NCBI GenBank assembly: GCA_020723805.1
Contig: DYID01000003.1
Span: 124,001 to 188,000, forward strand
Direction: 5' to 3'
Source of the DNA: Anaerolinea sp.
Lineage (GTDB): Bacteria; Chloroflexota; Anaerolineae; Anaerolineales; Villigracilaceae
Length of the DNA stretch: 64,000 nt
Within the stretch, counting starts at the first letter, position 1, and every line of letters starts with the position of its first letter. The position numbers and the translations under genes were made by a program. Positions 1 through 64,000 of this stretch are shown here, in pieces. The notes beneath the pieces were generated by a model. The model searched no databases. It worked only from the letters and a program-made list of their open reading frames with translations, and was not told the DNA's origin.

Positions 1-178
1 GCGCGGCGGAAAGCGGGGGAGGAAAACTGGTTCCAGCGAACCTTTCCCCTGTTCCGTGTGTTTTTTTCATAAATTCACATGTTCTGGAAAGGAGAGACAG
101 CAGCCTATCGCCCATTGCCGAAGGAAGAACATCACTTTGCCCACCCGCTTTCACTATACCCGATAAGGAGAGTAAACG
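1..178 (+). promoter_or_regulatory. Structured leader of the first permease gene
   Basis: No gene is visible in these 178 bases, although the end of an upstream gene may be cut off. CCTTTCC near 41-47 can pair with GGAAAGG at 85-91, with GTGTG/CACAT pairing further in. GGAGAGAC (91-98) followed by GCCGAAGGAA (117-126) recalls two conserved strings of glycine riboswitch aptamers, but the third (CUCUCAGG) is missing. A Shine-Dalgarno AAGGAG lies about 8 bases before the ATG at 179. A riboswitch is only a weak hypothesis. Confidence 0.35.
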
Positions 179-1795
179 ATGGCTAAGAAAGAAATGTCTC
201 GTGAGGAGATTATCAAGCAGGACATGCGTGATCTCCACAAACTGGGTTACGCCCAGCAGTTGTTTCGTGAGATGGGAGGGTTTTCAAACTTCGCCATCTC
301 ATTCTCGATCATTTCAATTCTGACCGGCGCCATTCTGTTGTTTGGCTACGGTCTCGGTTTTGCGGGACCCATCATCAACACGTTCGGCTGGCCCCTGGTC
401 ACGCTGTTCGTTTTGACGATTGCCGCCTCGATGGCGGAATTAGCCTCCGCCTACCCCACGGCTGGAGGTCTTTATTTTTGGGCGCACCGCCTGGGCGGCT
501 ACAAGTGGGCATGGGTGACCGCCTGGTTCAACATGCTCGGGCAGATCATGATTACGGCGGGCATTGACTTCGCGGCTGCCATCTACATCGCCGGCGCTCT
601 GAACCGCATCTTTGGAACCAACCTGGACACCACCAACACGATGACGATGGTGGGCGTGATGATTGCCATCATGATTCCGCAGGTGTTGATTAACATCTTC
701 GGCATCAAGTTAACCGCCAAACTGAATGACTTCAGCGTGTACTGGCACATCGGCGGGGTGGCGGTCATGGCATTTTTGCTGATTGCCTTCGGCAAGGTTT
801 CGCAGCCGTTCTCCTTCCTGTTCCAGAGCGCCATTAACACCGACCTGACCTCGTTCACTTCGTTTGCGGCAGGTCCCTACACCTTCGATTCCATCATGAT
901 GAAGGCGCTGGGACCGCTGTATGCAGGCGGCGGGCTTGCCCTGGCGTTCGTGCTGGGTCTTTTGCAAGCGCAATGGACCTACACCGGCTACGACGCCTCA
1001 GCGCACGTGGCGGAAGAGACGGTGATGGCGCGCTTGAACAGCGCCTGGGGGGTGTTCCTTTCGGTGGCGGTTTCGTTTGTGGTCGGTTACATCATGCTGC
1101 TTACGTTGACCCTGCACATTCCCAACGGGCTGGATGGCATTCCCGCGGCGATTGATCCCGCCAATTCGCCGGCGGTGCTGTACATCGTCTATTCCAACTT
1201 CGACAACCCGATCTTTGGTCATATCATTGCCATTATCATCGGCGTTGCCATGTGGCTGTGCGGACTTTCCTCCATTACCAGCATGAGCCGCATGTGGTTC
1301 GCCTTTGCGCGCGACGGCGGGATGCCGGGCTACTCTCTCATCAGCCAAATTCATCCCAAGTGGCGCACGCCGATGTGGTCCATCATCATCACCTCGATTA
1401 TTGCCGTCATTCTGACGGTCTATTCGGCGGTGTATTCAGTCATCGTGGCGGTCAGCACCACGGCGCTCTATCTGGCGTATGGTATCCCCATCTACCTGAA
1501 CGCCCGCAATAAGATGCAGCAAAAAGGAGAATACACCACGCCCGAAACGGCGCCCTGGAGCCTGAAGAAATGGGGTCCCGTTCTGAACTGGATCGCAGTG
1601 GCGTGGATTGCCTTCATCACCATCCTGTTCTCCATCCCGCCGAACGAACTGGCTGGCTGGTCCATCGTCATCCTGGGCGTGTTTATGTTCCTGTATTGGA
1701 ATTTGGACGCCAAGAAGCGCTTCACCGGTCCCAAGCCGCACGCGGAAGAGGAACTGCGCAAGATCGAAGCACAAATGGCGGCGGCAGACGATTAG
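179..1795 (+). CDS. APC-superfamily amino acid permease
   Basis: A 538-residue integral membrane protein of the amino acid-polyamine-organocation superfamily, imported substrate probably an amino acid or quaternary/secondary amine. The N-terminal half has the family pattern of a Gly-rich first helix (ISFSIISILTG) and the loop AYPTAGGLYFWAHRLGG around residues 91-107. About twelve hydrophobic segments are visible. The length fits the eukaryote-like BAT/GABA permease subgroup. AAGGAG sits 8 bases before the ATG. It is followed by a hairpin element and a strong terminator, so it looks monocistronic. A second permease of the same superfamily lies at 12769, flanking the demethylation genes, which suggests uptake of their substrate. 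The exact substrate cannot be read from sequence. Confidence 0.85.
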   Translation: MAKKEMSREEIIKQDMRDLHKLGYAQQLFREMGGFSNFAISFSIISILTGAILLFGYGLGFAGPIINTFGWPLVTLFVLTIAASMAELASAYPTAGGLYFWAHRLGGYKWAWVTAWFNMLGQIMITAGIDFAAAIYIAGALNRIFGTNLDTTNTMTMVGVMIAIMIPQVLINIFGIKLTAKLNDFSVYWHIGGVAVMAFLLIAFGKVSQPFSFLFQSAINTDLTSFTSFAAGPYTFDSIMMKALGPLYAGGGLALAFVLGLLQAQWTYTGYDASAHVAEETVMARLNSAWGVFLSVAVSFVVGYIMLLTLTLHIPNGLDGIPAAIDPANSPAVLYIVYSNFDNPIFGHIIAIIIGVAMWLCGLSSITSMSRMWFAFARDGGMPGYSLISQIHPKWRTPMWSIIITSIIAVILTVYSAVYSVIVAVSTTALYLAYGIPIYLNARNKMQQKGEYTTPETAPWSLKKWGPVLNWIAVAWIAFITILFSIPPNELAGWSIVILGVFMFLYWNLDAKKRFTGPKPHAEEELRKIEAQMAAADD

Positions 1796-1821
1796 CCTTC
1801 GGCTTTCGAGCCTGAGTAACC

Positions 1822-1889
1822 GATGTTACGCAGTTTTGTCGTAGCGCGCCTGAAAACGCGAGATGTATCTCGTGCTACCGCGTAACATC
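1822..1889. repeat. TTACGC-bounded hairpin element, copy 1
   Basis: Ends are GATGTTACGC and GCGTAACATC (10-bp terminal inverted repeat). An internal hairpin GCGAGATGTATCTCG is present, the second internal hairpin of the fuller copies being reduced. Related copies are near 19075, 31313, 47831, 52672 and 56604. Confidence 0.75.
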
Positions 1890-1903
1890 ACTGACGTAAA
1901 TCA

Positions 1904-1941
1904 AAACCGACCTCCCGGTTTCGGGAGGTCGGTTTGTTTTG
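1904..1941. terminator. Rho-independent terminator
   Basis: Perfect 14-bp stem AAACCGACCTCCCG / CGGGAGGTCGGTTT with a 4-nt loop, followed by TGTTTT. It ends the permease transcript and could also stop minus-strand transcription past the HAD gene. Confidence 0.9.
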
Positions 1942-1975
1942 GCTTGTTTTAGAGGAGGGAGTTACGCGAGTGCGG

Positions 1976-2029
1976 GTACACAAGTAAACAAGTAGGCAAG
2001 CAAAAGATACTCTGCCAACCTGTGTACTC
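1976..2029. repeat. Degenerate octamer repeat
   Basis: GTACACAA, GTAAACAA and GTAGGCAA units on the left and CTGTGTAC on the right. This is a decayed copy of the octamer hairpin family seen intact at 2808-2887. Confidence 0.7.
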
Positions 2030-2788
2030 CTATCCCCCAAACACCTCCACCAACTGCTTCACATGCACCACGCCGTCGAAGGCGGGCAGTTCGCCTTTGC
2101 GAAGCACAGCCTTCTCGCCGTCGGGGTCGCCCAGGCAGGAGACGATGATGTCGCCTGCGCTCACGTCTTCCTTTTCGGTGTAGCCGTTGGTGGTGACGAT
2201 GGTCTTGATGCCCGCGGCTTTCGACGCCTTGACGCCGTTCTTGGAATCCTCCACCACAAACGCTTCATCGGGTTTCAAGCCGAGTTTCTCGAGGGCGAGG
2301 TTGTAGATTTCGGGATCGGGCTTTTTGTTCTTGACCACGTCGCCCGCCAGCACCAAGTCGAACTTGATATCGGAGAGAATCTTCTCGGTGATGGCTTTCG
2401 CCGCCTGCTCGTTGGACGTGGTACAGACGGCGATCTTCAGCCCCGCCTCCATCGCCTCTTTCATGAACCTGTGGATGCCCGGGCGCAAAGGAAGTTTGCC
2501 CGTCTCGATCAACTCCACGAACAGCGCCGTCTTGCGCTTGTGCATCTGCGGGATGAGCGCGTCAATCTCCTCCTCGGTCATCGGCTTGGAGAAGCCTTTG
2601 GTCTTCCAATGATGCTTCATGCGCTCCTTGCCGCCCGCGATCTGGAGCAGTTCGTGGTAATAATCCACGCTCCACTCATCGGTGAAGCCGAATTCCTTGA
2701 AGGTCATATTGAACGAGACGCGGTGACCATCGCGTTCGGTATCAATGATCACGCCGTCCTGGTCGAAGAAAACTGCTTTTATTGCCAT
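2030..2788 (-). CDS. HAD-superfamily phosphatase (CbbY/beta-phosphoglucomutase type)
   Basis: 252-residue haloacid dehalogenase-like hydrolase that should remove phosphate from a small sugar or amino-alcohol phosphate in the cytoplasm. Motif I is FFDQDGVIIDTE (nucleophile Asp9, acid/base Asp11). Motif II is the CTTSN segment, motif III the KKPDPEIY lysine, and motif IV VVEDSKNG. The inserted helical cap between motifs I and II is typical of subclass IA. The start at 2788 is chosen over an upstream GTG-type extension because AAGGAGG lies 7 bases before this ATG. It is the last of four minus-strand genes (kinase, aldolase, aminotransferase, phosphatase) separated by octamer or heptad repeats, consistent with one catabolic set. 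The true substrate is unknown. Confidence 0.8.
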   Translation of the reverse strand: MAIKAVFFDQDGVIIDTERDGHRVSFNMTFKEFGFTDEWSVDYYHELLQIAGGKERMKHHWKTKGFSKPMTEEEIDALIPQMHKRKTALFVELIETGKLPLRPGIHRFMKEAMEAGLKIAVCTTSNEQAAKAITEKILSDIKFDLVLAGDVVKNKKPDPEIYNLALEKLGLKPDEAFVVEDSKNGVKASKAAGIKTIVTTNGYTEKEDVSAGDIIVSCLGDPDGEKAVLRKGELPAFDGVVHVKQLVEVFGG

Positions 2789-2807
2789 GGTTGCCTCCTT
2801 GTGAGGA

Positions 2808-2887
2808 GTACACACGTAGACATGTATGCACGTAAACAGGTGGACACGCGTCTACTTGTTTACCTGTCTACCTGTGTACGTGTCTAC
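2808..2887. repeat. Octamer hairpin repeat, archetype (5+5 units)
   Basis: Ten consecutive octamers: five of form GTANACAN (two with one deviation), then five of form NNGTNTAC, so the halves are inverted relative to each other. Positions 4 and 8 vary while the frame of 8 is kept. The right arm overlaps the last four bases of the hisC-type gene and supplies its TAG stop. Sister copies: 4031-4107, 11581-11657, 15457-15499, with a remnant at 8834-8849. Confidence 0.9.
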
Positions 2888-3993
2888 TTCTTCATCCCAA
2901 AAAACTCAAGAATGGTGTTCACGAACAACTCATTCTCTTCCTTCGTGCCGATGGTCACGCGGAACCAGCCGTCGGAACCATATTTCTTGCTCTCGCCGCG
3001 CAGGATGATGCCCTTGGTTTCAGCGTAGGCAAGCACCTCCTTGCCCGTTTTGCCGGTGGGACCGCAATCGAAGAGGATGTAATTGGCTTTGGACGGGAAA
3101 ATGACCAAGCCGGGAATGACGCTCAGCGACTCGGTGATGTAATCCACCGCATCGTTGTTGAACTTGACGCGCTCCGCCAGCCCTTCCTGATCCTCGAACG
3201 CCGCCAGCGCCGCCCACATCGGGATTGTCCCCACGTTCCACGGCAGGAGCGAGCCGGAGATTTGCGCAATCACGTCCTTGTCGGCAATGGCATAGCCGAA
3301 ACGCATTCCCGCCAGACCATAAGCCTTCGACAGCGTGCGGGTGATGATGACGTTCTTATATTTCTTGGTCAACTGCACCTGCGACATGCCCAACCCGGCA
3401 TACTCGACATACGCTTCGTCAATGACAAAGGGAATGCCCGTCTCCGCAATGCGGACAAAGTGCTCTGCCGCCATGAAGTTACCGGTTGGGTTGTTTGGGT
3501 TGGCGACGACGATGATCTTGGTCTTATCGGTGATGGCGTTGAGGATGCCGTCCGGGTCGAAGTGCAGGTAATTGTCCTTGTAAATCATCGGCACGTTGAC
3601 CATCTTGGCGCCCAGCAGCGTGCCGCGCAGTTGGTAAATGCCAAAGCACGGCGTATGTTGGATGATTTCATCCTGCTGGGGGACGATGAACATACGGAAG
3701 ATGTTGTCATACACTTCGCTGGAGCCGTTGCCAATCATCACATTTTCGGGACCGTCCACGTTGTTGAGTTCGGCAATCTTGCTCCTCACCACCAGACCCT
3801 GATCGGGATAGCGGTTCGCCATCTTTGCATACCGATACATCGCATCCAGCACTTTATCGGATGGCGGCAGCGGATTCTCGTTCGACATCATGCGATGCAG
3901 AGACGGGTCGCGCCATGCCTTTTCAATGTGATCCGAGATGTACATCGGAATGCCCTTCACCCACGGGGCGTAGTATTCTTCGATTTTTTTCAT
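2884..3993 (-). CDS. hisC: HisC-type PLP aminotransferase
   Basis: 369-residue fold-type I aminotransferase of the histidinol-phosphate family. It has NPNNPTG at 165-171, the Asp192 pocket (VIDEAY) that contacts the PLP nitrogen, and the Schiff-base lysine Lys223 in TRTLSKAYGLAGMRFGY. The ATG at 3993 has AGGAG 8 bases upstream; a longer in-frame extension would be translated octamer repeat and is rejected. No other histidine gene is nearby. Its neighbours are an aldolase, a choline-kinase-like protein and a phosphatase, so it may transaminate a different phosphorylated amino-alcohol rather than histidinol phosphate. The stop codon TAG lies inside an octamer repeat unit (GTAGACAC). Confidence 0.85.
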   Translation of the reverse strand: MKKIEEYYAPWVKGIPMYISDHIEKAWRDPSLHRMMSNENPLPPSDKVLDAMYRYAKMANRYPDQGLVVRSKIAELNNVDGPENVMIGNGSSEVYDNIFRMFIVPQQDEIIQHTPCFGIYQLRGTLLGAKMVNVPMIYKDNYLHFDPDGILNAITDKTKIIVVANPNNPTGNFMAAEHFVRIAETGIPFVIDEAYVEYAGLGMSQVQLTKKYKNVIITRTLSKAYGLAGMRFGYAIADKDVIAQISGSLLPWNVGTIPMWAALAAFEDQEGLAERVKFNNDAVDYITESLSVIPGLVIFPSKANYILFDCGPTGKTGKEVLAYAETKGIILRGESKKYGSDGWFRVTIGTKEENELFVNTILEFFGMKK

Positions 3994-4030
3994 GTGGTAA
4001 TTCTCCTGAATGTGTGTTGATTTATGAAAC

Positions 4031-4107
4031 GTAGACACGTATACAAGTACACACGTATACACGTGACCTGTGTACCTGTGTACCTGTCTACCTGTGTACC
4101 TGTTTAC
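4031..4107. repeat. Octamer hairpin repeat (4+5 units)
   Basis: Four GTANACAN octamers (4031-4062), a five-base centre, then five CTGTNTAC octamers (4068-4107). It fills the gap between the aminotransferase and aldolase genes. Its last unit, read on the minus strand as GTAAACAG, contains the TAA stop of the aldolase. Confidence 0.9.
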
Positions 4108-4979
4108 GCCTTCCCAACCGACTCCAGCATCTCCATCCAGTGCATCACGGCTTTCTTCGTCGCTTCGCGCACGACCTTGTCAATTTTGCCGGGGTCGTAC
4201 TCGTCGCGGTGGGCGGTGATGTACTCGTACTTCGTGTCAATCAATGTATGCTTCAATTCGGTGGAGACGTTGAACTTTGCGCCGCCTGCCGCCAGCAATT
4301 TCTTGATGTAGTCTTCCGGCAAGCCCGTCCCACCGTGGACGACCAGCGGGGTCTTGATTCCGCCGCCGTTCAGCATCTTGTTGATGGTGGCGAGGCGGTC
4401 GAAGTCAATCTTGGGATTCTTGGTCTTGTAGACGCCGTGCGCGGTGCCGATGGCGGGGGCGAAGATGTCCACGCCCGTGCGCTCGACGAATTCCACCGAC
4501 TGCTGGGGATTCGCCAACTGCGCCTCATCCTCCGCGACCTTGATCTGGTCCTCGACGCCCGAAACGGTCCCCAACTCCCCTTCGACAGAGATGTCGCCGA
4601 CGCTGTGGCAGTAATCCACCACTTCCTTCGTCTGGCGGATATTTTCTTCGAAGGGCTGTTTGGAGGCGTCAATCATGATGTTGGTGTAACCGGCGTCGGC
4701 GCACTTCTTGCAGTAGTCAATCTCGGTGCAGTGGTCGAGATGCAGCACGACGGGGACGGGCGCTTTCTGGGCGAGCGTGCGATAGATGGCGACCAGCACG
4801 TCGGCTCCGTAAAACTGCGACGGCTTGACCGAGGTCTGCACGATGACGGGCGACTTCGTTTCGACCGCCGCATCAATGACCGCCTCGAATTGAATCAAGT
4901 CCGTGACGTTGAACGCGCCGACGGCATAGCCTTTCTTGGCGGCTTCGATCATGATTTCTTTTGCATTTGCAATGGACAT
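4104..4979 (-). CDS. fba: Class II fructose/tagatose-bisphosphate-type aldolase
   Basis: 291 residues, the usual length for zinc-dependent class II ketose-bisphosphate aldolases. HLDHC at 80-84 gives the catalytic Asp82 and zinc ligand His83. Further zinc ligands are His181 (AIGTAHGVY) and His215 (VVHGGTG). EGELGTVSG around 133-141 is the conserved glutamate loop. AAAAGGAG precedes the ATG at 4979 by 8 bases. It should cleave a 1,6-bisphosphorylated or related phospho-keto-sugar to dihydroxyacetone phosphate plus an aldehyde. Its setting beside kinases and demethylating dehydrogenases hints at a specialised catabolic aldolase rather than the glycolytic enzyme, but the sequence alone does not settle this. 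Confidence 0.88.
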   Translation of the reverse strand: MSIANAKEIMIEAAKKGYAVGAFNVTDLIQFEAVIDAAVETKSPVIVQTSVKPSQFYGADVLVAIYRTLAQKAPVPVVLHLDHCTEIDYCKKCADAGYTNIMIDASKQPFEENIRQTKEVVDYCHSVGDISVEGELGTVSGVEDQIKVAEDEAQLANPQQSVEFVERTGVDIFAPAIGTAHGVYKTKNPKIDFDRLATINKMLNGGGIKTPLVVHGGTGLPEDYIKKLLAAGGAKFNVSTELKHTLIDTKYEYITAHRDEYDPGKIDKVVREATKKAVMHWMEMLESVGKA

Positions 4980-5032
4980 GGTGAACTCCTTTTGATTCAG
5001 GTAATTTGCGGAACTTGGACTCTTTTTTACGA

Positions 5033-5099
5033 AAGGATGAAGGATGAATTCGGAAGGATGAATTCGGAAGGATGAATTCTTATCATCCTTCATCCTTCA
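5033..5099. repeat. Heptad-type inverted repeat (GGATGAA family)
   Basis: Units AAGGATG and AATTCGG alternate three times and are then faced by CATCCTT units, giving an inverted arrangement with 7-bp periodicity in the gap between the kinase and aldolase genes. Confidence 0.8.
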
Positions 5100-5106
5100 G
5101 CATTTA

Positions 5107-6069
5107 TCATTTTCTAGCCTTCCTTTTCTTCCTCGCCGGTTTTCCCGCCACATCCTTCAACCACTGCTCCCAGCGGAAGTCCGTCACGTGCTGGCGGAAA
5201 CGGGCAAACCACAAATCGGCATAGCCCTGGAAATCCTCCTCTAGTTTCGAGATACCGGTCTGCGTGGTGCCCCACATTGCCTCGTGCAGTTCGGACATGG
5301 GCCACATCAGCCTCAGGCGGGCATAATGCTTGGGGGTCACCTCGCCAAAATACTCGTTAAGAAAGAAGCGCACCTGTTCGTCGTTCAGGCGGTGGTGGTG
5401 GCAGAAGTTTGCCAGGTCGAAGAAGATGTCGCCCATGCCGGCGTACTCCCAATCGAGCAGACGCAATTCGCCGATCTCGCCCGGCACGTCCTCCTCCAGC
5501 CAGTTCAAGTTCAACAAATCGTCGTGGCAGGGGGTGGGGAGGTAGGGGTCTTTCTCCAGCGCTTTCCTCGCCTCGTTCATTTTCTGCATGATCCAGTCCC
5601 AGTCGGAGGGGAATTTGCAATTATGGCGTTTGGAGACTTTGGTCAGCATTTCGACCCGGCGAAAGACGTTGAATTCATTTTTGAGTTCCGGTCCCCGCCG
5701 GTGAAAGAGACGGATTTTCTTGACCACGCGCGCGAGGTAATCGGGTTGTTTGATGACATCGGGAGGCACTGTCTTGCCGTTGATGAAGCGCGTGACGATG
5801 TAGCCTTCGGGTTCGATGAAGTACATGATTTCCGGAGCGATGCCCAGTTCGCCGGCGGCTTTGTTCGCGGCGTGTTCCACGTCGCGCTTGATGCCCAGCA
5901 GTTCTGTGTTATCCCCGGCGAGGCGGATGACGTAGGCTCTGCCGTCCGCTTCGATTTTGAAGTTCAGGTTGGTGATGCCGCCGCTGAGCGGAATCTTTTT
6001 GAGGTTCTTCGATTCTGCCAGGAAGGGCACTTTGGCTATTGCTTTGTCAATCGCAAGGGTGGTCATCAT
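5107..6069 (-). CDS. Choline/ethanolamine-kinase-like phosphotransferase, copy 1
   Basis: 320-residue protein of the aminoglycoside phosphotransferase/choline kinase fold. The N-lobe shows LSGGITNLNFKI (glycine-rich nucleotide loop) and the lysine region AYVIRLAG. The catalytic loop is CHDDLLNLNW and the metal-binding Asp is in LRLLDWEYAG. It should transfer a phosphate from ATP to a hydroxyl of a small amine such as choline or ethanolamine. It lies 69 bases downstream of an FAD/GcvT dehydrogenase on the same strand. The same kinase-dehydrogenase pairing recurs at 14561-17937 on the plus strand, which argues for a functional link. The lysine-rich C-terminus (about ten residues) is probably unstructured. 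Confidence 0.82.
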   Translation of the reverse strand: MMTTLAIDKAIAKVPFLAESKNLKKIPLSGGITNLNFKIEADGRAYVIRLAGDNTELLGIKRDVEHAANKAAGELGIAPEIMYFIEPEGYIVTRFINGKTVPPDVIKQPDYLARVVKKIRLFHRRGPELKNEFNVFRRVEMLTKVSKRHNCKFPSDWDWIMQKMNEARKALEKDPYLPTPCHDDLLNLNWLEEDVPGEIGELRLLDWEYAGMGDIFFDLANFCHHHRLNDEQVRFFLNEYFGEVTPKHYARLRLMWPMSELHEAMWGTTQTGISKLEEDFQGYADLWFARFRQHVTDFRWEQWLKDVAGKPARKKRKARK

Positions 6070-6138
6070 CTCCGTTTACTCCTCGATGAAATTTTGGAGG
6101 CGCTTTGCCTCAATTCGGATTTGAATCCGATTCTGCCC

Positions 6139-8595
6139 TTATGCCTTGATGCGCTCGCCTTTCGGATCCCATAACACCGGCGGCGCGACTTCCGCATCCA
6201 CCTGTTCGCCGAAGCATTCGATTTCGAGTTTCGTTCCGACGGCGGCATATTCCACCGGTAAGTAAGCGTAAGCGATGGACTTTTTGACCGAATAACCGTA
6301 CCCTCCCGAAGCCACCCACCCCACGAGTTGACCGCCGGCGCGGATGGGTTCCTTGCCCAGCACGATGGTGCGGTCATCGGAAAGGGTGATGCAGCACAAC
6401 TTTCGCTTGATGCCCTCCGCCTTTTGTTTCAACAGCGCTTCCCTGCCGATAAAGTCACCCTTTTCCAGTTTGACGGCAAAACCAAGACCGGCTTCGTAGG
6501 GGGTGTAATCCGGAGAGATTTCACCGCTCCAGTAACGATAACCCTTTTCAAGCCTTAAAGTGTCTATGGCTTTGTAGCCAGCCGCCACCATGCCTTCGGG
6601 TTTGCCGGCTTCCCAGAGCGTATCCCACAGACGCAGACCGTATTCCATGGGGCAGTAAAACTCCCAGCCAAGTTCACCCACATAGGTCACGCGCGAAGCG
6701 AGGACGGGGACATCGCCAACGGTGATGCGTTTGGCGGTCATGTATGGGAAGCCCGCGTTCGAAACGTCGTCTGTTGTCACTTTCTCCAGAATTTTGCGGG
6801 CTTTGGGTCCCCACATGCCGATACAGGCGTAGTTCGAGCCGACATCCTCGATGGTGACTGAGCCGCCTGCACTGAGCCCGGTCGAAGTGTCTTCGGGCAT
6901 TTGCAGCGACAGCCACGACATGTCATGCTGACCAAATGCCGTGCCGGTCACGATGAAGAAGCGGTCTTCCGCCAGGCGCGTAACGGTGAAGTCACATTCG
7001 ATGCCGCCGCGTTTGTTGAGGCATTGGGTATAGACCACCGTGCCGACGGGAACGTCAATTTGATTGGCGCAGACGTAATTGAGGAATTTGAGCGCGCCGG
7101 GTCCGCGCACCTCGAATTTGTTGAAGGAGGTTTCATCGAAAAGCCCGGCGTTCTCGCGTGTCATCAGGTGTTCGTAGCCGATGGCGCGGCTCCAGTTGTG
7201 ACGCGCCCAGCCGCGCGGTTCGTGACCGTGAGTCGCCAGTTCTTCGTGAGGTTTGAACCAGTTCGGGCGCTCCCAGCCCATCTTTTCGCCAAAGACGCAG
7301 CCCAGATCGCGCAGGCGGAAATAGGTGGGAGAAAGGCGCACATTGCGCTTCGAGATGCGCTCCTCGCCGGGGAAATGAATGTCGTAGTATTGAGTATAGG
7401 TTTCGAGCGTGCGCGCGGCGGCGTAATCGAGACTGTTGTAGTTGGGACCGAAGCGGCGCACGTCCAGCCGCCACACGTCCCATTCAGGCGAGCCGTCAAT
7501 GATCCATTCCGCCATCACCTTGCCGATTCCGCCCGCGCCCGCCAGTCCATGCGCGCAGAACGCGCACGCCACCCAAAAGCCCTTGACGGAGGTCGGTCCG
7601 AGCAGAAACTCGCCGTCGGGGGTGAAACCTTCGGGACCGTTGAGCAGTTTGACGATCTCTGCCTTTTCGATGGCTGGCACACGGCGGATGGAATTTTCCA
7701 TCAGCGGGGCAAAACGTTCCCAATCGGGCGGGAGCAGTTGGAACTTGAAATCGCGCGGGATGCCGTTCATGCCAAAGGTGGCGGGCTGGCGTTCGTATCC
7801 GCCGGTGATGAGTCCGCCCACCTCTTCGCGCCAATAGACCAGCAGATCGGGATCGCGCAGGTTGGGGAATTTGTTTGTCACACCCTCGATGGGCTTGGTC
7901 ATGATGTAGAGATGCGCCATGGGGATGACGGGCAGACTCAAGCCGACCAATTTTCCGACTTCGCGTCCCCACATCCCCGCGGCATTCACAACGACCTCGG
8001 TCTTGATCGTGCCTCGATCGGTCACCACCTCGCTGACGCGTCCGTTCTTCAGGTTGATTTTTTCGACATTGGTGTTGGTGAAGATTTGCGCGCCGCGGCT
8101 CTTTGCGCCGGCAGCGAGCGCATTGGTGAGACCCGTCGGGTCAATGCTGCCGTCGTTGGGGGTGTATGCCGCGCCGACCACACCCTTGATGTCCATCAGG
8201 GGGAACAATTCCTGCGCTTCTTTGGGCGTAATCAATTCCATCGGCACGCCAAACGAGCGCGCCATGCCCACAAGGCGTTTCGTCTCTTCCAGGCGTTCGT
8301 GCGAGGAAGCCAGCCGCACGCCGCCCACCTCGCGCCAGGAGGTGTCCACGCCGGTTTCCGCTTTGAGCCTGCGGTAGAGGTCGGTGCTGTAGTGCATCAT
8401 GCGGGTCAGGTTCGCGTCCGAGCGCATCTGCCCGACCAACCCCGCCGAGTGCCAGGTGGAGCCGGCGGTCAACTCATGCCGCTCCACAATCACCACATCC
8501 TTCCAGCCCATGAGCGTGAGGTGATAGGCAATGCTCGCCCCGCCCACCCCGCCGCCGATGATGACAACCTGCGCCTGTGTTGGAAATTCAGCCAT
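6139..8595 (-). CDS. FAD-dependent dimethylglycine/sarcosine dehydrogenase-like protein fused to GcvT, copy 1
   Basis: 818 residues. The N-terminal Rossmann motif VVIIGGGVGGASIAYHL (about 10-26) binds FAD. GSTWHSAG places His49 where dimethylglycine and sarcosine dehydrogenases attach FAD covalently. Residues up to about 400 form the D-amino-acid-oxidase-like domain; the C-terminal ~400 residues are an aminomethyltransferase (GcvT) folate-binding domain, including FTPDGEFLLGP before the junction. The enzyme should oxidatively remove an N-methyl group and pass it to tetrahydrofolate. The ATG has AGGAGA upstream, inside an octamer-like repeat. Its paralogue lies at 15514. The specific N-methyl substrate is not determinable. 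Confidence 0.88.
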   Translation of the reverse strand: MAEFPTQAQVVIIGGGVGGASIAYHLTLMGWKDVVIVERHELTAGSTWHSAGLVGQMRSDANLTRMMHYSTDLYRRLKAETGVDTSWREVGGVRLASSHERLEETKRLVGMARSFGVPMELITPKEAQELFPLMDIKGVVGAAYTPNDGSIDPTGLTNALAAGAKSRGAQIFTNTNVEKINLKNGRVSEVVTDRGTIKTEVVVNAAGMWGREVGKLVGLSLPVIPMAHLYIMTKPIEGVTNKFPNLRDPDLLVYWREEVGGLITGGYERQPATFGMNGIPRDFKFQLLPPDWERFAPLMENSIRRVPAIEKAEIVKLLNGPEGFTPDGEFLLGPTSVKGFWVACAFCAHGLAGAGGIGKVMAEWIIDGSPEWDVWRLDVRRFGPNYNSLDYAAARTLETYTQYYDIHFPGEERISKRNVRLSPTYFRLRDLGCVFGEKMGWERPNWFKPHEELATHGHEPRGWARHNWSRAIGYEHLMTRENAGLFDETSFNKFEVRGPGALKFLNYVCANQIDVPVGTVVYTQCLNKRGGIECDFTVTRLAEDRFFIVTGTAFGQHDMSWLSLQMPEDTSTGLSAGGSVTIEDVGSNYACIGMWGPKARKILEKVTTDDVSNAGFPYMTAKRITVGDVPVLASRVTYVGELGWEFYCPMEYGLRLWDTLWEAGKPEGMVAAGYKAIDTLRLEKGYRYWSGEISPDYTPYEAGLGFAVKLEKGDFIGREALLKQKAEGIKRKLCCITLSDDRTIVLGKEPIRAGGQLVGWVASGGYGYSVKKSIAYAYLPVEYAAVGTKLEIECFGEQVDAEVAPPVLWDPKGERIKA

Positions 8596-8602
8596 GTTAT
8601 TG

Positions 8603-8640
8603 GTCTCCTGGTCTTCTGGTCAAATAGTCTGATAGTCTCC
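8603..8640. repeat. Octamer-like tandem repeat (TGGTCTNC / TAGTCTNN)
   Basis: Five near-octamers TGGTCTCC, TGGTCTTC, TGGTCAAA, TAGTCTGA, TAGTCTCC stand directly before the dehydrogenase start and contain its Shine-Dalgarno sequence on the minus strand. ACTATCAG octamers near 17956 are the related form. Confidence 0.7.
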
Positions 8641-8770
8641 GTCATTGCGGACGTAGTTGGTCGAGTAGCGAGCGTTCTTTGCGGGTGTGTCGAGACCAAC
8701 TGCGCAAAACATTGCCCGCGCTGTGGAGGAGAGATTGCTTCGTCGGGAAGAGCGTCCTCCTCGCAATGAC
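8641..8770. repeat. REP-like element bounded by GTCATTGCG / CGCAATGAC
   Basis: Nine-base ends GTCATTGCG (8641-8649) and CGCAATGAC (8762-8770) are inverted. Inside, AGTTGGTC (about 8654) faces GACCAACT (about 8694), and GAGGAGAGATTGCTTCG precedes the right end. Elements of this style are common non-coding REP/MITE sequences. No coding potential is seen. Confidence 0.8.
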
Positions 8771-8833
8771 AGCCAAGTGTGAGGTTGGTTCAAATAAAGA
8801 AAATCCGCGAAATACTTTCAATCCGTGCAATTT

Positions 8834-8849
8834 GTATACCGTGTTTACT
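8834..8849. repeat. Octamer remnant providing a stop codon
   Basis: TTGTATAC followed by GTGTTTAC-type units. Read on the minus strand, GTAAACAC contains the TAA stop of the CBS gene at 8845. Confidence 0.7.
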
Positions 8850-9654
8850 TCTGCCACACCGAATCGGGACGCGCCATTTCCGCCACAATATCGAACGTCG
8901 AAATGACCCCCAGCGGAAAGGCGTCGGGATCATCTTTATCAATCACGACCAGACGGTGGTGATGATTTTGAATCATCTTATCTGCCGCCTCGCGCAGGCT
9001 GGCATGGATGTCAATCGTCAGAGCGGGGTGCATTACGTCGCGGACGATGAGGTTTTCATTTGCGCCGTTCTGGACCAGGCGTAGAAGGTCCTTACCGCTG
9101 ACCACCCCCAGCACTTTTCCCTTTGCATCCACCACCAGCACGGAACGCCAGCCAGCGGAGGTCATGGCGCGCGCTGCAGAGAGTACCGGTGTCTTGCCGC
9201 GGCAGACAAGAATCGCGTCGGACATGACATCGCCGACGGTCTCGCGTCTGGTTGGAATACGGGCGCTCAGGCTGGCGACAAAATCGGAAAGAGAAATGAC
9301 CCCTACCGGTTTGCCGTTTTCTGTTACCAGCAGGCGGCTGACTTCCTTTTCGATGAGAGCATGTACTGCTTCAGCAAGGGGTACATTTGCTTCCACTGAA
9401 TCAACCGGCTGGGACATTAGATCCGCAGCGGTCAGTTTCCGCATCACCTCCAGGCTTTCGGGGTCGGCAGAGAGCCATTCGCCTGCCATCAAATCGAAGT
9501 CCGAAATGACCCCCAAAATACGTCCGTCGCGGTCGGCGACGAACAGGGCATGTACCCGGTTTTGGTCGAGCAAGGTAGCCACCTGCCCCAGTGTGGCATC
9601 GGGCTTGCAGGTGAGGACGCCCGGGTGCATGAGGTCGCGTACAAGTTTGGTCAT
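8845..9654 (-). CDS. Four-CBS-domain regulatory protein
   Basis: 269 residues made almost entirely of two tandem CBS pairs (Bateman modules): DLMHPGVLTCKPDATLGQV at the N-terminus, then DLMSQPVDSVEANVPLAEAV, DVMSDAILVCRGKTPVLSAA and DVMHPALTIDIHASLREAA. Each repeat ends in the LVVxxxGKxxGVVS-type strand. No catalytic domain is attached. Such stand-alone proteins usually sense adenine nucleotides or S-adenosyl compounds and regulate a partner. The gene starts 9 bases after the stop of the nucleotidyltransferase-like gene at 9664, so the two are probably co-transcribed. The partner target is not known. Confidence 0.9.
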   Translation of the reverse strand: MTKLVRDLMHPGVLTCKPDATLGQVATLLDQNRVHALFVADRDGRILGVISDFDLMAGEWLSADPESLEVMRKLTAADLMSQPVDSVEANVPLAEAVHALIEKEVSRLLVTENGKPVGVISLSDFVASLSARIPTRRETVGDVMSDAILVCRGKTPVLSAARAMTSAGWRSVLVVDAKGKVLGVVSGKDLLRLVQNGANENLIVRDVMHPALTIDIHASLREAADKMIQNHHHRLVVIDKDDPDAFPLGVISTFDIVAEMARPDSVWQK

Positions 9655-9663
9655 GGTGTTCTC

Positions 9664-10455
9664 CTATCCGACTTCATCCACATCTTTGTACCACTTCACA
9701 CGGTCGCCGACTCGGGCGCGGAGTTTCCAGCCCATACTCTTGGGTTCGGCTTCGATGCGCGCCAAGGCGTCGTTCACTTGCTGTTCCACCTTGGCTTTTT
9801 GTTCGTCGGTGAGTTGAGGGTAGTGATGTGCAAGTTGGCGCACTTTGTCCAGGTTCATCGTGACCGTGCGCCAGAATCCCCAATCATTGGCGCAAATGGA
9901 TGCAACACGCTTGATATTGATGACTTCGTGGTCGGAATCGCCCAGCGGATGTTCGAGCAGGAGCATGATGGTGTCAATCACGTCCTTTTCGTTGATTTTG
10001 ACGATTTGCATTTTTTCGAGCAGAAGTTCGGCAAGCGGAATGGTGGGGGAATCCACCTCGAGGCGATCTTTCCAGTAGATGGTGTGACAGAAGTCGAGTT
10101 TCTCGTAGAAAATATCCACATGCAAGCCCGCTTCGGGCTTGTCGAAAATGGCGCGCTCGCCCTCGGAGACGATAAAGACCTCGCGGTTTTCCTTGTATCC
10201 CAGCGAGGTCATCATTTCCTGAATCTGTTTGGACTGTTTACTGTACGCTCCGAAGTCAATGTCGGTATAGGCGCGTCCAAGAGCGGCTTGCAGGTACCCG
10301 AATTGCGGGCAGTGCATTTGAAAAGCCAGCGAACCGATTACCCGCAGGAGAATGCCTGCGTCGCCGCTGGCTTTGAGAATCCGTTTGAGTTCGTTCTCGA
10401 ATTTTTCGCGTTCAGCCTGGTCTTGTTTTCCCATCCCAATCGGACTATTTGTCAT
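9664..10455 (-). CDS. Nucleotidyltransferase-fold protein of unknown role
   Basis: 263-residue cytoplasmic protein. RVIGSLAFQMHCPQFGYL followed by RAYTDIDFGAYS resembles the G-S...D-x-D core of minimal nucleotidyltransferases (AbiEii/DUF6036-like), and GLHVDIFYEKLDF could supply the third acidic residue. The C-terminal half is helical with a basic end. GGGAGA precedes the ATG at 10455; a GTG start at 10548 is possible but would translate a hairpin-rich stretch. A strong minus-strand promoter lies at 10602-10630. With the CBS gene it forms a two-gene unit. Function is not recognised beyond the fold. Confidence 0.65.
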   Translation of the reverse strand: MTNSPIGMGKQDQAEREKFENELKRILKASGDAGILLRVIGSLAFQMHCPQFGYLQAALGRAYTDIDFGAYSKQSKQIQEMMTSLGYKENREVFIVSEGERAIFDKPEAGLHVDIFYEKLDFCHTIYWKDRLEVDSPTIPLAELLLEKMQIVKINEKDVIDTIMLLLEHPLGDSDHEVINIKRVASICANDWGFWRTVTMNLDKVRQLAHHYPQLTDEQKAKVEQQVNDALARIEAEPKSMGWKLRARVGDRVKWYKDVDEVG

Positions 10456-10601
10456 GGCGAGTCTCCCGAAGAGATGATTCCAACTCCTGATCAGGTACGC
10501 ACTCGTCTCGTCCAAAATGGGAACGGCTTCCCAAAGACGCCTGGGCACGTAGCGAGCATTCTATAACGCTCGAGGCTTGATTTTGTCAGGAGATTGACGG
10601 C

Positions 10602-10630
10602 ATTATAATAAAAAAGTCAAAATCTTGCAA
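10602..10630 (-). promoter_or_regulatory. Sigma-70-type promoter, leftward
   Basis: Minus strand: -35 TTGCAA (10630-10625), exactly 17-bp spacer, perfect -10 TATAAT (10607-10602). It drives the nucleotidyltransferase-CBS pair. The palindromic TTGCAA hexamer is shared with the rightward promoter. Confidence 0.75.
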
Positions 10631-10653
10631 AGTTTATCGGTTTCGCCTATAAT
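10625..10653 (+). promoter_or_regulatory. Sigma-70-type promoter, rightward
   Basis: -35 TTGCAA (10625-10630), 17-bp spacer, -10 TATAAT (10648-10653), about 100 bases before the deoR-family start. The same TTGCAA serves as -35 for the divergent promoter. Confidence 0.78.
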
Positions 10654-10751
10654 GACGAGCAAAAATTATCATTTTCAATCAAGAAAAATTTCTTGTCACA
10701 GAGAGTTAGAAGGCACTCTTTGTAGTTTCTAAAAGGACTTTCATAGTTCTC

Positions 10752-11546
10752 ATGGGTAAACCCCTCATCCCAGCGCAGAGACGAGAACGGATTCAGGAAT
10801 ATCTGGCGGTTCATCAAATCGCGCGGATCGCGGACTTGTGTGCGCTGCTGGAGACTTCCGAAGCGACAGTGCGGCGCGACTTGGAATGGCTGGAGAACGA
10901 GGGGATTTTGGAACGGACTCACGGGGGGGCGATTCTCAGTCAGCGCCTCACTTTTGAACCCGAATATCTGCAGCGCGCCCAAAAGAATCCCGAAGAGAAG
11001 CGGGCGATTGGCGCACTTGCCGCTTCGCTGATTCAGGACGACGACATTGTCTTCATCAACAGCGGCACGACGACCACGCAGGTGTTGCACAGCATCCGCG
11101 CCAACCCCACCATCACCGTTTTTACCAACAATCTGAACGCTTCTCTCGAAATTGGCGACGCTGGCTTTCAGCATCATGTTCTCGGCGGCGAATTTCAGCC
11201 GCGCTCAAAATCCACGGCGGGACGTTTCGCCCTCGAAAATCTGCGGCAGGTTTATGCAGACAAATGTATCATCGGCGTTGACGGCATCAGTCTCAAACAT
11301 GGCTGCACGGTCCCGACCAACGCCGAGGCGGAGGTGGTCCGCGCGATGATCGAGCGCACGAAAGGCAAGGTCATCATCGCGGCAGATTCCAGCAAATGGG
11401 GCGTGGTCTCGAATTTCCAGGTGGCTTCGATTGATGAAGTAGATGTGTTGGTCACCGACGAGAAGTTCGACCCCTCCGCCATAGAAGACCTTGCGGAGCA
11501 CGACATCGAAACGCTTGTCGCCTCGACCAGTTCCATCAAAGCCTGA
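10752..11546 (+). CDS. DeoR-family transcriptional regulator
   Basis: 264 residues. The N-terminal winged helix-turn-helix reads IADLCALLETSEATVRRDL followed by the wing EGILERTHGGA, the DeoR signature. The C-terminal DeoR-C/ISOCOT sugar-phosphate-binding domain begins near residue 75 and contains INSGTTTTQVLHSI. Members usually repress sugar or polyol catabolic operons and are relieved by a phosphorylated intermediate. Sitting between the two arms of the kinase/dehydrogenase/aldolase island, it is the natural candidate for its local regulator. Promoter 10625-10653 lies upstream. The stop TGA precedes an octamer repeat by about 35 bases. Confidence 0.92.
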   Translation: MGKPLIPAQRRERIQEYLAVHQIARIADLCALLETSEATVRRDLEWLENEGILERTHGGAILSQRLTFEPEYLQRAQKNPEEKRAIGALAASLIQDDDIVFINSGTTTTQVLHSIRANPTITVFTNNLNASLEIGDAGFQHHVLGGEFQPRSKSTAGRFALENLRQVYADKCIIGVDGISLKHGCTVPTNAEAEVVRAMIERTKGKVIIAADSSKWGVVSNFQVASIDEVDVLVTDEKFDPSAIEDLAEHDIETLVASTSSIKA

Positions 11547-11580
11547 CGACGCTTACGCGTGGTTGGGCTTTTGTTTTTGA

Positions 11581-11657
11581 GTACACACGCAGACAGGTAA
11601 ACAAGTAGACACGTAGACACGTTACTTGTGTACCTGTGTACTTGTATACCTGTATAC
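11581..11657. repeat. Octamer hairpin repeat (5+4 units)
   Basis: Five GTANACAN-type octamers (11581-11620), GTTAC centre, then TTGTGTAC, CTGTGTAC, TTGTATAC, CTGTATAC (11626-11657). It occupies the gap between the DeoR gene and the phosphoesterase. Confidence 0.9.
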
Positions 11658-11675
11658 ATACTACGGAGTATCCCG

Positions 11676-12671
11676 ATGAAATTCTTCTCCAAAAAAACCG
11701 CCAAGAAACCCACCCGCCTCTTTTTTGCCACTGACCTGCACGGCTCAGAACGTACTTTCCGCAAATTCATCAACGCCGGCAAGTTCTATGAGGCAAACGT
11801 CCTTGTAATGGGCGGTGATATTCAGGGCAAGTTGCTGATCCCAATCATCAAGGAAGCGAACGGTCATTACCGCGCCACGGTGCAGGGACGCGTGGAACGC
11901 ATGGCTACGCAGGAAGAATTGGCCGGACTCACTGCTCGGCTCGATACGCTCGGCTTCTATTACAAGATAATGGATGAGGATGAATTCCGCGCCCTCTCTG
12001 CCGACCAAAAGGCTGTGGACGCGCTGTTCCATGAAGAGGCGCGCAAGAAACTTGGACGTTGGGTGGACTTGGCGGAGGAGCGTCTCAACGGCACGGGGGT
12101 CAAGTGCTTCGTCACCGGCGGGAACGATGACGAATGGGATGTGTTGTCATCGTTGAAGCGCGAGGGTGCGCAGTCGCTCATCGCTTGCGAAAACGAGATG
12201 GTGTACGTAGATGACGACCACACCATGATCTCCATCGGCATCAGTACGCCCACCCCCTGGAAGACGCCCCGCGAAACCACCGAAGAGGAACTCGGCAGGA
12301 TGATCGAAGAAATGGCGGCGAAAGTGCCGGACATGAACAAAGCCATCTTCAACTTTCACGATCCGCCCAAAGACTCGACGCTTGACACCTGTCCCCAGTT
12401 GGACTGGTCGAAGGATCCGCCGGAACAAATCATGGTGGGGGGACAGGTCGTTTTGCATGGAGCAGGCTCGAGGTCCGTGCGTGAGGCGATTGAGAAGTAC
12501 AAGCCCATGCTCGGGCTGCATGGTCACATCCATGAGTCGCAGTCTGTGGCGAGAATTGGGCGGACGGTGTGCGTCAATCCCGGCAGCGAATATGGAGAAG
12601 GAATCCTGCGCGGCTGTCTGGTGAATTTTGTGAACGGCGAGGTTGTGGGGTATCAAATGACGAGCGGTTGA
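11676..12671 (+). CDS. Metallophosphoesterase
   Basis: 331-residue calcineurin-like phosphoesterase. The metal-binding motifs appear in order: FFATDLHGS (D-x-H), VMGGDIQG (GD), TGGNDDEWD (the GNHD/E position), NFHDPP and GLHGHIHES (GHxH). The ATG at 11676 has GGAG at a good distance; an upstream in-frame extension would translate repeat DNA. It likely hydrolyses a phosphomonoester or phosphodiester in the cytoplasm; no signal peptide is seen. It is followed after 97 bases by the second permease gene. Substrate unknown; in this setting it may dephosphorylate an intermediate of the amine pathway. Confidence 0.85.
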   Translation: MKFFSKKTAKKPTRLFFATDLHGSERTFRKFINAGKFYEANVLVMGGDIQGKLLIPIIKEANGHYRATVQGRVERMATQEELAGLTARLDTLGFYYKIMDEDEFRALSADQKAVDALFHEEARKKLGRWVDLAEERLNGTGVKCFVTGGNDDEWDVLSSLKREGAQSLIACENEMVYVDDDHTMISIGISTPTPWKTPRETTEEELGRMIEEMAAKVPDMNKAIFNFHDPPKDSTLDTCPQLDWSKDPPEQIMVGGQVVLHGAGSRSVREAIEKYKPMLGLHGHIHESQSVARIGRTVCVNPGSEYGEGILRGCLVNFVNGEVVGYQMTSG

Positions 12672-12768
12672 TTCATCCAAATCCATTTCAGGAGGCAGGC
12701 ATGATGTGAGTTTTGTTTGACGCTTTTGTTGTCGGCTGAAACCATTTTCAAACCAAAGGAGAAATGTA

Positions 12769-14397
12769 ATGGCTACTGCTACGGCAAAACCTGAAGTCTT
12801 TACCCGAAAAGCCTCGGGGCTGGTGCGTGTCATGTCTCCGTTTTCAGCCTTCGTCTATAACATTTTGACGATGGGCTTGATCTTTCCGTGGACGTATCTG
12901 TGGGCGCCGGGCGCACTACCCGGCGGCAAACTGGTGTGGGGCATTCTGCTGGCAATGGTAATCGAAATTCCGATTGCGCTGGTGTACGTCTGGCTCTCTA
13001 CTGCGTTGCCTCGTTCCGGCGGCGACTATGTGTTCCAAAGCCGTGTGTTTGGCGGCGGTGTGGCATTCACCGTTGTGATGTCCGGTTACGTGATCTGGAT
13101 TTTGCAATGGGTGGCGCTTTCCGGCTGGTTGCTTTCCTATCTCGGATTTGCGCCGCTCTTTCTCGGCTTGGGTGCAACACTGGGAAATGCCGCGCTCTCG
13201 AATCTAGGCGTGTGGTTTACCGGCGCGACGGGCATCATCATCACAAGCATTTTGAACGCTTTTGTCGCCGCGCTCATCCTCATCAGCGGATTCAAAAACT
13301 ACGTACGCTTCCAAAACGTGATGATCGTCGGCACGCTTCTGGCGTTCTTCACCATGCTGGCGGTTTTGTTTACGGGCAATCCCGCCTCATCCGCCGCGCA
13401 TTTGGATGCGTTTGCCAAAGCGATTGCCGGCGTAGATAATTTTGTGCAAACCGCGCGGGAGGCTTCGATTGCTGCGGGCATTGACCTCAATCCGCCGTTC
13501 AGCCTGATTGCCACCCTGCTCGTTGCTCCCATCGCCTGGACTTCTCTTCAGTGGGCAACCTACTCCGCCCAACAAAACGGCGAAATCAAGAATGCCCGTT
13601 CCTTCAACAGCCAAATGTTCATCATCGTTGGCTCGTTGATCTTCACAGGCATTTTGCTTGCGCTCCTCGCCGCCGCGCTGGAAAAGGCTGTCGGCACGGA
13701 ATTTCTCTACATCGCAGGTGCAGGCTACTGGTCTGGTGTGAGTGAAGCGACAATTGCAGGTTTCTGGTTGTGGCCCAACATCATTGCGGTTGCGCTTACG
13801 GCGAGTCCGCTGGTGGTTGTCCTCATTGGGCTCGGCTACATCCTCAACTCGCACCAGATCGTGCATAACTGCTACATCGGCATGACGCGCGTCATGGTGG
13901 CGATGTCGCTCGACCGCCTGCTGCCCGAATGGGTGAGCAAAGTGGACGAGAAACGCCACACTCCCGCCAACGCGCACTGGGCGTACTTTATCGCCAGCAT
14001 CCCTGTCATCCTTCTCTACAATCTCTATCCGGGCTGGGTTGGTCTGACCCTCGGCGTGACCTTTGCCTGCGGTTACGTGTTCGTCATCACCTGTTTGGCG
14101 GGTGCGCTGCTGCCTTACCGCGCCAAAGACGTGTACGAAGCCTCGCCCGGCGCGAAGTACAAACTCGGCGGCGTGCCGCTTGTGACCATCCTGGGTATCA
14201 TTGGTTTCGTCCTCGGCGCGATTATGCTCTTGATGTTCATGTTCGACCCGCGTCTCGGTTTGACCAGCCCGCTGGCGTATGGCATCGTGTTTGGGGTGTT
14301 GGTGGTTTCGGCGGTGTGGTACTTCATTGCCAAGAACATGCAGAAATCACGCGGCATCAATGTGGAATATGCCTTCAAGGAAATTCCTCCAGAATAA
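12769..14397 (+). CDS. APC-superfamily permease, second copy
   Basis: 542-residue membrane transporter with about twelve helices. The loop ALPRSGGDYVFQSR around residues 82-95 matches the consensus AxPxxGGxYxx of amino acid permeases. AAAGGAG precedes the ATG. It differs clearly from the permease at 179, so the two are not recent duplicates. It is followed on the same strand by the kinase, dehydrogenase, PfkB-like and MttB-like genes, so it is the likely importer for that operon's substrate, perhaps a betaine or methylated amine. Substrate assignment is inference only. Confidence 0.85.
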   Translation: MATATAKPEVFTRKASGLVRVMSPFSAFVYNILTMGLIFPWTYLWAPGALPGGKLVWGILLAMVIEIPIALVYVWLSTALPRSGGDYVFQSRVFGGGVAFTVVMSGYVIWILQWVALSGWLLSYLGFAPLFLGLGATLGNAALSNLGVWFTGATGIIITSILNAFVAALILISGFKNYVRFQNVMIVGTLLAFFTMLAVLFTGNPASSAAHLDAFAKAIAGVDNFVQTAREASIAAGIDLNPPFSLIATLLVAPIAWTSLQWATYSAQQNGEIKNARSFNSQMFIIVGSLIFTGILLALLAAALEKAVGTEFLYIAGAGYWSGVSEATIAGFWLWPNIIAVALTASPLVVVLIGLGYILNSHQIVHNCYIGMTRVMVAMSLDRLLPEWVSKVDEKRHTPANAHWAYFIASIPVILLYNLYPGWVGLTLGVTFACGYVFVITCLAGALLPYRAKDVYEASPGAKYKLGGVPLVTILGIIGFVLGAIMLLMFMFDPRLGLTSPLAYGIVFGVLVVSAVWYFIAKNMQKSRGINVEYAFKEIPPE

Positions 14398-14438
14398 GTG
14401 GTAATTGGCAAGTGGTAATTGGTGGTCAGTGTCGTGAG
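14398..14438. repeat. Heptad repeat (GGTAATT family)
   Basis: GTGGTAATTGG units recur directly after the permease stop codon. These are members of the 7-bp TTGGTAA repeat family. Farther on (about 14465-14550) are the unrelated 'ATTTCACGGAACGCACGGATT' style degenerate repeats, found again near 19149. Confidence 0.7.
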
Positions 14439-14560
14439 ACGCTGACCACCGTTTCAAAGGAGGTACTCGGATTTCACGGAACGCACGGATTTCACCGATT
14501 TTTTAAATTTCCGCGCTCGTCCGTCAAATCCGTGTCCTAAAAAAACATGGAGAGCGCGCT

Positions 14561-15460
14561 ATGCCAATCATTGACGAAGTCGTTGCGAAGATTCAGGATT
14601 GGAAAGGCAAACAGATTTCCATCCAGCCTCTTTCGGGCGGGCTGACCAACACCAACTACAAAGTGGACGTGGACGGAACTTCGTATTTCGTGCGCGTCCC
14701 CGGCGAAAGCACAGACCTGCTCGCTATTGACCGCGCTAACGAATTTCACAACACCAAAGCCGCCAGCGAAGCGGGTGTTGCGCCGAAGGTTTTGTATCAT
14801 TTGCCAGAGTACAATGTAATGGTGCTGGAGTTCATCCATGGCAGGACCATGTCGAAGGATGCGCTGAACGCGCCGGGCATGCCGACACGCATGGCGCAGG
14901 CAATCAAACAACTTCACGGCGGTCCGCGCTTCCTGCTCGACTTCAACATGTTTCGCCTCACGGAGTATTATCTCAGCCTGTGCCGCGACCGCGACATCAA
15001 AATCCCCGACGGATACAATGAGCGCATGGAGACGGTCAGACGCATCGAGCAGGCAATGAACGTCAAGCCATTGCCAACCGTTCCCTGTAACAACGATCTG
15101 CTGGCAGAAAACTACATTGACGACGGCAGGCAATTATGGTTGATTGATTACGAATACAGCGGCAACAACGACCCGACTTTTGAGTTGGGCAATACCTGTC
15201 AGGAAATGCAATTTACCGAGGCGCAGATTGCCGAGGTCTGCGCAGCGTATTTTGGGGAGGCAAAATCGAATATGATTGCCCGCATGAAGTTGAACATGAT
15301 CATGTCCGACGTGGGCTGGGGGTTGTGGGCGGCAATTCAAGCGAAGATTTCCTCGATAGAGTTCGATTTTTGGGGCTGGGCAATCGAGCGCTGGGGCAGG
15401 GCGGTGAAAAAAATGGATTCGGCAGAGTTCGAGGAGTGGCTGGAGGAAGTGCAAAGGTAG
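14561..15460 (+). CDS. Choline/ethanolamine-kinase-like phosphotransferase, copy 2
   Basis: 299 residues, paralogous to the protein at 5107. LSGGLTNTNYKVDVDG is the nucleotide-binding loop, SYFVRVPGE the N-lobe lysine/arginine region, CNNDLLAENY the catalytic loop (the usual His is Asn here, as in some choline kinases) and LWLIDYEYSG the metal-binding Asp. It precedes the second FAD/GcvT dehydrogenase by 53 bases, mirroring the pairing on the other strand. The TAG stop lies in an octamer repeat (GTAGACAG). It should phosphorylate a hydroxyl on a small amine; the substrate is not established. Confidence 0.82.
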   Translation: MPIIDEVVAKIQDWKGKQISIQPLSGGLTNTNYKVDVDGTSYFVRVPGESTDLLAIDRANEFHNTKAASEAGVAPKVLYHLPEYNVMVLEFIHGRTMSKDALNAPGMPTRMAQAIKQLHGGPRFLLDFNMFRLTEYYLSLCRDRDIKIPDGYNERMETVRRIEQAMNVKPLPTVPCNNDLLAENYIDDGRQLWLIDYEYSGNNDPTFELGNTCQEMQFTEAQIAEVCAAYFGEAKSNMIARMKLNMIMSDVGWGLWAAIQAKISSIEFDFWGWAIERWGRAVKKMDSAEFEEWLEEVQR

Positions 15461-15499
15461 ACAGGTACAAGTACACACGTCCCCTGTATACCTGTGTAC
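15457..15499. repeat. Octamer hairpin repeat, shortened copy
   Basis: GTAGACAG, a truncated unit, GTACACAC, then CTGTATAC and CTGTGTAC. The first unit contains the TAG stop of the kinase gene. Confidence 0.85.
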
Positions 15500-15513
15500 C
15501 TCAAGGAGACACC

Positions 15514-17937
15514 ATGAAATCTCAGGCAGAAATTGTCGTCATCGGCGGAGGGATTTACGGAGCGCAGGTTGCCTATCATCTGGCAAAGTATGGGCGCAAG
15601 GATGTGGTCATTCTCGAAAAAGGAGAAATCGCCAGCGGCGAATCGTCGCACGCGGCGGGACTGGTGACGCAGTTCGCCACGTCGCAGGCGATGCTCAAGT
15701 TCCGCATGTACAGCGTGGAGTTGTACAGCGAGTTGGGCTTGTTCAATCACGTCGGCAGTTTGCGCGTTGCGTCGAGCAGGGAACAACTCAAGGAGTTGGA
15801 GCGCAGCGTCAGCCGGGCAAAGGCGCTGGGGTTGGAGTGCGAGGTCATCGGTGCGGACGAAGCGTTGAGGATCATGCCGCAGATTTCGAGGGAGAATCTC
15901 TACGGGGCGATCTATCTGCCGCGCGACGGGCAGCTCGATCCGTACATCACCACGACCTCGATGGTGAAGTTTGCAAAAGAATTGGGCGTGACGGTCTACA
16001 CCAACACGCGCGTGACGGGGATCAAACTCTCGGCGAAGGGCGAGGTGCAGGGCGTTGTGACAGATAAAGGCGAGATTCGATGCGAGACCATCGTCAACGC
16101 GGCGGGGATGTGGGCGCCGCGCATCGCCGCGATGGCGGGTCTGCATGTCCCGACGACGCCGGTGGATCATCAGCACATTGCTTTGCGCGCCGTGCCGGGA
16201 CATGAATTTGCTCCCGATACGCCGTGTCTGCGCGACCCCGATAACCTGGTGTACATGCGGCAGGAACACGGCGGGCTGGTGATTGGCGGCTACGAACCGA
16301 ACCCGATTGCGCGCTGGATTGACGGCGCACCATGGGAGCATGGCGGACGGAGCCTGCCCGGCGATTTCGAGCAGTTCGAGATGCTGTTGGAGGGCGCGAT
16401 TCGACGCATTCCGTTTTTGGACAAGGCGGGCATCATCACGCTGGTGCGCCACCCCGGCGCATACACGCCCGACTGCCAGCCGCTGCTGGGACCGATGCCC
16501 GGCGCGCGCGGCTTTTGGATGATGGCGGGCATGTCGTTGAACGGCTACGGCGGCGCGGGCGGCATGGGCAAACTCATGGCGGAGTGGATCATCGAAGGCG
16601 AAGCGCCGATGGATGTGTACGCCTACCGCGCCACGCGCTTTGGCAATTACTACTCCGATTTCACCTACGCGGCGGAACGGACGCGCGAGTGCGTGAAGTA
16701 TTACTACCGCCTCAAGTTCCCTCATGACGAACACGAATGGGCAAGACCACATCGGGTCAGCCCGCTGCATTATCGTTTGCTGGAAAACGGAGCGGTCTTC
16801 GGCGAGAAGTTCGGCTGGGAGCGCGTCAACTACTTTGACCCCGGCAAGCCCTCGCGCCGCATGGGCGAAGACCAGCGCAACTGGGGCGGGTGGGTCAAGC
16901 CGCCGTTCTTCGAACGTTTGCGGCAGGAGCATACCGCCACGCGCGAACGGGTCTGCCTGTATGATTTGACTTCGTTTGGCAAAATCGAAGTGAAAGGCAA
17001 AGCCGCATTGCCCTTGCTGCAGCGACTGACCGACAGCAATATAGACCGCCCGGTCGGCAGCGCCATCTACACCCAGTTCCTGAACACGCGCGGCGGCATC
17101 GAATCGGACCTGACCGTCACGCGGCTGGGCGAAGATTACTTTTGGGTCATCACCGGTTCGGCGTTCATCGCCAACGACCTGGCGCGGATTCAAATGCACG
17201 CAGACGGCGACGTTTCGATTCGAGACATCACGCAGGAATATGCCTGTCTCGCGCTATGGGGACCAAGAGCCAGAGATGTGTTGCAAAAGGTGACCAGTTC
17301 CGATGTCTCGAATGAGGCGCATCCTTATTTGATGACGAAGCAGATTGACATCAACGGGGCGAAGGTTTACGCCCAGCGCGTCAGTTACGCGGGCGAACTG
17401 GGCTGGGAGTTGTACATCCCCAACAACCGCGCGGCGATGGTCTGGGATTTGCTCATCGAAGCGGGCAGGGAATTTGGCATGGAACTCGGCGGCTACAAGG
17501 TGCTCGACCCGCTGAGGCTGGAAAAAGGATACAAGTATTTCACCGCCGACATCACTCCCTCCGAAACGCCCTATGAAGCCGGGCTCGGCTTTTGCGTGGA
17601 CCTCGATAAAGGCGACTTCATCGGGCGCGAGGCGCTGCTCAAACAAAAGGCGGAGGGCATCAAGCGCAAACTCTGTACCCTCGTGTTGACCGATACGGAC
17701 GACTTCACCCAAATCTACGGCGGCGAAGCGGTGTATCATGAAGGCAAAGTCCTCACCCGCGTCCGCAGCGGCGGATACGGCTTCACGGTGAAGAAGAACA
17801 TCCTGTACGCGTACCTGCCCATCGAACTCGCCAAACAGGGCAGCCGCTTCATCATTGACCTGATTGAGGGTCGCCGCGAAGCGGAAGTGACCGCCCCGGT
17901 GCTGTATGACCCGAAAGGCGAGAGGTTACGCGGGTAA
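15514..17937 (+). CDS. FAD-dependent dimethylglycine/sarcosine dehydrogenase-like protein fused to GcvT, copy 2
   Basis: 807 residues. IVVIGGGIYGAQVAYHL (7-23) is the FAD-binding motif. SGESSHAAGLVTQ places His46 at the covalent-flavin position, though the Trp of the usual TWH motif is Ser here. The C-terminal half is a GcvT-like folate-binding domain (YAGELGWELYIP, LRLEKGYKYF). AAGGAGA before the ATG at 15514 fixes the start; a longer reading overlapping the kinase gene is rejected. It should demethylate an N-methylated amine with transfer of the C1 unit to tetrahydrofolate. Compared with the copy at 6139 the sequence is clearly diverged, suggesting a different substrate or step. Its TAA stop lies in a heptad repeat. 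Confidence 0.88.
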   Translation: MKSQAEIVVIGGGIYGAQVAYHLAKYGRKDVVILEKGEIASGESSHAAGLVTQFATSQAMLKFRMYSVELYSELGLFNHVGSLRVASSREQLKELERSVSRAKALGLECEVIGADEALRIMPQISRENLYGAIYLPRDGQLDPYITTTSMVKFAKELGVTVYTNTRVTGIKLSAKGEVQGVVTDKGEIRCETIVNAAGMWAPRIAAMAGLHVPTTPVDHQHIALRAVPGHEFAPDTPCLRDPDNLVYMRQEHGGLVIGGYEPNPIARWIDGAPWEHGGRSLPGDFEQFEMLLEGAIRRIPFLDKAGIITLVRHPGAYTPDCQPLLGPMPGARGFWMMAGMSLNGYGGAGGMGKLMAEWIIEGEAPMDVYAYRATRFGNYYSDFTYAAERTRECVKYYYRLKFPHDEHEWARPHRVSPLHYRLLENGAVFGEKFGWERVNYFDPGKPSRRMGEDQRNWGGWVKPPFFERLRQEHTATRERVCLYDLTSFGKIEVKGKAALPLLQRLTDSNIDRPVGSAIYTQFLNTRGGIESDLTVTRLGEDYFWVITGSAFIANDLARIQMHADGDVSIRDITQEYACLALWGPRARDVLQKVTSSDVSNEAHPYLMTKQIDINGAKVYAQRVSYAGELGWELYIPNNRAAMVWDLLIEAGREFGMELGGYKVLDPLRLEKGYKYFTADITPSETPYEAGLGFCVDLDKGDFIGREALLKQKAEGIKRKLCTLVLTDTDDFTQIYGGEAVYHEGKVLTRVRSGGYGFTVKKNILYAYLPIELAKQGSRFIIDLIEGRREAEVTAPVLYDPKGERLRG

Positions 17938-17984
17938 TTACCAATTACCAATTACCAACTATCAGACTATCAGACCATCAGACT
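17935..17984. repeat. Heptad/octamer repeat after the dehydrogenase
   Basis: TAATTACCAATTACC heptads (three units) pass into ACTATCAG-type octamers. The first bases form the TAA stop of the dehydrogenase gene, and the repeat ends at the next start codon. Confidence 0.85.
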
Positions 17985-17985
17985 C

Positions 17986-19044
17986 ATGACTCCCTCCTAC
18001 GTTGGCTTCGGCATGTTAACTCCTGTGACCATTATGACTGTGGAGCGTTTCCCGCGTCACAACACGGGGGCGATGGTCAAGGAAATCAAGGAATTCGTCT
18101 TCGACGATGCCGCCATCATCGCGTGCTGTCTCCGTCAGTGGGGCGTGGAGACGGGGATGATCGGCACGGCGCTCGGCAACGATATGCGCGGTCACCGCCT
18201 CGCCCTCGAACTCAAACAGCGCGGCGTGCAGTGCGACGTGCGTTTTACAAATGCCTACGAGACTCCGCTCGAAGTGGACATCTCCGACCGCCGCGGCGCG
18301 CGCACCTACTTCTGGCAGCGCACCGCTCAAATGCTGGATACGCTCGACACGGCGGATCTGTCCATGATCGAGGGCGCGCGTCTGCTTTACGTGGACTGGT
18401 ACGACGGCGAGGAACACATCACACGCGCCATGAAAGAAGCGAACCGTCTGGGCGTTCCCGTGTTTCTCAATATCGAACACGGTCACAAGGATATTCAACT
18501 GCTCAAGCGGTACGCAAAGTACACCACCATCTGTCAGGCTGTGACCGACGCGGCGCAACTCGGTCAAAACCGTGCATTGATGGGTACGGCGCGCAAACTG
18601 CTCAACGCGGGCATCGAAATCGCGGTGGTGACGATGGCAAAGGAAGGCTGTCTCGTGGCGCGCGGAGACCAGGCTATCCGCGTCTTCGCGCCAAAGGTGC
18701 GGGCGGTGGATGCCTGCGGCGCGGGCGCGACCTTCTCTTCGGGCTTCGCCTACGGCTTTCTGCAAGGCTGGGACTTGGAACATTCCGCCCGTTTCGCCAC
18801 CGCCGCCGCGTCGCTCAAGGTCACGCGCGCGGGCTTGGACATGTTTCCGCTGGAAGAGATCGAGGCGCTGGCGGCAAAGCTGCGCGTCGAGTATCTCGCT
18901 TTCCGCGACAATCAGTTTGTCAAGATCGGTAAAATACTGGCATTACAGCAGAAGAATTTGGAACGCAAGACGCGCCATCTTGCGCGAAAGATTGCAGAGG
19001 CGCCGTTGATACCCAAGAAGAAACCGCAGGAGAAGAAAAAGTGA
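17986..19044 (+). CDS. PfkB-family carbohydrate kinase-like protein lacking the catalytic base
   Basis: 352 residues with the ribokinase/PfkB fold: YVGFGMLTPVTIMTVERFP at the N-terminus, TALGNDMRGHRLALEL, and the C-terminal signature VDACGAGATFSSGFAYG at about 241-257. In active PfkB kinases this signature reads DTxGAGD, and the last Asp is the catalytic base; here that position is Ala248. The protein may therefore be inactive as a kinase or use another residue. The start at 17986 keeps the conserved YVGFG strand but has no clear Shine-Dalgarno. The C-terminal 30 residues are lysine-rich. Its TGA stop is part of a TGATTGG heptad. It lies in the dehydrogenase operon. Confidence 0.8.
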   Translation: MTPSYVGFGMLTPVTIMTVERFPRHNTGAMVKEIKEFVFDDAAIIACCLRQWGVETGMIGTALGNDMRGHRLALELKQRGVQCDVRFTNAYETPLEVDISDRRGARTYFWQRTAQMLDTLDTADLSMIEGARLLYVDWYDGEEHITRAMKEANRLGVPVFLNIEHGHKDIQLLKRYAKYTTICQAVTDAAQLGQNRALMGTARKLLNAGIEIAVVTMAKEGCLVARGDQAIRVFAPKVRAVDACGAGATFSSGFAYGFLQGWDLEHSARFATAAASLKVTRAGLDMFPLEEIEALAAKLRVEYLAFRDNQFVKIGKILALQQKNLERKTRHLARKIAEAPLIPKKKPQEKKK

Positions 19045-19074
19045 TTGGTAATTTTGCTTCGTCGTTGCCAGTTT

Positions 19075-19140
19075 GCAGTACCGCAACATTCATGTTGCCC
19101 AGCCTGAGCAAGATAAATCTTGCGGTACTGCGTAAGGTGA
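19075..19140. repeat. TTACGC-family hairpin element, copy 2
   Basis: Outer stem GCAGTACCGCAA (19075-19086) / TTGCGGTACTGC (19120-19131). Inner hairpins are CAACATTCATGTTG and CAAGATAAATCTTG. In other copies the same hairpins carry CG pairs where this one has A-T pairs. Degenerate ATCCGTGAAATCCGTG repeats follow to about 19178. Confidence 0.8.
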
Positions 19141-19213
19141 GTGAGAAAAAATCCGTGAAATCCGTGTAATCCGTGTCTAAAAATTTACTGTTGTCGAAAA
19201 AGGAAAACCCAAA

Positions 19214-20650
19214 ATGACCTTTGCAACTCTTCTCACGCAGGAACAGGTCGAACGAATTCATGAAGCGTCGCTGGAAATTTTAGAGGAGGTGGGGCTGAAG
19301 GTGCGCTTTGCCCCCGCCCGCGAGCTTTTCAAACAGCACGGTTGTATTGTCGAAGAGGAGCGCGTCAAATTTCCGCGCGCGGTGGTGGAGAAGTACCGCA
19401 AAATGTATCCCCCCTCCTTCACCTTTTACGCGCGCGATCCGAAATTCGACAAGACCATTCCGCAGGATAGCCCGGTCATCGTCACGGCGAGTTCGGCGCC
19501 GGATATCATAGACCCGCTCACAGGTCAGGAAAGACGCGCCACCTCATCCGACATCGCGCAGATCGCGCACCTCGTCAACGAACTGCCGGGCTACGATATC
19601 TTCTCCATCTCCACGCTGGCAGACGACGCCCCGCCGGATCAATTCACAATCTCGAGGCTGTTCCCTGCCCTCAAGTATTGTCTCAAACCGATCCGCGTCA
19701 CCACCACCAACATGAAAGACACGCAGAGCGTGATGGAGATGGTGTACACGGTGGCAGGCGGAGAGGCGGCGTACAAGGAACATCCCTTCCTGACGCATCA
19801 CTACTGCCCGGTGGTTTCGCCGCTGACGATGGATCACCTTTCGACCGAGAACGTGATGTTCTTTGCGCGCGAGGGACTGCCCGTTTACCCGACCATCGTG
19901 CCGAACGCCGGGCTCACCTCGCCCATGTCGCTGGCGGGGACGATTGCGCAAGGCAACGCGGAATTTCTCGCCGCGGCAACGTTAATGCAAATGTGCCGCG
20001 AAGGCACGCCCCTCATCTACGCCACGCTCGGCACCGTTGCCGACATGCGCACGGGGGCATACGCTTCGGGCGGCATCGAGTGCGGAATGCTGCACATGGC
20101 ATACGCCCAGATGGCGCACTTCTACAATGTCCCCTGCGGAGGGTACATCGGCTTGACCAACTCCAAACTCAACGACGCGCAGGCGGGGTATGAGACCGGC
20201 ATGTCTGCCGTCGCCGGTTTGCTGGCAGGCATGGATATGTTCAACATCGGCGGTTTGATTGACGCGCTCAAAACGTTCGATTTTGCCAAAGCCGTGATTG
20301 ACGACGAAATCGCGTTGATGATGAAGCGCCTCAAACGGGGCGTGAATTTCAGCGACGATGAACTGGCAGTGCCGCTGATCAAGGAAATCGGTCCGGGCGG
20401 TTCGTTCATCGTCCATCCGCACACGGTCAAGCGCATGAAGACCGAAGCAATCCTGACCAAACTGGCAGACCGCGATGCGCGTACCATCTGGGAGAAGAAA
20501 GGGGCGCCCGACATTCATGCGCGCGCCATGAACCGCGTGCGCGACATCATGAAACAGCACACCGAAACGCTGATTCCGGCAGAAGTCGAAGAAAAACTGC
20601 GCGCCCGCTTCCCCGGTCTGGTGAGCGGCGCACTGGAACCCATCTCATAG
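19214..20650 (+). CDS. MttB-family (non-pyrrolysine) methyltransferase
   Basis: 478-residue member of the trimethylamine methyltransferase superfamily (COG5598). Characterised non-pyrrolysine homologues demethylate glycine betaine, proline betaine or carnitine-type quaternary amines onto a corrinoid protein. The reading frame contains no in-frame amber codon, so it is not a pyrrolysine enzyme. Conserved segments include LTQEQVERIHEASLEILEE near the N-terminus, GLTSPMSLAGTIAQGN and CGGYIGLTNSKLNDAQ. No corrinoid protein or reductive activator gene is in the window. It closes the plus-strand amine operon, fitting a first demethylation of a quaternary amine before the flavin dehydrogenases. Confidence 0.85.
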   Translation: MTFATLLTQEQVERIHEASLEILEEVGLKVRFAPARELFKQHGCIVEEERVKFPRAVVEKYRKMYPPSFTFYARDPKFDKTIPQDSPVIVTASSAPDIIDPLTGQERRATSSDIAQIAHLVNELPGYDIFSISTLADDAPPDQFTISRLFPALKYCLKPIRVTTTNMKDTQSVMEMVYTVAGGEAAYKEHPFLTHHYCPVVSPLTMDHLSTENVMFFAREGLPVYPTIVPNAGLTSPMSLAGTIAQGNAEFLAAATLMQMCREGTPLIYATLGTVADMRTGAYASGGIECGMLHMAYAQMAHFYNVPCGGYIGLTNSKLNDAQAGYETGMSAVAGLLAGMDMFNIGGLIDALKTFDFAKAVIDDEIALMMKRLKRGVNFSDDELAVPLIKEIGPGGSFIVHPHTVKRMKTEAILTKLADRDARTIWEKKGAPDIHARAMNRVRDIMKQHTETLIPAEVEEKLRARFPGLVSGALEPIS

Positions 20651-20662
20651 AAAGAAGTTTCC

Positions 20663-21283
20663 ATGTTTCGTATTTTTAGACGCAAGGAAGATAAATTCCA
20701 AAAACTTATCGAACAGCAGGCTGCCCTCGCCTTCGAGGGTTTGAAACTGCTCGTCAAATATCTGGAGACGACCGATTCCGATATTGCCGAGGAACTTGCC
20801 TTCAAGGAAAAAGAAGCGGATGAGGTGCGGCGCATCCTGATTGACGAATTGAACCGCACCTTCATCACCCCCTTCGACCGCGAAGACATCTTCGCCCTTT
20901 CGCGCTCGATTGACGACGTGATAGATTACGCCGACACGACTGTGATGGAAATGGTGATCCTCAAGGTCAAGCCCACCGTCTACATGCAGCGCATCGCGTC
21001 GCTGCTGCGGGATGCCGCCTATGAAATCTGGCAGGGCGTGCTGCGCCTGCCCCGCCACCCAAACGTCGCCATTGACCACGCCCAGCGCGCCAAGGCGCTC
21101 GAAAACCGCGTGGAGGCGGTCTACCGCGAAGCCGTGGCAGACCTGTTCAGCGGACCCGAAGATCTTCACCATGTCGTCGAGATGCTGAAGATGCGCGAAG
21201 TGTACCGCCACCTCTCCAACGCCGCCGACCGCGGCGACGAAGCCGCGAATACCATTGCTGATATTGTGGTCAAGAAAGCTTAA
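20663..21283 (+). CDS. DUF47 (PhoU-like) phosphate transport regulator
   Basis: 206 residues, almost wholly helical, with the DUF47/TIGR00153 features FRIFRRKEDKFQKLIEQQA at the start and FITPFDREDIFALSRSIDDV in the middle, both related to PhoU metal-binding helices. These proteins accompany low-affinity phosphate transporters and are thought to gate or regulate them. The stop codon TAA is one base before the likely start of the PiT gene, so translation is probably coupled. The gene begins 12 bases after the MttB gene and may be transcribed with it. Confidence 0.92.
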   Translation: MFRIFRRKEDKFQKLIEQQAALAFEGLKLLVKYLETTDSDIAEELAFKEKEADEVRRILIDELNRTFITPFDREDIFALSRSIDDVIDYADTTVMEMVILKVKPTVYMQRIASLLRDAAYEIWQGVLRLPRHPNVAIDHAQRAKALENRVEAVYREAVADLFSGPEDLHHVVEMLKMREVYRHLSNAADRGDEAANTIADIVVKKA

Positions 21284-21284
21284 C

Positions 21285-22268
21285 TTGTTGATAACACTTT
21301 CTGCCCTCCACTTTGTTATCATCCTGGCGCTGGTGTTCGAGTTTACCAACGGCATGCGCGATGCCAGCAACATCGTCGCCACCATGATTTCCTCGCGCGC
21401 CTTCCGCCCGCAGACCGCACTGACGATAACCGCCCTGGCTGAATTTGCCGGTCCGTTCCTTTTCGGGGTGACGGTGGCAAAGACCGTCGGTAATGACATT
21501 GTCGCAGCGGATGTACTCACGCTGCAGGCGCTGACCGCCGGGCTGGGAGGCGCCATCCTGTGGAACTTGCTCACCTGGTTCTTTGGCATTCCCAGCAGTT
21601 CCTCTCACGCCCTGATTGGCGGTTTGATTGGCGCCGCGCTCATGTCCTCCGGGCTGACCGCCGTCAAGCCTGCCGGTCTCTACAAAGTGCTGTTGGCGTT
21701 GTTCATCTCACCCATCGTTGGCTTTCTGGCAGGATTTTTGATCTTCCGCATCATTTACCTTCTGGCTCACAATGCCAGCCCGCGCATCAATGAATTTTTC
21801 AAGCGCAGCCAGTTGCTTACGGCAATCGCCTTGGCGTTCAGCCATGGGACGAACGATGCCCAAAAAACCATCGGCATCATCACGCTGAGCCTGATTATCG
21901 GCGGTCAATTGAAAGATTTTTCCGTGCCGTTTTGGGTGATTCTGCTGAGCGCGTCGGTCATGGCGCTGGGAACTTCGCTGGGCGGCTGGCGGCTCATCCG
22001 CACCCTGGGCGGCAAGTTCTACAAGATTCGCCCCGTGCATAGTTTTGCCACCCAATTGACCGCCGGGCTCGTCATCCTCTCCGCTTCCGCGGCGGGACTG
22101 CCGGTCAGCACCTCGCAGGTGGTGAGTTCCTCTATCATCGGCGTGGGAGCGTCCGAACGGTTCGGCAAGGTGCGCTGGGGCGTCGCGGCGGATATTCTTA
22201 CCGCCTGGTTGATTACCATTCCCGCCGCGGGAGCGCTTTCCGCCGGCATCTTCTGGTGGCTGAAATAG
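21285..22268 (+). CDS. pit: PiT-family inorganic phosphate transporter
   Basis: About 327-residue sodium- or proton-coupled phosphate permease. The two duplicated PiT signatures are present: FEFTNGMRDASNIVATMIS near the N-terminus and ALAFSHGTNDAQKTIGIITL in the second half. About ten hydrophobic helices. The only starts available are TTG codons. TTG at 21285 is preferred because the upstream TTG at 21255 would overlap the DUF47 gene by 29 bases and add a hydrophilic stretch. Forms an uptake unit with DUF47. Followed by a promoter for the next operon. Confidence 0.9.
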   Translation: MLITLSALHFVIILALVFEFTNGMRDASNIVATMISSRAFRPQTALTITALAEFAGPFLFGVTVAKTVGNDIVAADVLTLQALTAGLGGAILWNLLTWFFGIPSSSSHALIGGLIGAALMSSGLTAVKPAGLYKVLLALFISPIVGFLAGFLIFRIIYLLAHNASPRINEFFKRSQLLTAIALAFSHGTNDAQKTIGIITLSLIIGGQLKDFSVPFWVILLSASVMALGTSLGGWRLIRTLGGKFYKIRPVHSFATQLTAGLVILSASAAGLPVSTSQVVSSSIIGVGASERFGKVRWGVAADILTAWLITIPAAGALSAGIFWWLK

Positions 22269-22316
22269 GCGGTTTTCCTGTGTGGACAACAGGGTTTGAA
22301 TGAGTTCCAGCAAAGT

Positions 22317-22345
22317 TTGACCGTCCCTGTTGATAATGCTACAAT
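22317..22345 (+). promoter_or_regulatory. Promoter of the ABC importer operon
   Basis: -35 TTGACC (22317-22322), 17-bp spacer, -10 TACAAT (22340-22345), about 90 bases before the binding-protein start. Confidence 0.7.
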
Positions 22346-22436
22346 GTTCGTCAATTAAGATTGGAGGTGCAAGGGAACAGACCACAACGTATTGCTTCGT
22401 TCGCTCGATCATTCCAAAACCAAAAGGAGATAGAGA

Positions 22437-23600
22437 ATGCGTACGAAAAAGTTTGTGTATCACCTGATTGCCCTGTTCACGGTTGCCGCCACGCTGCTCA
22501 CCGCCTGCGGCGGCGGAGGCGGAGGCGCCAACACCAATTTTGACTGGAGTACCGCCAAATCCGCGACGGATGGCGGCGGCATGGATGCGTTGATCGCTGC
22601 GGCAAAAGCCGAAGGTACGCTCACTACCATCGCCCTCCCGCACGATTGGTGCAACTATGGGGAAGCCATCGAAACGTTCAAAACCAAGTATGGTCTTCAA
22701 GTCAACGAATTGAATCCGGATGCCGGCTCCGGCGATGAAATCGAGGCGGTAAAAGCCAACAAGGAGAACAAAGGTCCGAACGCGCCGGATGTGATTGATG
22801 TCGGCTTTGGTTTCGGTCCGCAGTTGGTGGAGGAAGGCATCACATTCCCCTACAAAGTTTCCACTTGGGATACCATCCCTGCTGACGTAAAGCACCCCGA
22901 GGGCTACTGGTTTGGCGATTACTATGGCGTGCTGGGCTTCGAAGTTGCCACCGATTTCGTCGAGAACGTGCCGCAAACTTGGGCAGACCTGCTCAAGCCG
23001 GAATACAAAGGCAAAGTCGCTCTGGCAGGCGACCCGCGCACTTCGAACCAGGCGATTCAGGCAGTGAACGCCGCCGCTCTGGCGAACGGTGGTTCCTTTG
23101 AAGATCCCACCCCCGGTTTGGAGTTCTTCAAGAAACTGAACGAGGCAGGTAACTTCGTGCCGGTCATCGCCAAGGCTGCCACCATCGCTTCCGGCGAGAC
23201 TCCCATCGTCATCCGCTGGGACTACCTTGCCCTGACCGACCGCGATACCTTCGCTGGTAACCCCAACATCGAATTTGTCATCCCTTCGGACGGCACCCCG
23301 GTCGCCGGTGTGTACCTGCAGGGCATCAGTGCCTATGCGCCGCAGCCTGCCGCTGCCCGCCTGTGGCAGGAATTCCTGTATTCGGATGAAGGTCAGTTGC
23401 TCTGGCTGAAGGGTTACTGCCACCCCATCCGCTACAATGACTTGGTGGCGCGCAACGTCATCCCCGCCGACATGGCTGCCAAACTGCCGCCGGCGGAAGC
23501 GTATGCGAAAGCCGTCTTCCCCACCCTTGACCAGCTTTCCACTTCCAAGACCATCATCACTGAAAACTGGGACTCAGTTGTAGGCGCAGATGTCAAATAA
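22437..23600 (+). CDS. ABC importer solute-binding lipoprotein
   Basis: 387-residue precursor with a lipoprotein signal peptide (FVYHLIALFTVAATLLTAC; lipid-anchored Cys24) followed by a glycine-rich linker. The mature protein is a type 2 periplasmic-binding fold of the ferric-iron/2-aminoethylphosphonate/spermidine class: ALIAAAKAEGTLTTIALP at the start and DLLKPEYKGKVALAGDP in the middle. AAAGGAG precedes the ATG. It captures the solute outside the membrane and delivers it to the two permeases encoded next. Two permeases plus one ATPase match the iron/thiamine/polyamine subclass. Ligand uncertain: iron would usually require tyrosines not evident here. Confidence 0.85.
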   Translation: MRTKKFVYHLIALFTVAATLLTACGGGGGGANTNFDWSTAKSATDGGGMDALIAAAKAEGTLTTIALPHDWCNYGEAIETFKTKYGLQVNELNPDAGSGDEIEAVKANKENKGPNAPDVIDVGFGFGPQLVEEGITFPYKVSTWDTIPADVKHPEGYWFGDYYGVLGFEVATDFVENVPQTWADLLKPEYKGKVALAGDPRTSNQAIQAVNAAALANGGSFEDPTPGLEFFKKLNEAGNFVPVIAKAATIASGETPIVIRWDYLALTDRDTFAGNPNIEFVIPSDGTPVAGVYLQGISAYAPQPAAARLWQEFLYSDEGQLLWLKGYCHPIRYNDLVARNVIPADMAAKLPPAEAYAKAVFPTLDQLSTSKTIITENWDSVVGADVK

Positions 23601-24504
23601 CGCACGTGTAGTGGCTTCGGGCGGGAACCGCCCGAAGCCACCTTCCATTCGCAAGTCTCCGCCCTCCTTTGCCTGGCTGGGCGTGTTGCCTTTTCTGGTG
23701 TTCGTTGTTTTGTTCCTGTTTCTGCCCTCCCTCTCCCTGTTTGTGGGTGGATTTCAGGATGCAAAAGGCAACTTCACCTTGGAAAACATTCGCGGGCTGT
23801 TCACGCCATTCATCCTGAACGCCTATTGGGTGACCATCAAAATCAGTTTTACTACAGCGGTGATGGGCGGCATTGTGGGCTTCTTCCTGGCGTATGCCCT
23901 GGTGGCGGGAGGCGTGCCCAACTGGGTGCGCTCATCATTGATGACCTTCTGCGGCGTCGCGTCGAACTTTGCCGGCGTGCCGCTGGCGCAAGCCTTCATC
24001 TTTACTCTCGGGCGGGTGGGACTGCTCACCGTTTTCCTGAAGGAAGCCCTAAACATTGACCTCTACGGGCAGGGTTTCAACCTGTACAGTTTTTGGGGCT
24101 TGAGCGTGACCTACCTTTACTTCCAACTGCCGCTGATGGTGCTGATCATCACCCCGCCAATCGAGGGTCTGCGGCGGGAATGGCGCGAAGCGGCGGAAAA
24201 CCTGGGCGCCACCCCCTCGCAATATTGGTGGCACATTGGCATCCCCGTTTTGATGCCTTCCCTTCTCGGTTCGATGATTCTGTTGTTTGGCAACGCCTTC
24301 GGCGCGTATGCCACGGCGCTCTCGCTGACCGGCGGCTTGATCAACCTCGTCACCATTCTCATCGGTTCGCAAATCAAGGGGGATGTGCTGCACAACCCCA
24401 ACCTTGGCTATGCACTGGCTTTTGGCATGGTGGTGGTGATGGCGGTGATCATGTCCATCTATTATGCGCTCCGCCGCCGCAGTGAATACTGGCTGAAACA
24501 ATAA
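23590..24504 (+). CDS. ABC importer permease 1
   Basis: 304 residues, six or so membrane helices of the MetI-like fold. The cytoplasmic EAA loop REWREAAENLGATPSQYWWHIGIP around residues 195-218 contacts the ATPase. The start overlaps the end of the binding-protein gene by 11 bases, implying translational coupling. The proline-rich N-terminal 30 residues are cytoplasmic. It pairs with the permease at 24515. Confidence 0.9.
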   Translation: MSNNARVVASGGNRPKPPSIRKSPPSFAWLGVLPFLVFVVLFLFLPSLSLFVGGFQDAKGNFTLENIRGLFTPFILNAYWVTIKISFTTAVMGGIVGFFLAYALVAGGVPNWVRSSLMTFCGVASNFAGVPLAQAFIFTLGRVGLLTVFLKEALNIDLYGQGFNLYSFWGLSVTYLYFQLPLMVLIITPPIEGLRREWREAAENLGATPSQYWWHIGIPVLMPSLLGSMILLFGNAFGAYATALSLTGGLINLVTILIGSQIKGDVLHNPNLGYALAFGMVVVMAVIMSIYYALRRRSEYWLKQ

Positions 24505-24514
24505 GGATGGCGCG

Positions 24515-25315
24515 ATGAAGAAAAACGTCTTTTGGAACTGGTTCTGGATTTTCATCAGCCTGGTGTATTTCTTCATACCGCTCTACGCCACCTTCAATTT
24601 TTCACTGAAGGCTCGCAAGGGAGAACTCAGCCTGCTGGCGTATCAGCAAATGATGGAAGACCCGCGCATCCTGCGTTCTCTCATTTTCTCCACTGAAATT
24701 GGCTTGCTCACCATTCTGCTGGGCTTGCTTTTGATGGTTCCCACGGTGTATTTGGTCCGCTTGAAAGCCCCGCGCCTCCGCCCGGTAATCGAATTCATCT
24801 CCCTTCTGCCTTTTGTCATCCCTGCCATTGTGCTGGTCTTCGGCTTGATCCGCACTTACAGCGGAGGACTTTTACCGCTGACCAACAACTACACGGGCTT
24901 GAATTTCCTCCTGATCGCCGGATATGTGGTCATTGGTCTGCCGTATCTCTATCGGTCGGTGGATGCCGGCATGAGCGCCATTGACGTGGTCACGCTGACC
25001 GAAGCCGCGCAATCGCTGGGCGCATCCTGGCCCACCATCATGCTCCGCGTCATCATCCCCAACCTGCGCTCTGCCATGCTGGGAGCGGCTTTTCTCACCC
25101 TTGCCATTGTGCTGGGTGAATTTACCCTCGCCACCTTCCTGGTGGGGCTGAAAGCCTTTGGTCCCGTCATTTGGCAGGTGGGACAAAACCGCGCCTACGA
25201 AGCCTCTGCGCTGGTCATCGTCAGTTTCATCATCACCTGGGTTCTGATGGGTTTGATTAATTTCGTGGGTCGCCGCGGCGCAGCCGATGGAAGCGTTGCC
25301 GCCGGTCCGCGTTAA
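24515..25315 (+). CDS. ABC importer permease 2
   Basis: 266 residues with the MetI-like fold. The EAA loop reads VVTLTEAAQSLGASWPT followed by MLRVIIP, around 160-185. It begins 10 bases after permease 1 with a GATGG spacer and forms the heterodimeric channel with it. The hydrophobic N-terminal helix follows a short basic start. Similar to PotC/AfuB-type second permeases. Confidence 0.9.
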   Translation: MKKNVFWNWFWIFISLVYFFIPLYATFNFSLKARKGELSLLAYQQMMEDPRILRSLIFSTEIGLLTILLGLLLMVPTVYLVRLKAPRLRPVIEFISLLPFVIPAIVLVFGLIRTYSGGLLPLTNNYTGLNFLLIAGYVVIGLPYLYRSVDAGMSAIDVVTLTEAAQSLGASWPTIMLRVIIPNLRSAMLGAAFLTLAIVLGEFTLATFLVGLKAFGPVIWQVGQNRAYEASALVIVSFIITWVLMGLINFVGRRGAADGSVAAGPR

Positions 25316-25339
25316 TCCCTGCTGTTGGAAGGTGTCAAC

Positions 25340-26401
25340 ATGTCGTTTTTAGTCTTGGAAGATATATCCAAAGTGTTTCCCACGGCGGTCGGGGTGGAAA
25401 AATTCGACCTGTCGGTGGAACGAGGCGAATTCATTTCCTTCCTGGGTCCATCGGGTTGCGGCAAGACCACCACCCTGCGCATGGTGGCGGGATTCGAGTC
25501 TCCCACCACGGGACGCATCATCCTCAACGGCGAGGACATTACCGACCGCCCCCCCAACCAGCGCAACGTGGGCATGGTGTTTCAATCCTATGCGCTGTTC
25601 CCCAACATGACCGTGGCGCAGAACATCGGCTTCGGCTTGAAAATCCGCAAGGAACCCGAATCCGCCATCAAACAGCGCGTCGCGGAAATGCTGGCGCTGA
25701 TACACCTCGAACAAAAAGGCAACAGTTTCCCCCACCAGCTCTCCGGCGGACAGCAGCAGCGCGTCGCCTTGGCGCGCGCGCTCGCCATCCGTCCGCAGGT
25801 GCTTCTGCTCGATGAGCCGCTTTCCGCGCTGGACGCCAAAATCCGCGTCTCCCTGCGCGCCGAAATCCGCGCCATCCAGCGTCAACTGGGCATCACCGCC
25901 ATCTACGTCACCCACGACCAGGAAGAAGCGCTCTCCATTTCAGACCGCATCGTGGTCATGCACGAAGGCAAGATCGAACAGGTCGGCACACCTTTTGAAA
26001 TCTACAACTTCCCCACCACGCGCTTTGTCGCCAACTTCGTCGGCTCGCTGAATACCGCCGAGGTTGAGGTGATGGACCCAAGCGCCGGCATTGTGGCGAT
26101 GAACGGTATCCGCCTCACATCGGCAAGTGACCTGAAAGAGAAGAGAAAAGGCGACAAAGTGATGATCGCCATCCGCCCGGAACGCATCGGCTTTATCGCC
26201 GAAGGGGAGAAAGAAAACGTCTTCGACGGTAAAGTCGAAAACATCACCTTCCTCGGCTCCGTCGTCCGCATTCAACTGCGCGTCGGCGGGACTGTTTTCA
26301 ACATGGACACCTTCAACCGCCCGTCCCTGCAACTGCCGCAGACCGGCGACACGGTGCGGGTGACCTGTTCGTCGAAAGCGGTGCTCGTCCTGAGCGAATA
26401 A
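25340..26401 (+). CDS. ABC importer ATPase
   Basis: 353-residue nucleotide-binding subunit. Walker A is GPSGCGKTTTLRM (about 38-50), Q-loop VFQSYALFPNMTV, signature LSGGQQQRVALARALA, Walker B LLLDEPLSALDAK and the switch His in YVTHDQEEA. The C-terminal ~110 residues form a TOBE domain, typical of iron, spermidine and sulfate importers. The ATG at 25340 has GGAAGG 7 bases upstream; a TTG five codons earlier is less likely. It completes a four-gene importer that ends at a bidirectional terminator. Confidence 0.93.
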   Translation: MSFLVLEDISKVFPTAVGVEKFDLSVERGEFISFLGPSGCGKTTTLRMVAGFESPTTGRIILNGEDITDRPPNQRNVGMVFQSYALFPNMTVAQNIGFGLKIRKEPESAIKQRVAEMLALIHLEQKGNSFPHQLSGGQQQRVALARALAIRPQVLLLDEPLSALDAKIRVSLRAEIRAIQRQLGITAIYVTHDQEEALSISDRIVVMHEGKIEQVGTPFEIYNFPTTRFVANFVGSLNTAEVEVMDPSAGIVAMNGIRLTSASDLKEKRKGDKVMIAIRPERIGFIAEGEKENVFDGKVENITFLGSVVRIQLRVGGTVFNMDTFNRPSLQLPQTGDTVRVTCSSKAVLVLSE

Positions 26402-26420
26402 CCGCGTATCCCCAAAGAAA

Positions 26421-26453
26421 AACGACTCGAGCGCATTGACGCGTCGAGTCGTT
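26421..26453. terminator. Bidirectional terminator
   Basis: Perfect 10-bp stem AACGACTCGA / TCGAGTCGTT with an internal GCG/CGC extension, A-rich on the left and T-rich on the right. It separates the ABC operon from the converging hypE gene. Confidence 0.85.
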
Positions 26454-26469
26454 TCATTTTCCGAGCCCT

Positions 26470-27534
26470 TCAGCAAATTCTCGGCAGCATCTCCCCTGCC
26501 AGCATGTCCACCACGCGCGTACTGCCAATGGCAGTCTTGAGCAGCACACGCCCCTTCGGCTCCGCCGTCACCTCGCCGATGATGACCGCGCCTTCGCCGT
26601 AGCGCGTGTTCCTCATCACAGCCAAAACCTTTTCCGCCTCTTCGCGCGGCAGAATGCAGACCACCTTCCCCTCGTTGGCAATGTAAAGGGGGTCGAATCC
26701 AAGCATCTCGCAGGCAGCGGCAACTTGCGGGTGGACGGGAAGCGTCCGCTCGTCCAGCAGGATGCCCACGTTGGACTGAGCCGCGATTTCGTTGAGCGTC
26801 GTCGCCAATCCGCCGCGCGTCGGGTCGCGCAGAACATGGATGTTCGGACTCGCATCCAGCATTGCCTCGATGAGATGATTGAGCGGCGCGACATCGCTTT
26901 GGATGCTGGACTGAAAGCCGAGTTCGCCGCGCGCGCCGAGGACAGCGATGCCATGATCGCCGATCGTGCCGGACAGGATGACTGCATCGCCCGCCCGAGC
27001 ATTCGCCCCGCCGAGGTCCACCCCCTCGCGCACCACGCCGACCCCTGCGGTGGCGATGTACAGCCCGTCGGCTTTCCCTTTTTGCACCACCTTCGTATCG
27101 CCCGCCACGATTTGAACGCCCGCTTCCTCCGCCGCCGCCTGCATGGACTCGATCACGCGCTGGAGCGTTTCCATCGGCAGACCCTCCTCGAGGATGAAGC
27201 CCGCCGTGAGGTACAGCGGCTTTGCGCCGAGCATCGCCACATCATTGACCGTGCCGCACACTGCCAGTCGTCCGATGTCGCCGCCGGGGAAGAACAACGG
27301 CGAGACGACATGCGCATCTGTGCTGATGGACAACCGCTGACGCCCATCGGGCATCACCAGCGCCGCATCGTTCCCCGCGCTCAAGGCGGGATTCCGAAAC
27401 GCCGGCAGGAACGCCTTCTGAATCAACTGGTGACTCATCCGCCCGCCCGCGCCGTGTCCCATCACAATTTGCTCGCCGTGAGGCAGGGGAGGATGGCAAA
27501 CCGCGCCTTCGAGGTTGGGTAATTCTTCAGTCAT
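26470..27534 (-). CDS. hypE: Hydrogenase maturation protein HypE
   Basis: 354 residues of the AIR-synthase/PurM fold. GHGAGGRMSHQLIQ near residue 26 begins the ATP-binding region, and the protein ends in MLPRIC, whose terminal Cys accepts the carbamoyl group from HypF and is dehydrated to the thiocyanate that becomes the cyanide ligand of [NiFe] centres. The ATG at 27534 has GGGAG upstream. It is the last gene of hypA-hypB-hypF-hypC-hypD-hypE, all on the minus strand. A 7-bp-type repeat separates it from hypD. Confidence 0.96.
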   Translation of the reverse strand: MTEELPNLEGAVCHPPLPHGEQIVMGHGAGGRMSHQLIQKAFLPAFRNPALSAGNDAALVMPDGRQRLSISTDAHVVSPLFFPGGDIGRLAVCGTVNDVAMLGAKPLYLTAGFILEEGLPMETLQRVIESMQAAAEEAGVQIVAGDTKVVQKGKADGLYIATAGVGVVREGVDLGGANARAGDAVILSGTIGDHGIAVLGARGELGFQSSIQSDVAPLNHLIEAMLDASPNIHVLRDPTRGGLATTLNEIAAQSNVGILLDERTLPVHPQVAAACEMLGFDPLYIANEGKVVCILPREEAEKVLAVMRNTRYGEGAVIIGEVTAEPKGRVLLKTAIGSTRVVDMLAGEMLPRIC

Positions 27535-27548
27535 GGATACTCCCAGCA

Positions 27549-27606
27549 AAGAAAGAGGAAAGATGAAAGGCATTTTCAACCCTCTTTCCTCTTTCTTCTT
27601 TCATTC
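27549..27606. repeat. Heptad-type inverted repeat (GAAAGAG family)
   Basis: GAAAGAG, GAAAGAT, GAAAGGC units face CCTCTTT, CCTCTTT, CTTCTTT units across a short centre, in the hypD-hypE gap. The hypD stop TGA abuts it. Confidence 0.8.
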
Positions 27607-27608
27607 TT

Positions 27609-28691
27609 TCACCTCCCATACCGATAATACGCCGCGCACGCCCCCTCCGCCGAGACCATCGTCGCGCCAAGCGGATGTTCCGGCGTACATTGCTTCCCGA
27701 ATGCTGAACAATCGTGCGGTTTCTTCAAGCCTTGCAAAATCTGACCTGCAATGCACAGCGGCGATTCCTCCGCGCGGACGGCTTCCACATCGAAGCGCTT
27801 CTCGGCGTTGAACTCGTCGAACTCCGGGCGCAAACACCAGCCGCTCATGGGAATCATCCCAATGCCGCGCCACTTGCGGTCGCACTCCATGAACACCTTG
27901 TTGATGGCATCCTGCGCGGGCTTCAACCCCTCGAACGTGACCGCCCGCTGGTAAGCGTTGGCAACTTCCACTTTGCCCGCCTCCAGCAATTGCACGGCGG
28001 TCAAAATTCCCTGCACAATGTCGAGCGGCTCGAAGCCCGTCACCGCCATCGGGACCCGAAACTTTTCCGCCAGCGGCGGATACTCCCAATAGCCCATCAC
28101 CGCGCACACATGACCCGCCAGCAAAAATCCCTGCACACGATTGGCGGGCGAACTCAAAATGGCGTGAATCGCCGGCGGCACGCGCACATGCGAAACCAGA
28201 ATCGAAAAGTTTTTCAACCCCAGCCGCTGTGCCTGTAACACACTCATCACGTTCGGCGGGGCGGTGGTCTCGAAGCCGATGGCAAAGAACACCACCTGCT
28301 TATCGGGGTTTTGCTGCGCCAGCGTCACCGCATCGAGCGGGGAATAGACCACGCGCACATCGCCGCCCTGCGCCCGCACCGAAAACAGGTCACGCCCCGA
28401 GCCGGGCACCCGCAGCATGTCGCCATAGGAGCAAAAGATCACGTCCGGGCGTGAAGCGATGGCGAGCGCCTTGTCAATCAACTCCAGCGGCGTCACACAC
28501 ACCGGACAGCCCGGTCCATGCACCAACTCGATTTCCGCCGGCAGCAGTTGATCAATCCCATGCCGAACGATGGCATGAGTCTGCCCGCCGCAAATCTCCA
28601 TCAGCGTCCACGGGCGCGTCACCGTGCGGCGAATCTCCTCGATCACGCCCTGCACCAGCGCTGCGTCGCGGTATTCCGTTACATACTTCAT
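27609..28691 (-). CDS. hypD: Hydrogenase maturation protein HypD
   Basis: 360-residue iron-sulfur scaffold on which the Fe(CN)2CO group is built with Hyp[10 protein letters not shown] (about 31-39) contains one of the catalytic cysteines, and [10 protein letters not shown] and [12 protein letters not shown] are the conserved central motifs. The C-terminal cysteines needed for the [4Fe-4S] cluster are present ([18 protein letters not shown]). It overlaps hypC by 4 bases, implying coupled translation. Confidence 0.96.
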
Positions 28692-28942
28692 GTCGTACCG
28701 GGTCCCAGTTCTTCCTCAACGTTCGAAATCTGCCTGAGCAGGTCGAGCGTCTCCTTTGCCTCCGCCTCGCTCAACAGACTGATGGCAAACCCCACATGGA
28801 TGACGCAATACTCACCCACCTGTGCCTGCGGCACGTAATCGAGGCAGGCTTCACGAAAGATGCCCCCAAAATCCACCTTTGCCATTTTCAAACCATTCTT
28901 CTCATAAATCTCGACGATCTTTCCAGGCACACCCAGGCACAT
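28688..28942 (-). CDS. hypC: Hydrogenase maturation chaperone HypC
   Basis: 84-residue HypC/HupF protein beginning MCLGVPGK, whose Cys2 binds the iron during ligand assembly. The start at 28942 is set by this motif; a ten-residue longer reading is rejected because the Cys must be penultimate. It lies 1 base after the stop of hypF and overlaps hypD, so the operon is tightly coupled. Confidence 0.96.
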
Positions 28943-28943
28943 T

Positions 28944-31268
28944 TCAACCTCGCAATCTGGCTGCCGCAATTACAGCCTGCCCAAGCGAGAGCCCGCCGTC
29001 GTTCGCGGGAACCTCGCGATGAATGTATACCTTGAAATCATCCTCACGCAAAAGCGCAAACGTTCGCCGCAGAAGCGTGATGTTTTGCCACACCCCGCCG
29101 GAGAGCACGACCGACCGAATCCCCGTATCTTCGCCGATCTTCCGAACCGCATCCCGCACCGCCTGCGCCAGACCGTTGTGAAAGCGCGCCGAAATTTTCG
29201 GGATGGGGACTCCTGCCCTCACATCCCTCACCAACGCCTCGACCGCGCTTCGGACTCCGACCCAGCCTGCTTCCACGCCAAAGGCATAGGATTCCGCCTC
29301 AGCCTCGTCTGCCAGCGCCTCGAACTCGATTGCCGCCTGTCCCTCATAATTGACCTTCTGCCGCACGCCTGCCAGCGCCGCCGCCGCGTCGAACAGCCGC
29401 CCCATCGAGGAGGTCAGCGGCGTGTTGATTTGCCTCTCCAACTGCGCCCGCAGCATGACCAACTCCTCAGCGGAAAAATCCTTCACCGGCGCAAGGTCTG
29501 TCTCCCACTCCATGCCCAGGCTCCACAGCAAAGCCAGCGCCGTGCGGGCGGGACGCTTGATTGCCGCATCGCCGCCCGGCAAAGGAAAGTATTCCAAATG
29601 CGCCGCCCGCCGATACGACTTGTACTCCGCGACCAGCAACTCCCCGCCCCAAATTGCGCCGTCTTCACCGTAGCCCGTCCCATCGAACGCCGCGCCGATG
29701 ACCGGTTCACTGAGTCCATGCTCCGCCATGCACGCCGCAATGTGCGCGTGGTGATGTTGGACCGCCACAGCCGGCAAGCCTTCCCGCTCGGCGCGTTCCA
29801 AGGCATATCGCGTTGCAAGGTAGTTCGGGTGCATGTCGTGGGCAATCGCTTCCGGCTTCACGCGGAACAACCGCTCGAAATGCTCCACGCCCTGCTCGAA
29901 CGACTTCAACGTCTCGTAGTTTTCCATGTCGCCAATGTGGTGACTGAGGAAGGCGTAGCGTCCGTTTGTGATGCAGAACGTGTTCTTCAACTCCGCCCCC
30001 GCCGCGAGGAGCTGCGGCACATCGAAGGGCAGTTTGACAGGGAAAGGTGAGTAACCACGGGAGCGGCGGAGAGGATAAGTGATCAGTGAACAGTGATCGG
30101 TCTTTTCACTGACCACTGATAACTGATCACCAATCACTCTGACGACCGAATCATCACACCTCACATAAATATCCCGATCATGCATCAGGAAGGCATCGGC
30201 AAGAGAAGCAAGGCGCCGGCGGGCTTCATCGTTGCTGGTGGCGATGGGTTCTTCGGAGAGATTGCCGCTGGTCATCACGAGGGCAGAGAATAGAGATTGG
30301 TCATTGTTAAATAGTAAATAGTGCAACGGCGTGTATGGCAGCATGACGCCCAGCGTATCCTGCCGCGGGGCGACTTCTTTTGCGATGTTCGATTCGGGTT
30401 TGCGCCGGAGCAGAACGATGGGGCGGGCGGTAGAGGTCAGTAATTGACGCTCGGCTTCATTGACAAAGCAATGCTGTTCGATGGTCTCCAAATCGGGCAT
30501 CATCAGCGCGAAGGGTTTGTCCACGCGCAGTTTGCGGCGGCGCAGTTCGTTTACGGCGCTGGAATTCGTCGCATCGCAGGCGAGGTGAAAGCCGCCCAAG
30601 CCTTTGATGGCGACAATTTTTCCGTCTGCCAATAGTCGCTGTGTTTCTAAAATAGCATCGTCACTCGGAAGCGACGTTTGACCTTCGACGTTTGACAAAT
30701 TTTCCAGCCACACCTTCGGTCCGCATACGGGACACGCCACCGGCTGGGCATGAAATCTGCGGTTCGATGGGTCGTTATATTCGCGCTCACAGTCGGGGCA
30801 CATCGGGAAGGATGCCATCGTCGTGTTGGGGCGGTCGTAGGGGATGTCTTTGATGATGGTGAAGCGCGGTCCGCAGTTGGTGCAGTTGATGAAGGGGTAG
30901 CGGTAGCGGCGGTCGCTGGGGTCGAAGAGCTCGCGCAGACAGTCGTCACAGACGGCAACGTCGGGCGAGATGGGCTGGAAGGCGGAGGGAATGGCTTCAG
31001 AGTGGATAATGCGAAAGGTGTTGAATCCGTTTGCAGGGCAGAAAGAGGCGGTCAGTTCGTCTATGCGGGCAAGCGGCGGGGCTTCATCGCGCAACGCTTT
31101 GAGGAAGGCATCCAGCGCATCCCGTTCGCCATCCACTTCTATGTCCACGCCGGCGGAGGTGTTGCGCACCCAGCCTTTGAGATTCAACCGCATGGCAAGG
31201 TTATAGACAAACGGACGGAAGCCAACCCCCTGAACAATGCCCGTGATGTGAATGCGAGCGCCTACCAT
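28944..31268 (-). CDS. hypF: Carbamoyltransferase HypF
   Basis: 774 residues. The N-terminal acylphosphatase domain starts GIVQGVGFRPFVYNLAMRL. Two zinc-finger blocks follow (CDDCLRELF with NCTNCGPR, then CPDCEREY with CPVCGPK). A YrdC-like domain and a C-terminal Kae1-like domain complete it. It makes carbamoyl-AMP and transfers carbamate to HypE. Between 377 and 397, just before LRRSRGY, the protein has about 20 extra residues (GDQLSVVSEKTDHCSLIT) encoded by a heptad-repeat hairpin that is otherwise intergenic in this genome; a shorter repeat-like stretch encodes NNDQSLFSAL near 315. The frame remains open, so the protein is probably functional. Confidence 0.95.
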   Translation of the reverse strand: MVGARIHITGIVQGVGFRPFVYNLAMRLNLKGWVRNTSAGVDIEVDGERDALDAFLKALRDEAPPLARIDELTASFCPANGFNTFRIIHSEAIPSAFQPISPDVAVCDDCLRELFDPSDRRYRYPFINCTNCGPRFTIIKDIPYDRPNTTMASFPMCPDCEREYNDPSNRRFHAQPVACPVCGPKVWLENLSNVEGQTSLPSDDAILETQRLLADGKIVAIKGLGGFHLACDATNSSAVNELRRRKLRVDKPFALMMPDLETIEQHCFVNEAERQLLTSTARPIVLLRRKPESNIAKEVAPRQDTLGVMLPYTPLHYLLFNNDQSLFSALVMTSGNLSEEPIATSNDEARRRLASLADAFLMHDRDIYVRCDDSVVRVIGDQLSVVSEKTDHCSLITYPLRRSRGYSPFPVKLPFDVPQLLAAGAELKNTFCITNGRYAFLSHHIGDMENYETLKSFEQGVEHFERLFRVKPEAIAHDMHPNYLATRYALERAEREGLPAVAVQHHHAHIAACMAEHGLSEPVIGAAFDGTGYGEDGAIWGGELLVAEYKSYRRAAHLEYFPLPGGDAAIKRPARTALALLWSLGMEWETDLAPVKDFSAEELVMLRAQLERQINTPLTSSMGRLFDAAAALAGVRQKVNYEGQAAIEFEALADEAEAESYAFGVEAGWVGVRSAVEALVRDVRAGVPIPKISARFHNGLAQAVRDAVRKIGEDTGIRSVVLSGGVWQNITLLRRTFALLREDDFKVYIHREVPANDGGLSLGQAVIAAARLRG
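30077..30137. repeat. Heptad hairpin inside hypF
   Basis: AGTGATC, AGTGAAC, AGTGATC units (30078-30098) face CACTGAC, CACTGAT, AACTGAT, CACC units, with a TCTTTT centre. It inserts in frame in the YrdC-like region of hypF. Confidence 0.85.
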
Positions 31269-31307
31269 TGGTGATTGGTAATTGGCGATTGGTAATTACG
31301 ATTTACC
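31262..31307. repeat. Heptad inverted repeat upstream of hypF
   Basis: TTGGTGA, TTGGTAA, TTGGCGA, TTGGTAA heptads then TTACGAT, TTACCAA. The hypF start codon abuts the first unit (CACCAATG on the minus strand). Confidence 0.85.
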
Positions 31308-31312
31308 AACTC

Positions 31313-31396
31313 ATGTTACGCGGTAGCGCGAGATTTATCTCGCATTTTCAGGCGACATGAATGTCGCTCTACGAAGCAACTGCGTAAGGTGAGTTA
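31313..31396. repeat. TTACGC-family hairpin element, copy 3
   Basis: Contains GCGAGATTTATCTCGC and GCGACATGAATGTCGC hairpins between TTACGCGGT and ACTGCGTAA-type ends. It lies between hypB and hypF. The two hairpins appear in the reverse order from the copy at 56604, consistent with inversion. Confidence 0.8.
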
Positions 31397-31400
31397 CCAA

Positions 31401-32060
31401 TTACTCCTTTCGAGTGTTTTCGATGAGCCACTGAATCCAACCATCGAAGCCTTCGCCTGTGATACAGGAAAGCGGGAAGGTGACGACACCGGGGTTGAGC
31501 GCCTGCACGCCGCGCTGGAAGTAGTCCATGCGGAAGGGGACGTAGGGCAGGAGGTCTATCTTGTTGATGACCAGCGTGTCCACGCCGCGATAGGTGGCAG
31601 GATACTTGTAGGGTTTATCGTCGCCTTCAGGAACAGAGGCAACGAGGACAGTCTTGTGCGTGCCGAGTTTGAAGTTGGCGGGGCAGATGAGGTTGCCGAC
31701 GTTCTCGACGATGAGCAGGTCGAATTGCGTGAGGTCGAGGCGGTCGAGCGCGCCGCGCAGCATCACGGCGTCGAGGTGGCACTCGCCGCCGGTGTTGATT
31801 TGGACGGAGGCGTCGGCGCCTGCGGCAGCGGCGCGGTCAGAGTCGAGGGAGGTGGCGATGTCGCCGTCCACGGCTGCCACGCGGAGCCTGCCCTTGAGGC
31901 GCGGCAGGGTCTGTTCGATGAGGGAGGTCTTGCCCGCGCCGGGCGAGGCGATGAGGTTGATGGAGAAGACTCCCGCAGCATCGAGACGGGCGCGGTTTTC
32001 CTCTGCCAGGCGGTCGTTGGCGTTGAGGATGTTTTCGACGACGGAGATGGTTTGGGGCAT
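31401..32060 (-). CDS. hypB: Hydrogenase nickel-insertion GTPase HypB
   Basis: 219-residue GTPase. P-loop ASPGAGKTSLIEQ, the DGDIATSLDSDRAAAAGA switch region, the metal-binding His/Cys region GGECHLDA, and NKIDLLPYVPF as the guanine-specificity motif. There is no histidine-rich N-terminal nickel store. The ATG at 32060 is preceded by AGGAAT. The TAA stop lies in a TAATTGG heptad. It works with HypA to insert nickel. Confidence 0.95.
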   Translation of the reverse strand: MPQTISVVENILNANDRLAEENRARLDAAGVFSINLIASPGAGKTSLIEQTLPRLKGRLRVAAVDGDIATSLDSDRAAAAGADASVQINTGGECHLDAVMLRGALDRLDLTQFDLLIVENVGNLICPANFKLGTHKTVLVASVPEGDDKPYKYPATYRGVDTLVINKIDLLPYVPFRMDYFQRGVQALNPGVVTFPLSCITGEGFDGWIQWLIENTRKE

Positions 32061-32070
32061 GGGGATTCCT

Positions 32071-32135
32071 CGTTTACCATTTACCAATTACTCATTACCA
32101 AGAGGTAAATGGTAAGTGGTGATTGGTAATTATTC
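32071..32135. repeat. Heptad inverted repeat between hypA and hypB
   Basis: TTACCAT, TTACCAA, TTACTCA, TTACCAA then GGTAAAT, GGTAAGT, GGTGATT, GGTAATT. It also supplies the TAA stop of hypA. Confidence 0.88.
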
Positions 32136-32471
32136 CACATCTATTGATTCCAGCAAAAATTCTTCACCGGCGATGATCTTTGCGCCGATGTTACCGCATT
32201 TCGGACAGATGAATTCTCCGTCTGTGGGGTGATATTTTTCGGCGCAGGACAGACATTGCAATTCGGCGGGCACGCGGCGAAAGCGCAGGACGGCGTTCTC
32301 GGCGATGGTATCTTTGGCGATGATATCCCAATAGAACTGAACCGAGTCGTCCACCATGCTGGAGAGTTCGCCCATCACGATGTTCAGTCCAAGCACCTTT
32401 TTGGCGTTCGCCCTCTCGGCGTGGTCGAGGGCAATCTTCAAAAGGGATTGGGTGACCGGTAATTCGTGCAT
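32130..32471 (-). CDS. hypA: Hydrogenase nickel chaperone HypA
   Basis: 113 residues. MHELPVTQSLL is the N-terminal nickel-binding motif (His2), and CLSCAEKYHPTDGEFICPKCG is the zinc site of two CxxC pairs, separated into short pieces at about 73-76 and 90-93. First gene of the hyp operon. A promoter with an FNR-like site lies just upstream. Confidence 0.95.
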   Translation of the reverse strand: MHELPVTQSLLKIALDHAERANAKKVLGLNIVMGELSSMVDDSVQFYWDIIAKDTIAENAVLRFRRVPAELQCLSCAEKYHPTDGEFICPKCGNIGAKIIAGEEFLLESIDVE

Positions 32472-32485
32472 GGGTTTCTACAATC

Positions 32486-32528
32486 ATTGTAGCCACCCCG
32501 CCCCTTTTGCCGTGATGATGAACATCAT
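32486..32528 (-). promoter_or_regulatory. FNR-like class II promoter of the hyp operon
   Basis: TGAT-GAAC-ATCA (32516-32527) lies inside the larger inverted repeat TGATGATG-AA-CATCATCA (32513-32530). It is centred 33 bp from a minus-strand -10 TACAAT (32491-32486). This matches class II FNR activation (site near -41.5). The -10 is also part of the palindrome CTACAATCATTGTAG. Confidence 0.6.
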
Positions 32529-32607
32529 CATTTAGCGGGGAGAAAAGGCACAGGCAAATGAGGAACGCCGCCCGAAACTTGGTAAAATCCTTCGCAAGGA
32601 TTCATCC

Positions 32608-33384
32608 ATGTCCCAAAAGAAGGTCCTTTTTTACCAAAAGGATGACCTCACCATCCTGAACGACGATATTTTGACGACCACCGCCATCGAAGCGGAGACG
32701 GTGGATTTGGTTGTCACCTCGCCTCCCTACAACGTGGACATTCAGTACGGCTCCCACAAAGACGACATCTCCTACGCCGACTATCTGGCTTTCTCTGAAA
32801 AGTGGCTGGCGCAATGTTTCCGCTTTCTGCGTGCAGACGGACGTCTGTGCCTCAACGTGCCGCTCGACAAGAACAAGAGCGGTCAGCAAAGCGTCGGCGC
32901 AGACTTGACCACGCTGGCAAAGCAAATCGGCTACAAGTATCACTCCACGGTCATCTGGAACGAGGGCAACATTTCCCGCCGCACCGCCTGGGGCTCATGG
33001 ATGAGCGCCTCCGCACCGTTCGTCATTGCGCCGGTCGAACTCATCATCATCCTCTACAAAAATACCTGGAAGAAGACCAGCGGAAGCAAGAAGTCGGACA
33101 TTACCCGCGACGAATTCATGAACTGGACCAACGGCTTGTGGACGTTCAACGGTGAACGCAAAAAGAAAATCGGTCACCCGGCGCCCTTCCCACTGGAACT
33201 GCCCCGCCGCTGTATCAAGATGTTCAGTTACGTGGGCGATACGGTGCTCGATCCGTTCATGGGAAGCGGCACCACGCTCGTCGCGGCGGGCATGCTTGGG
33301 CGCAAAGGCATCGGCGTGGAAGTGGACAAAGCCTATTGCCGCCTGGCGCAGAAACGCATCGAGAATGCGAGGGAGACTCTTTAG
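32608..33384 (+). CDS. Orphan DNA methyltransferase (amino-group, beta type)
   Basis: 258 residues. VTSPPYNVDIQYG (about 35-47) is catalytic motif IV (TSPPY), and VLDPFMGSGTTLVAA near the C-terminus is the S-adenosylmethionine motif I, so the motif order is IV then I, that is, beta class. It methylates adenine N6 or cytosine N4; TSPPY is compatible with both. No restriction endonuclease or specificity gene is adjacent, so it looks like an orphan with a regulatory or protective role. The recognition site cannot be predicted. Confidence 0.9.
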   Translation: MSQKKVLFYQKDDLTILNDDILTTTAIEAETVDLVVTSPPYNVDIQYGSHKDDISYADYLAFSEKWLAQCFRFLRADGRLCLNVPLDKNKSGQQSVGADLTTLAKQIGYKYHSTVIWNEGNISRRTAWGSWMSASAPFVIAPVELIIILYKNTWKKTSGSKKSDITRDEFMNWTNGLWTFNGERKKKIGHPAPFPLELPRRCIKMFSYVGDTVLDPFMGSGTTLVAAGMLGRKGIGVEVDKAYCRLAQKRIENARETL

Positions 33385-33439
33385 CGTTCCCTGCCTGCAT
33401 AACATATCCCCCTCAGCGCACGAATTCGACAAGAAAGCC

Positions 33440-34150
33440 TCACTCAAACCTGGACAAAGCGCGGAGCGCCGCCTCGTTCCCCGCCTCAACCTGGTTCCAT
33501 CGTCCCCAAGCCTTTTCTGCCCTGAAGAGGATTCCTGCTCCCAGCAGCAGCAATGTCACCCCTGTCGTCGTCATCGCCGCGTTGAACGCGTCAGCGTAGT
33601 TGACCCCGTCCCAGGTGTGGGTGGAGGCCATGCTGTATTGAATGGTGAGGGTCATCAAGCCGAGCAGAATCGCCGCCGCGCCGCCTGCGGGTTTGTTGGA
33701 TTTGACGTTACCCTTTGTGAAATCCACGCCCTGCCAGAGGAACGGAATGCGGAAGAGCAGGAAGACAATTAACGTAAGCAGGGTGGTGTACACCACCGCA
33801 TCCACAGGCATGGACTTGCCGCGCAGGGCGCGGGAGGCGTAGATGTGAATGAAGCCGATGACGACGCCCGCGATCAAGACCATCAGCGCGTTGCAGTAGG
33901 ATTTGTCCGCGCCTTTGATGAGCAGGATCGCAGCGCGGATGCCCATCACGCCGAGGGCGATGCCGAGGATGACGAACAGGATGTAGAGCCATTGGAACGG
34001 AGCCAGCGCCGCCATGCTGTCGTATTTGGTCGGGAAAAACGCGGCGCAGGTTGTGCCGACTCCGCCCAGCAGGGTGAATCCGCCCGTCAGCGCCATCAGC
34101 ACGATGCCGAGGAAACGGAGAGACTTTGCAACGAAACCGTTTGGGGACAT
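33440..34150 (-). CDS. Membrane protein of unknown function
   Basis: 236 residues with about six hydrophobic segments, e.g. FLGIVLMALTGGFTLLGGVG and LYILFVILGIALGVMGI. The ATG at 34150 has AAAAGGAG upstream; the longer reading passes through a palindrome and is rejected. I recognise no family. It is the last gene of a minus-strand membrane cluster with heme O synthase and an oxidase-like protein, and lies 35 bases after the stop of another membrane gene. No conserved cofactor ligands are evident. Confidence 0.75.
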   Translation of the reverse strand: MSPNGFVAKSLRFLGIVLMALTGGFTLLGGVGTTCAAFFPTKYDSMAALAPFQWLYILFVILGIALGVMGIRAAILLIKGADKSYCNALMVLIAGVVIGFIHIYASRALRGKSMPVDAVVYTTLLTLIVFLLFRIPFLWQGVDFTKGNVKSNKPAGGAAAILLGLMTLTIQYSMASTHTWDGVNYADAFNAAMTTTGVTLLLLGAGILFRAEKAWGRWNQVEAGNEAALRALSRFE

Positions 34151-34174
34151 TGTATACTCCTTTTGTAGAAAAAA

Positions 34175-34200
34175 GTAGGACGAGATTAATCTCGTCCTAC
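34175..34200. terminator. 26-bp perfect palindrome at a gene end
   Basis: GTAGGACGAGATT / AATCTCGTCCTAC, flanked by A-run and ATAAAA. It covers the last codons and the TAA stop of the membrane gene at 34186 and may act as terminator or RNA stabiliser. Confidence 0.65.
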
Positions 34201-34797
34201 ATAAAAGCCTGCCACAAAACAAATTGTCATCAGCAGGAGCAGGGCGGGCAGGATTTTCAGGATGGTTTGCCGCGGGACGATGGGTTTGCCCGCCTTGAGG
34301 AACGAGAGCAGTAACCCGCCCAGCCCGATCAGCGCGCCGCCCAAGCCGACCAGCGCGAAAGCGGGTTTCATCGTCCCGTCCGCGGCGAGGATGGAGGGCA
34401 GCAGGAAAATCGTCATGCCGGCGATGCCGTGGACGAGGGCAAGCACGAAGATGGGCAGTTTGCCGCGCATGGGAATCGAGCGGGTCAACGTTATAGCGAG
34501 GAAACCGCCGATGGCGAAGATCAGGTACGAGGTCCGAAACGAAGCGAGGTGCTGCCAGACGAGTCCGGTAGCGAGGGCGAGCGGGATGACCGTCGAGACG
34601 ATGACGACGATGGGCGAATCCAGCGCTTCGAATCCGAGGATGATGAGGAGAAGTCCCGCCACGAGCAGAACGCCGAAGGCGATGGTGTAGGCGATGATGG
34701 GGACTTCGTCCAGCCCGTTGATGCCAATGGCAACCTGATAGGCGGCGAGAAGACCCGTGAGGAGAAGAAGGAGGCGGTTGAGGGGGGACATTTTCAT
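34186..34797 (-). CDS. Membrane protein, paralogue A of a pair
   Basis: 203 residues, about six transmembrane helices. Clearly paralogous to the protein at 38368: both have LLLLTGLLAAY at the N-terminus, VLLVAGLLLIILG or VLLVSGLLLIFLG, HGIAGMTIFLLP or HGVAGLVIFLGP, and GLGGALIGLGGLLLSFL or GIGGALIGLGGIALAFL. The family is not recognised. A conserved His in the HGxAG segment is the only candidate ligand. The pair brackets the heme O synthase, SUMF1 and oxidase-like genes. Confidence 0.78.
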   Translation of the reverse strand: MKMSPLNRLLLLLTGLLAAYQVAIGINGLDEVPIIAYTIAFGVLLVAGLLLIILGFEALDSPIVVIVSTVIPLALATGLVWQHLASFRTSYLIFAIGGFLAITLTRSIPMRGKLPIFVLALVHGIAGMTIFLLPSILAADGTMKPAFALVGLGGALIGLGGLLLSFLKAGKPIVPRQTILKILPALLLLMTICFVAGFYVGRD

Positions 34798-34849
34798 AGC
34801 GCAGGTTGAAAGTCGAAAGTCAAAAGTTGCGGATCATAACAAACGTAGT

Positions 34850-34886
34850 CTGCGCTCTCTAGCGCAGGGCGGCGTTAGAGAACGCC
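34850..34886. repeat. Double hairpin REP-like element
   Basis: CTGCGCT-CTCT-AGCGCAG (34850-34867, arms 34850-34856 and 34861-34867) is followed at once by GGCGTT-AGAG-AACGCC (34871-34886). It lies between ctaB and the downstream membrane gene; AAGTCNA heptads precede it at about 34809-34829. Confidence 0.75.
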
Positions 34887-34899
34887 GAGTGCGCATTCG

Positions 34900-35778
34900 T
34901 CAAATCGAAAGCAGCATCATCGAGATGAGCATGTAGAGCGAGGCGTATTTGAAGAGCGAGAAGTTGACGCGCTCGGAGGGGCGGAAGACGGTGGCAAAGG
35001 AAAGCAGAAGCAGACCCGACGAAAGCACGATGAGCAGACGCAAAATGCCCGCCTGCACGCCGATCATCACGCTGGCGGTGCCGATGCTGGCGGCGGCGAT
35101 AATGGACGAGAGGGCGATGATGGCGCGGGTGGTATCGAAGCCGTAGGTGGAAGGGAAGGTCGGCACGCCCGCGGCGTTGTAGTCATCGAAGAATTTGATG
35201 GAGAAGGTGAGGGTGTGGGTGGGAATCCAGAAGAGGACAGAAGCGGCGAGGAGCAAGCCGATCATGTCCACTTCGCCCACAGCGAGGACACGCCCGGCGA
35301 GGATGGGCATGGCGCCCGAAATGCCGCCCCAAACGATGCTCCAGCAGGTGCGGCGTTTGAGCCAGAGGGTGTAAACCACCACGTCGAAGAACCAGCCGAG
35401 GAAGACCACGAAGCCGTAGAGGGGTTGAATCGCCGCCGCCCAGCCAATGCCGAGGATGGAGACCATCATGCCGCCGCGGAAGATTTCGGCGCGGGTCAGT
35501 TCGCCTGAAGCGTTGGGGCGTTTTTGCGTGCGCCGCATTTTCGCGTCAATGTCGTGGTCGTACCACATGTTCAGGATGGTCGAGCCGGCAATGGCAAGGA
35601 AGAGACTCGCCGACATCACCAGCAGGAGGGCAAAGTTCGGCGGAGTGTGCGCGCTCATGTACCCCGCGATGCCTGTGGTGAGAAGCAAGCCCGATTGCAG
35701 GGGTTTGGTGAGGGTCCATAATTGGCGGAACGTGGTAATTGGTAATTGGTGATTGGTAATTGGGGTTTGATGGTTCAT
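34900..35778 (-). CDS. ctaB: Protoheme IX farnesyltransferase (heme O synthase), UbiA superfamily
   Basis: 292 residues, nine or so helices. The first Asp-rich motif is NMWYDHDIDAKMRRTQKRP (about 77-95; NxxxDxxxD), as in CtaB/Cox10. It adds a farnesyl group to heme B, giving heme O for terminal oxidases. The N-terminal residues 5-16 (TPITNHQLPITT) come from a heptad repeat that is intergenic elsewhere. The ATG at 35778 has AGGAA at a good distance; a later start would need a non-ATG codon. Presence beside the oxidase-like protein at 36758 suggests that protein or another oxidase uses heme O or A. Confidence 0.87.
   Translation of the reverse strand: MNHQTPITNHQLPITTFRQLWTLTKPLQSGLLLTTGIAGYMSAHTPPNFALLLVMSASLFLAIAGSTILNMWYDHDIDAKMRRTQKRPNASGELTRAEIFRGGMMVSILGIGWAAAIQPLYGFVVFLGWFFDVVVYTLWLKRRTCWSIVWGGISGAMPILAGRVLAVGEVDMIGLLLAASVLFWIPTHTLTFSIKFFDDYNAAGVPTFPSTYGFDTTRAIIALSSIIAAASIGTASVMIGVQAGILRLLIVLSSGLLLLSFATVFRPSERVNFSLFKYASLYMLISMMLLSI
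35734..35764. repeat. Heptad repeat encoding the CtaB N-terminus
   Basis: TGGTAATTGGTAATTGG-type units with 7-bp period, read on the minus strand as PITNHQLPIT at the beginning of ctaB. Confidence 0.85.
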
Positions 35779-35864
35779 GTAATGTTCCTGCGGCTCAACG
35801 ATAGATGATTGGAGAGTAAAGAGCAATTACGATTTACCACTTACCGCTCTTTACTCTCTCAATT

Positions 35865-36761
35865 TTACCTTACACACCTGAACCCAACCCCAGGGCTGAA
35901 GTACATGGGCGGGGCGGAGTTGCGCACCCAAATGCGCAAGTCCATGTCGTAGGTATCTTTCGAGCCGCCTTTCAGCCAGCGGTCGCTGAAGCCTTCCATC
36001 GGCTGCACGTCGCCAATCCACTGCCAGACGTTGCCCGCCATGTCGTAGAGTCCATAGGGGCTGCGCGAGTCGAGCGTTTGATAACCGTCGTAGGCGTTTC
36101 CGTTGTAGAAGCCGACGGGCGTGCTGCGCGAGCCGAAGGTGCGCATGTCTTCAAACGGGTCGCGCGAGGCGTAGAAGTTGGCGTTGTTGCGTTGAATCTC
36201 CCAGCCCCAGGGGAAGGGACGCGCGTCGGTGCCGCGGGCGGCTTTTTCCCATTCCAATTCGGAGGGCAGACGCCAGCCATAATATTGACAGTAGCCCCAC
36301 GCGCCGAACCACGTCACCATCGTCATCGGGTGGTTTTCGTATCCTTCCTGGACCGTGAAGCGGGTCCCGTCAAATTTGACTCGCTGCGACGGGTCGGCGA
36401 GAGGGATGTATTGCCAGTCGCCTGCTTTGATTTCCAGTTCGTGCTTGATGCCGTGGAACGGATCGCCGGGGTAATAGCCGAGCACCGAGTTGCCTTCGAC
36501 TTTGATTGTGCCGTCGGCGAGGGCGGCGTTGAGGAAGTCGGCGTATTGCTGTGTCGTCACGTCGGTGACCATGATCTCGTAGGCGTCGGTGGATTTCACT
36601 TCCTCGTGCTGACCGAAGAGGAATTCACCCGCAGGAACTTGCGCCCAGGAGGTCGGGTCAACGCCCGTGTCGTAGACGGGGAGGGGGGCGTTCAGGTCAA
36701 CGGGGGCGCAGGAAGCCAATAAAGCGGCGAGCAGGCTGAGGGTCAGAAAGAGGCGTTTCAT
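35865..36761 (-). CDS. SUMF1/formylglycine-generating-like lipoprotein
   Basis: 298-residue precursor. Lipoprotein signal LFLTLSLLAALLASC (lipidated Cys18). The rest is one SUMF1 (FGE-sulfatase) domain: VPAGEFLFGQHEE, TTQQYADFLNA, MVTWFGAWGYCQYYGWRLPS, LEWEKAARG, YDMAGNVWQWIGD and the ending GVGFRCVR. The paired cysteines of true formylglycine-generating enzymes are not evident, so it is more likely a binding or accessory protein of this fold than an FGE. The ATG overlaps the end of the oxidase-like gene by 4 bases, so the two products are made together and probably work in one extracytoplasmic complex. Confidence 0.85.
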   Translation of the reverse strand: MKRLFLTLSLLAALLASCAPVDLNAPLPVYDTGVDPTSWAQVPAGEFLFGQHEEVKSTDAYEIMVTDVTTQQYADFLNAALADGTIKVEGNSVLGYYPGDPFHGIKHELEIKAGDWQYIPLADPSQRVKFDGTRFTVQEGYENHPMTMVTWFGAWGYCQYYGWRLPSELEWEKAARGTDARPFPWGWEIQRNNANFYASRDPFEDMRTFGSRSTPVGFYNGNAYDGYQTLDSRSPYGLYDMAGNVWQWIGDVQPMEGFSDRWLKGGSKDTYDMDLRIWVRNSAPPMYFSPGVGFRCVR

Positions 36762-38224
36762 TTTGCCACCTCCTGCGCGAGTTCGTGAGTCATCTCTTCC
36801 GTCCAGCGTCCCTTCGGTTTGAAGAGGTCTATCAAACGCCAGACCATGACGACGGCGAGCAGGACGAGCAGGAAGCCAAGTCCGAAGTCAATCATGTACA
36901 TCAGCATATTGACCAGCGGCTGCTGCTCCGCTTCGCTGATGAACAGACGCTTCATCTCGAAGATCGTCACCGCGCCGAGGGCGAGGTCGGAGAGAAAGAT
37001 AATGCCCCAGCCGTAGAGTTGGCGGACTTTGCCCTTCAGCCCGATCATGTCGCCGTAGTAAAGCAGGATGATGGTGGCGATGATGGCGGAGAGGGCGTGC
37101 CAGTGTCCCGTCAGTTCGATGCGCTCCTCGCGGGCGGGCCACAGGCGGAAGATGTCGTCGAGTTTGATTGCCATGAAGATGCCGATGCCGCTGGTGGTGA
37201 AGTTCATGAAGAGCATCTGCCAGGTGGGACCGAACTTGAGCGGGTCGCGCACCATCGCGCCGAGTTTTTGCAGGAAGGTCGGTTTGGCGAGATGCGCCGT
37301 GCCTTCCTTGATGAACTTGTTCCAACTCCAGATGAGCAGAAAGAGCGCCGCCAGCATGGAGGGTGTTGCGCCGACGTAGATAATCATGTGCGCAATGGGT
37401 TCGAGCGGCGTGACCACGCCCCACACGCCCAGGTTGAGGACAATACAGCCGAGGATCATCAGCGGCATGGCAATTTTGTGCCACGCGCCCTTGAAGTCCA
37501 GCCAGCGCCCGATGATGAGCGTGATCATGATGCCGATGAGCGCCAGCATGATGTGCAGATGCCCGATGATGGAATATTCCATTGTGGTCTTTTCGGGGTA
37601 GCGGATGATGTTCTCGGCGAGGAAGGATTCGAAGCCGTGACCGTAGTACGAGCCAGGGATTGCGCCAAAGAGGGCAGAGATGACGGTGGTAAGAGCGGTG
37701 GTGAAAAAGGCGGCGCGCTCGAGGTCAACGCCTTTCTTCGTGCGAGCGTAGTTCGTGTCGGTGATGAAGTAGGCGGGGTCCCAGGGATTGAGGGCGATGG
37801 TGAGCAATACGCCTGCGAAGAAGATGAGCGCGAGACCTGTGATGTATAGTCCGTGGAACGCCCAGTTGTGACCGAAGTAGGCGAAGCCCATGCCGAAGAT
37901 CATCGCCAGCATGTAGCCGACGGTGATAAGCACGCGCACGGCGGTTTTATAGAACTCTTTCATCTTCAAGAGTCCCGTCACCATGTAGGTTTCGATGGCG
38001 ACGACCGCCATGGCAATCGAGTGATAGAGGATGATGATGCGTCCCTCGCGCTCGGATTGCTCGATTTTCATGCCGAGCAGTTTGATGACCACCTCGCGCA
38101 CGCCCATCTCTGCCATGGGACCCGAGAGCATCCCCCAAATGGCGGTGACGATGGCAATCATGGCGATGGCGACGAGGATGAGTCCTTTTGTGGAGCCGAA
38201 GAGGTAGTTGAAGCGTTCTTTCAT
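36758..38224 (-). CDS. Heme-copper-oxidase-like membrane protein with atypical histidines
   Basis: 488 residues, about twelve hydrophobic helices. Histidines lie in helices as in oxidase/NO-reductase subunit I: His68 (ILYHSIAM), His119/His124 (FGHNWAFHG), His222/His224 (IIGHLHIM), His279 (EPIAHMII) and His374/His376 (LTGHWHAL). The canonical copper motifs HPEVY and the adjacent His pair are absent. So it could be a divergent heme-copper oxidase or NO reductase, or a heme-only relative. The ATG at 38224 with AAAGGA upstream excludes a longer reading through repeats. It is coupled to the SUMF1 lipoprotein, with heme O synthase downstream. No subunit II or cytochrome c gene is nearby. Confidence 0.6.
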   Translation of the reverse strand: MKERFNYLFGSTKGLILVAIAMIAIVTAIWGMLSGPMAEMGVREVVIKLLGMKIEQSEREGRIIILYHSIAMAVVAIETYMVTGLLKMKEFYKTAVRVLITVGYMLAMIFGMGFAYFGHNWAFHGLYITGLALIFFAGVLLTIALNPWDPAYFITDTNYARTKKGVDLERAAFFTTALTTVISALFGAIPGSYYGHGFESFLAENIIRYPEKTTMEYSIIGHLHIMLALIGIMITLIIGRWLDFKGAWHKIAMPLMILGCIVLNLGVWGVVTPLEPIAHMIIYVGATPSMLAALFLLIWSWNKFIKEGTAHLAKPTFLQKLGAMVRDPLKFGPTWQMLFMNFTTSGIGIFMAIKLDDIFRLWPAREERIELTGHWHALSAIIATIILLYYGDMIGLKGKVRQLYGWGIIFLSDLALGAVTIFEMKRLFISEAEQQPLVNMLMYMIDFGLGFLLVLLAVVMVWRLIDLFKPKGRWTEEMTHELAQEVAK

Positions 38225-38240
38225 AGTATGTCCTTTGACT

Positions 38241-38372
38241 GCAATTGGTAAATAGTAAATGGTAATTGAATCGAGCAGATGAAAAAGCGTACAAATGATG
38301 ACGGGAGATTGGGAAATTGACGAAGCATCAACCTCCCAATCTCGAATTACCAATTACCAATCGCCAATTACC
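38241..38372. repeat. Heptad repeats and hairpin before the oxidase-like gene
   Basis: TTGGTAAATAGTAAATGGTAATT (38243-38265, in heptads), a perfect 10-bp hairpin GAGATTGGGA / TCCCAATCTC (38305-38314, 38334-38343), then ATTACCAATTACCAATCGCC (from 38345). The last part supplies the TAA stop of the upstream gene. Confidence 0.8.
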
Positions 38373-38973
38373 CTTTTCGGGCAAATCCCAGCGCAAACGC
38401 GCCTGTCATCAGGAAGAGGAGGGGCGTGAGGATGAGCATGACGAACTGTTGGCTAAAGAATAACAACTGGCTTCCCATGGTGAGGAAGGCTAGCGCAATG
38501 CCGCCCAAGCCGATGAGCGCGCCGCCGATGCCGACCCAGAAGAATCCCTTCGGCGCGCCTTTGGCAAAGAATGGACCAAGGAAGATGACCAGCCCCGCTA
38601 CGCCGTGGAAGAGCGGAACGGCGATCTTTTTCAGCGCGTCCATACCGCCGATGCTGGTGATGGCAATGGCGAGGAAGCCAATGACAGCGAACCACTTGAA
38701 GGCTTTCTTCCAGGAGGGGTAGTATTCTTCGGCGACGCCCATCGAAATGCCGAGCGGGATGAGGCTGGCAACGGTCAGCACGTAGGGCGAGGCGAGAATC
38801 CCCAAGCCGAGAAAGATGAGTAAAAGCCCTGAAACTAAAAGCACTGCAAAACCCATCAGGTAGTAGAGGTTGTGCAGCGCTTTGTTTTGGCTGTACCTCT
38901 GCCAGAAATACCAGCACAGGTACGCAGCAAGTAAGCCCGTGAGCAGAAGGAACAAATTGTCGAGCGTGAACAT
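38368..38973 (-). CDS. Membrane protein, paralogue B of a pair
   Basis: 201 residues, about six transmembrane helices, paralogous to the protein at 34186 (see shared segments there). The ATG at 38973 is fixed by AAGGAGAG. Two aromatic-rich stretches (CWYFWQRYSQNK, EEYYPSWKKAFKW) mark loops. First gene of the minus-strand membrane cluster, downstream of CRP/FNR-type sites. Family unknown; the conserved HG(I/V)AG histidine could be a ligand. Confidence 0.78.
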   Translation of the reverse strand: MFTLDNLFLLLTGLLAAYLCWYFWQRYSQNKALHNLYYLMGFAVLLVSGLLLIFLGLGILASPYVLTVASLIPLGISMGVAEEYYPSWKKAFKWFAVIGFLAIAITSIGGMDALKKIAVPLFHGVAGLVIFLGPFFAKGAPKGFFWVGIGGALIGLGGIALAFLTMGSQLLFFSQQFVMLILTPLLFLMTGAFALGFARKG

Positions 38974-39489
38974 GGCACTCTCCTTGTAGGATGAAATCCG
39001 ACAACTCCACGCGGTTGCCTTTGTGAATTGTGACACAAATATATCAAGGTTTCCGTGACATAAATCACACTTTGCTTTGCATCTGGTCCTTGGGCTTTGC
39101 TCAGAATAAACCTCGCAGCGGGCACATCTATCCAAGCCTGCCTCTTGTTCTCCTCGCACCACTCGTAATCAGCGCGAGAATGACCAGCAACCTTCCCAAC
39201 CAAAAGATATTGCCGCGATACGCTGCCGCGCCGCCTGACGAAAGACTGTCCGCAAGAGAAGCAATACAAGCGCGTGGGTGCCAAAGATCAAAAAAGAGGC
39301 GGTCAGCGCAAAGCGGCTGTTCCTAGATCAGGGCGGCGGGATGACGAATTGTAGATGGGAGGGAAGCCATGCGAAACAGACTAGCCAGGATTCCAGCCGC
39401 GCATGGCTTTCCCGCTTGTCATAATGGACATCGCACCGAGGACGAATGCCAAAACAATTGCGCTTTTACTTTCCATGCTCTTGTGCCCG
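38974..39489. other. 516-base stretch without a convincing gene
   Basis: The first 100 bases hold the regulatory sites at 39027-39069. From about 39070 to 39480 neither strand shows an open frame with plausible family similarity, a good start and a good ribosome site. Short frames contain odd Cys/Arg-rich stretches (e.g. CFSCGQSFVRRRG on the minus strand near 39250), which may be remnants of a decayed insertion. No clear repeat is seen. Confidence 0.6.
39027..39069 (-). promoter_or_regulatory. CRP/FNR-type promoter upstream of the oxidase-like cluster
   Basis: CGTGA-CATAAA-TCACA (39054-39069) matches TGTGA-N6-TCACA at 9 of 10 positions. It is centred 32 bp from a minus-strand -10-like CACAAT (39032-39027). 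A second, weaker inverted repeat TTGTG...CACAA spans 39021-39038. Confidence 0.55.
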
Positions 39490-40317
39490 CTACGCTTGGG
39501 CGTTCCACGCCTCGAGCATTTTCTTTGTGCTGGGGAGCAGCAGGTAAATCAACAGTCCTGTGCTCATCAACGGCGCAGGCAGGAACATCGAGAAGCGGTG
39601 GACTTCCACGAGGGCGTTGTGCAGTCCGAGCGGATAGCCCGCCAGCATGGACATGCTCGCCGCGAACACGCCTACGGGAATCGCCCACGACTTCTTGCTC
39701 AACACGGCAAAGATGAACATCGCCCACGCCGCCGCGCCCCACCAACTGACCTCTTGCAGAATCACGTACATCCCGTTCCAAAACGTGTTTGGATTCTCAA
39801 CAAACGTTGTCGGCATTTGGAAGGTAGTCTGGAATTTGGAAATTGGCGCGACGCCGTCAATGAAGGTCAACACATAAGCCAATCCCGCGACGAACGTGAG
39901 GGTGATGATCTTCTTGTCCACGCCGCCGATGAAGAGCATTCCGAACCACATCACACCCGCCAGCAGGAACACCCACATCGTCGGGACGGGCAGTCCGCTG
40001 TCGGCGGCGGGAATCATGGGGAAGAAACCAGCCAGCAGGAGAATCGTTGCGGCGACAGCGCCCCAGAACCAAGCCCAATCCTGTTTGTGCAGGAACCCCC
40101 ACAAAACTGCGACTGAGAGCGCGCCCGCAGCCGTGCCCAGCCAGCCCAGCACCGCGTACACGATCCGTACCGTATTGCTCTCTTCCCAATCCCCCGCGTT
40201 GAAATGGGTGTGAATGACAGCGTTATATGTGTCTGCAATGAAATACAGACACAAGATGCCTGCCACAATTCCAAGGATGGCAAGGACAGTTCCAAGTTTG
40301 TGATTGTTTTTCATCAT
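39490..40317 (-). CDS. Membrane protein of unknown function
   Basis: 275 residues with seven or eight transmembrane helices, for instance LGTVLAILGIVAGILCLYFIA and AAWAMFIFAVLSKKSWAIPVG. Several His and Trp residues lie near membrane faces (VIHTHF, GLHNALVEVHRFSMF). I do not recognise the family. The ATG follows AAGGAGAAATG and the gene starts 11 bases after the CopD-like gene, so it is co-transcribed with it and the BON gene from the promoter at 41136-41177. Confidence 0.75.
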   Translation of the reverse strand: MMKNNHKLGTVLAILGIVAGILCLYFIADTYNAVIHTHFNAGDWEESNTVRIVYAVLGWLGTAAGALSVAVLWGFLHKQDWAWFWGAVAATILLLAGFFPMIPAADSGLPVPTMWVFLLAGVMWFGMLFIGGVDKKIITLTFVAGLAYVLTFIDGVAPISKFQTTFQMPTTFVENPNTFWNGMYVILQEVSWWGAAAWAMFIFAVLSKKSWAIPVGVFAASMSMLAGYPLGLHNALVEVHRFSMFLPAPLMSTGLLIYLLLPSTKKMLEAWNAQA

Positions 40318-40328
40318 TTCTCCTTTTT

Positions 40329-40820
40329 TTATATGCCGAGCGGCCGAGCGAGCGCGGCGGTGAATCCGCTGGTGAGCAGAACCAGCACAGCCAGCGCGGC
40401 GTTGATGAATAACAGTTTCATATTCAGGCGTTCCTTTTTGGACGTTATTCCCGATTGCGCGCGTCCGAGAACCAGGCTTCGATACAGCGAGATTCCGATC
40501 ATGGCGATGACCAGGATATGCTTCATGGACAACGCTGCCGAATAAGCGTTCCCGAACGCGAACAGCGCTTCAAACTGCGGACTGGGGTTGGTCATCAGCA
40601 AACCTGTCAAGATTAAGCTTGCCATACTGACATATACCCAAATACTCTGCCGTTTCTGGAATTCCATCATCACTTTTTTGACCTGAGGACCCCCGCCGAG
40701 CGCGTTTTTTACAGCGGGCAAATATGCCAGGACAGTGACAAGCAATCCGCCCATCCAGATGGCGGTGAACAGATCGTGGAAGAACGAGACCAGCGCGAAG
40801 ACGATGACTTTTGCAGTCAT
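40329..40820 (-). CDS. CopD-like membrane protein
   Basis: 163 residues, four to five helices. FALVSFFHDLFTAIWMGGLL, with His in helix 1, and SMKHILVIAMIGISLYRSL, with His in helix 4, resemble the CopD/DUF2269 four-helix family of copper or heme-associated membrane proteins. The ATG at 40820 has AAAGGAAA upstream; a longer reading through the BON gene is rejected. It lies 4 bases after the BON gene stop. Function uncertain; copper handling is possible. Confidence 0.65.
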   Translation of the reverse strand: MTAKVIVFALVSFFHDLFTAIWMGGLLVTVLAYLPAVKNALGGGPQVKKVMMEFQKRQSIWVYVSMASLILTGLLMTNPSPQFEALFAFGNAYSAALSMKHILVIAMIGISLYRSLVLGRAQSGITSKKERLNMKLLFINAALAVLVLLTSGFTAALARPLGI

Positions 40821-40824
40821 ATTT

Positions 40825-41103
40825 TTATTTCCTTTTGTCTTTAATATCCAAGTGAATAGTTCTCGCAGGGCTGGGCGCGCCGGGCGCTTCGATGCGATTG
40901 ACAACTGCCAGCACACCAGGCGTGCTCTGAGCCAGTTCCGCCGCGAGAAGGCGCGTTTCGATGGAGTTCACCACCCCTGCGAGATGGGCGATCCCGTTCA
41001 ACACGCCCACGCGCAGGTTGGCGTATGCTGTGCGCTCGTCCGCCGCGAAGCGGGATAGAATGGCGGCGCGCAGTTTTTCATCGGAGACGAAAGGGGTGGT
41101 CAT
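40825..41103 (-). CDS. BON-domain protein
   Basis: 92 residues comprising one BON domain: VSDEKLRAAILSRFAADERTA, then NLRVGVLNGIAHLAGVV and LAQSTPGVLAVVNRIEAP. There is no signal peptide, so it acts in the cytoplasm, unlike OsmY. BON domains bind phospholipids or other ligands. Start at ATG 41103 (a GTG one codon earlier is possible); no strong Shine-Dalgarno. It leads a three-gene unit with CopD-like and 39490, with its own activator-dependent promoter embedded in a hairpin. Confidence 0.85.
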   Translation of the reverse strand: MTTPFVSDEKLRAAILSRFAADERTAYANLRVGVLNGIAHLAGVVNSIETRLLAAELAQSTPGVLAVVNRIEAPGAPSPARTIHLDIKDKRK

Positions 41104-41112
41104 CACATCACA

Positions 41113-41159
41113 AAAAAACAGGTCCGTCTGTTTTCAGTGTACAGACAGACCTGTTTTTT
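41113..41159. terminator. 19-bp stem hairpin, terminator containing a promoter
   Basis: Arms AAAAAACAGGTCCGTCTGT (41113-41131) and ACAGACAGACCTGTTTTTT (41141-41159) pair with one mismatch, 9-nt loop. The T-run on each strand suits intrinsic termination of the gene at 41186. The BON promoter -10 lies across loop and arm. Confidence 0.85.
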
Positions 41160-41177
41160 GCATACGACTTTTGTCGT
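41136..41177 (-). promoter_or_regulatory. Class II Crp/Fnr-type promoter of the BON unit
   Basis: Palindrome ACGAC-TTTT-GTCGT (41164-41177) is centred exactly 32 bp from minus-strand -10 TACACT (41141-41136). Same motif and spacing as the promoters at 42083, 42868 and 43271. Confidence 0.72.
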
Positions 41178-41185
41178 GTTAATTT

Positions 41186-41596
41186 TCACAAACTGCCGCT
41201 GTCCAGGCGTGCCTGTCTACCGGCTTTCCTGCCGTTATGTGACTGGATAAGCATCAATCCCAGAATGATCGCCCAGGCGACGATTCGAACCGTCATATCC
41301 TCCAGGCTGTGAGCCGAAACGATGCCGCGATAAGCGCTCAGCAAAATGAGCATGACGCTGGAATGCGCGGCAAAGGTCGCGAGGGCGGCGGGCAGGGCGA
41401 GTCTGTTATTTTTCCAAATGAGGATGGCGGTGAGAAAAACGGTCAATACGCCGACCGTGTAGTTGTAGAGTAACAGCCAGTTGATGACGTAGTAATCCGT
41501 TTCCTGCCCCAGCAGAACCAATCCGCCTGCGGCGACCGCGATGCCGCCGATCAGGAATGCAAGGGCAGACGCAATTTTATTCAGGGTAGCGTTCAT
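41186..41596 (-). CDS. Small membrane protein, tandem paralogue 2
   Basis: 136 residues, four helices. Paralogous to the protein at 41681: shared NKIASxLAFxIGGxA, YYVINWLxxYNYTVGxLTVFxTAILIW and MTVRxxxWAIIL segments. The ATG at 41596 follows AAGGAA; a longer reading passes through a CCCGAAGG hairpin. No recognised family. It is the second gene of a duplicated pair under the promoter at 42083-42124, and its transcript ends at the hairpin 41113-41159. Confidence 0.78.
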   Translation of the reverse strand: MNATLNKIASALAFLIGGIAVAAGGLVLLGQETDYYVINWLLLYNYTVGVLTVFLTAILIWKNNRLALPAALATFAAHSSVMLILLSAYRGIVSAHSLEDMTVRIVAWAIILGLMLIQSHNGRKAGRQARLDSGSL

Positions 41597-41620
41597 TTTG
41601 ATTCCTTCGTATGCCAGACC

Positions 41621-41669
41621 ATCCCGAAGGTTGAGACTCTTCACTTTGTTCAGGGCAAGCCTTCGGGAT
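41621..41669. repeat. CCCGAAGG hairpin, copy 1
   Basis: ATCCCGAAGG (41621-41630) / CCTTCGGGAT (41660-41669), between the two tandem paralogues. Sister copies at 43328-43383 and 47848-47901. Confidence 0.85.
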
Positions 41670-41680
41670 GTTGTGTTTTG

Positions 41681-42058
41681 TTACGCAGTTTTGTTCTTTC
41701 GCTGTTGGAAAAACATCAGGGTCAAAATGATCGCCCAGACGATCAGTCGAACCGTCATGGCGCGGATGCTGTCGGGCGCAACCACATTCTGGTAGGCTGT
41801 TTGCAGGATGAGCATGACGAAGGCGTGCAGGCTGAACGTCCCGATGGCGACCGTTTTGGCGAGTCTGCTGTTGATCCAGATCAGGATGGCGGTGATGAAA
41901 ACGGTCAGGATGCCGACCGTGTAGTTGTAGACTGGCAGCCAGTTGATGACATAGTAGCCAGGATCATTGCCCAGCAGGACCTTTCCGCCTGCAAAGATTG
42001 CCATGCCGCCGATGATGAAGGCGAGGATAGACGCGATTTTATTGAGAGTAGTGTTCAT
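41681..42058 (-). CDS. Small membrane protein, tandem paralogue 1
   Basis: 125 residues with four hydrophobic helices and short loops; see 41186 for the shared segments. AAGGAGAAG precedes the ATG. The protein is about 50% identical by eye to its neighbour, so the pair arose by tandem duplication. The promoter carries the ATGAC-TTAA-GTCGT palindrome in class II position, so it is likely induced by a Crp/Fnr regulator, probably the one divergently encoded at 42174. Function unknown. Confidence 0.8.
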   Translation of the reverse strand: MNTTLNKIASILAFIIGGMAIFAGGKVLLGNDPGYYVINWLPVYNYTVGILTVFITAILIWINSRLAKTVAIGTFSLHAFVMLILQTAYQNVVAPDSIRAMTVRLIVWAIILTLMFFQQRKNKTA

Positions 42059-42082
42059 TTTCTTCTCCTTTGAGTTGCAGGC

Positions 42083-42124
42083 AGTATATGTCTCTCCTGC
42101 CGGCAGGTTAATGACTTAAGTCGT
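42083..42124 (-). promoter_or_regulatory. Class II Crp/Fnr-type promoter of the tandem membrane genes
   Basis: ATGAC-TTAA-GTCGT (42111-42124) is centred exactly 32 bp from minus-strand -10 TATACT (42088-42083). A second palindrome ATTCCGT-A-ACGGAAT (42126-42140) and a plus-strand -10 TATAAT (42142-42147) for the regulator gene follow, so the region also controls the divergent regulator. Confidence 0.72.
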
Positions 42125-42173
42125 AATTCCGTAACGGAATGTATAATCGCAGGCAATGAAATGGAATGAAAAT

Positions 42174-42863
42174 ATGAACGAACCCGCCTCCCCGCGCGCC
42201 GCAGAAATTTTGAAAGCCGTCTCCTATTTTTCAGCTTTGGATGATGCCGCCCTGGACTTTGTTGCACAAAGAACCATCCGCCGCGTCTACGAGGCGGGAC
42301 AGGTGATCCTGATCGAAGGCGAGCCGTGCGCCGGGTTGTACATTGTCGAAAGCGGCTGGCTGAAAGCCGTCAAAATCGGGCTGGACGGGCGTGAACAGGT
42401 ACTGCAAACACTCAAGCCTGGGGAGGTGTTCAACGGCATCAGCGTCTTCACCGACGCACCCAACCAGGCGAGCATATCCGCGCTGGAAACCTCGGTCGTC
42501 TGGCTCGTCCCGCGCGAGGTTCTATTGAAATTAATGGATGAACACCCAGCGTTGATGCGGCAGGTGGTGAAGGAACTGGCAGGGCGCGTCATGCACCTGG
42601 TTCGCATGGTGGAGGACTTATCCCTGCGCTCGGTGGAAGCGCGCCTGGCGCGGCTGTTACTGGAGCAGGCGGAGGGCGAATCCGTCCAGCGCCGGCGCTG
42701 GGCGACGCAAGCCGAAATGGCTTCCCGCCTCGGCACAGTGCCAGACGTGGTCAACCGCGCCCTGCGCAAATTATCGGAAGAGGGTTTGATCCGCGTGGAA
42801 CGCCACCAAATTCAGATTTTGGATCAAGAGGGATTAAAGGCTGTTGCACAAGTGATGGAATAG
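42174..42863 (+). CDS. Crp/Fnr-family regulator
   Basis: 229 residues. The N-terminal cyclic-nucleotide-type beta barrel holds VILIEGEPCAGLYIVESGWLK, a long dimerisation helix follows (LAGRVMHLVRMVEDLSLRSVEARLA), and the C-terminal winged helix reads TQAEMASRLGTVPDVVNRALRKL with recognition helix at about 190-202. No N-terminal cysteine cluster is present, so it is not an FNR-type iron-sulfur sensor; heme or another ligand is possible. ATG 42174 fits a short leader from the -10 at 42142-42147; ATG 42156 is the alternative. It sits among four promoters with a shared palindrome and is the best candidate for their activator. Confidence 0.88.
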   Translation: MNEPASPRAAEILKAVSYFSALDDAALDFVAQRTIRRVYEAGQVILIEGEPCAGLYIVESGWLKAVKIGLDGREQVLQTLKPGEVFNGISVFTDAPNQASISALETSVVWLVPREVLLKLMDEHPALMRQVVKELAGRVMHLVRMVEDLSLRSVEARLARLLLEQAEGESVQRRRWATQAEMASRLGTVPDVVNRALRKLSEEGLIRVERHQIQILDQEGLKAVAQVME

Positions 42864-42867
42864 AAAA

Positions 42868-42909
42868 CCGATAAAAGTCGTTGAATGAATCCTGCCCTGG
42901 GCATATGCT
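42868..42909 (+). promoter_or_regulatory. Class II Crp/Fnr-type promoter of the ferredoxin gene
   Basis: CCGAT-AAAA-GTCGT (42868-42881) is centred exactly 32 bp from -10 TATGCT (42904-42909). The left half-site is the weakest of the four. Confidence 0.6.
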
Positions 42910-42937
42910 CAGGGCAGTTTTGTTTCTGGAGTCGTTT

Positions 42938-43195
42938 ATGACCCAATTCACCGACAGACCGATTCCCCTCATTGACCCGCAACGCTGCGACGGGTGCGGC
43001 TTGTGCGTGCGCGCCTGCCCGACGAAGGCGTTGGCGTTGCAGGATGGCAAAGCCGTGGTCGCCAATCCGCTGGCGTGCGAATACAGCGGGCTGTGCGAGG
43101 CGGTCTGCCCTGCTCAGGCTATCACGCGCCCGTTTGAAATTGTGGTCGCAGATGGAAAGTACGTCGCACCAGACGGGCAGACCGATTCCGCTTAG
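42938..43195 (+). CDS. Dicluster 4Fe-4S ferredoxin
   Basis: 85-residue protein with CDGCGLCVRACP (about 19-30), which binds one [4Fe-4S] cluster. A second, modified motif (CEYSGLCEAVCP, CxxxxxCxxxCP) may hold another. DxxRCDGCG-type spacing resembles NIL/HdrA-associated ferredoxins. TGGAG precedes the ATG; a longer reading starts inside the promoter region. Small electron carrier in the cytoplasm, under Crp/Fnr control like its neighbours. Confidence 0.88.
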   Translation: MTQFTDRPIPLIDPQRCDGCGLCVRACPTKALALQDGKAVVANPLACEYSGLCEAVCPAQAITRPFEIVVADGKYVAPDGQTDSA

Positions 43196-43270
43196 GCAAG
43201 GAACCCTCCTCGATTGGCATTGTCCTGTTTAGGCAGGTGCGACGCACTCGCGGAATTGACTTCCTCAAAT

Positions 43271-43312
43271 TCGACAAAAGTCGTTGAGAAAGATGGAATG
43301 TCTGTCTACAAT
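43271..43312 (+). promoter_or_regulatory. Class II Crp/Fnr-type promoter of the M50 protease gene
   Basis: TCGAC-AAAA-GTCGT (43271-43284) is centred exactly 32 bp from -10 TACAAT (43307-43312). Confidence 0.75.
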
Positions 43313-43327
43313 GCAGACACGATTGAG

Positions 43328-43383
43328 CGTCCCGAAGGCTTCGTTTGAGAAATTCGAACGTCGGGCGACAAACCTTCGGGACG
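43328..43383. repeat. CCCGAAGG hairpin, copy 2
   Basis: CGTCCCGAAGG (43328-43338) / CCTTCGGGACG (43373-43383). It lies in the 5' leader of the M50 gene. Confidence 0.85.
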
Positions 43384-43410
43384 TTCCCGCTGGACAAAAG
43401 GAGACATATC

Positions 43411-43947
43411 ATGAACTGGTCACTCAACCTGCTCAAAGTCAAAGGGATCAATATCAAAGTTCACCTGACCTTTGTGTTGATTCTCATCTGGGCGGCGTAT
43501 CGCTGGAGCATCAACACAGGCGAGGGCGTGCAAGGTGCCATCTTCGGCATCGTGGCGACGCTATTGCTCTTCTTCAGCGTGACCCTGCACGAACTCGGTC
43601 ACAGCCTGCAAGCCATCAAGTTCGGCGTGCGTGTGCGCGACATCACTCTCATGCCGATGGGCGGATTGGCACAGATGGATGAAATCCCCGAAGAGCCGAA
43701 CAAGGAATTGCGGATCGCCCTCGCGGGTCCGCTGGTCAACTTCGGCATTGCCGCCCTCCTGATCGGGATCGGTGCGCTTCTCGACGCCCGCGCCCTGCTC
43801 TCGTTAAATGAACTGTACGCCTCGCTCGGGCGCGTCAGCTGGAGCGGACTGCTGGCGTACTTGACCTCCGCCAACCTGATGCTGGGATTCTTCGGCTCTC
43901 CCGTAAATAACGGGAAAAGCAGAAAGGATGTGCTAATATCGGAGTAG
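43411..43947 (+). pseudogene. Site-2 protease (M50) with CBS domains, 5' part, split by an insertion sequence
   Basis: The ATG with AAAAGGAGA upstream begins MNWSLNLLKVKGINIKVHL. VTLHELGHSLQAI at about 57-69 is the zinc HExxH motif inside a membrane helix; MPMGGLAQMDEIPEEP is also conserved. After Phe161 (43891-43893) the frame runs into the ISL3 element and stops at 43947. Removing the element and one copy of its 8-bp target duplication restores one frame with the part at 45197, giving a 376-residue intramembrane protease with a C-terminal CBS pair. The second zinc ligand (DGG motif) is in the other half, so neither piece should be active alone. Confidence 0.93.
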
Positions 43948-43961
43948 AAAGGTGACTTCCG

Positions 43962-44420
43962 ATGAACAACAACGAATTGCTCAACCGATTGCTCGGCATC
44001 CAAAAGCTGCAAGTGATAAAGTCTGATTTCATTGGCGAAGAGAGAGTCCATCTGGAAGTGGCATCAATCTTGTCTGTTGCGAGCTGCCCCGACTGTGGAC
44101 AGCTCAGCAATCTGGTGCACGATGAAAGCGAAGCCCAGATGATTCGCGATCTCTCCATTGCGGAAAGACAGTGTTACCTGGTCTATCGGGCACGGCGGTT
44201 CAAATGCGAGCCATGCAAAAAGACGTTTGTCGAACGAGTCGAATGGAAACGCGCCAATGTCAGTTACACCGAGCGGTATGAGCGTTATATCTATCAACGC
44301 GTTCGCCGTGAAAGTATCAGCCAGGTAGCGCAGGATGAAGGCCTGAGCGAAGAAGCCGTGCAAGGCATCTTCGAATACCGGGCAAAAAAACGACGGAGGC
44401 ACGCGGCTATCCGCAAGTGA
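43962..44420 (+). CDS. ISL3 transposase, N-terminal frame
   Basis: 152 residues. The zinc-finger DNA-binding region CPDCGQLSNLVHD and CEPCKKTFVER is followed by the helix-turn-helix YIYQRVRRESISQVAQDEGLS. Alone it lacks the catalytic domain. Near its end, seven As (44384-44390) are read as (A)AAA-AAA in this frame. A -1 shift there continues into the catalytic frame and yields a typical 404-residue ISL3 transposase. Without shifting, the frame adds RRRHAAIRK and stops. Confidence 0.9.
   Translation: MNNNELLNRLLGIQKLQVIKSDFIGEERVHLEVASILSVASCPDCGQLSNLVHDESEAQMIRDLSIAERQCYLVYRARRFKCEPCKKTFVERVEWKRANVSYTERYERYIYQRVRRESISQVAQDEGLSEEAVQGIFEYRAKKRRRHAAIRK
44384..44390 (+). other. Probable -1 frameshift site A-AAA-AAA in the transposase
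   Basis: Seven As in the X-XXY-YYZ phase of the first frame, followed by C. Slipping back one base gives ACG-ACG-GAG and joins the second frame with the normal ISL3 sequence (ARGYPQVRAICFDEIAL). Transcriptional slippage is an alternative. Confidence 0.7.
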
Positions 44421-45175
44421 GAGCGATTTGTTTCGATGAGATTGCGCTCCATCGTGGACATGGCAAGTTTGTCCTGGTCATCTCGGCTCCCGAATTGGGG
44501 CTGGTTTTGGACGTTTTGCCAGACCGCAACAAGGAAACCCTGCTGAAATGGCTGGAGGAACGCGGAAGCGAGTGGTGTGCGGCTGTCCAGTACGCCTGTT
44601 CTGATATGTGGGACGCCTACCAGCAAGCCGCTGAACAGAAATTGCCCAATGCACGCCGTGTGGTGGACCGTTTCCACATCATGAAGAACTTGAACGATGC
44701 CTTGACCAAAGCCAGGCGCCTCATCCAAAAAGACGCTGATGAACAGACCAAAGAACTGCTCAAAGGCTGCCGTTGGTTACTGGTCAAGAACCGCGAGAAC
44801 TTGAGCGAAGAACAGGAAAAGCAACTGGCTGACATGTTGAAGGCTTCGCCTGAATTGAAACAGTGCTACGAACTGAAAGAAGCCTTTCGCGATTTGTTCA
44901 ACCAGAACCTCACACCCAAAGCCGCTGAAAAACGATTGCGGCGTTGGATCGCCAAGGTGGAAGCCCTGCCCTTCAAAGCTTTGAAGGCGTTCGTGCATAC
45001 ACTGCAAAATTGGTGGCAGCAGATCTTGAATTATTTTGACGGTCGCTTCAACAACGGCTTTGCCGAAGGAGTGAACTTGAAAATCAAAATGCTCAACCGT
45101 CGCGGTTATGGGTACCGTAATTTCAATTCCTTTCGTTTACACGTTCTCGTCGCTTTTGACCCAATTTCCCGTTAA
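44417..45175 (+). CDS. ISL3 transposase, catalytic frame
   Basis: 252 residues from a GTG overlapping the first stop by 4 bases. DDE residues: Asp in CFDEIALHRGHG, Asp in CSDMWDAYQQA and Glu in GFAEGVNLKIKML. The frame is open upstream to the seven-A site, supporting expression as a fusion by frameshifting. As a free product it would be a truncated catalytic domain that could act as inhibitor. The C-terminal NRRGYGYRNFNSFRLHVL is the family signature. Confidence 0.92.
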   Translation: MRAICFDEIALHRGHGKFVLVISAPELGLVLDVLPDRNKETLLKWLEERGSEWCAAVQYACSDMWDAYQQAAEQKLPNARRVVDRFHIMKNLNDALTKARRLIQKDADEQTKELLKGCRWLLVKNRENLSEEQEKQLADMLKASPELKQCYELKEAFRDLFNQNLTPKAAEKRLRRWIAKVEALPFKALKAFVHTLQNWWQQILNYFDGRFNNGFAEGVNLKIKMLNRRGYGYRNFNSFRLHVLVAFDPISR

Positions 45176-45196
45176 AAACGGGAGAGCCGATTCTTC

Positions 45197-45844
45197 AACC
45201 TCATCCCTGCCTTCCCGATGGACGGCGGACGCATCCTGCGCGCTTTATTGGCAAAGAAGATGAATCACGCCAAAGCCACGCAGATCGCCGCGCAAATCGG
45301 GCAGGGACTCGCCCTGCTGATGGGGCTGTGGGGCTTCATGAGCGGCAGTTGGACTCTCGTCCTCATCGCCATCTTCGTCTGGATGGGCGCGGGGCAGGAA
45401 AGCCAGGGGGCGCAGGTCAAGCATACGCTGGGCGAAACAACCGTCGGTCAGGCAATGACGCGCTCGCCTCACGTGCTGAGAGTCAACGATTCGCTGTCCA
45501 AAGCCGTCGAGTTGACGCTCACCACCTCCCAGTCCGATTTTCCCGTGTTGGAATGGGGCAGTAATCGAGTTGCAGGTTTCATTAGCGAGCTCGACCTCCT
45601 GCGCGGATTGCAATCCCTGGGCGCAAATGCGGCGGCGCGCGAAGTCATGCGGACGCGCATCGCATTCGCCAGCCCCGACGAACCGCTGCACGCCGCGCAG
45701 CAGAAAATGCTGACGAGCCGCACGCGTGCCCTGCCCGTGCTGAATGGCGGCGGCGAACTCATCGGCTTGCTGACCGCCGACGATATCAACGAAGCCTATC
45801 GCCTGATGGCGGTCAGCCCGAAACCCGCGCTCAACGCGCAATAG
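45197..45844 (+). pseudogene. Site-2 protease (M50) with CBS domains, 3' part
   Basis: Begins after the right target duplication with NLIPAFPMDGGRIL, the NPDG-type motif whose Asp is the third zinc ligand. Two CBS repeats follow (TVGQAMTRSPHVLRVNDSL and AAREVMRTRIAFASPDEPL). No start codon of its own is convincing; the Met in PMDGG at 45218 could give a CBS-only protein if transcribed from the element. The undisrupted gene would be a rhomboid-like regulated protease of the M50B family with CBS sensing. Confidence 0.92.
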
Positions 45845-45868
45845 AGGAATGAACAAGGAGAAACGAAA

Positions 45869-45997
45869 ATGAACGAACTATCCATCACCATCATTCACAC
45901 ATTGCTTGCATCCATCCTGGCTTTGGGACCGCTCTCCATCGCCTTGTATCTTGATTTGAAGCAGCAGCGTGAAGCAAAACAGAAAAACCAACGATAG
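45869..45997 (+). CDS. Small membrane protein, 42 residues
   Basis: Starts 25 bases after the protease stop with AAGGAGAAACGAAA before the ATG. Sequence: one transmembrane helix (about residues 5-27, TIIHTLLASILALGPLSIAL) and a charged, basic tail ending KQKNQR. Too short for family assignment. The strong ribosome site and operon position support a real gene, polar effects of the insertion aside. Confidence 0.65.
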   Translation: MNELSITIIHTLLASILALGPLSIALYLDLKQQREAKQKNQR

Positions 45998-46003
45998 GAC
46001 AGC

Positions 46004-46039
46004 GCAGGTCACGCTTCCACAAAAAGAGGCGTGACCTGC
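46004..46039 (+). promoter_or_regulatory. Hairpin before the DUF1858-like gene
   Basis: Perfect 11-bp stem GCAGGTCACGC / GCGTGACCTGC with a 14-nt loop, ending just before the AAGGAG of the next gene. Possible intercistronic stabiliser or translation control. Confidence 0.65.
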
Positions 46040-46053
46040 AAGGAGAAAACAAA

Positions 46054-46296
46054 ATGCAAATCACCAAAGATACGCGCGTCTCAGACATCCTGTTGAAATA
46101 CGGCGACATTGCCGATGTGATGGAAATCTTCGGCATCCAGCGCGTGGGAAAATATTCTCTGCGGATGTTTCTCGCCAAAGCGCTTACCGTGGAATGGGCG
46201 GCGCGCATCCATAAAGTGCCATTGGAGGAGTTTCTGGATATTCTGCGGCAGGCAACTCAACGCGCTGTGGATCAGTCCAAGTTAGCGCAAAGGTAA
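46054..46296 (+). CDS. DUF1858-like domain protein without its cysteines
   Basis: 80 residues. MQITKDTRVSDILLKYGDIADVMEIFGI matches the start of the DUF1858/ScdA-N family, a small domain found in iron-sulfur repair proteins and hybrid-cluster-associated proteins. The usual CxxC that follows is replaced by Arg-Val-Gly-Lys, so no metal binding is expected from it. AAGGAG precedes the ATG by 9 bases behind a hairpin. Part of the plus-strand unit after the split protease. Confidence 0.7.
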   Translation: MQITKDTRVSDILLKYGDIADVMEIFGIQRVGKYSLRMFLAKALTVEWAARIHKVPLEEFLDILRQATQRAVDQSKLAQR

Positions 46297-46311
46297 TCGA
46301 AAGGAGAAAAA

Positions 46312-46740
46312 ATGTCAGAAATAAAAAGTAAGTTATCGGGGTGGACCATGAGCGTGGTGAGCCTATCGCTGTTGTTGTTCTTCTTTGCCATCCCCCACAC
46401 GCTGGAGGATTTTGCCCTGGGTGAGCCAGCCAAGAACGGAGTTCCCGCCCCCGTACTTTCATTTGTGGTGGCGGGACTGTTCGCTCTACAAGGCTTGGCG
46501 CTATTCTGGGCAGGTCAACAGAACCGCTGGAACTTTTATATCCATGCGGGATTGGGGATCATGTGGCCGCTGGCGGCAGGCTTGGCGCAATTGCCCGTTA
46601 TTCTCACCGCCAGCAATTACCGTTCCGGATTCATTTCAGTCCTTTACGTGGCTGGGATGATCACGATTGGTATTTTGCTTTTTCTAGCTTCTCTGCAGGC
46701 TTTGAGAATAGATAACGCCCACACACACGCGCAGAAATAA
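46312..46740 (+). CDS. Four-helix membrane protein
   Basis: 142 residues, four transmembrane helices (e.g. VVSLSLLLFFFAIPHTLEDF, VLSFVVAGLFALQGLALFW). An amphipathic IPHTLEDFALGEP loop follows helix 1 and could bear a metal-binding His. AAGGAG precedes the ATG. Family not recognised. The next gene starts 1 base after its stop, so the two are cotranslated. Confidence 0.75.
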   Translation: MSEIKSKLSGWTMSVVSLSLLLFFFAIPHTLEDFALGEPAKNGVPAPVLSFVVAGLFALQGLALFWAGQQNRWNFYIHAGLGIMWPLAAGLAQLPVILTASNYRSGFISVLYVAGMITIGILLFLASLQALRIDNAHTHAQK

Positions 46741-46741
46741 G

Positions 46742-46993
46742 ATGAGCAGACTGCGCGAGCATTCAGATGCACTCAGGCGGCGTGTGCTCCTCTTCTTGTT
46801 GGGATTGCTATCCATGGCGGTCCTCGCGCTGGGCTTGACCATTCTGTTGCAGATTGCCGCCGTTACTCTTCCCTTTCTGCAAACGGTTTTGAAGACCGTG
46901 CCGCCCTCGCCGATGGAGTGGCTGGTGATCGCTGTCGCGTCCCTTGCCCCCGCCCTGCTGGTGGAGTTGTACAAACTTCGGCGCTTCACGTAA
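46742..46993 (+). CDS. Two-helix membrane protein, possible cation-ATPase C-terminal-like fragment
   Basis: 83 residues, basic N-terminus, two helices. The C-terminus PPSPMEWLVIAVASLAPALLVELYKL resembles the last helices of P-type cation ATPases (cation_ATPase_C ends with EWxxxxxxxxxPxxxxExxK). The rest of an ATPase is absent, so this may be a free-standing homologue or a remnant. No clear ribosome site; translation is probably coupled to the preceding gene. Confidence 0.6.
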   Translation: MSRLREHSDALRRRVLLFLLGLLSMAVLALGLTILLQIAAVTLPFLQTVLKTVPPSPMEWLVIAVASLAPALLVELYKLRRFT

Positions 46994-47067
46994 GGCTCGC
47001 AGCGGCGGCTCCGCGGGGGATAGCCGCTTGGTGCCGCACGACTGAAGTCTTCATTACAAAGGTCGAG

Positions 47068-47781
47068 TTACCGTTCTTCTCGCGCCGCCAAACCTTGCGG
47101 GTCGAGCAGAATGATTTCGCGGCGTTCCACTTTCAAGAGACCCTCCTTTTCCAGTGTGTGTAACGCGCGGCTCAGCACGTCGCGCACGGTGCCCAGCCGT
47201 ACCGCCATCTCGTCGAAGGTCGTCCACTCGCGGCGCGGGACGATGAGTTGACCGCCGCGCAGTTCGGCATTTTGCAGCAGCGTATGCGCCAGCCGTGACT
47301 CCACGCTCCGCAGGGACAGGTCTTCAGCGAGGTGAATGTAGTGAAGCACACGCTCGCCGAGATGACGGATGACCGCCATGGCGAGCTCAGGGTGGCGCGG
47401 AATGAGTTCGAGAATCGCTTGTGCCGGAATGACCCACACATCCACATCCTCAAGCGCGACGACAGTGCCAGGATAGGTCGTGCCGGTGAACACGGCGATG
47501 TCGCCAAACACTTCGACGGGACGCAGGAACATCATTGCCTGTTCGCGCCCGTCGCGGGACATGCGTGTGGCTTTGACCCAGCCCGATTCGAGGATGTAAA
47601 CTGATTCGGCGGGTTCGCCTTCCACGTAGATGACTTGTCCCGCCGCGAAGTGACGCGGAGAAGCGGACGCGGCGATTCGTTCCTGGACCTCGAGCGGGAG
47701 TTCGTCAAAGTGGCGGATTCGAGCGAGGAGCGCTTTCAGCCGCGTCAAATGCTGGGGAGCGGGAGGCGGGTTGAGGGTCAT
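47068..47781 (-). CDS. Second Crp/Fnr-family regulator
   Basis: 237 residues. Beta-barrel domain with GQVIYVEGEPAESVYILESGWVKA, central helix RHLGERVLHYIHLAEDLSLRSVESRLA, and winged helix FDEMAVRLGTVRDVLSRALHTLEKEGLLKVER. The recognition helix GTVRDVLSRAL is close to, but not the same as, GTVPDVVNRAL of the regulator at 42174, so related but distinct DNA sites are expected. No Cys cluster. ATG 47781 is preferred; GTG 47796 is possible. It faces the plus-strand stress genes and could act on the FNR-like sites in the window. Confidence 0.88.
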   Translation of the reverse strand: MTLNPPPAPQHLTRLKALLARIRHFDELPLEVQERIAASASPRHFAAGQVIYVEGEPAESVYILESGWVKATRMSRDGREQAMMFLRPVEVFGDIAVFTGTTYPGTVVALEDVDVWVIPAQAILELIPRHPELAMAVIRHLGERVLHYIHLAEDLSLRSVESRLAHTLLQNAELRGGQLIVPRREWTTFDEMAVRLGTVRDVLSRALHTLEKEGLLKVERREIILLDPQGLAAREER

Positions 47782-47830
47782 GGAAGATGCAAACACCAGT
47801 GTCGGACTCTGCGCTGTAATACTTAAGGTA

Positions 47831-47923
47831 ACTCACCTTACGCGAAACGTCCCGAAGGTTCTCGCAAATTGCGTCTATTTTCGAGCCAAACCTTCGGGAC
47901 GGTGCGTAACATCAGTAAGGTGA
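47831..47923. repeat. TTACGC-family element with nested CCCGAAGG hairpin
   Basis: Ends ACTCACCTTACGC and GCGTAACATCAGTAAGGTGA. Inside, CGTCCCGAAGGTT (47848-47860) faces AACCTTCGGGACG (47889-47901), a perfect 13-bp stem. Two repeat families are combined here. Confidence 0.85.
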
Positions 47924-47924
47924 A

Positions 47925-48824
47925 TTATTGAACCAGGACAAACACCGCCATGATGACCAGTTGCGCGAGGGGATAGTAACTGGCGCGGTCGAAGAGTTTC
48001 GCGGCGAGGCGCCCCTCTTCCCGCTGCTGGTAAAGGTTCCAAGCGGGGAGGAGAAGCAGGAAGAAGCCGGCGAGGGCAGAGACAGCCAAATAGGGCAGAC
48101 CCAGCGCCAGCGGGGAAAGGCGCGGCAGGAAGAGGCTGAGGAACACTGTCAGGGTGAGGGCGGTCAGGACGACCAGCCCCGCTTTTTGAGGTCCGAATTG
48201 AACCGGGATGGTCTTCGCTCCGATGAGTTTGTCTTCGGCGGTGTCGTTCCAGTCGGCGGGAACGTTCTGCCCACCGATTTCCCAGAAGAGAATCCAGGCG
48301 AAGAGCAGGAGCAAAGATGGGAGGGCAGGGTTGGGGTCCACGACATAGACGGCGGCGATGGGACCGCTGGCTTTGACAAGACCGCTGACGAACGTCCGCA
48401 TCCAAGTGACCTTGAGGAGCAGGCAGTAGATGACTTCGAGGACCGCCGCGGCAATGAGTATGAAAACAATGGCGGGATTGAGAAGATATGCGCCGACCAA
48501 CGCAGCCGCAAACCACCCCGCAAACCATAGCAAGCCGCTGCGGTAGTCGAGGGCGCTTTGCGCGAGAGGGTAGCGCAGGTCGGATGCTTCAACGGAATAG
48601 CCTTCGTTCAAACCGCTTCGGGCGAACTTTTCCTTGTCCACGGCGTAGCCGACGAGGTCGTTGAGGGCATAGATAGCGGTGTAGGCGGCAAAGGCGGTAA
48701 AGATGGAGAGGACAATGACCTGCCATTGCGGGAATGCGCCCAGCCACAACAGGGCAGAAAAGCCCGGCGCGGCAAGATCGAGGATGCCGTGCATGGTGCG
48801 GGAGAGGGCAAAGAATCGTTTCAT
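47925..48824 (-). CDS. UbiA-superfamily prenyltransferase (EboC-like)
   Basis: 299 residues, eight or nine helices. First Asp-rich motif YALNDLVGYAVDKEKF (NDxxxxxxD) and second VPADWNDTAEDKLIGAKT, both needed for magnesium-prenyl diphosphate binding. It transfers a prenyl chain to an aromatic or cyclitol acceptor in the membrane. Last gene of a minus-strand set with methyltransferase, sugar-phosphate cyclase, LuxS and TIM-barrel protein, resembling EboC of ebo clusters in cyanobacteria and Pseudomonas. The acceptor is unknown; a quinone pathway enzyme (MenA/UbiA) is the alternative. Confidence 0.8.
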   Translation of the reverse strand: MKRFFALSRTMHGILDLAAPGFSALLWLGAFPQWQVIVLSIFTAFAAYTAIYALNDLVGYAVDKEKFARSGLNEGYSVEASDLRYPLAQSALDYRSGLLWFAGWFAAALVGAYLLNPAIVFILIAAAVLEVIYCLLLKVTWMRTFVSGLVKASGPIAAVYVVDPNPALPSLLLLFAWILFWEIGGQNVPADWNDTAEDKLIGAKTIPVQFGPQKAGLVVLTALTLTVFLSLFLPRLSPLALGLPYLAVSALAGFFLLLLPAWNLYQQREEGRLAAKLFDRASYYPLAQLVIMAVFVLVQ

Positions 48825-48830
48825 GGGCGT

Positions 48831-49538
48831 TTATCTCTTGATGAAGTGAGCCATGTAGTTGACGTCTTCTTTATCGGGCGCGACCTTCCAAGTATTCAAA
48901 ATGGGATTGTACATGAGACTGGCGAGGCGCACAAACTCCAGCCCGTTTTGACGCGCCCACTCCTTCAACTCGCCGGGGCGGATCAACATGCGGTAGGTGT
49001 GCGTGCCGCGCGGAAGCAGGCGCAGGATATATTCACCGCCGACGATGGCAAAGAGGAAGGCTTTGGGCGTGCGGTTGATGGTGGAGAAGAAGGCGTGTCC
49101 GCCCGGCTTGAGGGCGTGCGCACAGGCGGCGATGACTTTCTGCGGTTCGGGGACGTGTTCGAGCATTTCCATGCAGGTGATGGCGTCGAAACTTTCCGGC
49201 TGGGAGGCGGCGATTTCCTCGGCGCTGACGACGCGGTAGTCAATCGAAAGCCCCTGCGCCTGGGCGTGATGGCGCGCGGCGGCGATGGACGCTGTGGACA
49301 GGTCAATGCCTGTGACGCGCGCGCCGGCTTTGGCAAGCGCTTCAGCGAGGATGCCGCCGCCGCAGCCTACGTCGAGAATGGCAGGCGAGGGGACGGTCAG
49401 AGGTTCGGTGATGAAGCGCGTCCGCAGGGGGTTGATGACGTGAAGCGTCCGCATCTCGCCTTTCAGGTCCCACCAGATCTGCGCCACGTTGTCGAACTTG
49501 TCAATTTCTTTGTTGTCGAAGTTGTTGAATTGGGTCAT
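48831..49538 (-). CDS. UbiG-like S-adenosylmethionine methyltransferase
   Basis: 235 residues, class I fold: AILDVGCGGGILAEALAKAG is motif I, TGIDLS motif II and LKPGGHAFFSTINRTPKAF motif IV. The N-terminal FDNVAQIWWDLKGEMRTLHVINPLR and NPILNTWKVAPDKEDVNYM near the end match UbiG (3-O-methylase of ubiquinone synthesis). No other ubiquinone genes are present, and Chloroflexota usually make menaquinone, so it more likely O-methylates the product of this cluster. The gene starts 26 bases after the cyclase stop and ends 7 bases before the UbiA start. Confidence 0.85.
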   Translation of the reverse strand: MTQFNNFDNKEIDKFDNVAQIWWDLKGEMRTLHVINPLRTRFITEPLTVPSPAILDVGCGGGILAEALAKAGARVTGIDLSTASIAAARHHAQAQGLSIDYRVVSAEEIAASQPESFDAITCMEMLEHVPEPQKVIAACAHALKPGGHAFFSTINRTPKAFLFAIVGGEYILRLLPRGTHTYRMLIRPGELKEWARQNGLEFVRLASLMYNPILNTWKVAPDKEDVNYMAHFIKR

Positions 49539-49564
49539 TTGGTTTCCGTTTCGGTTCGCAGAAA

Positions 49565-50746
49565 TCAGCCGGCGACGAGTTCAGCGCTTTCCACTTTCTC
49601 AGCGGTCAGTCCTGCGGACGGGTTGAGCATGGTCATTTGGGCAAGGGCGCGGTGGGCGGTTTGGATTTCAGTCAGGGTGATGTCGTTGACGAAAGTACAG
49701 CCGCCAATGCCATGCGGCAGGGGGACGCGCTGGAATCCGTTGCGGTGGTAGGTGCGCTCTTCGAGCGATTGCCACAACGTCAGCGGTTCGAGGGAGGAGA
49801 TGTCGAGCGTGATGCCGAGTGCGGCGATGAGGCGGAAGAGGCGCTCCAGGTCTGCACGGGTGAGCAAGCCGCGGGTCCGCGCAAGAAGCGATGAGAAGAC
49901 GATATCGAGCAGGACCGCCTCGCCATGCAGGAGGTCCGTCTCGTTGCGGGTTTCGAGTCCGTAACTGAAGGTGTGACCGAAGTCCACTTTGCGGGCGAGG
50001 TCGTCCTCGAAGAGGTTCGGCTCGAGTTCTTCGAGCATGCCGGTGATGGCGCGGTCGAGGATGACGCCGCCGCTCTCGTTTTGGAAATACGCTTCGACGC
50101 TTTCCGCGCCGTGCGCCTCGAGCAGGTCGAACAAGCGGGCGTCTTTGATGACCGCCAGTTTGATGATTTCCGCCACGCCGTTGAGCAAATGACGGCGCGG
50201 CAACGTTTTGAGAAATGTCTTGTCGAGCAGGACGCGCAGGGGAGGTTCGAACGAGCCGAGGCGATTCTTGCGTCCGTTGAAGTTGATGCCCGTCTTGATG
50301 CCAATGGAGGCGTCCACGTAGCCCATCAGCGTGGTCGGGACTTTGATGTGCGGGACGCTGCGGCGGTAGGTGCTGGCGACGAAGCCCACCACGTCGGTGA
50401 GAACGCCGCCGCCAATGGCAATGATGGGTTCGTCGCGGCGGTGGATGGGGAACGCATCCAGTTCGCGGACCAGGGATTTGTAGAATTCGATGGTTTTGTG
50501 TTCCTCGCCGCCGGGGAAGGTGACGATTTTCGCCTTTACGCCATGATAGTGGAAGTAGCGGCGAATATCCTCGCCAAAGAACCTTTCCACATTCGCATCC
50601 ACGACGACAAAGCGGCGGGAACTGCCGCTTACGGCTGGATACAACAGGTCGGTGTTATGCGGGTCGAAGACGTTGGGCGAGTTGATAACCTCGTATCGGA
50701 TGGGGCGCTGATGGTTGACGCGCCAGACTTGCGTATTGCGCGTCAT
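49565..50746 (-). CDS. Sugar-phosphate cyclase (dehydroquinate-synthase/EEVS type, EboD-like)
   Basis: 393 residues. FVVVDANVERFFG and the NAD-binding FPGGEEHKTIEFYKSLV, IAIGGGVLTDVVGFVAS, GIKTGINFNGRKNRLGSF and VDFGHTFSYGLE with LLHGEAV. The DFGHxFS form and KNRLGSF favour the 2-epi-5-epi-valiolone synthase/EboD branch rather than aroB (NLGHTFGHA). It would close a seven- or eight-carbon sugar phosphate to a cyclitol. ATG 50746 overlaps the luxS stop as ATGA, so translation is coupled. Real substrate not proven; DHQ synthase is unlikely from the motifs. Confidence 0.82.
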   Translation of the reverse strand: MTRNTQVWRVNHQRPIRYEVINSPNVFDPHNTDLLYPAVSGSSRRFVVVDANVERFFGEDIRRYFHYHGVKAKIVTFPGGEEHKTIEFYKSLVRELDAFPIHRRDEPIIAIGGGVLTDVVGFVASTYRRSVPHIKVPTTLMGYVDASIGIKTGINFNGRKNRLGSFEPPLRVLLDKTFLKTLPRRHLLNGVAEIIKLAVIKDARLFDLLEAHGAESVEAYFQNESGGVILDRAITGMLEELEPNLFEDDLARKVDFGHTFSYGLETRNETDLLHGEAVLLDIVFSSLLARTRGLLTRADLERLFRLIAALGITLDISSLEPLTLWQSLEERTYHRNGFQRVPLPHGIGGCTFVNDITLTEIQTAHRALAQMTMLNPSAGLTAEKVESAELVAG

Positions 50747-51222
50747 ACAACCGTCCGCCAATCTGCCTTGGCGTCCAGCACGCGGCGCGCGAGTTTCTGA
50801 GCGAGTTCAAGGCTGTGGTTTTTGTAGTTGCCGCACTGCTGAATGTTGGCATACGGCACTTCGCTGGCGACCAGAATGTCGTTCAGGATGGATGCGTACA
50901 CGCCGAGGATTTTGTCGGCGCGTCCCTCGTTGTAGAGGATGAGGTAGAAGCCGGTCTGGCATCCCATCAAGCCGACGGAGATGAAGTTTTCCTTCATGTA
51001 CTTCTGGAATCCCCACAGCAGGAAATGCTCGAAGGAGTGCATTTCCGTGGAAGACAAAAACTCCACATTGGGACGGTTGATGCGCAAGTCCACCGCATAG
51101 ACCACGTCGCCATTCGGTCCTTCGGTGAACGAGCGCAGTTTGACATGCGGGGCTTTGAGCAGACGATGATCGAGCTCGCCGACCGTTTCTTTCTGCCAGC
51201 CGAGTTGTTCGATGTTAATCAT
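50743..51222 (-). CDS. luxS: S-ribosylhomocysteine lyase LuxS
   Basis: 159 residues with the full active site: HSFEH (His62, Glu65, His66), catalytic Cys88 in GLMGCQTGFYL, zinc Cys130 in QQCGNYKNHSL. Start ATG 51222 has AAAGGAG upstream. It splits S-ribosylhomocysteine into homocysteine and DPD, recycling the S-adenosylhomocysteine formed by methyltransferases, and incidentally makes the AI-2 precursor. Its place between cyclase and TIM-barrel genes of an Ebo-like set, and next to a UbiG methyltransferase, fits methyl recycling. No Pfs nucleosidase is nearby. Confidence 0.95.
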   Translation of the reverse strand: MINIEQLGWQKETVGELDHRLLKAPHVKLRSFTEGPNGDVVYAVDLRINRPNVEFLSSTEMHSFEHFLLWGFQKYMKENFISVGLMGCQTGFYLILYNEGRADKILGVYASILNDILVASEVPYANIQQCGNYKNHSLELAQKLARRVLDAKADWRTVV

Positions 51223-51281
51223 GCAGGTACTCCTTTGATAAAACACACCCTCACTCCAGGCGGGAATGAGGGAATAAGCAA

Positions 51282-52523
51282 TCAAACAAATTGCGACAAA
51301 TGCCTGAAACTGTCGTTCAGGGCTTTTTGCCAGGATTGGACGTGATGATACAGTTCCACCGAGGCGTAACCGGAGAAGCCGTTGTCGGTCAGCGCCTTGA
51401 AACTGGAGGCAAAATCGAGCGTGCCTTCGCCGGGAATTTCGTGGAAGTGGACGATGCCCGTCAGCGTGTTGGCGACCATTTTATCGAGGATGGGTCTGCC
51501 GCCGCCGCTTTCGGGGGAACGCAGGTAGGCGACGATGGGCTTGGCGCGTTCCAGCACATCGTAACTCAAGCCGGGGACGGAGATGAGATAGACAAAGATT
51601 TCGTTATCGAACGGCGTCGCGCCGGCATACAGGCGGTCATAGTCCACATGGCGCACCGCCGCACGGACGCCGGCGGCATCGAGAAGTTTGGCGATCTCTT
51701 TTTCCCGCTTTGCGCTCACGGGCTGATCGTAAAAATACAGCGGCTGTTCGCGGTCCACCAGCAGGTATTCGGCGGTGTCGGGGAAGTAAATCAGATAACG
51801 CGCAAAATCCAAATCCATTTTCAGGTCGTCGGACACTTTGACGAGTTTCAGGTTACAGCCTTCGCGCGCATCCGAAATGTGCATGTAGCGCGTGTAGGGT
51901 GCGGCGCGCCCCAAGGCGTTGACGTAATCCACCTCCGAACAATAGGCGTGGATGATGTCCACGTGCAGGGCAAACTTGGGTGAATTGATTTCCCGCACCA
52001 GCGAGAGCCCCTGTTCCATCGTTTCGATGTACATGCCGGGTTCAGGCTCGATGAGCAGCGTAATGTCCTCATCGTCGCGGATGGCGCGCAGGCACTGGTG
52101 AATGCTGTCCACGAGCAGTTCGCGCGGATTCACAGACGGATTGGAGACATGCTCATCGCGAATAAACCCGCTCCCAAACGTGACGAGATTGACTCCCAAC
52201 TGACGCGCCACTTCCACCCCGCGCTTCACCAGCCCGATGCGGCGTTTGCGTCCCGCCAGGTCGGAGCTCATCAGCGACGGCTCGTGCGGACGCTGGGGCG
52301 TGAAGAAGTGCGAAGCGGTCGCCACGCAGGCGGCTTTGACGCGCGTCGTCTGCAATTTGCGTCTGACGTTCGCAATATCTTCATCGGTGATGTCGAAGGG
52401 ATTGAACTGGTCGCGGTGAAATGAGATTTCGATGCCGGGATAGCCCGCTCGATCCACTGCATCAATGGCATCCAGAAATTTCAGGTTGGTCAACCCGAAG
52501 GTGCTGTAACTGAGTTGAATCAT
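51282..52523 (-). CDS. TIM-barrel sugar isomerase/epimerase-like protein (EboE-like)
   Basis: 413 residues of the AP-endonuclease 2/xylose-isomerase-like barrel. IQLSYSTFGLTNLKFLDAI at the start, GIEISFHRDQFNP, LLIEPEPGMYIE (metal Glu), LHVDIIHAYCSE (metal Asp/His) and IVHFHEIPGEGTLD (metal His, Glu) are the conserved strand ends. The ATG at 52523 follows GGAGAGAG. It begins the minus-strand cluster with luxS, cyclase, UbiG and UbiA. In ebo clusters EboE is a barrel of this kind. Substrate unknown. Confidence 0.8.
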   Translation of the reverse strand: MIQLSYSTFGLTNLKFLDAIDAVDRAGYPGIEISFHRDQFNPFDITDEDIANVRRKLQTTRVKAACVATASHFFTPQRPHEPSLMSSDLAGRKRRIGLVKRGVEVARQLGVNLVTFGSGFIRDEHVSNPSVNPRELLVDSIHQCLRAIRDDEDITLLIEPEPGMYIETMEQGLSLVREINSPKFALHVDIIHAYCSEVDYVNALGRAAPYTRYMHISDAREGCNLKLVKVSDDLKMDLDFARYLIYFPDTAEYLLVDREQPLYFYDQPVSAKREKEIAKLLDAAGVRAAVRHVDYDRLYAGATPFDNEIFVYLISVPGLSYDVLERAKPIVAYLRSPESGGGRPILDKMVANTLTGIVHFHEIPGEGTLDFASSFKALTDNGFSGYASVELYHHVQSWQKALNDSFRHLSQFV

Positions 52524-52671
52524 ACTCTCTCCAAAAAAACTCAAAACTGCCGCCAGGCAGGCAGGTTCGCGTTTTGCAGGGGGGTATTATATGCCAATTG
52601 CGGGTTCTGGAAAGCCCCTCCCGATGAAAAATTCTCACTTCCTCACTGAGGTTGCACAGTCTTCTCGTGAC

Positions 52672-52717
52672 AGTTATGTTGCCTGAAAACGCGAGATGAA
52701 TCTCGCGCCACCGCGTA
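52672..52717. repeat. TTACGC-family element, partial copy
   Basis: TTATGTTGCCTGAAAAC, hairpin GCGAGATGAATCTCGC, then CCACCGCGTAA. The left half is shortened. Confidence 0.7.
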
Positions 52718-52725
52718 AAAATTCC

Positions 52726-54015
52726 TCATTCGTCGCGCATGAACAAATTTGCAATCGTCTCGCGGCGCTGGATGACCCTGGCTCGTCCGTCCTCCAGCCA
52801 CACCACCGCCGGGCGGCGCGCGCCGTTATAGTTGGACGACATGCTCAAATGATATGCTCCCGCCACAGGGATGGCAATCAACTCCCCTTCTTTGACCTCC
52901 GGCATGGGCAAATCTTCGATGACGACATCCCCCGACTCACAATACGGACCCGCTACCGAGACTCTTTCGCTTCTTTCCCGACCTGGAGCCTCGACCGGCA
53001 AACAAGAATATCTCGCCCCGTAGAGCGCAAACCGCGGATTATCCGCCATGCCGCCGTCGGTGAGCAGCCAGGCTTTATTGCCGCGCTTTTTGACAGCCCC
53101 CACACGATAGACCGCCACCCCCGCCCGCGCCACGAGACTGCGCCCCGGCTCCAGATGCAAATGCGGCAGGTCGAGTCCGCGCGCCCGGCATCCCTCCGTC
53201 ACTGCTTCGGCGATTCCCTTCACGTAACTCTCGAGGGAGGGATGCGGCAATTCGTCTTCGTGATACGCCACCCCCCAACCCCCGCCGGGACAGAAATGCC
53301 ACTCGCCGGCAAATCCAATTTCTTCAGCAAGGTCGAGCGCCAGGTCAATGGCAGGAAGCAAGGGTTCGGGGTCGCGGAAGTTGGAACCCTGGTGGAAGTG
53401 AATCCCATTGAGCGGCAAATTTGCCGATTGGCAGATTTGCGCGGCTTGCAGGATTTCCTCGCGCGTCATGCCGAACTTGCTGTCGTGTTGACCGGTCTGC
53501 GTGTGGGCGTGATGGGTGTGAACGGCAACGCCGGGGAGGAGACGCAGCCAAAGCGAAGGAGGTAACTGGTAATTGGTAATTAGGGATTGAATGTGTTGCA
53601 GTTCAGTGAGATTATCAACAACGATGGTCCCCGCATGTTGCAACGCCGCCCTGAGATCGGCAAATGATTTATTCACCCCATGCACAAGGATATGCTCGCG
53701 CGGGACGCCAGCCGCAGCCGCAATGCCGATTTCACCCTCTCCCGTGCAATCCACAAAGAAATCGTGCGTTTGGGTCCATTGGGCGATGGCTTTGCAAAGA
53801 AAGGCTTTTCCGGCATAAGTGACGCGCGAGGAAGCCGGATAGTGGGCGGCTAAGGCGTCGGTATAGGCTTTGGCAGAAAGGTCGAGGGTGGCGCGGTCGT
53901 AGAGGTAAAGCGGAGTCCCGTATCGGTCCGCGAGAGAGGCGAGGTCGTGACCGGCGATGGTCAGGGTGTCTTGCTCGATTTTCGTCGAAACGGGGAACAG
54001 GTCGAGGCGGTCCAT
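52726..54015 (-). CDS. lysA: Diaminopimelate decarboxylase
   Basis: 429 residues, fold-type III PLP enzyme that makes lysine from meso-diaminopimelate. PLP lysine in RVTYAGKAFLCKAI (about Lys70), HDSKFG and HFHQGSNF (barrel), FCPGGGWGVAY (phosphate loop) and the substrate Cys in YCESGDVV. Residues of about 142-152 (SLITNYQLPPS) come from a heptad repeat inserted before WLRLLPGVAVHTHH. ATG 54015 follows the FtsB-like gene closely; a longer reading would overlap that gene and is rejected. Repeat copy does not break the frame. Confidence 0.92.
   Translation of the reverse strand: MDRLDLFPVSTKIEQDTLTIAGHDLASLADRYGTPLYLYDRATLDLSAKAYTDALAAHYPASSRVTYAGKAFLCKAIAQWTQTHDFFVDCTGEGEIGIAAAAGVPREHILVHGVNKSFADLRAALQHAGTIVVDNLTELQHIQSLITNYQLPPSLWLRLLPGVAVHTHHAHTQTGQHDSKFGMTREEILQAAQICQSANLPLNGIHFHQGSNFRDPEPLLPAIDLALDLAEEIGFAGEWHFCPGGGWGVAYHEDELPHPSLESYVKGIAEAVTEGCRARGLDLPHLHLEPGRSLVARAGVAVYRVGAVKKRGNKAWLLTDGGMADNPRFALYGARYSCLPVEAPGRERSERVSVAGPYCESGDVVIEDLPMPEVKEGELIAIPVAGAYHLSMSSNYNGARRPAVVWLEDGRARVIQRRETIANLFMRDE
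53561..53586. repeat. Heptad repeat inside lysA
   Basis: GGTAACT-GGTAATT-GGTAATT-AGGGA (7-bp period). Minus-strand reading encodes LITNYQLP in the decarboxylase barrel. Confidence 0.88.
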
Positions 54016-54026
54016 GAAGCGTGTCG

Positions 54027-54404
54027 TCAATCGCCAAAGAAGAGCGTGTACCACACTTCCCAATTTTGCATGGGCGTGGGAGTGGGAACAGGCGTGCTGA
54101 GCAGAATGGGGGCTTCGCCGGGCGCTTCCACCGGCACGACGGGCAGGTCGCCTTCGCGAATATAATGCCCGTCCTTGCGCGCCCATTCATCCACCGCGGC
54201 GGTGGAATTGGCGTATGCGACGGCGGTTTGAAGCGCATACTGGGTTTGCACCGCCTGCGTCACCTCGGCGCGGAAATTCTTTGCCTGCTTGGTCAGCAGG
54301 TTGAGTTCCTCCAGCCGGCGGTTGAACTCGAGAATGACGAACACCAGCACGACAACGCCAATGACTGCCAACACGCGGCGCACATGGATGGGAAGGGATG
54401 GCAT
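54027..54404 (-). CDS. FtsB/DivIC-like septum protein
   Basis: 125 residues: short basic N-terminus, one transmembrane helix (VLAVIGVVVLVFVILEF, about 11-27), then a coiled coil (RRLEELNLLTKQAKNFRAEV) and a proline/threonine tail (STPVPTPTP). Topology and size match the FtsB/DivIC family that links cell-wall synthesis to division. The tail AREGDLPVVPVE-like segment is typical of Chloroflexota versions. The gene ends 11 bases before lysA starts. Identification is from architecture rather than strong motifs. Confidence 0.8.
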   Translation of the reverse strand: MPSLPIHVRRVLAVIGVVVLVFVILEFNRRLEELNLLTKQAKNFRAEVTQAVQTQYALQTAVAYANSTAAVDEWARKDGHYIREGDLPVVPVEAPGEAPILLSTPVPTPTPMQNWEVWYTLFFGD

Positions 54405-54458
54405 GGGGGTATCTTAATCGGTATCGGGCGCTCTGGCAAGCGGCTATAATCTGTTCTG

Positions 54459-54519
54459 AAGTCAAAAGTCAAAAGTCAAAAGTCTAAAGTCTAAAGTCAA
54501 AGATCTAACGTCTAAAGTC
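54459..54519. repeat. Heptad repeat (AGTCAAA family)
   Basis: AGTCAAA three times, AGTCTAA twice, then AGTCAAAG, TCTAACG, TCTAAAG; direct rather than inverted. A -10-like TATAAT is at 54445-54450, between the divergent ftsB and mce genes. Confidence 0.8.
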
Positions 54520-54537
54520 TTGAAATTGGAGAATCAC

Positions 54538-54942
54538 ATGCCCAAAGTGAAACAAATCAATCATGTCGCCGTCGTGGTGGACGATATGGAAAGGGCGCTC
54601 GGTTTCTGGCGCGACGCGCTCGGCATGGAACTGCACGAACTGCGCGATGTGCCTGCCGAAAAATCGCAGGTGGCGTTCCTGCCGCTCGCCGGCTCAGAAG
54701 TGGAATTGGTGCGCCCCACCACCGACGATTCCGGCATCGCCAAATACCTCGCCAAACGCGGACCCGGCATGCACCACCTCTGCCTCGAGGTGGATGACAT
54801 CGAAGGCATGCTGGCGCAACTGAAGGCGAGAGGCGTGCGCCTTATCAACGAGGAACCCCGCACCGCCGCCGATGGAAAAAGATACGCCTTCATCCACCCC
54901 GAAAGCACCGGCGGCGTGCTGGTGGAACTCTACCAACTCTGA
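54538..54942 (+). CDS. mce: Methylmalonyl-CoA epimerase
   Basis: 134 residues of the vicinal-oxygen-chelate fold in two halves. Metal ligands His9 (INHVAVVVDD), Glu in ELRDVPAEKSQVAFL, His in GPGMHHLCLEV and Glu in GVLVELYQL fit methylmalonyl-CoA epimerase. It interconverts (R)- and (S)-methylmalonyl-CoA in propionate metabolism. TTGGAG precedes the ATG at 54538; a TTG six codons upstream is rejected. The mutase genes are not in the window. A generic VOC dioxygenase/glyoxalase is the alternative. Confidence 0.88.
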   Translation: MPKVKQINHVAVVVDDMERALGFWRDALGMELHELRDVPAEKSQVAFLPLAGSEVELVRPTTDDSGIAKYLAKRGPGMHHLCLEVDDIEGMLAQLKARGVRLINEEPRTAADGKRYAFIHPESTGGVLVELYQL

Positions 54943-54989
54943 CACGTCCATTCCTCACGGAGACAAAGCCTCCCTGCCCGGCAAACCTC

Positions 54990-56420
54990 ATGCTCGAAAA
55001 CATTGCCTTCATCCTTCGCGATCAATGCGGGCTGGTCAAAGACCGTCCCATCATCGCCGGCATCTCCGGCGGACCGGACAGTCTGTGCCTGCTCGGTCTC
55101 CTGCGCGAACACGGCTACCGCGTCATCGTGGCGCACTTCAACCACAAACTGCGCTCCGACGCCGACGCCGATGCCAATGCCGTCGAGCAAGCCGCCAGCC
55201 GCATGAACTTTGCCTCTGTCATCGAAAGCGGCGACGTGCGCGAATACGCCGCCATGGAACGACTTTCCATCGAAGAAGCCGCCCGCTACATGCGCTACCA
55301 TTTCCTGTTGACGCAGGCGCGCCGCTTCAAGGCGCAGGCGGTGGCGGTCGGTCACACCGCCGATGACCAGGTGGAAACCGTGCTCATGCACTTCATCCGC
55401 GGCGCGGGACTGGCTGGACTCAAAGGCATGACCTACCGCACCCTCCTCCCCGCCTTCGACCCGGAAATCCCCATCGTCCGTCCCCTGCTCGATGTCTGGC
55501 GCGAAGAGACCATTGTCTATTGCGCGGCGCATGGTCTCCGTCCGCGCTTCGACCCCAGCAACGACTCGCTCGATTTCTTCCGCAACCGTTTGCGCAATCA
55601 GTTGATCCCCATCCTCGAATCCTACAACCCGCGCTTCCGCGAGGTCATCAAACGCACGTCCCAATCTCTTGCCGGCGATCATGAAATTCTCCTGCAGGTG
55701 GTGGATGACGCTTGGAGAGAAAGCATTGCCCAACAAACGAAGGATTTCGTTGCCTTCGACATTTCCGCCCTGACCAAACACCCGCTCGGACTCCAACGAC
55801 ACCTGATTCGCCGCGCCATCGAACTGCTCCGCCCCGACAATTTGGACATCACCTTCGCCTCGCTCGAACGCGCTGTCCAGTTCATCAACGACCCTGCCCA
55901 CCGTCCGCGCCTCGAACTCAGCGGCAGCCTGCACCTCTTGCGCGAGGGGGCGCTGATCTACCTCATCACCGACAACACCAACCTGCCCATCGAGCGCTGG
56001 CCCCAAATGCCCGAAGGGCAAGATGTCATCCCTCTGCCGGTGCCGGGCGCGGTCTCGCTGGCGGGCGGCTGGAAACTGACCAGCGAACGCTGGAACATGG
56101 CGTCTCTGGCGATGGATCAGGCGCGTTCGAACGACGACCCGTTCCAGGTCTGGCTGGATGCGAAACAACTTAGCGGGGCGCTCGAACTGCGTGTCCGCCG
56201 CGAGGGTGACCGCTTCGAGCCGCTGGGCATGGACGGTCACGAGATGAAATTGTCCGATTTCTTCATCAACGTCAAATTACCCCAGCGCGCGCGGGACCGC
56301 TGGCCCCTGCTGTGCATGGGTCAAAAAGTGGTGTGGGTGCCGGGCTATCGCCCCGCTCATTCCGTCCGTCTTACGGAGAATACCCGTCAGGCTGTGTATT
56401 TTTCGCTGACACGCGGATAG
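54990..56420 (+). CDS. tilS: tRNA(Ile)-lysidine synthase
   Basis: 476 residues. PP-loop AGISGGPDSLCLLGLL (about 22-37) and AHFNHKLR bind ATP. VGHTADDQVETVLMHFIRG is the second conserved block. The C-terminal third is the TilS substrate and lysidine domains. The enzyme changes the wobble C of tRNA-Ile(CAU) to lysidine and is essential. It starts 47 bases after mce, probably in one transcript. Confidence 0.95.
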   Translation: MLENIAFILRDQCGLVKDRPIIAGISGGPDSLCLLGLLREHGYRVIVAHFNHKLRSDADADANAVEQAASRMNFASVIESGDVREYAAMERLSIEEAARYMRYHFLLTQARRFKAQAVAVGHTADDQVETVLMHFIRGAGLAGLKGMTYRTLLPAFDPEIPIVRPLLDVWREETIVYCAAHGLRPRFDPSNDSLDFFRNRLRNQLIPILESYNPRFREVIKRTSQSLAGDHEILLQVVDDAWRESIAQQTKDFVAFDISALTKHPLGLQRHLIRRAIELLRPDNLDITFASLERAVQFINDPAHRPRLELSGSLHLLREGALIYLITDNTNLPIERWPQMPEGQDVIPLPVPGAVSLAGGWKLTSERWNMASLAMDQARSNDDPFQVWLDAKQLSGALELRVRREGDRFEPLGMDGHEMKLSDFFINVKLPQRARDRWPLLCMGQKVVWVPGYRPAHSVRLTENTRQAVYFSLTRG

Positions 56421-56603
56421 CAGAAAACATGATTTGCCCCAAAATTAGGGAGTGTCTAAAAGGCTGGGCTAAAGAAATTTCACCACAGAGAACACAGAGT
56501 CCACGGAGATTTTTCAAAGGGATTTTCTCCGTGATTTTTGTGCGCTCCGTGGTTAAATCTTTTGCAAGCCCGCGAGATTAGGCACTCCCTAAAATTAAGT
56601 ACC

Positions 56604-56688
56604 GATGTTACGCAGTTTTCTCGTAGCGCGACATTCATGTCGCCCGAAAACACGAGATAAATCTCGCGCCACTGCGTAAGGTGAGTTA
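56604..56688. repeat. TTACGC-family element, most complete copy
   Basis: Ends GATGTTACGCAGT and ACTGCGTAAGGTGAGTTAA. Internal hairpins GCGACATTCATGTCGC and CGAGATAAATCTCG. These pair where the 19075 copy has CAACATTCATGTTG and CAAGATAAATCTTG, i.e. compensated G-C to A-T changes. Confidence 0.85.
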
Positions 56689-56759
56689 AGTATTCAGCCA
56701 CTGATTGCACGGATGCTCACGGATTTTGTTTGATGGATTTGCCCTGCATCAAGCCAAAC

Positions 56760-56793
56760 AAAAAGCCAACCGTTTGCAAGAGGTTGGCTTTTT
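56760..56793. terminator. Bidirectional terminator
   Basis: Perfect 12-bp stem AAAAAGCCAACC / GGTTGGCTTTTT with a 10-nt loop, T-run on both strands. It ends the recombinase transcript. Confidence 0.9.
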
Positions 56794-56811
56794 GTTTGTT
56801 TCGGATAGAGC

Positions 56812-57711
56812 CTATTCTTTGTTCCCCGCCAACTGTTTCAACTTGATGAACAATTCCCGCCACTGAATCTTAGACACGCCAAGTTTCTGGCGGATTTTAT
56901 CCGGGTCTTCGCCGGCGTGATAATCGTTCAGGGCGCACGTCCAGCGGCACATATCGAAGGAGAGGTGTTTCTTCAACCCGGCTTCATTGCCGATGTCTTC
57001 GAGCAGATATTCCAGCCGCCGCGGCGACCAGGGGAAGAGTTTCTCCTCGGGGTGGTATTGGGCAAGATACTCCTTGTAGGCGGGAATCCAGTCCTCGGGC
57101 AGAGGCAGTTTCCGTTCCTTGTACCGATTCGCCGGAGACGGGTATTTGATGAAGATCTGCGGTCCGTTGGGCGCGTCCAGTTCGACGTGTTCGAGCAGGA
57201 GTCCGAGGGTCTCACTTTTTTTGATGCCGGTGGTCAACAGGAGATAGACCAGCGCATAGGGACGGGCATCGGGCTTGGCGGCGCGGCGGTGACGGTCTGC
57301 GGCGAGCAGGACTTCGTCATACTCCTTGGGGGTCAACACCAGCGGAAGCGGGCTAATCGCGGAACGCTGGGGAATCTTTTCGGCGGGGTCCACCACCAGC
57401 ACGCCATATTGACTCAGCCAGCGAAACAGGGATTTGACCGAGGTAATGCGCCGCGCCAGCGTCTTGGGACTGCACGGCACGTCGCGGTCTTTTTCCATCC
57501 AGTCGAAGAAACGGATAAGGTCTTTCGTGGTGATTTTGCCGAGCGCAATCTCCTCGGGGAGGAAGGAAGCCAGCAGGCGCACATCCGAAAGGAAGGCTTT
57601 GATGGTGTTCGGCGAACGCCCCTGGTCCGCGAGGAACATCTCCCACGAGTGGATGGCGGAGGCAAGCGAGGTATTCTGTGTGAGATGGGAAGTGAGTTTG
57701 TTTTCAGGCAT
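56812..57711 (-). CDS. Tyrosine-recombinase-fold protein with lost catalytic residues
   Basis: 299 residues: N-terminal SAM-like core-binding domain (SWEMFLADQGRSPNTIKAF) and C-terminal catalytic fold. In XerC/XerD the active site is R...K...HxxR...H...Y. Here TGIKKSE has Lys164 for the first Arg, FDMCRW has Asp253 for His but keeps Arg256, LGVS has Val279 for the GH histidine, and LFIK has Phe288 at the position of the nucleophilic Tyr. It should bind DNA but not recombine it. AGGAG precedes the ATG. No att site or phage genes are adjacent, so it may be a domesticated DNA-binding protein. Confidence 0.85.
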   Translation of the reverse strand: MPENKLTSHLTQNTSLASAIHSWEMFLADQGRSPNTIKAFLSDVRLLASFLPEEIALGKITTKDLIRFFDWMEKDRDVPCSPKTLARRITSVKSLFRWLSQYGVLVVDPAEKIPQRSAISPLPLVLTPKEYDEVLLAADRHRRAAKPDARPYALVYLLLTTGIKKSETLGLLLEHVELDAPNGPQIFIKYPSPANRYKERKLPLPEDWIPAYKEYLAQYHPEEKLFPWSPRRLEYLLEDIGNEAGLKKHLSFDMCRWTCALNDYHAGEDPDKIRQKLGVSKIQWRELFIKLKQLAGNKE

Positions 57712-57843
57712 GACATCTCCTGCTTGGTTTCGTATAGTTTAGCGGGAAAGGGAGGAGGTGTCAATCGCCTGCCATCACCATCCCATTACGAAAACATGAC
57801 AGGCAAATACGGTCTGTATTGATGAAAAGGCTGAATCCGCGCT

Positions 57844-58284
57844 CTAGTCAAGATTTTCCAAATCAGCCAGGTCCTGATACCGCCCCGTTGCCTTTTTGTT
57901 TTTCTTCAGATTCTCAAGATCAATAAAATTGACAGGGATGCCTTCCACATCAACAATGATGCGCGAAGCATAGCATTCAGAAAATTCCACCCCGGGCAGT
58001 GTGGTCAGGATATCAATTCTTCTGGGCGGATGACCCAATTGAAGCATCTGGTCAGGAGTAATAAAATCCGATTCTTTCACCCCCAATGAACCAAACCCAA
58101 ATTGTTCGAGCGCCTTGATAATGTTAGAGGCGTTTTCAGGCGTCATCTCCACCCAAATATCAATGTCTTTTGTGTAGCGTGGATAGCCATGCAACGCAAC
58201 CGCATACCCCCCCACCACCAAATAGCGGACGCCATTATCGTTTAACGATTGTATAAACTCTTTGAAATCCTGGTTCAGCACCAT
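57844..58284 (-). CDS. Nucleotidyltransferase-fold protein (AbiEii/DUF6036 type)
   Basis: 146 residues. YLVVGGYAVALHGYPRYTKDIDIWVE gives the GG...HG...R-x-T-x-D-x-D core (split here: GGYAVALHG about 25-33, DIDIW about 40-44) and RRIDILTTLPGVEF the third acidic strand. Such proteins add nucleotides and often pair with small partners as toxin-antitoxin modules. The 66-residue gene at 58235 overlaps its start by 50 bases. The D-x-D residues are intact, so catalysis is likely. Antitoxin-toxin assignment is inference. Confidence 0.82.
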   Translation of the reverse strand: MVLNQDFKEFIQSLNDNGVRYLVVGGYAVALHGYPRYTKDIDIWVEMTPENASNIIKALEQFGFGSLGVKESDFITPDQMLQLGHPPRRIDILTTLPGVEFSECYASRIIVDVEGIPVNFIDLENLKKNKKATGRYQDLADLENLD

Positions 58285-58432
58285 ACCTCCAGCGGTGATA
58301 TTCCTGTCGGATTTCCTCCAATGCAGCCAGGCGCGCGGGATAAGGCTGCTGCCGCCAATATGCCGCCTCGGTTTTCTTGCTCCCCAGTTTTACTTTTGTG
58401 ACAACCTTTGAGATGCCAAGCGCACGTTTCAT
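58235..58432 (-). CDS. Small basic protein upstream of the nucleotidyltransferase
   Basis: 65 residues (MKRALGISKVVTKVKLGSKK start), basic and helical, YWRQQPYPARLAALEEIRQEY resembling the conserved WRxxxxxERLxxvExlR motif of small partners to nucleotidyltransferases. The minus-strand TATAAT at 58444-58439 lies only 6 bases before the ATG at 58432, so the transcript may be leaderless. It overlaps the next gene by 50 bases. Probably the antitoxin or cognate partner, on context only. Confidence 0.75.
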   Translation of the reverse strand: MKRALGISKVVTKVKLGSKKTEAAYWRQQPYPARLAALEEIRQEYHRWRYGAEPGFQRVYTIVKR

Positions 58433-58465
58433 GCTGCAATTATACCTTGTCAAACCCGCTTTCAT

Positions 58466-59914
58466 CTATTCCGTCAACTTCTCGGGACGAAAGCACGGCT
58501 GGTAGTCGTAGCCCAAAATGAGCAGATATTGTGCGGAACTATTCGGGTCGGGCGCAGGGATGAGACTGCCCGGCAGCATACCCATCACGTTGAGGATGGT
58601 GTTGCTCACCGAGCGGTCCTGCGCGGCGGATTTGTCAATCAGCACCGAGTAGGCATAATCTTGACGGTCGGAAGGGACGATGCGGGTTTCGTAGCCGGCA
58701 TAGTTGAGGCGGGTGGAGGCGAGCGTCTCGTAACCGGGAATAGATGTGCCGTTCATCACCTCGATGGTCACCGCCTGCCGTTCCACCGTCCGCGTGGAGG
58801 GAGAGAGGGCTTCGGCGAGCAGCTGCGAGAGCAGTTCCTGATTGGGCGAAAGCACATACGCCCCGCCGCTGGTAATCCACGAGGTGACATAGGGCGGGCG
58901 GATGTAGTAACTGCGGATATCGGCGTTGGTCAGTTTGGGGGCGTAGAGGGCAAGTTGCAGCAGGTCGCCCAGCCCCAAGTCGGTTTCGACGGAGTCTTTG
59001 AGGTTGTTGTAGAGTTCGGGGATGCGGGCGAGCGTGCCCGCCTGAAGCGCCTGAGCAAAGATGGCGCGCAACACTTCCTGCTGGCGGCGTCCGCGGTCGA
59101 AGTCGCTGGATTTTTGGCGGGAGCGTGCGTACCACAGCGCCAAGTCGCCGTCCATGTGGACGACGCCGGGGTTGACGGTGTAAAGAAACCAGTTTTTCTC
59201 GTTTTCGGGGTTGTAACTGGGGTCAATCAGTTTCCAGTCGGTGTAGGGGCAGGCAACGGGGACATCCACGCCGCCGAGGGTGTCCACGATTTTGCGGAAG
59301 CCGTCGAAGTCCACCATGGCAGTGTGGTCAATGCGGATGCCCAGGTTGTAGAGGATGGTGTCTTTGAGCAGACCCGGTCCTCCGCCGGGATAGCCCGTGC
59401 TAATTCCGTGCTGGTAGGCGGTGTTGATGCGGTTGTTCTCCCAGCCGGGGATGAAGACCCACAGGTCGCGTGGGACGGAAATGAGGGAGACCTGTCCTTC
59501 GTTGGGACGCAGGATGGCGACAATGATGGTATCGGTGCGGAAGGATGTGCCGGAGCGTTTGTCGGAGCCGATGAGCAGGAAATTGACGGTCTCCTGCCCG
59601 TTGGTGAAGGATGGGTCAATGGTGGGGAGCGGCGCGACGGTGTGGATGAGGAAGTTCGGGTCCATCGTCGGGACCTCGGTCTGAGTCGGCAAAGGGGGAG
59701 GGTCGGCCGGGGAGGAGGAATCAGCAACCGGCGGGGAAAGAAGCGTTCCGGTCGGCGTCCAGGGAATGGGTTGAAAGGGAGTCGGCGTCGGCGATGGATT
59801 GGGGGCAGAAGTCACAAACAGAAAAGCGGGGGCTTGTGAGACGACCGGCGCGCTGGGTCCACAGCCAGCCAGCAGAAGCGCCGCGATGATGGAGAGCCGC
59901 CAGAGGGATTTCAT
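58466..59914 (-). CDS. LytR-CpsA-Psr (LCP) family lipoprotein
   Basis: 482-residue precursor. Lipoprotein signal LWRLSIIAALLLAGCGP (Cys18), long Pro/Thr linker, LCP domain from about 125 (LLIGSDKRSGTSFRTDTI, SVPRDLWVFIPG, ARSRQKSSDFDRGRRQQEV), and a C-terminal LytR-C domain (VTIEVMNGTSIPGYETL). LCP enzymes attach polymers such as teichoic-type glycans to the cell wall. ATG 59914 overlaps the LysM gene stop as ATGA. A longer histidine/proline-rich reading is the LysM gene in another frame and is rejected. Confidence 0.93.
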   Translation of the reverse strand: MKSLWRLSIIAALLLAGCGPSAPVVSQAPAFLFVTSAPNPSPTPTPFQPIPWTPTGTLLSPPVADSSSPADPPPLPTQTEVPTMDPNFLIHTVAPLPTIDPSFTNGQETVNFLLIGSDKRSGTSFRTDTIIVAILRPNEGQVSLISVPRDLWVFIPGWENNRINTAYQHGISTGYPGGGPGLLKDTILYNLGIRIDHTAMVDFDGFRKIVDTLGGVDVPVACPYTDWKLIDPSYNPENEKNWFLYTVNPGVVHMDGDLALWYARSRQKSSDFDRGRRQQEVLRAIFAQALQAGTLARIPELYNNLKDSVETDLGLGDLLQLALYAPKLTNADIRSYYIRPPYVTSWITSGGAYVLSPNQELLSQLLAEALSPSTRTVERQAVTIEVMNGTSIPGYETLASTRLNYAGYETRIVPSDRQDYAYSVLIDKSAAQDRSVSNTILNVMGMLPGSLIPAPDPNSSAQYLLILGYDYQPCFRPEKLTE

Positions 59915-60699
59915 TGAGTTGGGGTGGGAGATGGGAAGGGTGTAAGAGAGGGCGTCGGTGGAAGGGTGGAGGTGGGGGCAGGGGTATTTGTGAGGGTGGG
60001 CGTGCCAAAGTCGGGGGTGATGGTAAAGGTGGGCGTGGCTGTGGAGGGGAGCGGCGTGTTGGTGCTGGTGGCAGTGGCGGTGACCGCCGGTGTGCTGGTG
60101 GGGACGTTTGGCACCCAAAGCACCTGCCCAACGTGGATGATGGTGGAGACGCCCATGCAGTTGGCAGACTGGAGTTGCGCTACTGTGGTTCGGTAGAGCA
60201 GGGAGATGCGGTAGAGGTTTTCACCGGCTTTGACGATGTGGGCTCTGATCCATCCCGCCGGAGGACCGCAGGGGATGACAGTGACAGTGGGGACAGGGGG
60301 GACGTAGAGGGTGACGCCCGGCGCAGGGGGAAGGTTGTTGAGGCAGTTGTTTCGGTCCAGCACCTCGGCGGTGGTCTTGTAGCGCTCAGCAATCGAGTAG
60401 AGGGTGTCGTTGGCGCCGACGATGATGGGAATCCAGCCGGGGGGAATGGTGCAAACCGCTTGGGCGAGGGTGGCAGTCGGAAATGAGACAAGGGTATCGG
60501 TGGGAAGTACAGGCGGAAAGGTCGGCGAGGGAAGCGGAGAGGCAAATTCCACTGCAAAGGTGGTGGGCAGGGGCGAGGGAGTGGGCGGGAGCGCGGGGGC
60601 GAAGGTCTCTGCCAGGGAGAGGGAGATGCCGCCGATGACCAGCAGGACAGACACGACTGCAATGACGAATCCGCCGCCCATTTGGCGCAAGGCTTTCAT
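59911..60699 (-). CDS. Secreted or membrane-anchored LysM protein
   Basis: 262 residues. One N-terminal signal anchor (FVIAVVSVLLVIGGISLSLA). Two LysM domains: PIIVGANDTLYSIAERYKTT and AHIVKAGENLYRISLLYRTT, each followed by the LYVPP or LWVPN end. Pro/Thr-rich linkers before and after (TPLPSTATPTFTITP). LysM binds peptidoglycan or related N-acetylglucosamine polymers. GGAGGT precedes ATG 60699. It lies between the sensor kinase and the LCP gene, forming a cell-envelope operon. Confidence 0.92.
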   Translation of the reverse strand: MKALRQMGGGFVIAVVSVLLVIGGISLSLAETFAPALPPTPSPLPTTFAVEFASPLPSPTFPPVLPTDTLVSFPTATLAQAVCTIPPGWIPIIVGANDTLYSIAERYKTTAEVLDRNNCLNNLPPAPGVTLYVPPVPTVTVIPCGPPAGWIRAHIVKAGENLYRISLLYRTTVAQLQSANCMGVSTIIHVGQVLWVPNVPTSTPAVTATATSTNTPLPSTATPTFTITPDFGTPTLTNTPAPTSTLPPTPSLTPFPSPTPTQ

Positions 60700-60701
60700 G
60701 G

Positions 60702-63038
60702 TCAAACCTCCGTGCGGGGTTTGCCGGTGGCGACGGGCAAAAGTACGCTGAAGGTCGAACCGACGCCCGGTTCGGTATCCACCCAGATGCGTCCGTGTTG
60801 CGCTTCGGTGAGGGTCTTGGCAATGGAGAGCCCCACGCCTGTGTCGCCAATGCCCTGAATGAGGACGTTATCGGCGCGGTAGAGGCGGGTGAAGACGCGG
60901 GGCAGGTCTTCAGGAGGAATGCCGCCGCCGGTATCCGAGACCTGAAGGAGGACGTAGTCTTTGCCGCCCTCAGAGTGGGTCTTGACGCGCAGGTGAACGG
61001 TTCCCTCCTGGGGAGAGGCGGCGCCGGCGTTTTGCAGGAGGTGAATCAAAATCTGCTGTAATGCCTCGCGGTCGGCGTAGATGGGTTCGAGTTTTTTGGG
61101 CAGGTCGAGGTGGATGGAGATGTTTTTCTCGCGCACCTGACTGCTGGTGTACGACATGGCGTTGTCAATGATGAGGTCCAGGTTCACGGGTTCGGGCTTG
61201 AGGTCATCGAGCCCGGTTTCGAGGGTGGTGACCTGGATGAGGTCGTTGATGAGGTTGGAGATGCGCTCGGTGGAGGCTTTGATGCGCTCGACGAATTTAC
61301 GCTGCAACGCGCCAAGGATACCCACCGATTCGCCCAGCAGGAGGTCAGTGTAACCGACGATGGACGACATGGGCTGGCGCAGTTCCTGTGCGATGGAAGC
61401 GATGACTTCCGCCTGTTCGGATGCGCGGGCGGCAGAGGCGCCCTTTTCCGCCTGTGCAAGACGCATGTGGGCTTCGGCAAGCAGGTTTTGCAGGCGAGCC
61501 ACTTCTTCGAGGGTGGCGCGCAGTTCCGCCTCCACCTGTGCGTCCGCTTTTCCCGCCGATTTGACCTTTTGTGCGGCTCGCAGGGATTCGTTCTCCGCTT
61601 TGAGTTTTTCGATGACCTTTTGCGCCTCTTCCTGCATCCGCGTCAGTTCTGCCAGACTTTCCGCCTGGGCAAGCCCCTTTTGCGCCTCGGTGCGGACGGT
61701 TTCCATCTGCCGAAGCAGGTCTTCGTTGCGTTTTTCCAGTTCGGCGATGCGCGCCTGAGCCGCTTCCAGTTCCTGATGAATGCGTTCGGATTTGTGTTCG
61801 AGAGCGCTCATCCTCTGTCCGCGTTGGATGACGGGGACGAGAGAAGCGGCGATGTTGGATAGGAACGCCTGGTCTTCTGCACTCCACAGGCGGTTGGAAT
61901 AGGGGGAAAGCACGAGCAGACCGCCGATGATGTCCTTTTCGGGGGTGATGATGGGGACGCTCATGAGGTGACCGGGCGTGCTGAGTCCGAGCATGTCGCT
62001 CAACCCTTTGATGTCTGCCGAGGTGCTGCTGGAGGGGAGGCGCAGGGGGCGTCCGCGCTGAATGGAGTTGGAGAGCATGGGAATCATGCTCTTGTTGAGG
62101 CTCCCGCCCTCCACCGGCTCCTCGCGAATGAGGTCGTAGCCGCTGGCAATGTGAAGTTGGTTGTTGTTATCAGTGAGGTAGATGAGGAAGGCGAGGTCGG
62201 CGAGCAGGGTCTGTGCGATGGCGCGGGTAATGGACTGACTCAACTTGTCCACGCTGGATTCGGCGGCAAGCGCCAGCAGGGCGTGGAAGGTCTTCGGGTC
62301 CGTGCTGTAGCGCCGCCGTTCCTCGGAAGGCGCAGTGGGTTTGATGGTGGTACGGACGGGCGGCGGCGCCGGGAAGCGCTGGGTCAGCGTCATCAGCACC
62401 GGGTACGCCGCCATGTATGCCAGACGCACAGCGCCGGGAAAATCGCTGTCGGTGCGCCCGAAAATGAGATGGAGGAGATGCCCCGCAAAGGCAAGCAGGA
62501 AGATTGCCATGCCGTTTCCCCATCCGTTCGGGCGGCGGACGAGGAGCAGGAACAACCCAAAGACGGCAAGCGCCAGGCTTGCCATTTGCCAGTAACCGTC
62601 GAAGAAGGTCAGGTTGTAGGGGATGGAGGGCGTTTGGGAATAAGCAATCAATGAAACAGCAAAAGCCGCCGCGACCAGCAGGCTGAACAACGCCGCCATG
62701 GTATCGGCAATGCGGTTGGGCTCGGGGAAGGTCCACAGCCAAATCAGCCAGACGAGGGCAAAGAGTGTCAGCGCCCGGTCCACCGGCGGGAGGAAGAGGC
62801 GCAGGTTGATCAATCCTTCGCTGCCCAGCGCGCTCAACACAAAGAGCGCCACCTGCGCCGAAAGCAGGAAACTCAAACCGAAGACCGTGCGGCGTGCCTG
62901 AGGAAAGCCGCTTGCCCGCAGATGGAAGATGGCAGATTGAAGCGCACTGACGATGGAAAACACCAGCACCAGATGGTAAATGACGCTCCCTGTGGGCTGG
63001 GTGAAGAGATCGAACATCTGGATGAGGGAATTGACCAT
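60702..63038 (-). CDS. Membrane GAF sensor kinase-like protein without the phosphoacceptor histidine
   Basis: 778 residues. Six or seven N-terminal helices (1-225), GAF domain (about 250-405), coiled coil (about 415-535), HisKA-like helix and HATPase domain. The HisKA H-box reads IAQELRQPMSSI: Gln551 stands where kinases have the phosphoacceptor His. The ATPase motifs look intact: LLQNAGAAS (N), SDTGGGIPPEDL (G1) and GDTGVGLSIAKTL (G2). It may bind ATP and regulate another protein, or act without phosphotransfer. It is followed by LysM and LCP genes. No response regulator is adjacent. ATG 63038 has a weak ribosome site. Confidence 0.85.
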   Translation of the reverse strand: MVNSLIQMFDLFTQPTGSVIYHLVLVFSIVSALQSAIFHLRASGFPQARRTVFGLSFLLSAQVALFVLSALGSEGLINLRLFLPPVDRALTLFALVWLIWLWTFPEPNRIADTMAALFSLLVAAAFAVSLIAYSQTPSIPYNLTFFDGYWQMASLALAVFGLFLLLVRRPNGWGNGMAIFLLAFAGHLLHLIFGRTDSDFPGAVRLAYMAAYPVLMTLTQRFPAPPPVRTTIKPTAPSEERRRYSTDPKTFHALLALAAESSVDKLSQSITRAIAQTLLADLAFLIYLTDNNNQLHIASGYDLIREEPVEGGSLNKSMIPMLSNSIQRGRPLRLPSSSTSADIKGLSDMLGLSTPGHLMSVPIITPEKDIIGGLLVLSPYSNRLWSAEDQAFLSNIAASLVPVIQRGQRMSALEHKSERIHQELEAAQARIAELEKRNEDLLRQMETVRTEAQKGLAQAESLAELTRMQEEAQKVIEKLKAENESLRAAQKVKSAGKADAQVEAELRATLEEVARLQNLLAEAHMRLAQAEKGASAARASEQAEVIASIAQELRQPMSSIVGYTDLLLGESVGILGALQRKFVERIKASTERISNLINDLIQVTTLETGLDDLKPEPVNLDLIIDNAMSYTSSQVREKNISIHLDLPKKLEPIYADREALQQILIHLLQNAGAASPQEGTVHLRVKTHSEGGKDYVLLQVSDTGGGIPPEDLPRVFTRLYRADNVLIQGIGDTGVGLSIAKTLTEAQHGRIWVDTEPGVGSTFSVLLPVATGKPRTEV

Positions 63039-63168
63039 GGGCAAGGGCGATTATACTGCCAGTTGTGCGAAACCGTTTGCCCCTGTAGGTTACGTTTTCG
63101 CTACAAAATTTCGCCAGCCCGCCGGCTTTACTTTACAGGTATCATTGGATAATTCGAAAGGACATCCA

Positions 63169-64000
63169 ATGACAAATCTGAAACGCATCGCCGCAAGAAC
63201 CACTGCCATTCTTTTTATCGCCCAAAGCCTCGCCTCCGCTGGCTTCATTGCGGCGGCAGCAATCAACCCGATTTTGGGAGCGAAACTGGCGCCAAGCCGC
63301 GCGCTGGCAACCCTGCCCACGGCGGTCTATTTGTTGAGCGGAGCGCTCTCCGCCTCTGCCTGGGGCTACCTCATGGACCGCATCGGACGCCGTAACGGCA
63401 TCACCCTCGGTCTCCTGCTCGGCGTGCTGGGCAACATCCTGGTTCTGAATGCAATACCCATTTCATCGTTTGCACTGGTGTTGAGCGGCTTGGTGTTGAT
63501 GGGCATGACCAACAGCGCCGTGTTGCTGGGTCGTTTCGCCGCCGCGGAAGTGAACCCTCCCGACCAGCGCGGACGCGCCATTTCAGCGGTGGTGCTGGGC
63601 GGCGTGATTGGAACGATTCTGGCGCGCGTTTCGGCAGTGCCGATGAGCGGCTTCGTCGTGCGCTTCGGCATGGACGAACTGGCGGGCGCGTATTTCACCA
63701 CGCTGGCATTGTTTGCGCTTGCTTCTTTCGTCGTATTTCTCGGTCTGCGCCCCGACCCACGCGAGGTGGGCAGAGAAGTGGCAAAACTGTATCCCGAATC
63801 CATCCCGCACGGCGAGGCGCGACCGGTCTCCCAAATCCTGCGCCAGCCGGCGGCAGTCACGGCGGTGGCGGCGATGACGCTTGGGCAGGTGGTGATGGTT
63901 GCCATCATGGTCATCACCTCCCTGCACATGGAAGATCACATGCACCCGCGCAGCGACATTTATTCGGTTATCTCGGCACACACGTTCGGGATGTACGCCC
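63169..64000 (+). CDS. Major facilitator superfamily transporter (3' end beyond the window)
   Basis: 277 residues are visible; the gene runs off the end. Start ATG 63169 follows GAAAGGACATCCA. Helices 1-7 are present; MFS motif A reads WGYLMDRIGRRNG around 65-77 between helices 2 and 3, and GRFAAAEVNPPDQRGRA is the helix 4-5 loop with a conserved Arg. Proton-coupled efflux or import of a small molecule is likely; substrate unknown. Divergent from the sensor kinase, 130 bases apart. Confidence 0.9.
   Translation, partial: MTNLKRIAARTTAILFIAQSLASAGFIAAAAINPILGAKLAPSRALATLPTAVYLLSGALSASAWGYLMDRIGRRNGITLGLLLGVLGNILVLNAIPISSFALVLSGLVLMGMTNSAVLLGRFAAAEVNPPDQRGRAISAVVLGGVIGTILARVSAVPMSGFVVRFGMDELAGAYFTTLALFALASFVVFLGLRPDPREVGREVAKLYPESIPHGEARPVSQILRQPAAVTAVAAMTLGQVVMVAIMVITSLHMEDHMHPRSDIYSVISAHTFGMYA

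Follow-up and report, generated by a model that had tools for sequence, protein, structure and literature searches.

E. coli CRP, whose Arg82 contacts the phosphate of the cyclic nucleotide, recognizes the motif TGTGA, and at its class II promoters the binding site has a GA-N6-TC core spacing and is centred at -41.5, the position of class II activation. FNR, a 4Fe-4S protein that needs four essential cysteines, recognizes TTGAT, with N4 between the GAY and RTC of its half-sites. The sites described here share these spacings and this position, whereas the letters of both motifs differ. The closest described motif is that of HcpR (Rodionov et al. 2005, PMC1274295), with sites TTGACnnnnGTCAA and the consensus wyTTGACnnnnGTCAArw; HcpR is a Crp/Fnr-family regulator encoded near its targets, which include ferredoxin-like genes and norB, and HcpR of the TTGAC type has Pro or Ser at position 180. 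The GAC-N4-GTC core of HcpR recurs at our locus, whereas its outer TT..AA does not (the outer letters here are N-C..G-N), the regulators here carry Asp at position 181, and the gene set differs. The NO-responsive Crp/Fnr regulators DNR and NnrR have the same fold, and heme-copper-fold membrane proteins are among the targets here as well; however, their motifs, TTGATnnnnATCAA and ctTTGcgnnnncgCAAag, as quoted in PMC1274295, do not match.

We analysed a window of 64,000 nucleotides from an Anaerolinea genome, in which the following sites and regulator genes are considered:

41164-41177, minus strand: palindrome of site 1, ACGACAAAAGTCGT, with the A..T flank of the reg2 type
41136-41141, minus strand: -10 hexamer of site 1, TACACT
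42111-42124, minus strand: palindrome of site 2, ACGACTTAAGTCAT, in the intergenic region of the divergent pair 41681 and reg1
42083-42088, minus strand: -10 hexamer of site 2, TATACT
42868-42881, plus strand: palindrome of site 3, CCGATAAAAGTCGT, directly 3' of reg1
42904-42909, plus strand: -10 hexamer of site 3, TATGCT
43271-43284, plus strand: palindrome of site 4, TCGACAAAAGTCGT
43307-43312, plus strand: -10 hexamer of site 4, TACAAT
42156-42863, plus strand: reg1, Crp/Fnr-type regulator, 235 aa (cNMP_binding 3.5e-24, HTH_Crp_2 5.5e-15)
47068-47796, minus strand: reg2, Crp/Fnr-type regulator, 242 aa (cNMP_binding 2e-26, HTH_Crp_2 4.2e-11)

The coordinates and letters that the initial annotation had given for four palindromes 32 bp from a -10 hexamer are correct. 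At all four sites the hexamer spans positions 30 to 35 counted from the centre of the palindrome, with its middle 32 bp off, and if the hexamer is taken as -12 to -7, the centre falls at -41.5. Neither the core of site 2 (CGACTTAAGTCA) nor that of site 3 (CGATAAAAGTCG) is a perfect palindrome, and site 1 is one of four exact CGACAAAAGTCG matches in the genome. Scanning the window for CGAC-N4-GTCG with at most one mismatch, plus TAnnnT at the fixed offset, returned five matches, whereas 150 order-1 Markov windows averaged 0.16 and had no more than 2; in the window itself, each remaining offset in the range 8-49 gave 0 to 2 matches. The five comprise the four claimed sites and a match at 27653, which we took as chance and rejected as a regulon site.

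The motif and its spacing recur in relatives. We define offset +29 as TAnnnT whose first base is the 30th past the palindrome centre. Among 129 distinct exact CGACAAAAGTCG sites in relatives, many of which are orthologous copies and thus not independent, 77 have the hexamer at +29, versus at most 3 at any other offset from 7 to 53 and a mean of 0.85 (maximum 5) at the upstream offsets -60 to -7. Together with the four sites of the window, this count supports the proposed class II geometry at -41.5, as far as the position of the -10 is concerned. The hexamer accompanies 51 of the 62 exact sites that lie within 400 bp of a regulator, mostly directly 3' of a Crp-type gene, versus 26/67 elsewhere. 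Outside the family, only one site in 75 has TAnnnT at +29, and the four out-of-family sites that lie no more than 600 bp from a distant regulator all lack it. The 12-mer alone was rejected as a marker: outside the family it is found without this spacing, and one family has the hexamer at +33 instead.

A second count was centred on the regulators. Around 42 distinct regulators whose frames have no internal stop (loci L019-L065, fetched by regulator similarity), 38 hexamers were counted at +29, and all other offsets from 10 to 49 gave at most 3. Such a promoter lies 3' or divergently upstream of 29 of the 39 regulators with Asp at the position of CRP residue 181, and of none of the three without this Asp. 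Ten Asp-181 regulators have no promoter by the rule used: in L042 and L047 the hexamer is displaced by one base; a palindrome lacking a good -10 is present in L059, L061 and L063; and L035, L038, L045, L051 and L057 likewise fail the rule. As for the sites of the window, TACACT at equal spacing to site 1 is found in L022, L025, L080, L112, L137, L139, L167 and others; site 2 is kept, with TATACT at +29, in L022, L023, L025 and L027; site 3 in L021, L022, L024, L027 and L049; and site 4 in these same five and L052.

The fixed spacing also bears on whether the palindrome is an operator at all. The genome does have a dispersed palindromic repeat containing CGACTWWAGTCG, and palindromes of the reg3 type resemble, on the other strand, a stem with a T-run behind it. 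However, the flagged repeat copies all lack TAnnnT at +29, and neither a repeat nor a terminator would be expected to give a peak of 77/129 at a single downstream offset; this reading is largely refuted, and we regard it as extremely improbable. Matches to AACGACTWWAGTCGTT were likewise rejected as regulon members, since they belong to a dispersed repeat whose flagged copies do not carry the hexamer at +29. With the layout recurring beside related regulator genes, this looks like a real, so far undescribed family of gene control for membrane redox proteins.

We found no description of such regulation in the literature on gene regulation in Anaerolineae. The motif-string matches listed hold one string each, GACAAAAGTC or GACNNNNGTC (PMC1274295); CGACTTTTGTCG and CGAC-N4-GTCG were not found among them, and none of the papers matching at least one string should hold CGACAAAAGTCG or CGACNNNNGTCG, either of which would give it two. 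While no description of the regulon itself was found, its GAC-N4-GTC core has a precedent in HcpR (PMC1274295).

The assignment of the regulators to the Crp/Fnr superfamily is borne out, as reg1, reg2 and reg3 (a third paralogue on contig C11, with its own site there) match PF00027, for the N-terminal cNMP-binding fold, and PF13545, for the C-terminal Crp-type HTH, above the cut-offs. The full frames of reg1, reg2 and reg3 contain 1, 0 and 0 cysteines, which falls short of the FNR set; among the 86 rows with Asp-181, all of them aligned stretches with the N-terminus possibly missing, 65 have no cysteine, 12 have one, seven have two, one has three and one has four. The Arg82 position holds no Arg in any of the 86 rows (Pro in 75, Gln in 9, Leu and His in one each), unlike in cAMP-CRP.

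These proteins could also be HcpR-type NO sensors that govern an HcpR regulon whose motif has drifted. We consider this rather unlikely, even though the core is common to both, Pro or Ser at 180 in the HcpR type counts as a further likeness (PMC1274295), a ferredoxin gene adjoins a regulator and heme-copper-fold proteins are among the targets. The outer TT..AA is not conserved, and the best solved sequences are Crp/Fnr-family proteins at 59-85 bits and DNR at 54-64 bits (for reg1, among the best 60 of 96). The genome has one Prismane-family gene (PF03063), which may encode Hcp or CO dehydrogenase; by eye, no site with one mismatch in the surrounding 4.7 kb carries TAnnnT at +29, so a link to hcp gained no support there.

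It should be noted that the initial annotation had assumed a single motif for a single regulator, which does not hold. Sequence comparison indicates that there are at least three paralogous regulators with flank preferences matching their class: ACGAC..GTCGT for reg2, CCGAC..GTCGG for reg3 and mixed flanks for reg1. The promoters 3' of the regulators have A..T in 7/7 cases of the reg2 class and C..G in 36/39 of the reg3 class; clade support is 100/99 for reg2, 99/93 for reg3 and moderate, 93/80, for reg1. In three other genomes (L080, L112 and L167), a promoter with the A..T flank and TACACT of site 1 follows the reg2 gene at a distance of 27-42 bp, and the one in L080 also has a spacer almost identical to that of site 1. 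This resemblance suggests that both regulators of the window are in play: reg2 probably drives site 1, and reg1 probably drives sites 3 and 4. Site 2, which separates reg1 from the divergent membrane genes, is not assigned to a class; its flank is A..T in the window and in L025 and C..T in L022, L023 and L027. An arrangement in which reg1 alone serves all four sites as one local regulon would agree with its central place among them and with the CGAC-W4-GTCG core common to all; given the promoters of the reg2 class and the A..T flank and TACACT that site 1 shares with those 3' of reg2 genes, it has a low probability. Of the two candidate activators proposed, at 42174 or 47068, both are probably involved, and activation itself is something that we infer.

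The predicted targets in the window are as follows:

40825-41106, minus strand: BON-domain protein, first gene after site 1 (BON 5.6e-12)
40329-40820, minus strand: CopD-like membrane protein (CopD 3e-05, below the curated cut-off)
39490-40317, minus strand: membrane protein without a family, recurring after A..T-flank promoters (cluster c4)
36758-38227, minus strand: membrane protein with a probable heme-copper-oxidase fold, candidate member of the site-1 transcript
41681-42058, minus strand: small membrane protein, first gene after site 2 (ORF, no family)
41186-41596, minus strand: small membrane protein, second gene after site 2 (ORF, no family)
42938-43195, plus strand: ferredoxin-like 4Fe-4S protein after site 3 (Fer4 2.6e-12)
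43411-43893, plus strand: M50 protease, 5' part of the site-4 target (Peptidase_M50 1.7e-15)
45218-45844, plus strand: 3' part of the M50 site-4 target, with CBS domains (CBS 1.9e-19)

The family matches agree with the genes originally named near the four sites, i.e., BON, CopD-like, ferredoxin and M50 with CBS; the site-4 target gene is interrupted by an insertion sequence, and the products of 41681 and 41186 are paralogues, as judged by eye. Searches of Pfam and NCBIfam gave no confident family for the membrane proteins 36758, 38368 and 39490 or the C11 protein. For 36758, the profile search found no family at E<=0.001 and the PDB sequence search no match up to E 10; its model (pLDDT 78) has its best PDB matches among oxidases and NOR, at E 0.02 and worse. 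Overall, the predicted targets include heme-copper-oxidase-fold membrane proteins, BON proteins, cytochromes, a cupin and a ferredoxin, and reg3 probably drives the C11 row of cupin, heme-copper-fold protein, cytochrome b561 and cytochrome c. A redox or NO signal for the regulators is plausible. Two membrane-protein families among the targets, likely of the heme-copper-oxidase fold, lack a confident Pfam or NCBIfam name, and the regulon offers a handle on their function.

The best explanation of the whole, which we hold with good confidence, is that the palindromes are operators of Crp/Fnr-type regulators with at least three paralogues, most likely acting by class II activation, with terminators overlaid on some promoters. 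The sites, their fixed spacing and conservation, their nearness to regulator genes, the agreement of flank and class and the predicted hairpins come from the sequences themselves; binding, activation, termination and the redox or NO-like signal are deduced. The operators would serve a group of regulators in Anaerolineae and related Chloroflexota, whose dimer would bind N-CGAC-W4-GTCG-N centred at -41.5 and most likely activate by class II contact with RNA polymerase; reg1 would act at sites 3 and 4, reg2 at site 1 and the BON operon, and reg3 at the C11 gene row. This yields directly testable predictions of motif, regulators, targets and start sites (~41129, 42076, 42916 and 43319), and the paralogues form a natural series for how Crp-type proteins change specificity.

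Crp-type proteins that bind and yet repress at some or all sites, by covering a sigma-70 promoter, would be consistent with -35-like hexamers at site 3 (TTGAAT, 4/6) and site 4 (TTGAGA, 5/6), which abut the palindromes and stand 17 bp ahead of the -10; at these two sites the regulator may therefore repress. The mean match to TTGACA is 3.55/6 for 33 reg1-like or mixed-flank sites, compared to 1.12/6 for 43 C..G (reg3-like) and 2.5/6 for 26 A..T promoters. The latter two classes would be weak without an activator, and the lack of -35 resemblance in C..G promoters favours activation, as does the -41.5 position; we judge repression unlikely.

Two of the promoters also have predicted terminator-like hairpins:

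41113-41159, minus strand: terminator-like hairpin at site 1, ending in a T-run (MFE -27.5 kcal/mol, z -8.5)
42892-42917, plus strand: terminator-like hairpin at site 3, downstream of reg1 (MFE -22.3 kcal/mol, z -3.4)

Both are stable hairpins with a T-run downstream of a codirectional gene; sites 2 and 4 have no terminator-like hairpin over the promoter. At site 1, five of the six bases of the -10 lie inside the loop, and this type of hairpin recurs in relatives with other stem letters. At site 3, the -10 spans the loop into the 3' arm, a T-rich tail follows, and a different hairpin takes this position in L021, L022, L024, L027 and L049. The overlap of hairpin and -10 at sites 1 and 3 was absent from the initial annotation. 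Where the upstream gene is codirectional, an intrinsic terminator may thus often overlie the promoter and bring the -10 to the loop; the hairpin would halt read-through from the upstream gene, while transcripts starting near its 3' arm could not form it. If so, one stretch of DNA would end one transcript and start the next without interference. More tentatively, and with somewhat less than even confidence, we suggest that duplicated Crp-type activators of Chloroflexota have split their specificity by one flanking base pair per side, with promoters built into the terminators of upstream genes, the -10 at the loop, in a redox programme around uncharacterised heme-copper-fold membrane proteins.

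The layout of terminator with promoter is recurrent. In a count of 107 sites by a simple ORF rule (4/107 from out-of-family loci), sites with flanks other than C..G have a hairpin in 16/34 cases with a codirectional upstream gene, 3/24 with a divergent one and 1/5 with neither, a modest effect (16/34 vs 3/24, Fisher p 0.0096). There is no hairpin at 18/34 codirectional non-C..G sites and 35/36 codirectional C..G sites, and C..G flanks as a whole have one in 1/44 sites. In a stricter count, limited to exact sites with the hexamer, spanning hairpins occur in 4/20 sites of the reg1 class, 5/11 of the reg2 class and 0/41 of the reg3 class.

The sequence evidence argues that the Crp/Fnr-type regulon postulated in the initial annotation is real. 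However, it is not merely local, as had been supposed: with several paralogous regulators, related predicted operators, a promoter-in-terminator layout and wide occurrence in relatives, it would be broader and more structured. The positions and sequences of the four claimed palindromes were borne out on re-reading of the window, and so was the gene set ascribed to them, with Pfam profile matches for some genes:

41164-41177 (-), site 1, -10 TACACT (41136-41141); downstream, BON, CopD-like and the gene at 39490
42111-42124 (-), site 2, -10 TATACT (42083-42088); downstream, small membrane proteins
42126-42140, palindrome ATTCCGT-A-ACGGAAT, between site 2 and reg1
42142-42147, TATAAT adjoining that palindrome, a possible reg1 promoter
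42156-42863 (+), reg1, Crp/Fnr-type regulator
42868-42881 (+), site 3, -10 TATGCT (42904-42909); downstream, a ferredoxin-like protein
43271-43284 (+), site 4, -10 TACAAT (43307-43312); downstream, an M50-CBS protease gene split by an ISL3-type insertion
43894-45188, the ISL3-type insertion, transposase in two frames (Pfam DDE_Tnp_ISL3), 8-bp target duplication GATTCTTC
47068-47796 (-), reg2, Crp/Fnr-type regulator

In all four sites, a -10-like hexamer has its first base 29 bases past the palindrome centre (+29), which would place the centre at -41.5, provided that the hexamer spans -12 to -7. When the window was scanned for CGAC-N4-GTCG with no more than one mismatch, and with TAnnnT required at this fixed offset, there were five hits, four of which are the claimed sites inside 2.1 kb; the random expectation is a mean of 0.16 and a maximum of 2 (150 order-1 Markov windows). 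In the whole genome (3.69 Mb, 54 contigs), CGAYWWWWGTCR has 25 forward and 28 reverse matches (control, 8 and 8). TAnnnT at +29 is present in six distinct sites, four of them those of the window; the two beyond it are C11:89282 and C10:15627 (locus L300), the latter of which may be a chance match. Many of the other matches are copies of a palindromic repeat dispersed in the genome. It should be noted that this repeat, of the type GTAGT-NN-CGACTWWAGTCG-NN-ACTAC, occupies many places in the genome (L005-L018, L292-L319) and is a trap for motif scans.

Sites and spacing are preserved at orthologous loci whose reg1 is 65-82% identical, and the named relatives include Chloroflexi, Anaerolineales and Anaerolineaceae, among others. 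Site 2 is kept with TATACT at +29 in four loci (L022, L023, L025, L027), its flank being variable. We collected every exact CGACAAAAGTCG in 174 loci, which had been selected for a similar regulator or for the palindrome and never for the -10; from a longer listing of palindrome places, the analysis covered 30 that came back as loci and those within 80 further regions. Once copies sharing their 75-base context and sites near locus ends had been removed, 129 distinct sites were left. TAnnnT is found at +29 in 77 of these, many of which are orthologous copies and not independent events, at each remaining offset from 7 to 53 in 0 to 3 sites, and at upstream offsets in 0.85 sites on average (maximum 5). 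Around 42 distinct regulators fetched by similarity (L019-L065, including those of the window and excluding two stop-bearing copies), the count is 38 at +29 and at most 3 at every other offset from 10 to 49. One relative's reg1 copy has an in-frame stop (L027:1501-2190, L053:6001-6690), with sites and spacing retained. As an out-of-family control, a phylum draw of 76 places, all fetched, gave 75 distinct readable sites, with TAnnnT at +29 in one; the hexamer was absent from all four of these sites that have a distant regulator no more than 600 bp away. Eight of the 75 have TAnnnT at +33, and seven of them, all from genomes of a single other family (L203, L205-L208, L211, L212), form a group in which AAAACGACAAAAGTCGCTTGAC is paired with TATAAT or TACAAT. 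This group is a separate promoter type or regulon that has the 12-mer in common.

A Crp-type gene lies within 400 bp of 62 exact sites: 52 of these follow its 3' end on the same strand, 9 are divergently upstream, and 1 is 3' on the opposite strand. In the regulator tree, the clades of reg2 and of reg3, the paralogue on contig C11, have support of 100/99 and 99/93; that of reg1 is less certain (93/80), and nine long-branched rows fall outside the clades. The spacer sequence varies among the three classes, and the spacing is constant. For promoters lying 3' of a distinct regulator, at a distance of up to about 300 bp, the bases flanking CGAC-N4-GTCG track the class: A..T in 7/7 for reg2; C..G in 36/39 for reg3 (otherwise two G..T and one T..A); and, among 12 for reg1, C..T (5), C..A (3), T..T (2), C..G (1) and T..G (1). 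Locus L064 is reg1 by best hit, yet has C..G flanks and adjoins the reg3 clade. The recognition helices read VRDVLSR (reg2), VPDVLSR (reg3) and VPDVVNR (reg1). Asp is found at position 181 (CRP numbering) in 86 of 97 rows aligned to reg1; a promoter with the +29 hexamer accompanies 29 of 39 regulators with this Asp versus none of the three others. In L001:1501-1627, a reg3-type site is present in two tandem copies 115 bp apart, with the +29 hexamer only at the cupin-proximal copy.

Site 1, 5.9 kb from reg2, is probably a reg2 operator, because its A..T flank, TACACT, spacer and BON gene match reg2-adjacent promoters. The same flank and hexamer occur 3' of reg2 in L080, L112 and L167, with the palindrome centre 27, 36 and 42 bp beyond the end of the reg2 match, respectively; the spacer is nearly identical in L080 and less similar in the other two, and a BON gene lies downstream in L080 and L167. 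Sites 3 and 4 are probably reg1 operators. Therefore, both regulators named earlier as alternative activators (42174 and 47068) are probably involved, not a single one, and with class-specific flanks. Class II activation at -41.5 agrees with the geometry, and matches to TTGACA at 17-bp spacing average 1.12 of 6 in C..G (reg3-like) promoters (43 sites), 2.5 in A..T (reg2-like) promoters (26 sites) and 3.55 for all other flanks (33 sites); the natural reading is that the C..G and A..T promoters would be activated by the regulator. Sites 3 and 4, however, have -35-like hexamers (TTGAAT, TTGAGA) and could be repressed instead.

At site 1, a hairpin (-27.5 kcal/mol, z -8.5) ending in a T-run holds five of the six -10 bases in its loop, and at site 3 the hexamer extends from the loop of another hairpin (-22.3, z -3.4) into its 3' arm; no comparable hairpin was found at sites 2 and 4 (z -2.2 and -0.6). 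In relatives, the same hexamer is enclosed by stems of differing sequence (e.g., L137, L139, L030, L167), and the hairpin at site 3 is an unrelated one in L021, L022, L024, L027 and L049. Among non-C..G sites, a hairpin with T-run accompanies 16/34 with a codirectional upstream gene versus 3/24 with a divergent one (Fisher p 0.0096) and 1/5 with neither; among C..G sites, the count is 1/44. The simplest reading is that a putative terminator of the upstream gene overlies the promoter. By eye, L137 and L139 (similarly L138 and L159) have a G+C-rich hairpin with T-run about at the predicted transcript start; in L137 and L139 the promoters have A..T flanks and the upstream gene is divergent.

The initial annotation knew of no described regulon with this motif and gene set; the motif's core has a precedent in that of HcpR, the nearest described motif found (wyTTGACnnnnGTCAArw; targets include ferredoxin-like genes and norB; PMC1274295), from which the outer letters differ. 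Searches for the motif strings did not find the full motif among the published papers covered, nor did literature searches find a description of this regulon. Crp/Fnr regulons have been predicted in an anammox reactor with other organisms' published matrices (PMC8510549), in a main text where the word Chloroflexi has zero occurrences.

The cAMP arginine is absent (0/86 rows), and reg1, reg2 and reg3 have 1, 0 and 0 cysteines, which makes a heme- or NO-type signal plausible. The C11 row comprises a cupin, a membrane protein and two cytochrome-related genes, 73% and 69% identical to relatives' proteins that are cytochrome b561 and cytochrome c (Pfam). The model of the membrane protein's L124 relative (pLDDT 74) best matches a cbb3 oxidase chain (query TM 0.74, E 5e-4), and its family is likely to have a heme-copper-oxidase fold. 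The targets suggest a redox or NO-linked programme. For the protein encoded at 36758, matches to the heme-copper-oxidase superfamily were weaker (query TM about 0.5-0.6, E 0.02 and worse). No confident Pfam or NCBIfam name was found for either membrane protein family (36758-38227; L320:3728-4906), both of which likely have this fold, judging from the models, where the second is represented by its L124 relative.
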